From assembly GCA_021775655.1 (NCBI GenBank), contig JAJFHK010000185.1:1-17806 (forward strand): DNA of 17,806 nucleotides, written 5' to 3'. The notes under the pieces were generated by a model. The model worked only from the letters and a program-made list of their open reading frames with translations. It was not told where the DNA came from and made no database searches. A program made the position numbers and the translations under genes. Source of the stretch: Filomicrobium sp. GTDB lineage: Bacteria > Pseudomonadota > Alphaproteobacteria > Rhizobiales > Hyphomicrobiaceae. Of the stretch, positions 1 through 17,806 are shown in pieces (the first letter of the stretch is position 1; each line of letters starts with the position of its first letter).

Positions 1-120
1 GGAGAGGACGCACTCATCAGCATTGATGGAATCGTCGATGCGTTTGCTTTTCTGCACAATCAGCCAAAGTCTGCCTGGACGTTCGAGGTCGATGTCCGTA
101 CTTCGCGTGAGAATTGGTAG
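1..120 (+). CDS. C-terminal end of an unidentified protein (partial, cut by left edge)
   Basis: Frame 1 is open from the window edge to a TAG at 118-120 and gives 39 residues ending in FEVDVRTSRENW. The stretch has normal coding composition (mixed hydrophobic and charged residues, no low complexity). A hairpin followed by a short T-rich run starts five bases after the stop, as expected at a gene end. I do not recognise the family from so short a tail. It lies on the same strand as the downstream cyclo-ligase, 121 bases away. Confidence 0.55.
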   Translation, partial: GEDALISIDGIVDAFAFLHNQPKSAWTFEVDVRTSRENW

Positions 121-124
121 GCTT

Positions 125-147
125 GAGGCGCGACGCGCTCATTTTGT
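125..147 (+). terminator. Possible Rho-independent terminator of the upstream gene
   Basis: GAG(g)CGC-gac-GCGCTC forms a six-pair GC-rich stem with one bulged G, followed by ATTTTGT. It begins five bases after the stop codon at 120. The T run is short, so termination may be inefficient. Confidence 0.4.
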
Positions 148-162
148 CTCGACCTTCATTCT

Positions 163-183
163 TGAATAGCCGAGGGCTATTCA
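163..183. repeat. Perfect 9-bp inverted repeat between genes
   Basis: TGAATAGCC-gag-GGCTATTCA: nine paired bases with a three-base loop, 59 bases before the cyclo-ligase ATG. No T run follows, so it is more likely a 5'-leader hairpin, an operator or a second weak terminator. Its function is not determined. Confidence 0.5.
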
Positions 184-241
184 TGTGTTGATATTTCGGC
201 TCTTGCCAGCCTCGGACAAGCAGTCGTAAGTGTTGATTGCA

Positions 242-946
242 ATGTCAAATGATCGACCGGCTGACAACGAGAAGCAGGGGGAGTTCTCTTCGCCCCCATG
301 TTACATGCATGAACTCGACCCGGCATACAGCGGGCTCACCACAGACGAGGCTCAAGCCGTCGATGTTGCGAGATGGCGCAAGGCCGAACGTAAACGCCTC
401 ATCGAAGAACGTCTGGCGCTCCCGGTTGCCGAGCGCGAACAGTCCGCGCGACTCATCGCAAGACATCTTGATGACCTTATCCCGAAATCTGAAGGTGCGG
501 TTGTCAGCGTCTACTGGCCGTTCCGCGGCGAGCCTGATCTGCGTTCCTGGATGGCCGGTGGCGTAGAAAATGGACTTTGCATAGCCCTGCCGATTGTGGT
601 CGCGAAAGGCCAGCCTCTCGTGTTCCGGGAGTGGCAACCGGGATGCCGAATGGAGCGTGGTGTTTGGAATATTCCAATTCCGGCGGACGGTCCTGAGATT
701 GTGCCTGATTTCGTTATCGCGCCGCTGGTCGGGTTCGATCAGGCAGGGTTCAGACTTGGTTACGGTGGCGGATTCTTCGACCGGACACTGGCCCAAGGAT
801 TAAAAGAGCAGACGGTGATCGGCGTCGGCTACGATGGTGGCTCAATCGCGACCATCTTTCCGCAGTGGCACGACATACCGATGAATTGGATCGTTACAGG
901 TGATACGCTGCCGCGCGCGACCGGTCGAATATCAACGAGCAAGTAG
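242..946 (+). CDS. 5-formyltetrahydrofolate cyclo-ligase (MTHFS family)
   Basis: It should catalyse ATP-dependent conversion of 5-formyl-THF to 5,10-methenyl-THF in the cytoplasm, recycling a folate side product. The family signature RLGYGGGFFDRTL (about residues 171-183) carries the glycine-rich phosphate-binding loop. PLVGFDQAGF precedes it, and the N-terminal basic helix ARWRKAERKRLI sits at residues 43-54. The usual domain is about 190 residues; this 234-residue form has about 42 extra N-terminal residues, including SPPCYMHELDPAY. I chose ATG 242 over GTG 230 because it is the first ATG; neither has a strong ribosome site. Folate one-carbon metabolism is linked to formate, which fits the neighbouring FDH genes. 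The family call is secure, the start less so. Confidence 0.92.
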   Translation: MSNDRPADNEKQGEFSSPPCYMHELDPAYSGLTTDEAQAVDVARWRKAERKRLIEERLALPVAEREQSARLIARHLDDLIPKSEGAVVSVYWPFRGEPDLRSWMAGGVENGLCIALPIVVAKGQPLVFREWQPGCRMERGVWNIPIPADGPEIVPDFVIAPLVGFDQAGFRLGYGGGFFDRTLAQGLKEQTVIGVGYDGGSIATIFPQWHDIPMNWIVTGDTLPRATGRISTSK

Positions 947-953
947 CAGCTTG

Positions 954-1001
954 AAGGGCCTCTGCCTTTTATTTCAACCAATGCTGGGTGCAGAAGGCAG
1001 A
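954..1001. terminator. Structured, possibly bidirectional terminator between convergent genes
   Basis: Two alternative structures occupy the gap between convergent genes. A short stem AAGGGC-ctct-GCCTTT (954-969) is followed by TATTTC, which could end the plus-strand cyclo-ligase transcript. A perfect 8-bp pair TCTGCCTT (961-968) / AAGGCAGA (994-1001) encloses 25 bases and could act on both strands. Neither has a long T run. Confidence 0.4.
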
Positions 1002-1048
1002 TGAGTTGAGGGAAACTTAGTGGAGCTATTTTAACGTTGAACTCATAC

Positions 1049-1519
1049 TTATCTTTCTGATTTCGGCACTTCGTCATAGGTCGCGAAAACCTTAGTCGTC
1101 CCATCCTTTTTGATCAGAAGTACTTCGTACTTTTCCCGCCGGTCGCCGGACTCCATACCCGGGGAACCGATCGGCATGCCGGGGACGGTGAGACCAACTG
1201 CCTCCGGTCTTTCCTTCAATAGGCGGGCGACTTCCTTGGCGGGAACGTGACCTTCGATGGTATAGCCCTGGACGCGTCCGGTATGACACGCAGCAAGCTT
1301 TGGCGATACGCCGTTATCGAGCTTGAACCGCATTAACGCGCCGGCCGTCACGTCTTCTGTTGCGACTTTGAAGCCAGATTGGTGGAGGTGTTTCACCCAT
1401 GCTCCGCAACAGCCACAAGAGGCGGTCTTCTTTACGTAAACAATGGCATCATCAGCGGCATGCGCCATTGCTCCTGCGGCGACCATCGCAATCAAGGCTA
1501 TAACGATTATTCGCTGCAT
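1049..1519 (-). CDS. DUF411 family secreted metal-binding protein
   Basis: A 156-residue protein with a signal peptide (hydrophobic residues 4-19, likely cut after AHA at about 19-21). The mature part has the DUF411 layout: a thioredoxin-like strand followed by KTASCGCCGAW (Cys 35, 37 and 38), an ACHT motif (Cys78, His79) and the conserved VPGMPIGSPGME segment at about 112-123. Family members are usually described as metal-binding, often beside copper-resistance genes. The cysteines and histidine suggest copper or a similar soft metal in the periplasm. The start is supported by AGGAG seven bases upstream of ATG 1519. It is convergent with the cyclo-ligase. No copper genes are visible here, so its link to the FDH cluster is unclear. 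Confidence 0.88.
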   Translation of the reverse strand: MQRIIVIALIAMVAAGAMAHAADDAIVYVKKTASCGCCGAWVKHLHQSGFKVATEDVTAGALMRFKLDNGVSPKLAACHTGRVQGYTIEGHVPAKEVARLLKERPEAVGLTVPGMPIGSPGMESGDRREKYEVLLIKKDGTTKVFATYDEVPKSER

Positions 1520-1611
1520 GTTTGCTCCTGAACTTCACTGATCACGCACCCGCCCGATTCAATGCGTCGCAAATTTTCGAGCGGGGTTCCGGCATCCGAC
1601 TCTCCTCGGAC

Positions 1612-3156
1612 CTACCCCCGATCAAGCCCTTGGGCTTCGAGCTCGCTGAGGTACTTGGCCCAGAGGGCGTCCTTTTCGGTTCCAAGTTTGTGCAGATAGC
1701 CGAAGGCGAAGAGGCCGGTGTTGTGGCCGTCGTCGAAGTGGATCTTGACGGCGTAATTGCCGACAGGCTGCAGCTCGGTGATTTTGACGTTCTTCTTTTT
1801 TGCAACGGTCACACGCTGGCTTTCGGAATGGCCCTGAACCTCCGCCGATGGGCTCATGACACGAAGCATTTCTGCTGACAAAGCGAATTTAGCACCATCA
1901 TCGAAAGTTACGTCTAGCGACGTGCCATCGTCTGCCAATTCAAGATTTGGCGGCGCAACGGCATTGCCTGCTGCCGTTTCCATCTCCGCCCAAACCCTGG
2001 CAGCCAAATCACGGTAGATTTGCGCGTGCGGGCTGTCGGGGGCGGTCGCCGTCACAGGCTGGCCGGTATCGGAGGTTTCTCGGATTTGCATGTGAAGCGG
2101 TACACCGCCGAGGAATGGGACGGACAATTTCTGGGCTTCTATGCGGGCGCCGCCATGGCCGAAGATGTGGCTCTCTTCACCGCACTTGGGACAGACAAAC
2201 GTTGACATATTTTCGACGATGCCGAGCACCGGCACATTGACCTGTTCGAACATGCCCAGGCCCTTGCGCGCGTCGATGAGGGCAAGGTCTTGCGGCGTCG
2301 AAACAATGACAGCTCCAGACAGCGGCACCTGCTGAGCCATGGTCAGCTGCACGTCGCCGGTGCCAGGCGGCATATCGATGAGCACCACGTCAAGTTCGCC
2401 CCATGCGACCTGGAACAGCATCTGGTGAAGTGCTTGAACGACCATCGGGCCGCGCCAAACGATAGGCGTGCCCTCGTCAACGAGGAAGCCCATCGACATG
2501 ACCTTGAGGCCATAACCGGAAAGCGGGCTTACGATCTTGCCGTCCTTGGCTTCAGGGCGGCCGGTGATCCCGAGAAGACGCGGCTGGGAAGGACCGAAGA
2601 TGTCGGCGTCGAGAATACCGACCTTGAGGCCGATGGCCTGTAGTCCCAGCGCGAGGTTGACCGTCGTCGTTGATTTGCCGACCCCACCCTTACCGGATGC
2701 TACCGCGATCAAATGTTTGACGCCTGGAATGTTGTTTGGCTTGGCACCGCCGCCAGCTTTTAGCGTTGGTTCCGGACCTGGAGGGGGACCACCAGCAGGG
2801 GAGCCGCCGCCCATGCGGGCACGCGCTTCCGCGACGCGTGGATGTTCATGCACATTTCCGCCAGAGGCGACAGGACTCTGGGCAGGCGCAGGGCGGGCCG
2901 AACCAGGTTGCGCCTCGGCGGTCAAAACTGCGGTTGCTCCGGCCACGCCTTCCATTTCGGCGACAACTTTCTGGGCGGCCTGGCGCAGGGGATCCAATTC
3001 CTCAGCTTTGTCAGCAGGAACCGTAATGGAGAAGTAGACCCGGCCATCCTTCTGCAGGATTTCGGAAACGAGCCCGAGGTCGACGATGTTGCCGTCGAGG
3101 TCGGGGCCCTTGACGCGGCGCAGTTCGGACAGAATTTGGTCCTTCGTAACGGACAT
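1612..3156 (-). CDS. Mrp/ApbC-type Fe-S cluster carrier ATPase with C-terminal DUF971 domain
   Basis: A cytoplasmic P-loop ATPase of the Mrp/NBP35 group, which binds and transfers [4Fe-4S] clusters. An N-terminal MIP18/DUF59-like domain covers residues 1-80, followed by a Pro/Gly/Ala-rich linker (about 82-145). The ATPase domain runs from 147 to about 390, with the deviant Walker A GKGGVGKST at 155-163, DADIFGPSQP at 183-192, DMPPGTGD at 261-268 and the cluster-binding CPKC at 322-325. Residues about 400-510 match DUF971 (GBBH-like N-terminal domain), for example LRVMSPSAEVQGH and the later FDDGHNTGLFAFGYLHKLG. Typical ApbC is 350-390 residues, so this 514-residue form is a fusion. AGGAGA lies about eight bases before ATG 3156. 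Divergent from fdhD, it may serve Fe-S maturation of FDH, which is an inference. Confidence 0.93.
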   Translation of the reverse strand: MSVTKDQILSELRRVKGPDLDGNIVDLGLVSEILQKDGRVYFSITVPADKAEELDPLRQAAQKVVAEMEGVAGATAVLTAEAQPGSARPAPAQSPVASGGNVHEHPRVAEARARMGGGSPAGGPPPGPEPTLKAGGGAKPNNIPGVKHLIAVASGKGGVGKSTTTVNLALGLQAIGLKVGILDADIFGPSQPRLLGITGRPEAKDGKIVSPLSGYGLKVMSMGFLVDEGTPIVWRGPMVVQALHQMLFQVAWGELDVVLIDMPPGTGDVQLTMAQQVPLSGAVIVSTPQDLALIDARKGLGMFEQVNVPVLGIVENMSTFVCPKCGEESHIFGHGGARIEAQKLSVPFLGGVPLHMQIRETSDTGQPVTATAPDSPHAQIYRDLAARVWAEMETAAGNAVAPPNLELADDGTSLDVTFDDGAKFALSAEMLRVMSPSAEVQGHSESQRVTVAKKKNVKITELQPVGNYAVKIHFDDGHNTGLFAFGYLHKLGTEKDALWAKYLSELEAQGLDRG

Positions 3157-3319
3157 GACTGCTCTTCTCCTGGGAAGGTATTGAATCGCAGAGTCTCGTG
3201 GTGGCGGTCCAAGACCACCCTCAGCCAGCTCGGTGCGATAAGCGGGATCAGTTGTTCATTATTCCGCCAGCGGCGCGCCGGCAAGTCGCGCACGCAAGCA
3301 GATCTTATTCCTGACCCAT

Positions 3320-4300
3320 GTGATAAGGTATTGCGGACCGGATGCCAAGGGGGTGTCGAAGGGGGGCAGCGGTCGTGCTAAGGAGTTGCGCCCAATCATC
3401 AGCCGAACGAGGCCTTGTTTGTCTAAAGCGCTGAAGGAATACGAAGTCAGGCCGACGCCCGAGGATCCAGCACTGTCGCAATCGGTCAGTGGCATCGATC
3501 ACGAAGGCCGCGAGGTCGAGACGGTTGTCGTTACAGAACGGGCACTGACGCTGTTCTTGAACGGGCGCGAAATTGTCACCATGATGACGATTGGAGACCA
3601 TCCCGACTTATTGGCGGTCGGCTTCCTTCTGAATCAGGGGATGCTGCGCGACGATGACGAGATTATCGGGATCGACTACGAGGAAGACATTGCGACAATC
3701 GTAGTGCGGACGGCACGCGAAACGGACTACGAGGAAAAGCTCAAAAAGAAGGTGCAGACGTCCGGCTGCGCGCAAGGCACAGTGTTCGGTGACCTTCTTG
3801 AGAAACTCGACGGGATCAATCTTTGCAAAACGGCGCGGCTAAAAACGTCGTGGCTCTATGGGCTGTCAAAGAAGATCAACACCGAGCCTAGCCTGTATCT
3901 CAAAGCCGGTGCCATCCACGGCTGTGTTCTTTGCTCTGAGGACCGGCCGCTCGTCTATATGGAAGACGTTGGGCGGCATAACGCCATCGACAAAATCGCC
4001 GGGTACATGTTTCTCAACGACGTCGCGCCTGACGACAAAATCTTTTATACGACCGGACGCCTGACATCCGAGATGGTGATCAAGTGCGTGAAGATGGGCA
4101 TTCCGATCCTGGCATCTCGATCGGGTTTCACCGCCTGGGGCGTTGAACTTGCACGTGAAGCCGGGCTGACGCTGATCGGCCGAGCACGCGGCAAGCGCTT
4201 CGTGTGTCTATCAGGCGTGGAGCGCATTGAATTCGACGCGGATGCGAATGCAGTCGACGAAGAAGACAGCAAGCATCGACGGAAGGGGAGTGCGGGGTAA
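3320..4300 (+). CDS. fdhD: FdhD, sulfur carrier/sulfurtransferase for formate dehydrogenase maturation
   Basis: FdhD moves sulfur from a cysteine desulfurase to the bis-MGD cofactor and is needed for active FDH. Family hallmarks are EDVGRHNAIDKIAGYM (about residues 215-230) and TTGRLTSEMVIKCVKMGIPILASRSGF followed by AREAGLTLIGRARGKRF. The segment that is normally CxxC (usually SCGVCG-like) reads SGCAQGTV here: Cys150 is kept but the second cysteine is a glycine. A separate pair, Cys202 and Cys205 (HGCVLC), lies just before the EDVGRHN motif. The start is uncertain. GTG 3320 is the longest form and has no ribosome site; AAGGAG at 3380-3385 has no good start just after it; TTG 3419 would give a protein starting at LSKALKEYEV. 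It heads a plus-strand run with mobA and mobB. Confidence 0.92.
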   Translation: MIRYCGPDAKGVSKGGSGRAKELRPIISRTRPCLSKALKEYEVRPTPEDPALSQSVSGIDHEGREVETVVVTERALTLFLNGREIVTMMTIGDHPDLLAVGFLLNQGMLRDDDEIIGIDYEEDIATIVVRTARETDYEEKLKKKVQTSGCAQGTVFGDLLEKLDGINLCKTARLKTSWLYGLSKKINTEPSLYLKAGAIHGCVLCSEDRPLVYMEDVGRHNAIDKIAGYMFLNDVAPDDKIFYTTGRLTSEMVIKCVKMGIPILASRSGFTAWGVELAREAGLTLIGRARGKRFVCLSGVERIEFDADANAVDEEDSKHRRKGSAG

Positions 4301-4338
4301 ATGGATTGCATATGCGACGGCCACGGGAGTCGAGTGTA

Positions 4339-5970
4339 ATGCGAGTTCAGTCAAGAACATCATTCGCAATCGTCATTGCGCTAGGTCTTGCCGCCGCTAC
4401 GCCGCTGGCGTCGCACGATGAACGCAGCGAGGGCAACCTTACCGGGCATCCGGACGTGCCGCCGACCATCGCAAGCATCACCGCGAAGACGCGCGAAGCA
4501 TATCTCAACTCATTGATGTCGCCGTTTCGGCGTGCTGCAGGCGCAGACCTTGTGCTTGATCAGAGTGACATTGATGGCGCCCGACTTCGCCGGGAAGCTG
4601 CGACCCGCGCCGCGCGCGTGCAAAGCGTACTCAAATACGATCTTGACGGGGACGGGGTCGTATCCCGGGCTGAAATCGAAGAGGGCATGGCCCCCAGCAA
4701 ATCGTCGCGCGGATTTGCCGGACAAATTGAACGCATCATGGCGCAGGACGCCAACGGCGATGGCCGCATCGAAATCGCGGAAGTCCTCGCCGGGACGACC
4801 TCGGTCCGCCGGAATGCCACTCAGACAGACCGGCTCAAAGACTTACTTTCACTTGATCCAAATGTTGACGGCCGTCTCACCGGCAACGAACTCGAAGCGA
4901 TCGGCCAAAAGATCTTCGCTGCCTACGACAGCGATGGCGATGGATCAATTTCCGACGAGGAGTCGGCGCTCTGGCAGTTGGTGCGTCGAGAAGCCCAGAA
5001 TCGCGCGAAGGAAGAACCGACGGCCTCCGAACTTGCCGCATGCGATTTGACGGCTGTCGCTCCGGGGGTCGAAGTTTTGCTGGTCGGCTCCTACGGTTCA
5101 AAAGCGATTTCGAATGTCACGGTTGCAGGCCAGGACGAAACGACAGTGACAAGCGAGGTTTACATAGAACCAGGCAATAAGCCGCTTTTCATTGTCGCCG
5201 CAACAATGAAGCCGCGCATCTGGCGGTTCCGGGGAGGAACCGAACGTGTGACGCAGTTTGTCGCGTTGTCGGCTGGAACGAAGAAGACAGGCGCGCGTGT
5301 CGGTGTCGTTGGACTGCCGAAAGACCGAGTGAGATTTTTGGAGCCTGAAAGTTGCTTTCGCTACTTCACCGACGAGAAGCGCCCTGAAACCAACCGGGCA
5401 AAACGAATCGTTGAGATCAAGACCGGCCAGCCGGTGGTAAAATTAGTTGCAACCTACGATCTCACCGAAGTCGCGCTACCGTCGGGGATCACGCCGCCTG
5501 AACCCGACAGGGCAAGGCGCAGCCTTCGCGTGGTTATCGGCGAAACGGAATATGAAGTGCGCAACGGCAAACCGGTTCTCGTTGATCGCGAACCCGAAGC
5601 TGACAGGTTGCGTCCGGCGAGCGTCGACCCGGCGACCTACCGCAATTTTCGCCGCTTTTCCCCAGCCGGCGTCGTGGGCATCGAGCCCGACTTTGTCGTC
5701 TCGCCCAAGACGGTAGAGCGCTACGAGGTGCTTCCCGAATTTGCAGGGCTTGTGGAACTCCTCAAGGACGGCAGCCTGGAAACGATCTCAAATGGAGAAT
5801 ACCGGATCGTGAAGCCCATTGCTCGCTATCCTGCTGGTCTGAGCGGTGCGCTGGCGGTGAATTTCGTTCTTGCCGAAGGCGTGCCGGAACCAAAGGGATC
5901 GGCGGGCCACTCGTGCGTCAAGTCAGAGGCGACGAACAAGCCGCTGGCCAACTCCGGGCGCTGCCGGTAG
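4339..5970 (+). CDS. Secreted EF-hand calcium-binding protein with an unidentified C-terminal domain
   Basis: A 543-residue protein. ATG 4339 puts a clear signal peptide first (hydrophobic AIVIALGLAAATPL, likely cut near LAS), so it should be periplasmic. Four EF-hand loops follow: DLDGDGVVSRAE (about residue 101), DANGDGRIEIAE (about 137), a degenerate DPNVDGRLTGNE (about 173) and DSDGDGSISDEE (about 197). Three keep the full calcium ligand pattern. Residues about 230-543 resemble no family I know. That part is probably beta-rich and has four cysteines, two near positions 234 and 335 and two near the end (HSCVKS and SGRCR). It starts 38 bases after fdhD, so it is probably co-transcribed. An earlier TTG (4306) or ATG (4312) is possible but would hide the signal peptide. 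Confidence 0.8.
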   Translation: MRVQSRTSFAIVIALGLAAATPLASHDERSEGNLTGHPDVPPTIASITAKTREAYLNSLMSPFRRAAGADLVLDQSDIDGARLRREAATRAARVQSVLKYDLDGDGVVSRAEIEEGMAPSKSSRGFAGQIERIMAQDANGDGRIEIAEVLAGTTSVRRNATQTDRLKDLLSLDPNVDGRLTGNELEAIGQKIFAAYDSDGDGSISDEESALWQLVRREAQNRAKEEPTASELAACDLTAVAPGVEVLLVGSYGSKAISNVTVAGQDETTVTSEVYIEPGNKPLFIVAATMKPRIWRFRGGTERVTQFVALSAGTKKTGARVGVVGLPKDRVRFLEPESCFRYFTDEKRPETNRAKRIVEIKTGQPVVKLVATYDLTEVALPSGITPPEPDRARRSLRVVIGETEYEVRNGKPVLVDREPEADRLRPASVDPATYRNFRRFSPAGVVGIEPDFVVSPKTVERYEVLPEFAGLVELLKDGSLETISNGEYRIVKPIARYPAGLSGALAVNFVLAEGVPEPKGSAGHSCVKSEATNKPLANSGRCR

Positions 5971-5988
5971 CAGCGTGATTATTCCTTC
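5959..5988 (+). terminator. Weak hairpin at the end of the EF-hand gene
   Basis: CGCTGC-cggta-GCAGCG is a perfect six-pair GC-rich stem spanning the stop codon, followed by TGATTATTCCTTCTT. It may attenuate transcription into mobA rather than end it fully, because the T-rich stretch is interrupted. Confidence 0.3.
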
Positions 5989-6023
5989 TTGCGGTTGGCC
6001 AATTCCCCACTAGATTGCCGGCC

Positions 6024-6656
6024 ATGACCATTTCGAAAGACAAAATTGTCGGCGTTCTGCTTGCCGGTGGGCAGTCGCGGCGCATGGGCGGAGGCGACAA
6101 GGGCCTTCGCGAAATCGCCGGGCGGCCGATGTTGGAACACGTGCTGAACAAGTTTCGCGAACAGGTCGGCCGGGTTATCCTTAACGCCAACGGCGATCCT
6201 GCGCGCTTCTCGGCATTCGGGTTGCCTGTCACAGCCGACCCGATCGAGGGCAATGTCGGACCGCTTGCCGGTGTGCTTGCCGGTATGCGATGGGCTGCAC
6301 AGAACGAGCCTGGAGCGACCCACATTGCAACCGCATCGACGGACGCGCCGCTGATCCCAACGGATCTCGTCCAGCGCCTATCTGCAGCCCTAGTCGGCCA
6401 GTCTGAGAAAATCGCGCTGGCGAAATCGGGTGGATTCATGCATCCGGTGATCGGGCTGTGGCCAGTGGAGTTTGCCGACGACCTGGAGATAGCCCTGAAG
6501 GATGGCGTGCGCAAGGTGCTGCACTGGACGGACCGGCATGGTACGGTCGGTGTCGAATTCGAATTCGCCGCTTTTGGCGACAAATATATCGATCCGTTCT
6601 TTAACGCCAATACGCCCGAAGAATTCGACGAAGTGGCCGCCCTTCTGGCAGAATGA
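6024..6656 (+). CDS. mobA: MobA, molybdenum cofactor guanylyltransferase
   Basis: It transfers GMP from GTP to Mo-molybdopterin to make the MGD cofactor that FDH-type enzymes need; cytoplasmic. The N-terminal nucleotide-binding signature GVLLAGGQSRRMGGGDKGL (about residues 10-28) is textbook, followed by GPLAGVLAGM at 79-88 and the metal-site region STDAPLIP at 105-112. At 210 residues from ATG 6024 it has normal family length. A TTG at 6015 would add three residues; I chose the ATG because it sits closer to the conserved first strand. No strong ribosome site is visible. mobB follows after 39 bases. Confidence 0.95.
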   Translation: MTISKDKIVGVLLAGGQSRRMGGGDKGLREIAGRPMLEHVLNKFREQVGRVILNANGDPARFSAFGLPVTADPIEGNVGPLAGVLAGMRWAAQNEPGATHIATASTDAPLIPTDLVQRLSAALVGQSEKIALAKSGGFMHPVIGLWPVEFADDLEIALKDGVRKVLHWTDRHGTVGVEFEFAAFGDKYIDPFFNANTPEEFDEVAALLAE

Positions 6657-6695
6657 GGCAAAGGCCGCCGGCCGTCCTGGGAGCCCAAGAACCGA

Positions 6696-7298
6696 ATGAA
6701 GATAACAACTCCACATGGCGCGCCGATTATCGGGATCGCAGGCTGGAAGAAATCAGGCAAGACGACACTGACCGTCCGGCTGATTGAAACGTTCAGTAAG
6801 CGCGGGTTGAAAGTCGCTTCGCTAAAGCATGCGCACCATGCCTTCCAGATCGACGATGCAGGCACCGATTCTGCGCGTCACCGACGCTCTGGTGCTGCCC
6901 AGGTGGCTGTGGTGTCGGCGAAGAGATGGGCCATCATTACCGAACTTAATGGCGCGCCGGAACCGAATTTTGAGGAAGTGATCGCTGCATTGGAGCCATG
7001 CGACATCGTCATCGTCGAGGGCTATAAGTCGGCTGCCATCCCGAAGATCGAAGCGCGCAGATCAGCCTCGTTCACGAAAACGCCGCTTAGCGACGAAGAT
7101 CCGCTGGTCATCGCGATCGCGGCTGATCACACGGTGGACAATACGGCGCTGCCAGTGTTCTCACTCGACGACGTCGAAGGCATCGCCGACTTTATCAATG
7201 CGCAGCTCGGTCCATTGAATGGCGCTTGCCGCGAGGCCAGAACCGGCGTGTCTGCCGAGCGTTCACACGCCGAGGGATTGAGCGAGGAAAAGCAGTGA
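6696..7298 (+). CDS. mobB: MobB, molybdopterin-guanine dinucleotide biosynthesis GTP-binding protein
   Basis: A P-loop GTPase that assists MobA in MGD formation; it is not strictly essential in well-studied bacteria. Walker A is GWKKSGKT at residues 16-23. The family-typical KHAHHAFQIDDAGTDSARHR (44-63) and IVEGYK (106-111) follow. The length of 200 residues includes a tail of about 25 residues beyond the usual domain (ACREARTGVSAERSHAEG). Its TGA overlaps the GTG of the next gene (GTGA), so translation of the two is probably coupled. Confidence 0.94.
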   Translation: MKITTPHGAPIIGIAGWKKSGKTTLTVRLIETFSKRGLKVASLKHAHHAFQIDDAGTDSARHRRSGAAQVAVVSAKRWAIITELNGAPEPNFEEVIAALEPCDIVIVEGYKSAAIPKIEARRSASFTKTPLSDEDPLVIAIAADHTVDNTALPVFSLDDVEGIADFINAQLGPLNGACREARTGVSAERSHAEGLSEEKQ

Positions 7299-8200
7299 CA
7301 ACTATCGTGTCTTGGCGAACCGTTTCTGCCATTGCCGGCGCTGCTATCCTTGCCGCCGCGGCAATCGTGCCTGCGAGCGCTGCCGGCGATCCCCCCGTAC
7401 CACACGGCCTCGATCCTGGCGGCAATGCGATAGCGCTCATCAGCGATGGGGTCGACTATACTGATCCGGAAATCGCTGCGCGCCTTGCACGCGATGGCGA
7501 GGGCGAGCCAATTGCGCTTGACCTCATCGACGGCGACGTGCGGCCGTTTACGGCAGCAGATGTGGGCCGTGGAACGACGCTGGCGAAGATGTTGCTGTCG
7601 ACATACCGCAACAGCCGTTTGGTGGTTGTGCGTGCCGATCCCGAAGATGCCGGGTCGCTGGCACAAGCGGCCGTATTTGTGACCCGCACACCTTCGCGAA
7701 TTGCTGTTGTCGGATTTTGGGGCCACAGCAAGGAGACTTGGTTGCCGTTTTCTCAGGCCGTCGAGCAGGGCGGGAGAGTGCTCTTTATTGTTCCTGGAGG
7801 GGATGCTCGCGCTCGTGGCAGCAAATCCAATTTTCCAGCACAGCTCCGACCTGCCAATGTTCTTTCAGCTGCGCCGTTCGATCCTCCGGCCGATCAATAT
7901 GCTCCGGCGGTTGGCGACGATAACATTGATGCCTGGGTCGTGGCGGCAGGGGCCACCATGTTCGGCGCCGGCCAGACACAAGGACCCCGCGACAGCATCG
8001 AGGCCGCCGTGCTCTTGGCCGGTCAAGCCGGGTGTACGCTAGAAGGCACCGAGGTTAGCGCGCTCCCAAACGCTGCAAGTCTGAGAGCGGCTATTTTAAC
8101 GCAAGCACGAGCGATTGCCGTCAATGGCATCAGCGCGCATGTGCATGACCCTATGTGCTGGTATGGCGGAATTCGGTTCGGTGAGCCGGGCCGTTTTTAG
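7295..8200 (+). CDS. Secreted subtilase-like protein lacking catalytic residues (putative pseudoenzyme)
   Basis: A 301-residue protein starting at GTG 7295, with AGGA about seven bases upstream and a 4-base GTGA overlap with mobB. This start gives a clean signal peptide (hydrophobic 11-27, ASAA cleavage near 30). The mature part follows the order of subtilase (S8) blocks. IALISDGVDYTDPEI (46-60) resembles the Asp block, normally VIDTGVDYTHPDL. GRGTTLAKML (91-100) resembles the His block GHGTHVAG. GGRVLFIVPGGD (159-170) resembles the oxyanion AAAGN segment. FPAQL at 180-184 and the helix with DSIEAAVLLAG (about 233-243) sit where the GTSMAAP block belongs. Asp, His, Asn and Ser of the active site are all replaced. 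I infer a non-catalytic binding or chaperone role linked to FDH. The family assignment rests on my pattern reading only. Confidence 0.6.
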   Translation: MTTIVSWRTVSAIAGAAILAAAAIVPASAAGDPPVPHGLDPGGNAIALISDGVDYTDPEIAARLARDGEGEPIALDLIDGDVRPFTAADVGRGTTLAKMLLSTYRNSRLVVVRADPEDAGSLAQAAVFVTRTPSRIAVVGFWGHSKETWLPFSQAVEQGGRVLFIVPGGDARARGSKSNFPAQLRPANVLSAAPFDPPADQYAPAVGDDNIDAWVVAAGATMFGAGQTQGPRDSIEAAVLLAGQAGCTLEGTEVSALPNAASLRAAILTQARAIAVNGISAHVHDPMCWYGGIRFGEPGRF

Positions 8201-8250
8201 CGCGGCCAGTGTGCTACACTTTGATGCGCAAGTACTTTTGAGGAGTTCCA

Positions 8251-8646
8251 ATGCCTGACGATATCGACAACATGAACCGCAAGGCGCGGCGTGCGGCAGC
8301 CAAAACCGATGGCGCCGTCGACACGATGGCGTTTCTTAAGATCGCAGACAAATTCATCGACGTTGCCAACCGCGAAAACCAGAAGACGAAGGCAAGCGAA
8401 GTGCACATGGCGTTCCTATTTGCCGCCGCCCGTTATAATGCGCATGTCGCCAAGAATGTTTTCAACGTCGACAACCATGAGCAGTACGTCAAGGAAATGG
8501 CTGAGCAGTACATAGAGATGCTTCGCCAGCACCTGGGCGACGACACACTGGAAAAGAAGTCCGTGCAAGCTGAAGACTTTCTTGCGGACGCGAAGCCTGA
8601 AGATTTCCTCACAGATGCCAAGCCTGACGGCAACAGCAAAAATTGA
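8251..8646 (+). CDS. DUF3144 family small protein
   Basis: A 131-residue, probably cytoplasmic, helical protein. Residues 28-97 fit DUF3144: FLKIADKFIDVANRENQ, then VHMAFLFAAARYNAHVAKN and a C-terminal helix ending MLRQHLGDD. The family has no established function. The start is well supported by GAGGAG about six bases before ATG 8251. The tail holds an exact-register tandem repeat EDFLADAKP/EDFLTDAKP (108-125). It is the last plus-strand gene of the fdhD-mobAB run, 50 bases after the subtilase-like gene, which makes an FDH or cofactor maturation role plausible but unproven. Confidence 0.75.
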   Translation: MPDDIDNMNRKARRAAAKTDGAVDTMAFLKIADKFIDVANRENQKTKASEVHMAFLFAAARYNAHVAKNVFNVDNHEQYVKEMAEQYIEMLRQHLGDDTLEKKSVQAEDFLADAKPEDFLTDAKPDGNSKN

Positions 8647-8702
8647 GGATATCCGAGCAAGCAACAGGTCAGTGTTTGCGGTTGGAATTCGACTGAACCA
8701 CT

Positions 8703-9410
8703 CTATGTGCGTGACGAATTCGGCGGTGTCTCTGGGTCGCTTATTTCTGCGTCGTATTCGGCGAGCATTTCAGCTTCGTCCTGCTTGGCGGCTGCGGCGC
8801 ATGCTGCACCGGGGCCCGAGCTAGCATCGCCGGTTTCCCGATTGGCGATATTGGCAGCTTCGTCTCCAGCCGCAGCGCTCTCTGTTTTGGCCGCGGCTCT
8901 CGCTTCAGCGCGTCTTTCCTGCGCCTCGGCTTCCGCGACCTTCTTGGATTCCTGGCCGAGCGCTTCCCACTCGGCAACTTCGTCATCGTCCAAAAAGCCC
9001 CGCCCATACTGGTAGAGGGTCTTCATCGTGCCCTTGGGCAAGCAGACAGCGGCGTCGGTGTAATCCTCGCAGTAGTCGTCAAGGCCGTCCATGTTGGCCA
9101 GCACCGGATTCGACACCCACAGTTTACGCAGCGCCTTTTGCCGGGCTTCGGGAGTGACGTCCTTTTCCATGAATTGCTTGTAGTCGGAATCGTAATCGAG
9201 CTCTTCGAAATTGAAGTCGGCAAAGTCTTTTTCGGCGACGGGTTCGTCAGCTTCATTTCTATTGCGTGCAGTTTCCTCAGTCGCGGCGGCGTCTTCGCCT
9301 AGTGCTTCGCCAGCCGGATCGCCGTCGTGTTCTGTTCCAGCGTCCAGTCCGCGCTTTTTGCGTGACCACCGCTCCAGGAACGATCCCGAATCACGATTCT
9401 CTTCTTTCAT
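8703..9410 (-). CDS. DUF3306 family protein (FDH-cluster accessory)
   Basis: A 235-residue acidic cytoplasmic protein. It begins with the family opening SFLERWSRKKRG (about residues 10-21). An acidic low-complexity linker follows, then the conserved core LDYDSDYKQFMEKDV, RKLWVSNPVLANMDGLDDY and EDYTDA. The last 80 residues are Ala/Glu-rich and poorly conserved. DUF3306 genes are commonly found beside DUF3305 and FDH genes; their molecular function is unknown. The ATG overlaps the TGA of the DUF3305 gene (ATGA), so the two are translationally coupled. It is convergent with the DUF3144 gene, with 56 bases between the stops. Confidence 0.85.
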   Translation of the reverse strand: MKEENRDSGSFLERWSRKKRGLDAGTEHDGDPAGEALGEDAAATEETARNRNEADEPVAEKDFADFNFEELDYDSDYKQFMEKDVTPEARQKALRKLWVSNPVLANMDGLDDYCEDYTDAAVCLPKGTMKTLYQYGRGFLDDDEVAEWEALGQESKKVAEAEAQERRAEARAAAKTESAAAGDEAANIANRETGDASSGPGAACAAAAKQDEAEMLAEYDAEISDPETPPNSSRT

Positions 9411-10015
9411 TTGCTATCCCTGCGGCCGTTATCCATGCCGTGCCCGATATTCGGATTGGGGGTTGATGGGTTTCCATCGATTCGTTCACCCATACGTTCG
9501 CGCAACACGACGATCGACTCTTGGCCGAATTTATGATCTTCAGCGCGCAGATGGGGCTGGCGTTTGCGCTTTATGAAAGCCTCTTCCTTGTGATGTTCGT
9601 TTATGAAGGCGTGCACGATGTCGACAAGCTGCTCCGGCATCGCGACGCTTTCGACGTTATCGAGGCCGACATCACCGTGGGACTGAGCCTCGAACGGTGA
9701 AGCGGTCACGAGATGCACTTCGACTGGCCAATCGTCATCGGAATCGGGATCTTCACGCAACACCACGTAGACGGATGGTTCACCGTTGGCGAGATTCACC
9801 TGGTAGGCCGTCGTTTCCTTGCGAAAGAGTTCGAGATTTAGCGTTGCGGCATGATAAAGGACGGACTTGTCATCGCGCCGGAGCTCACGCCAATCCCTAA
9901 TCTGGGGAGGATCGAGGAATACACTCACCGCCCGCCAGCGATAAGTTTGCCATGGATGAGCAATCTTTTCGCGGGCTACGACGACGCCGACCGGGATTGA
10001 GAGGGCGGTGACCAT
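9407..10015 (-). CDS. DUF3305 family protein (FDH-cluster accessory)
   Basis: A 202-residue soluble protein from ATG 10015. The family core is visible as IPVGVVVAREKIAHPWQTYRW (about 7-27), then YHAATLNLELFRKETTAYQVNL (about 54-75) and PSVYVVLRE (80-88). The C-terminal third is basic and hydrophilic. AGGAG lies 11 bases before the ATG. Upstream GTG (10027) and TTG (10039) codons are in frame but less likely. It partners with DUF3306 in many FDH loci, and no biochemical role is established. It is divergent from the poly-ferredoxin gene across 174 bases. Confidence 0.85.
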   Translation of the reverse strand: MVTALSIPVGVVVAREKIAHPWQTYRWRAVSVFLDPPQIRDWRELRRDDKSVLYHAATLNLELFRKETTAYQVNLANGEPSVYVVLREDPDSDDDWPVEVHLVTASPFEAQSHGDVGLDNVESVAMPEQLVDIVHAFINEHHKEEAFIKRKRQPHLRAEDHKFGQESIVVLRERMGERIDGNPSTPNPNIGHGMDNGRRDSK

Positions 10016-10189
10016 GCCGTTGTTCACTCCTGCTACCAAATGTCGTAGACGTTAGTCTAACTCGAATTGCGACCCTAAGGGAATTCCTGGCGTCATAAAA
10101 GGATTTCCTCGATGCAATCTGCACAAATCCGCCCCCGCCAATGGTAGGTAAATCGTACCGGCCAACACACTCTGGAGACTGACGATTTG
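10016..10189. promoter_or_regulatory. Divergent intergenic region with short palindromes
   Basis: This 174-base gap must carry promoters for both the DUF3305/DUF3306 pair and the poly-ferredoxin gene. It contains the palindrome GTTAGTCTAAC (10051-10061), overlapping TAGAC-gtta-GTCTA (10046-10059). A nested pair follows: GGATTT (10101-10106) / AAATCC (10125-10130) around TGCA-atc-TGCA (10113-10123). These are candidate operator sites. I see no convincing -35/-10 pair. Confidence 0.35.
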
Positions 10190-12244
10190 GTGAGAAAAGC
10201 GACCATCCCGACCCGCCTCTTAGTGTGCAATTGCCAGAAAACGATGGAAATCGACGGCAAGAAACTTGGCGCGGCGCTCGATCAGGGTGCACCGGTAGTT
10301 GTCCATACTGAATTGTGCCGTGGCGGCCTCGACGCGTTTCGCAAAGCCGCTGTGAGCGGGGAATCGATTCATGTTGCATGCACCCAGGAAGCGCCGTTGT
10401 TCCTGGAGGTGGCCGATGGGCTGGAGGCCGAGGGGGCGTTCAACTTTACCAATATCCGTGAGAATGGGGGCTGGTCGCAAGCCGGTGGCAAGGCGCTGGC
10501 GAAAATGGCGGCGCTCATCGCCGAAGCTGCGCATCAGCCGCAGATGGTGCCGGCTGTCAGCTTGGAATCCAATGGCGTGTGCCTGATCATTGGAGCCGGA
10601 CAAGAAGCACTGGAAGCGGCAATGCAGCTCACAGGGCGGCTTTCGCCAATCGCTGTTTTATCCAATCCAGCCGATGCGATCCCGCCTCGCCAGGCAAATT
10701 TTCCGATCTTCAAGGGCAAGGTGCGCAGCGCCGAAGGCGTGCTTGGCCGATTCTCGGTGAATGTTGACGGATACACTGCGGCCTCGCCAAGTTCGCGTGG
10801 GGAACTGAATTTTGAGTCTGCTGGATCGAAAGAAGTCGTTTCCTGCGATCTGATCCTCGACCTTTCTGGCGGAGCCGCTCTTTTTACAGGGCACGGCAGA
10901 CGCGATGGATATATCAAGGTTGATGTTGGCGACCCGACAGCGCTTGCTCGGGCCTTGTTCGAGATTACTGACCTTGTCGGTGAATTCGAGAAACCCCGCT
11001 ATATCTCTTATGACGCTGAAATTTGCGCACATGCCCGTTCGGGGCAGGTGGGCTGCACCAATTGTCTCGACGTGTGTCCGCTTGGCGCTATCCAGCCCGA
11101 CGGGGACAAAGTCGCAATCGATCCTGCGATCTGTGGCGGGTGTGGAAATTGCGCATCCGTGTGTCCGACCGGTGCAGCCAGCTACGTTTTGCCGTATCGT
11201 GGCGATCTCGTTCAACGTATGCAAATCCTCCTGCAAACCTATGCCAACGCTGGCGGCGAACACCCGGTCATCCTGGCTCATGACGAGAAGCACGGTTCTG
11301 AGATGATTTCGGCGATGGCGAGGTTCGGTCGCGGACTTCCCGCCAACGTTATCCCGCTTTCGCTCAACTCGGTTTTGATGCTCGGGCATGACGCGATGGC
11401 GGCCGCACTGGCACTTGGCGCGGAGCGCATTGCCCTGCTGGCGCCACCTCAGCATCCTGAAGAACTGGCATCGATAGAACAACAAGCAGAACTGGTAAAC
11501 GCTATTCTTGGTGCCCTCGGTTACGGGGACGCTCGGGTTGACGTGATCGTGGAACGTGACCCCGATGCCATTGAGGCTGCGCTTCACGACGCTGTACCGC
11601 TTTCGGCAATGCTGGCGCACGGACTTGTAGCGGCGGGATCGAAGCGTGAAGTGGCACGATCGGTATTCGCGCTTCTGCATGAAGATGCGCATGAGAAACC
11701 CGATATTATCGAGCTTCCCAAAGGCGCGCCTTATGGCCGGATCAACGTCAATGTTGATGGCTGCACGCTCTGCCTGTCGTGTGTTGGGGCGTGCCCGGCG
11801 AATGCTTTGCGCGACAATCCCGATAAACCGCAGCTGTCGTTTGTCGAGGCAGCGTGCGTTCAGTGCGGTGTTTGTGTTGCGACCTGCCCGGAAGGTGTAA
11901 TCAGCCTTGAAGCAAGATTCAATTTTAAGTCTGAAGCGCTGGCGCCCGACGTAATCAAGACCGAAGAGCCTTTCCACTGCGTGAGCTGCGGAAAGGCGTT
12001 CGGCGCAAAGTCATCGATTGAGGTTATTGTCGAGAAATTGCGCGGGCATTCGATGTTCCAGGACGAGGAACAGCTAAAGCTCATTCAGATGTGCGACAAC
12101 TGTCGAGTCTCAGCCCTGGCAAATTCCCGAAACGACCCGTTCGCGATGGGCGAGCCACCGAGGGTGCGTACGACCGACGACTATCTTGTCGAAGACAAGG
12201 TGGCTGCCGCGAAGAACAAAAAGCGGGACGACTTCCTAGGGTGA
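10190..12244 (+). CDS. Large poly-[4Fe-4S] ferredoxin-like protein of FDH clusters
   Basis: A 684-residue soluble protein (GTG 10190; TTG 10187 is also possible, with GGAG at 10174-10177). The N-terminal module has Cys13 and Cys15 (LLVCNCQKTM), Cys43 (TELCRGG) and Cys64 (VACTQEAPLF). A Rossmann-like NGVCLIIGAG strand-loop follows near 128-137. The first ferredoxin domain has Cys279/289/292/296 and Cys315/318/321/325. The second has Cys525/528/531/535 and Cys556/559/562/566. A last cysteine set, 597/600 and 635/638 (CVSC, CDNC), could hold metal or another cluster. In the first motif the leading cysteine is nine residues away instead of two. Similar proteins lie beside DUF3305/3306 and fdhABC in proteobacteria. 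An electron-transfer or Fe-S delivery role for FDH is inferred. Confidence 0.85.
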   Translation: MRKATIPTRLLVCNCQKTMEIDGKKLGAALDQGAPVVVHTELCRGGLDAFRKAAVSGESIHVACTQEAPLFLEVADGLEAEGAFNFTNIRENGGWSQAGGKALAKMAALIAEAAHQPQMVPAVSLESNGVCLIIGAGQEALEAAMQLTGRLSPIAVLSNPADAIPPRQANFPIFKGKVRSAEGVLGRFSVNVDGYTAASPSSRGELNFESAGSKEVVSCDLILDLSGGAALFTGHGRRDGYIKVDVGDPTALARALFEITDLVGEFEKPRYISYDAEICAHARSGQVGCTNCLDVCPLGAIQPDGDKVAIDPAICGGCGNCASVCPTGAASYVLPYRGDLVQRMQILLQTYANAGGEHPVILAHDEKHGSEMISAMARFGRGLPANVIPLSLNSVLMLGHDAMAAALALGAERIALLAPPQHPEELASIEQQAELVNAILGALGYGDARVDVIVERDPDAIEAALHDAVPLSAMLAHGLVAAGSKREVARSVFALLHEDAHEKPDIIELPKGAPYGRINVNVDGCTLCLSCVGACPANALRDNPDKPQLSFVEAACVQCGVCVATCPEGVISLEARFNFKSEALAPDVIKTEEPFHCVSCGKAFGAKSSIEVIVEKLRGHSMFQDEEQLKLIQMCDNCRVSALANSRNDPFAMGEPPRVRTTDDYLVEDKVAAAKNKKRDDFLG

Positions 12245-12272
12245 ATGAAGGTTTTTTTTACAGGCCCTTCAT
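12245..12272. terminator. Inverted repeat with T8 run after the poly-ferredoxin gene
   Basis: ATGAAGG (12245-12251) pairs perfectly with CCTTCAT (12266-12272). The run of eight T (12252-12259) lies in the loop, not after the stem, so this is not a classic terminator. The T8 run right after the stop at 12244 could still release plus-strand transcripts. On the minus strand it reads as a stem with an A-rich loop. Confidence 0.4.
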
Positions 12273-12351
12273 GCGCTTACACGCCCCTCGCTCACCGCAG
12301 CCGGAGACCCGCCATCTTTTGAGGACCCGCGAGTGCTGCAGCAGGATCCGG

Positions 12352-12480
12352 TCAGTTGCGAACGTTTGAATTGACCGTGTAAGCGTTCTGGGAACTCTCT
12401 GACAGTACCGAGCTGACACCAAAAGCGGCAGCGGCGGTGATTACCACGAGTGCCACGATGCTGGTCATGAAAGCTTTCAT
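12352..12480 (-). CDS. 42-residue single-pass membrane peptide, last gene of the FDH operon
   Basis: A short frame from ATG 12480 to TGA 12352. It encodes a 42-residue peptide that starts MKAFMTSIVALVVITAAAAF, continues GVSSVLSESS and ends in SNVRN. Residues about 4-24 form one hydrophobic helix with a single N-terminal lysine, so it is either a membrane-anchored small subunit or an uncleaved signal-like peptide, with a polar C-terminus outside. Its ATG overlaps the TGA of the WD40/cytochrome c gene (ATGA), the arrangement seen in coupled genes, and this is the main reason to believe it is expressed. Small hydrophobic subunits often stabilise respiratory complexes; that role here is inference. 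Confidence 0.68.
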   Translation of the reverse strand: MKAFMTSIVALVVITAAAAFGVSSVLSESSQNAYTVNSNVRN

Positions 12481-13997
12481 TGTTTCGTTTCCTTATTGTC
12501 TTCTGCCGCAGGGGCAGTGTTGCCGTTTCCGGCTGCGGATGTTGTCTTAAGGTATGCGATCAGCGCATCGCGCTCGGATTTGTCGGTCATTTTCTGCAGC
12601 GGCATCTTCGATCCGGGTGTGAAATTTTCAGGGCCGAGTTCGAATAGCTTGGCGACTGTCTCTTCACTCCATACGATATCAAGATTTTTCAAAGAGTCCG
12701 AATAAGGATAACCTGGTAGAGTTGCTATCCGACGACCAAACAACCCGAAAAGTGACGGGCCGGCGCGGTTCTTCCCATCTTGTTTGAGTGTATGACAGAC
12801 GCTGCATTTTCGCGCGAAATGCGCCTGTCCCCTTGCGACGGGATCGTCGCTGTCAGCGGTGATCTGGAAGCGGCGGGGGTAAGGGCTCTCGATGTGTTCG
12901 AATGGTTCGCGGGGAGTAACAATCCAGCGCGTAACAAAGTCGTCAAGTCCTGCGAGATAAAGCGCAGCACCGCCCGGCGCGAAGGCTAGCCCCCATGCCG
13001 GGCCGTAGGGATTCTGGTATTCCTCGATCGGTTGAAAGTCGCCAAGGCGGAATACTTTGACCGAACCATCGCCGCTTCCCGTTGCGATAAGCCCCGGCTG
13101 TCGGGTGACGGCAAGCGCGAGAATCGGTCGCTCCGAATCGCCTAGTTCGGCAACTTTTTCACCGCTCGCAATCTCGACGACAGCAGCCGTCCCATTGAGG
13201 GCGCCAAAGACGAGTTGATCGCCATCTGGAAGACGCTTCAGGACGTTAATGCCCCAGCCGTGCTTATAGATCGGCCGTACGAACTGACCGGTTTTCGTCT
13301 CGAACATGCGGATCTGGCCATCGTAGCTGGCCGAAAATACGTGATTGCCGTCAGCGGAGAATGTAACGGCGTTGACTGGGCCCTGATGCCCAGCGAGCAC
13401 AGGGCCAGCTGTGCGCTCCTTGAGATTCCATAGTCGGGCGGATCGGTCCCAACTTGCGGTTACGGCCCATGTACCATCGTTTGAAACGGCGATGTCGACA
13501 ACCTTGGCGGTGTGACCTTCGAAACGGTGTTCGCGCTTTCCGTTATCGAGGTTCCAGATCGTGAGGATGGCGTCGTCGCCTGCGGCCAAAGCGAGGCGCG
13601 TTTCTGGTACGAATGCTGTCGCGTTAACGGCACCGTCATGTTCATCGAGGCGAAGCAGTTCCTTGGGATCATCGGCATCGGACAAGTCCCAGACCATCAT
13701 GGCATAATCGAAGCTGCCTGATAGCGCGAGCTGGCGAGCGTTGTCGGTGGCGACCACCTTCACTGGTCCGCCGTGACCGACGAGATTACCGCGATTGGTG
13801 GACCGACTATCGAGTTCGGCCGCTGTCCCAGCGGGCGACCTCCTGGCCGTATCAGCGGCGGCGGGGTCGGCGGCAAATGACGCATGTGGCGACCCAACAC
13901 CAAACGTCAACAAGCAAGCGACGAACACGCACGCAAGTCGCCGCAAGTCTTCGAGCGACTGTGCACGTACCATTGGCCAACCCATGCCGGCCACCAT
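12477..13997 (-). CDS. Secreted seven-blade WD40 protein fused to a cytochrome c domain
   Basis: A 506-residue protein from ATG 13997, four bases after the cytochrome b stop; ATG 13985 or 13973 are alternatives. A signal peptide (basic RRL, then CVFVACLLTFGVG, cut near SFA) sends it to the periplasm. Residues 70-360 hold seven WD40-type units, for example FEGHTAKVVDIAVSNDG ending SARLWNL, LAGHQGPVNAVTFSADG and a seventh ending VTRWIV. Residues about 385-485 are a class I cytochrome c: haem site CSVCH at 398-402 and axial Met465 in GSKMPLQ. The tail is polar and Ala/Glu/Lys-rich. Its place in the operon suggests it receives electrons from FDH or docks a redox partner. The domain calls are firm; the role is inferred. 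Confidence 0.9.
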   Translation of the reverse strand: MVAGMGWPMVRAQSLEDLRRLACVFVACLLTFGVGSPHASFAADPAAADTARRSPAGTAAELDSRSTNRGNLVGHGGPVKVVATDNARQLALSGSFDYAMMVWDLSDADDPKELLRLDEHDGAVNATAFVPETRLALAAGDDAILTIWNLDNGKREHRFEGHTAKVVDIAVSNDGTWAVTASWDRSARLWNLKERTAGPVLAGHQGPVNAVTFSADGNHVFSASYDGQIRMFETKTGQFVRPIYKHGWGINVLKRLPDGDQLVFGALNGTAAVVEIASGEKVAELGDSERPILALAVTRQPGLIATGSGDGSVKVFRLGDFQPIEEYQNPYGPAWGLAFAPGGAALYLAGLDDFVTRWIVTPREPFEHIESPYPRRFQITADSDDPVARGQAHFARKCSVCHTLKQDGKNRAGPSLFGLFGRRIATLPGYPYSDSLKNLDIVWSEETVAKLFELGPENFTPGSKMPLQKMTDKSERDALIAYLKTTSAAGNGNTAPAAEDNKETKQ

Positions 13998-14001
13998 CGG
14001 G

Positions 14002-15138
14002 CTATTCGGCTGGGGCCGGCCGTGCCGACGCGCCGCTGCCAGAATCCCCTTTGGCCAATTCTTCTTCGACCCACAGGCTATGGTGTTCCTTGGCCCAATT
14101 GATATCGACATCGCCGGAGCCCATGGCATCGAAGGCGCCCTCCATACCAATCGACCCGATGTAGATATGGGCGATGATGATGACGGTCAGAACGAGCGCC
14201 ATGATGCCGTGCCATGTCGTCGCCAACTGCTGTTCCTGGTTTGCCGTGAGTTGAGTTGGCAGGTCGAAGCCAAAGCCATTCAGGATTGCAAATGTTTTAG
14301 CGAAGAAGGCAAAATCGTACGGCAGCAACAGCTGTAATCCTGACAGGCAAAGCGACAAACCGCCGAGCATGACGGCCCAGAATATGATCTTTTGTCCGGC
14401 ATTGAATTTCTTTGCAGCCGGATGGGCGCCGCCGAACATTCCACCGCCCTTAAGGAACCAAACAATATCGCGCGGATGCGGGAAGTTGTACCAGACCCAG
14501 GTTACGAAAGTCATGACTAGGCCGACCATGAATGCAAAGGCGACGTAGTTATGTAGCCATTTGCCTGTCAAGGCTATCGAGGCAAACGCTTCCTTGCCGA
14601 TGATCGGCATCAGGACGTCGCGACCGTAGAGCACGTTGAGGCCGGTTAAAGCGAGGATGATGAACGAGGTTGCGAGCAACCAGTGACCCGTACGTTCGAA
14701 ATCGCTGAAACGCTCAATGGTGCGCCCGGCCAGGCCATGCTCGACGCGAATGCGTCCGCGCAACAAGAAGAACAATGCCAGCAGCGCGACTATGCCACCA
14801 AGGCCGTAAGCACCATACAGGGGCAATGGGCCGTTGCGCATTGCGCGCCAGGTTTCGCCCGATGAGTCGACAAGGACACCAGCTTTCTTATCGGGAATGG
14901 AGACAGTGCCTTGAACATTGCGACGGACCTTGTTCCACATCTCGATATCGTAGTTGCCGCCCTTGTCGGCTGCGATCTGAGGAGGTCCACTTGAGGTCGA
15001 GGCGCCTTCAGGAGGACGAACGTTCTGCGCATCGGCCGTACCAGCGAACCCGGTGAGCGCTACAAATGCCGTCAGCGCCGCGAACAAAACGCTCTTAAGG
15101 ACCGTTCTCATTGCCATCGTGTCCTGAGACCTCTTCAT
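14002..15138 (-). CDS. fdhC: Formate dehydrogenase cytochrome b subunit (gamma)
   Basis: The membrane di-haem b subunit that takes electrons from the beta subunit and normally reduces quinone. It has a signal peptide (about 11-37, cut near ADAQ), a periplasmic segment of about 65 residues, and then five hydrophobic spans near 105-127, 152-172, 195-217, 250-272 and 308-330. Candidate haem ligands are His152 (RTGHWLL), His196 (KWLHNY), His310 (TWHGIM) and His324 (IAHIYIG). At 378 residues it is longer than the E. coli FdnI form (about 217), because of the N-terminal signal, the periplasmic stretch and one extra span. AGGGAG precedes ATG 15138; an internal ATG eight codons in also has AGGA upstream. 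Confidence 0.94.
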   Translation of the reverse strand: MKRSQDTMAMRTVLKSVLFAALTAFVALTGFAGTADAQNVRPPEGASTSSGPPQIAADKGGNYDIEMWNKVRRNVQGTVSIPDKKAGVLVDSSGETWRAMRNGPLPLYGAYGLGGIVALLALFFLLRGRIRVEHGLAGRTIERFSDFERTGHWLLATSFIILALTGLNVLYGRDVLMPIIGKEAFASIALTGKWLHNYVAFAFMVGLVMTFVTWVWYNFPHPRDIVWFLKGGGMFGGAHPAAKKFNAGQKIIFWAVMLGGLSLCLSGLQLLLPYDFAFFAKTFAILNGFGFDLPTQLTANQEQQLATTWHGIMALVLTVIIIAHIYIGSIGMEGAFDAMGSGDVDINWAKEHHSLWVEEELAKGDSGSGASARPAPAE

Positions 15139-15151
15139 CTCGCTCTCCCTG

Positions 15152-15166
15152 TCCGCCAGCGGCGGA
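15152..15166. promoter_or_regulatory. Hairpin just upstream of the cytochrome b ribosome site
   Basis: TCCGCC-agc-GGCGGA is a perfect six-pair stem that ends a few bases before the AGGGAG ribosome site of the cytochrome b gene. It could stabilise the processed 5' end or weakly attenuate after the lipoprotein gene. No T run follows on the minus strand. Confidence 0.35.
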
Positions 15167-15222
15167 AATTCAACTCTTATTCTTATTCGGTTGCTAGCAG
15201 GCGCCGCTGCCGAGCAGGATGC

Positions 15223-15417
15223 CTAGCGTCGGCCCTGATAACTGGAGCGCTGACGCAACTCTTTCACTTGCTCGTCGGTGAGTTTCTCATCTTTTTTGCC
15301 GGAGTAAACCCCCGGCTCGTGAGACAGCGGACGGCCTTGCTCACCTTCACGGCAAGCCGCTAGGCCAATCGCTACGGTGAGGATTAGACCAACCTTCAGT
15401 GCGGTTGCCTGCTTCAT
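15223..15417 (-). CDS. Small lipoprotein of the FDH operon
   Basis: A 64-residue protein with a lipoprotein signal: positive n-region, hydrophobic VGLILTVAIG, then the lipobox LAAC with the lipidated Cys at 22. The mature 43 residues are hydrophilic and contain GRPLSHEPGVYSG and a predicted helix DEKLTDEQVKELRQR. No redox cofactor motif is present. GGAG lies 11 bases before ATG 15417. It lies between fdhB and the cytochrome b gene, 84 bases before the latter. Similar short proteins occur in alphaproteobacterial FDH loci, as I recall. A structural or assembly role at the periplasmic membrane face is inferred. Confidence 0.78.
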   Translation of the reverse strand: MKQATALKVGLILTVAIGLAACREGEQGRPLSHEPGVYSGKKDEKLTDEQVKELRQRSSYQGRR

Positions 15418-15450
15418 GGTTGCTTGTACTCCAGCCCCTGTAACTCGCCT

Positions 15451-15516
15451 TATCAGTCAACACCCGGCGGTCCGTGTTGAACCTATCAGTCAACACTTGG
15501 CAAGCCAGTGTTGAAC
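15451..15516. repeat. Two tandem 32-33-base palindromic repeat units
   Basis: Unit 1 (15451-15482) and unit 2 (15484-15516) both open with TATCAGTCAACAC and close with GTGTTGAAC, with different 10-11 base middles. Each forms a TCAACAC/GTGTTGA stem; unit 2 adds TGGC/GCCA inside it. Conserved stems with variable loops suggest structural selection or a dispersed palindromic repeat family. Related fragments GTCAACACCC (15643-15652) and CCAACACTTGG (15706-15716) lie upstream on the coding strand. Confidence 0.65.
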
Positions 15517-15607
15517 GTGAGGGCAATGTTCCGCAATCAATTGTCGAACGCGGAGTAAATTTGCCCTGACATCTGTCTTCGTGCGCTCGTGCCCCTGAAC
15601 GCACGAA

Positions 15608-15629
15608 CAGGGCGGCGTTCGCCGCCCTG
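15608..15629 (-). terminator. Strong GC-rich hairpin downstream of fdhB
   Basis: CAGGGCGGC-gttc-GCCGCCCTG is a perfect nine-pair stem with a four-base loop. On the minus strand it lies about 190 bases after the fdhB stop and is followed by TTCGTGCGTTC, without a real T run. It may be a partial terminator or an mRNA-stabilising stem. Confidence 0.5.
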
Positions 15630-15657
15630 CCAATTGCTATTACGTCAACACCCTGGC

Positions 15658-15678
15658 GACCAAGCCTGTTTCTTGGTC
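15658..15678. repeat. Inverted repeat in the FDH gap
   Basis: GACCAAG-cctgttt-CTTGGTC: seven perfect pairs with a seven-base loop. Confidence 0.5.
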
Positions 15679-15709
15679 CCACTCGGCAAGGCTGATGTTC
15701 CAACGCCAA

Positions 15710-15726
15710 CACTTGGAACCCAAGTG
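15710..15726. repeat. Inverted repeat in the FDH gap
   Basis: CACTTGG-aac-CCAAGTG: seven perfect pairs with a three-base loop. On the minus strand it is followed by TTGGCG, similar to the TTGACTG that follows the tandem units. Confidence 0.5.
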
Positions 15727-15821
15727 ACTCGGCTGGAAAACCAGACGGCTCGACTGTTTGCGTTCTGTATTCGCAGACGATGCTCCACTTGTTACCGGAG
15801 ACCAACGCCTGTTCCAGAACA

Positions 15822-16415
15822 CTAGCCTGCCTGACCAGGATAGGCTTTACCCCATCCCCAGGCGCCGCTGCCGAAGCCACGGGCGACGACACGCTCGCGG
15901 TAGATGTCAGAGACCATGTCTCCGTCACCGCCGAGCAGTGCCTTCGTCGAGCACATTTCTGCGCACAGCGGCAGCTTGCCTTCAGCAAGACGGTTGCGGC
16001 CATACTTTGAATGCTCGGCATCCGAGTTGGTTTCTTCGGGCCCGCCGGCGCAGAAGGTACACTTGTCCATTTTGCCGCGGCTACCGAAGTTGGATGCCTG
16101 CGGGTACTGCGGTGCGCCGAATGGGCAGGCGTAGAAGCAGTAACCGCAACCGATGCACAGGTCCTTGTTGTGCAAGACCACGCCCTGCTCGGTCTGGTAG
16201 AAGCAGTCGACCGGGCAGACGGCCATGCATGGTGCATCAGAGCAGTGCATGCAGGCCACCGAGATGGAACGTTCACCCGGTGAACCGTCGTTGATGGTGA
16301 CGACGCGCCGGCGGTTTACACCCCACGGCACCTCGTTCTCGTTTTTACAGGCAGTTACGCAGGCATTGCATTCGATGCAGCGCTCGGCGTCACAGAGAAA
16401 TTTCATGCGTGCCAT
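15822..16415 (-). CDS. fdhB: Formate dehydrogenase iron-sulfur subunit (beta)
   Basis: A 197-residue four-cluster ferredoxin that carries electrons from the catalytic subunit to cytochrome b. Cysteine sets are 13/16/19/23 (CIECNACVTAC), 55/58/63/67 (CMHCSDAPCMAVCP), 87/90/93/97 (CIGCGYCFYACP), and 119/122 with 151/155 (CTFC, CAEMC). These are the four paired [4Fe-4S] sites of the FDH beta family. There is no C-terminal membrane helix, unlike the E. coli FdnH/FdoH beta (about 294 residues), so it resembles the shorter Wolinella/Shewanella type. I chose ATG 16415, four bases after the fdhA stop. It is preceded by GGAGG inside the fdhA end and leads directly into MARMKFLCD. Longer upstream starts would run into fdhA. 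Confidence 0.95.
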   Translation of the reverse strand: MARMKFLCDAERCIECNACVTACKNENEVPWGVNRRRVVTINDGSPGERSISVACMHCSDAPCMAVCPVDCFYQTEQGVVLHNKDLCIGCGYCFYACPFGAPQYPQASNFGSRGKMDKCTFCAGGPEETNSDAEHSKYGRNRLAEGKLPLCAEMCSTKALLGGDGDMVSDIYRERVVARGFGSGAWGWGKAYPGQAG

Positions 16416-16419
16416 TGGA

Positions 16420-17806
16420 TCAGGCCCTCCAGATCTTACAGAGCGATACTTTCGATTCCTGCATTTGGGTGACGGCATCATAGCCGTAGGTCATCGCCGT
16501 GTTGGCGGCTTCACCTAAGACATAGGGATCGGAACCCTCCGGGTACTTAGACCGAAGATCCTTGCCCTGGAACATGCCGCCGAAGTGGAATGGCATGAAC
16601 GCCACGCCGGTGCCGACACGCTCGGTGATCATTGCCATCACCTTGACTTTGCCTTTCTCGGCACCTTCGACCCAGACTGTCTCGCCTTCCTTGATGCCGA
16701 GATTGTTGGCATCGCGCGGGTTGATCTCCACGAACATGTTTTGCTGGAGTTCGGCGAGCCAAGGGTTGGAACGGGTCTCGTCACCGCCACCTTCATACTC
16801 AACCAGTCGCCCGGAGGTGAGAATGATCGGGTACGTCTCGGAGACCTTCTCCTCGATCCCCTTCTTCTGGATCGTTTCAAAAAGCACCGGCAAGCGATGC
16901 AGTCGGCGGTCGGTGAAGGTCGGATACTTGCCGGCCAACTCCGGTTCCGAAGTGTAGAGCGGTTCGCGGTGCAACGGCACCGGATCCGGGAACGTCCACA
17001 CGACGGCGCGCGCCTTGGCGTTACCGAACGGCGCGAGGCCGTGCTTGATGGCAACGCGTTGCAGTCCGCCAGACAGGTCGACCTTCCAGTTGACCTTGCC
17101 CATTTTCTCGGGATCGTTGCTGCCGGCGACTTTCTCGATGGCAGCAGACTCGTCGGCTGTCAGGTCACCAGCCCAGCCAAGCTTGTCGAGCATGGCGTAG
17201 GTGATTTCCGGATAACCGTCCTTGATTTCCGAACCGACGGGATAGGATTCAACAGCCAAGAGGTTGTCCGCATCCGCGTCACCCTTGGCATATTTCTCCG
17301 GTGCCGTGACGCCAAAGCGAGCACGGAAGCAGAGACCGCCTTCGGCGACCGGCTTCGAGGTATCGTAAAGGTTCGGCGTACCGGGGTGGTTCATCTCCGC
17401 CGTTCCCCACGATGGCCAAGGCAGACCATAGTAGTCGCCATCGCACGGACCGCCGTTGGCTTTCAAGGTGACCTTATCGAAGGTTGCCTGGTTGGCCATG
17501 TGCTTCTTCAAGCGCTCAGGGCTCTGGCCGGTGTAGCCGATGGTCCACATACCCCTGTTGAATTCAAGGGTGATGTCCTCGACGACAGGCTCGGTGCCCT
17601 TTACCTCGATGTTCTTGAACATCTCCGCTTCAAAGCCGAACTTCCTTGCGAAGAGATACATGATCTCGTGGTCGACTTTGGAATCAAACAGAGGCTCAAA
17701 GACCTTTTCACGCCACTGCAGCGAGCGGTTCGAAGCTGTCACAGAACCAGACGTTTCAAACTGCGTCGTGGCAGGCAGCAGGTAAACACCATCGGTGCGG
17801 TCATGC
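16420..17806 (-). CDS. fdhA: Formate dehydrogenase catalytic subunit alpha, C-terminal part (cut by right edge)
   Basis: The molybdenum or tungsten bis-MGD subunit that oxidises formate to CO2. About 461 C-terminal residues are visible; the frame stays open to the window edge, so the true start is outside. Visible landmarks are DGVYLLPATTQFETSGSVTA and NRSLQWREKVFEP at the left of the protein. The C-terminal MGD-binding domain follows: PIILTSGRLVEYEGGGDETR, NPWLAELQQNMFVEINPRDA, KEGETVWVEGAEKGKV, and FMPFHFGG. The end AMTYGYDAVTQMQESKVSLCKIWRA is family-typical. The active-site Cys/Sec, the N-terminal [4Fe-4S] motif and any Tat signal lie outside the window, so selenium use cannot be judged. 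The periplasmic partners nearby favour a periplasmic respiratory enzyme. Confidence 0.95.
   Translation of the reverse strand, partial: HDRTDGVYLLPATTQFETSGSVTASNRSLQWREKVFEPLFDSKVDHEIMYLFARKFGFEAEMFKNIEVKGTEPVVEDITLEFNRGMWTIGYTGQSPERLKKHMANQATFDKVTLKANGGPCDGDYYGLPWPSWGTAEMNHPGTPNLYDTSKPVAEGGLCFRARFGVTAPEKYAKGDADADNLLAVESYPVGSEIKDGYPEITYAMLDKLGWAGDLTADESAAIEKVAGSNDPEKMGKVNWKVDLSGGLQRVAIKHGLAPFGNAKARAVVWTFPDPVPLHREPLYTSEPELAGKYPTFTDRRLHRLPVLFETIQKKGIEEKVSETYPIILTSGRLVEYEGGGDETRSNPWLAELQQNMFVEINPRDANNLGIKEGETVWVEGAEKGKVKVMAMITERVGTGVAFMPFHFGGMFQGKDLRSKYPEGSDPYVLGEAANTAMTYGYDAVTQMQESKVSLCKIWRA

Follow-up and report, generated by a model that had tools for sequence, protein, structure and literature searches.

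A likely exported, subtilase-derived pseudoprotease encoded beside mobB in Filomicrobium and related bacteria

Dead serine proteases are, as a kind, not new, as follows from a survey whose accessible text reports 42 putative inactive homologues among the 966 serine proteases, from five families, of 91 prokaryotic genomes (PMC2605481). Among the subtilases, the Clostridioides difficile pseudoproteases CspC and CspA are described, in the available part of the article (PMC6636752), as keeping the subtilase fold without cutting and as having triad-intact relatives, and both features are shared by the protein reported here. The mycosin MycP of type VII secretion has a dispensable protease activity and stabilises a membrane complex, according to the part of that paper at hand (PMC5082899), which makes it a precedent for a binding role. 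Together, the accessible accounts of MycP and CspC indicate that subtilase folds can serve without cutting. Here, we describe SUB, a 301-aa protein from Filomicrobium sp. whose gene overlaps the end of mobB. Among the matches listed in our literature searches, there was no account of the SUB family, of its motif or of a subtilase tied to mobB, and the family was likewise absent among the matches listed for subtilases or pseudoproteases combined with Moco, formate dehydrogenase (FDH) or Alphaproteobacteria. The SUB family is coherent, apparently undescribed and of a known kind, and its interest lies mainly in its place in a Moco operon and in the probable loss of catalysis in place. We consider it likely that SUB is an exported subtilase-derived pseudoprotease that binds a partner without cutting it and is made in step with bis-MGD synthesis.

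The analysed stretch (the window) is an entire 17.8-kb contig from a 3.19-Mb assembly that is 70% complete. Its genes and signals are:

3320-4300: fdhD
4306-5970, + strand: secreted-looking EF-hand protein of 554 aa (PF00036, E 3.6e-12), between fdhD and mobA
6015..6656, + strand: mobA, encoding molybdenum cofactor guanylyltransferase, which opens the mobA-mobB-SUB unit (203.4 bits with NCBIfam TIGR02665, cut-off 151.85)
6696..7298, + strand: mobB, molybdopterin-guanine dinucleotide biosynthesis protein B (TIGR00176, 157.3 bits, cut-off 76.2; PF03205, 145 bits)
7295..8200, + strand: SUB, 301 aa from a GTG start, a catalytically dead subtilase that looks exported
7295..7298, + strand: GTGA, read as the SUB start overlapping the mobB stop (TGA)
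7295..7384, + strand: likely Sec-type signal peptide, SUB residues 1-30, ending ASAA, as read from the sequence
8174..8193, + strand: terminator-like hairpin with T tail, just 5' of the SUB stop (consensus scan only)
8251-8646: DUF3144
8703-10039, - strand: DUF3306 and DUF3305 pair, on the strand opposite to the mobAB unit, with a mutual 4-base overlap at 9407-9410
also in the window: FDH genes and a gene for a protein bearing several 4Fe-4S domains
12477-14150, - strand: protein of WD40 repeats (PF00400) that ends in a cytochrome c domain (PF00034), adjoining the FDH gamma gene
14056-14718: FDH gamma (TIGR01583 match)

The labels FdhD, Mrp, FdhA and FdhB were assigned from sequence, and among the FDH subunits only gamma was called by a model match (TIGR01583). 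The N-terminus of SUB is hydrophobic, with residues 8-22 modelled as a helix at low pLDDT, and the protein is likely exported. The hairpin at 8174..8193 may end the mobAB-SUB unit; the consensus scan found six terminator-like sites in the region, whereas shuffled sequences gave 1.9 on average. The EF-hand protein has a weak lanmodulin match (E 3.5e-5, below cut-off), and a homologue with 52% identity lies between fdhD and mobA in L042 and L107. A homologue of the WD40/cytochrome c protein occurs in the same cluster in L032, L033, L035, L037, L039, L041 and L042.

The initial annotation had read SUB as a subtilase in which every catalytic residue is changed. The fold part of this claim was borne out by structure prediction, fold search and profile comparison: the predicted structure, searched with Foldseek, shows a subtilisin-type alpha/beta fold across the domain, and a profile of dead members only aligned with a profile of intact members only at an hhalign probability of 100 (E 8.6e-44). 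Members on the intact side match PF00082, with E values up to 2.5e-27. The window's SUB found no match with the PF00082 model itself, so that the gathering threshold was not reached, and 5 of 28 relatives matched it at E 0.1 or better (best 4.3e-4). A PDB search with the single SUB sequence returned only AK.1 (E 0.1) and antibody chains. The sole Pfam match of SUB, DUF3851 (E 0.13), was below cut-off and was taken as chance. A chance resemblance to subtilases was itself ruled out by the predicted fold and the profile homology.

The residues on which the comparison turns are:

7442..7444, + strand: Ser50 at the catalytic Asp position (MAFFT versus L048; hhalign)
7481..7507, + strand: RLARDGEGE motif, residues 63-71, part of the block that is best conserved among the core dead rows
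7568..7570, + strand: Arg92 at the catalytic His position (MAFFT versus L048; hhalign)
7802..7804, + strand: Asp170 at the oxyanion Asn position (MAFFT versus L048; hhalign)
7994..7999, + strand: Ser234-Ile235 in place of the catalytic Ser (MAFFT aligns Ile235; hhalign is gapped here)
8033..8035, + strand: Cys247, first of a conserved cysteine pair
8156..8158, + strand: Cys288 in the DPMCWYGG tail, second of the pair

With Ser50, Arg92 and Ile235 at the triad positions, SUB has lost all three catalytic residues as had been claimed, and the GTSMAAP-type serine motif, reported as missing, is indeed replaced by RDSIEAA. The oxyanion Asn is also lost, but both MAFFT and hhalign place Asp170 there and not the Gly first proposed, and the first observation is confirmed with two small residue corrections. 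The family tree held 109 rows (106 different), namely 28 intact rows that keep D, H and S, and 81 dead rows. None of the 81 has a full triad and 77 keep none of Asp, His and Ser, while L052, P0021, P0026 and P0051 retain only the Ser in the Ser column. The oxyanion Asn is kept in 8 of the 81, and Asp is the commonest letter in that column (24/81). No invariant His or Ser was found among 28 dead members, indicating that no conserved triad has moved elsewhere in the chain, the arrangement that the annotation had named as speaking against its own proposal.

These columns also bear on the idea that SUB is still an enzyme but works with other residues, such as a Ser-Glu-Asp centre of the sedolisin type, which we regard as most unlikely. 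The Foldseek list for SUB does include kumamolisin (sedolisin) chains, and an Asp at the oxyanion place, as in Asp170 and in the dead rows just counted, is a sedolisin feature. However, of the Ser-Glu-Asp triad of sedolisins (S53), SUB has Arg92 where the His or Glu would stand, and a conserved Ser is missing. Over the dead rows, the His column holds 14 different letters or a gap, with Glu in 4 of 81, and the Ser column keeps Ser in four. Glu69 is invariant in the 28 dead members, but it is part of the RLARDGEG loop. Relocated or sedolisin-like catalysis was thus rejected on the missing invariant His or Ser and on the rarity of Glu at the His position.

In the core dead rows, it is the RLARDGEG loop that is most conserved, rather than the His, Asn and Ser blocks. 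Conservation of block 61-72 was 0.88 in 40 of the 44 core dead rows (near-copies P0006, P0007, P0014 and P0030 dropped) versus 0.64 in the 28 intact rows. The Asp block has not lost conservation (0.82 in core dead versus 0.77 in intact rows) though its Asp is gone, a point that counts against the reading preferred here. Among the 28 dead members RLARDGEG is near-invariant, a count that the homologue search by shared words pushes upward, and D76 and D81 are invariant. Cys247 is present in 44/44 core dead rows, in 8 of 37 other dead rows and in none of the 28 intact rows; Cys288 is found in 44/44 core dead rows over two alignment columns (32 plus 12) and again in no intact row. Outside the core clade, having both cysteines is rare (4/37 dead rows), which likewise counts against the preferred reading. 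Two genes upstream of the dead subtilase, a DsbB-like gene is present in L114 (3032-3679; PF02600, E 4.2e-11) and, as judged by look, in L119 (2921-3568), L123 (2960-3592) and L125 (324-971), a neighbour worth recording in view of the cysteine pair conserved in the dead family.

The dN/dS of SUB, calculated on frames with trimmed starts, was 0.12-0.24, although these ratios are rough since dS is high (0.9-2.3). The intact, non-decaying reading frame described at first therefore stands, as an open frame under purifying selection, and a decaying pseudogene is unlikely given the dN/dS, the open frames and the conserved cysteines. A related possibility, very improbable in our view, is that SUB is a disappearing relic, retained solely through its translation with mobB. 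Three findings favour this: its replacement sites change 1.7 to 3.5 times faster than those of MobB, several members are shortened to 182-264 aa, and the gene is absent from 26 of the 59 genomes searched. All three count against our preferred reading as well. Against a relic stand the dN/dS values, the cysteine pair in all 44 core rows, the near-invariant RLARDGEG with the invariant D76 and D81, and the survival of SUB in five loci of Hyphomicrobium or its near relatives where mobAB is not adjacent. With the predicted fold kept, the triad lost and the gene under selection, SUB qualifies as a putative subtilase pseudoprotease.

In a tree without outgroup, intact and dead rows are split by one change (100/97). 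With seven canonical S8 proteins as outgroup, the intact rows formed one clade (100/95), in which the mobB-linked L050 and L048 branch early, after L085, near which no mobB was seen. The dead and mobB-linked L043 branches before all others with weak support (91/41), and catalysis may for this reason have been lost once or twice. The rooted tree left out the long branches L087, L060, P0048, P0052 and P0045 and the near-copies P0007, P0006, P0014, P0030, P0038 and P0043, whereas L088 and L094 were removed as family rows and re-entered as outgroup (13 rows out altogether). The simplest reading is that the ancestor of SUB was probably an active, mobAB-linked protease and that catalysis was lost, once or twice, in place.

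SUB was found in 33 of the 59 genomes searched, the window's own included, and its absence from the other 26 implies that it is dispensable in places. In 27 of the 33 carriers, including the window, it comes immediately after mobB and is read in the same direction; G028 has only mobA ahead of it, and in G021, G031, G035, G053 and G057 no mobA or mobB was found near SUB within the stretch fetched. Two of the 27 mobB-linked copies are intact (G051 and G042) and 25 are dead, and G005 has a second family copy, L064, that is intact and unlinked to mobB. A further dead linked copy, L087, from another family of the order, sits beside mobB, mobA, fdhD and Mrp. Over these 28 linked loci, in which all SUB starts are candidates, 15 offer a start codon with a four-base overlap at the mobB stop and three more one with only a single-base overlap, hence 18 of the 26 loci that were evaluable (two were not). 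The coupling to mobB, proposed from the GTGA overlap, is thus supported both by this overlap and by the gene order in the carriers. MobB was detected in 51/59 genomes, 50 of them over cut-off, so that SUB is not needed wherever mobB is. In a set of 35 loci from named genomes, collected with the pattern RLARDGEG[EL] and partially overlapping with the 59 genomes, mobB was adjacent in 25, mobA alone in four and neither in six. Named carriers, the cultivable Filomicrobium insigne (contig L101) among them, belong to Filomicrobium, Hyphomicrobium and other Hyphomicrobiaceae, with some records titled Rhizobiales or Devosia. An order-wide search gave matches in 62 of 297 genomes, a figure that was not used for prevalence as many of the weak matches are ordinary S8 proteases.

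The five loci of Hyphomicrobium or near it without adjacent mobAB (L114, L118, L119, L123 and L125) have moaA about 2.3-2.4 kb downstream on the same strand. Among linked loci, moaA follows SUB on the same strand within 3 kb in L034, L046, L048, L053 and L060 and at 6-7 kb in L049 (the survey covered L032-L064 and L095-L129). With moaA close by, the unlinked copies may still sit at a Moco locus from which mobAB has moved away. On the same contig as G021, L120 carries a shortened 182-aa dead member (4932-5477, + strand) that adjoins DUF2147 and lies about 1.7 kb from a formate-tetrahydrofolate ligase; when L120 was searched by tblastn with MoaA and the proteins of the window, no further gene of this set turned up.

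The annotation had suggested that SUB is a binding or folding factor for exported FDH. In its specific form, a dedicated periplasmic factor that folds or stabilises the exported membrane-bound FDH of the same window, this is unlikely. SUB does have FDH or FDH-accessory genes as neighbours, both in the window and in L032, L033, L035-L037, L039, L041 and L042, and the intact relatives L059, L066 and L073 are found near DUF3144, DUF3305, DUF3306 and FeS genes instead of mobAB. Moreover, FDH gamma (TIGR01583, over cut-off) is commoner in carriers (23/33) than in non-carriers (9/26), a comparison uncorrected for kinship, as is DUF3306 of the FDH cluster (22/33 versus 8/26). In the available part of PMC4464133, DUF3305 and DUF3306 are placed upstream of dmsD-fdhGHI operons, and its main text contains neither the word 'subtilisin' nor the word 'peptidase'. 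However, FDH gamma over cut-off is missing from 10 of the 33 carriers and DUF3306 from 11, so that the suggestion is not supported as stated. Nine of the ten carriers without FDH gamma are 94-100% complete; the tenth, G006, is 67% complete, and its SUB locus (L036) lies within an FDH accessory cluster. Five linked carriers have neither FDH gamma nor NapA over cut-off (G012, G018, G020, G023 and G025; 96-100% complete), and among their 30 PF00384 molybdopterin-oxidoreductase frames a Tat-like start was seen in one, L150 (G023). The other four genomes showed none on any PF00384 frame by this crude motif test (RR, then a hydrophobic residue two places on), which misses unusual Tat signals and read one of the 30, L157 (G023), from a shorter frame without its true start. 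An FDH-specific role is weakened by these three sets of counts, and SUB follows mobAB more closely than FDH.

As many related bacteria have retained mobB and SUB as a pair, SUB probably has a useful non-cutting job. In the pseudoprotease reading that we prefer, SUB would be exported, and a Cys247-Cys288 disulfide would hold the C-terminal tail and the helix behind the former serine together. SUB would no longer cut and would bind a partner that is periplasmic or exposed on the outside of the inner membrane, presumably through the surface that carries the RLARDGEG loop. Coupling to mobB would let SUB be made in step with synthesis of the bis-MGD cofactor, and the descendants of the active mobAB-linked ancestor may have kept its binding role after the loss of the cut. 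Known Moco biosynthesis is cytoplasmic, and a conserved exported protein translationally coupled to MobB would therefore add an outside step or a sensor. Going further, we tentatively raise the possibility, to which we give rather less than even chances, that SUB is an unrecognised extracytoplasmic component of Moco or bis-MGD enzyme homeostasis: a former protease, translated together with MobB, that lost catalysis in place, gained a disulfide and binds through its RLARDGEG loop a periplasmic or membrane partner beyond FDH alone. Within one kind of locus, the family runs from proteins with an intact triad to ones without it and to shortened ones, a natural series in which one may ask what a protease still does once cutting is lost. 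It raises two questions, namely what partner docks on the RLARDGEG surface and whether this partner is cut by the intact proteins linked to mobB.

A partner of another kind is considered in the proposal that SUB is a decoy or inhibitor that regulates a cognate active subtilase encoded elsewhere, as for CspC with CspB in Clostridioides difficile. A separate PF00082 protein over cut-off was present in eight of nine carrier genomes searched, and in G005 a dead member of the family occurs together with an intact one. Nevertheless, this role is quite improbable, with G012 (99% complete) lacking any PF00082 protein, no active partner linked to SUB in the window, and no PF00082 match over cut-off in the window's genome, of which the assembly is only 70% complete. 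A six-frame PF00082 search of this assembly gave one sub-cut-off match on another contig, and no active family member beside SUB.

Compared with its closest relatives, SUB forms one family by tree and profile with the triad-intact proteins of the window's order (L048, L050, L054, L059, L063-L069 and L071-L086) and P0054. L048 and L050 share its mobB-linked position, whereas for the others no mobB was seen in the stretches fetched (P0054 being without context). Unlike SUB, these relatives keep D, H, N and S and are without the cysteine pair, and many of their frames are 424-598 aa long versus 301 aa. From thermitase and AK.1 protease (S8, clan SB) SUB differs by its substituted triad and oxyanion residues, by the conserved cysteine pair and by its mobB-adjacent gene. 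MycP is described, in the part of PMC5082899 at hand, as a serine protease with activity, and its comparison with SUB here covers the fold. CspC, following the available part of PMC6636752, keeps the Asp and has lost His and Ser, whereas SUB is without all three; it has a prodomain and a jelly-roll insert, whereas the mature part of SUB begins at the catalytic domain; and it acts in spore germination, whereas the neighbourhood of SUB is that of Moco synthesis.
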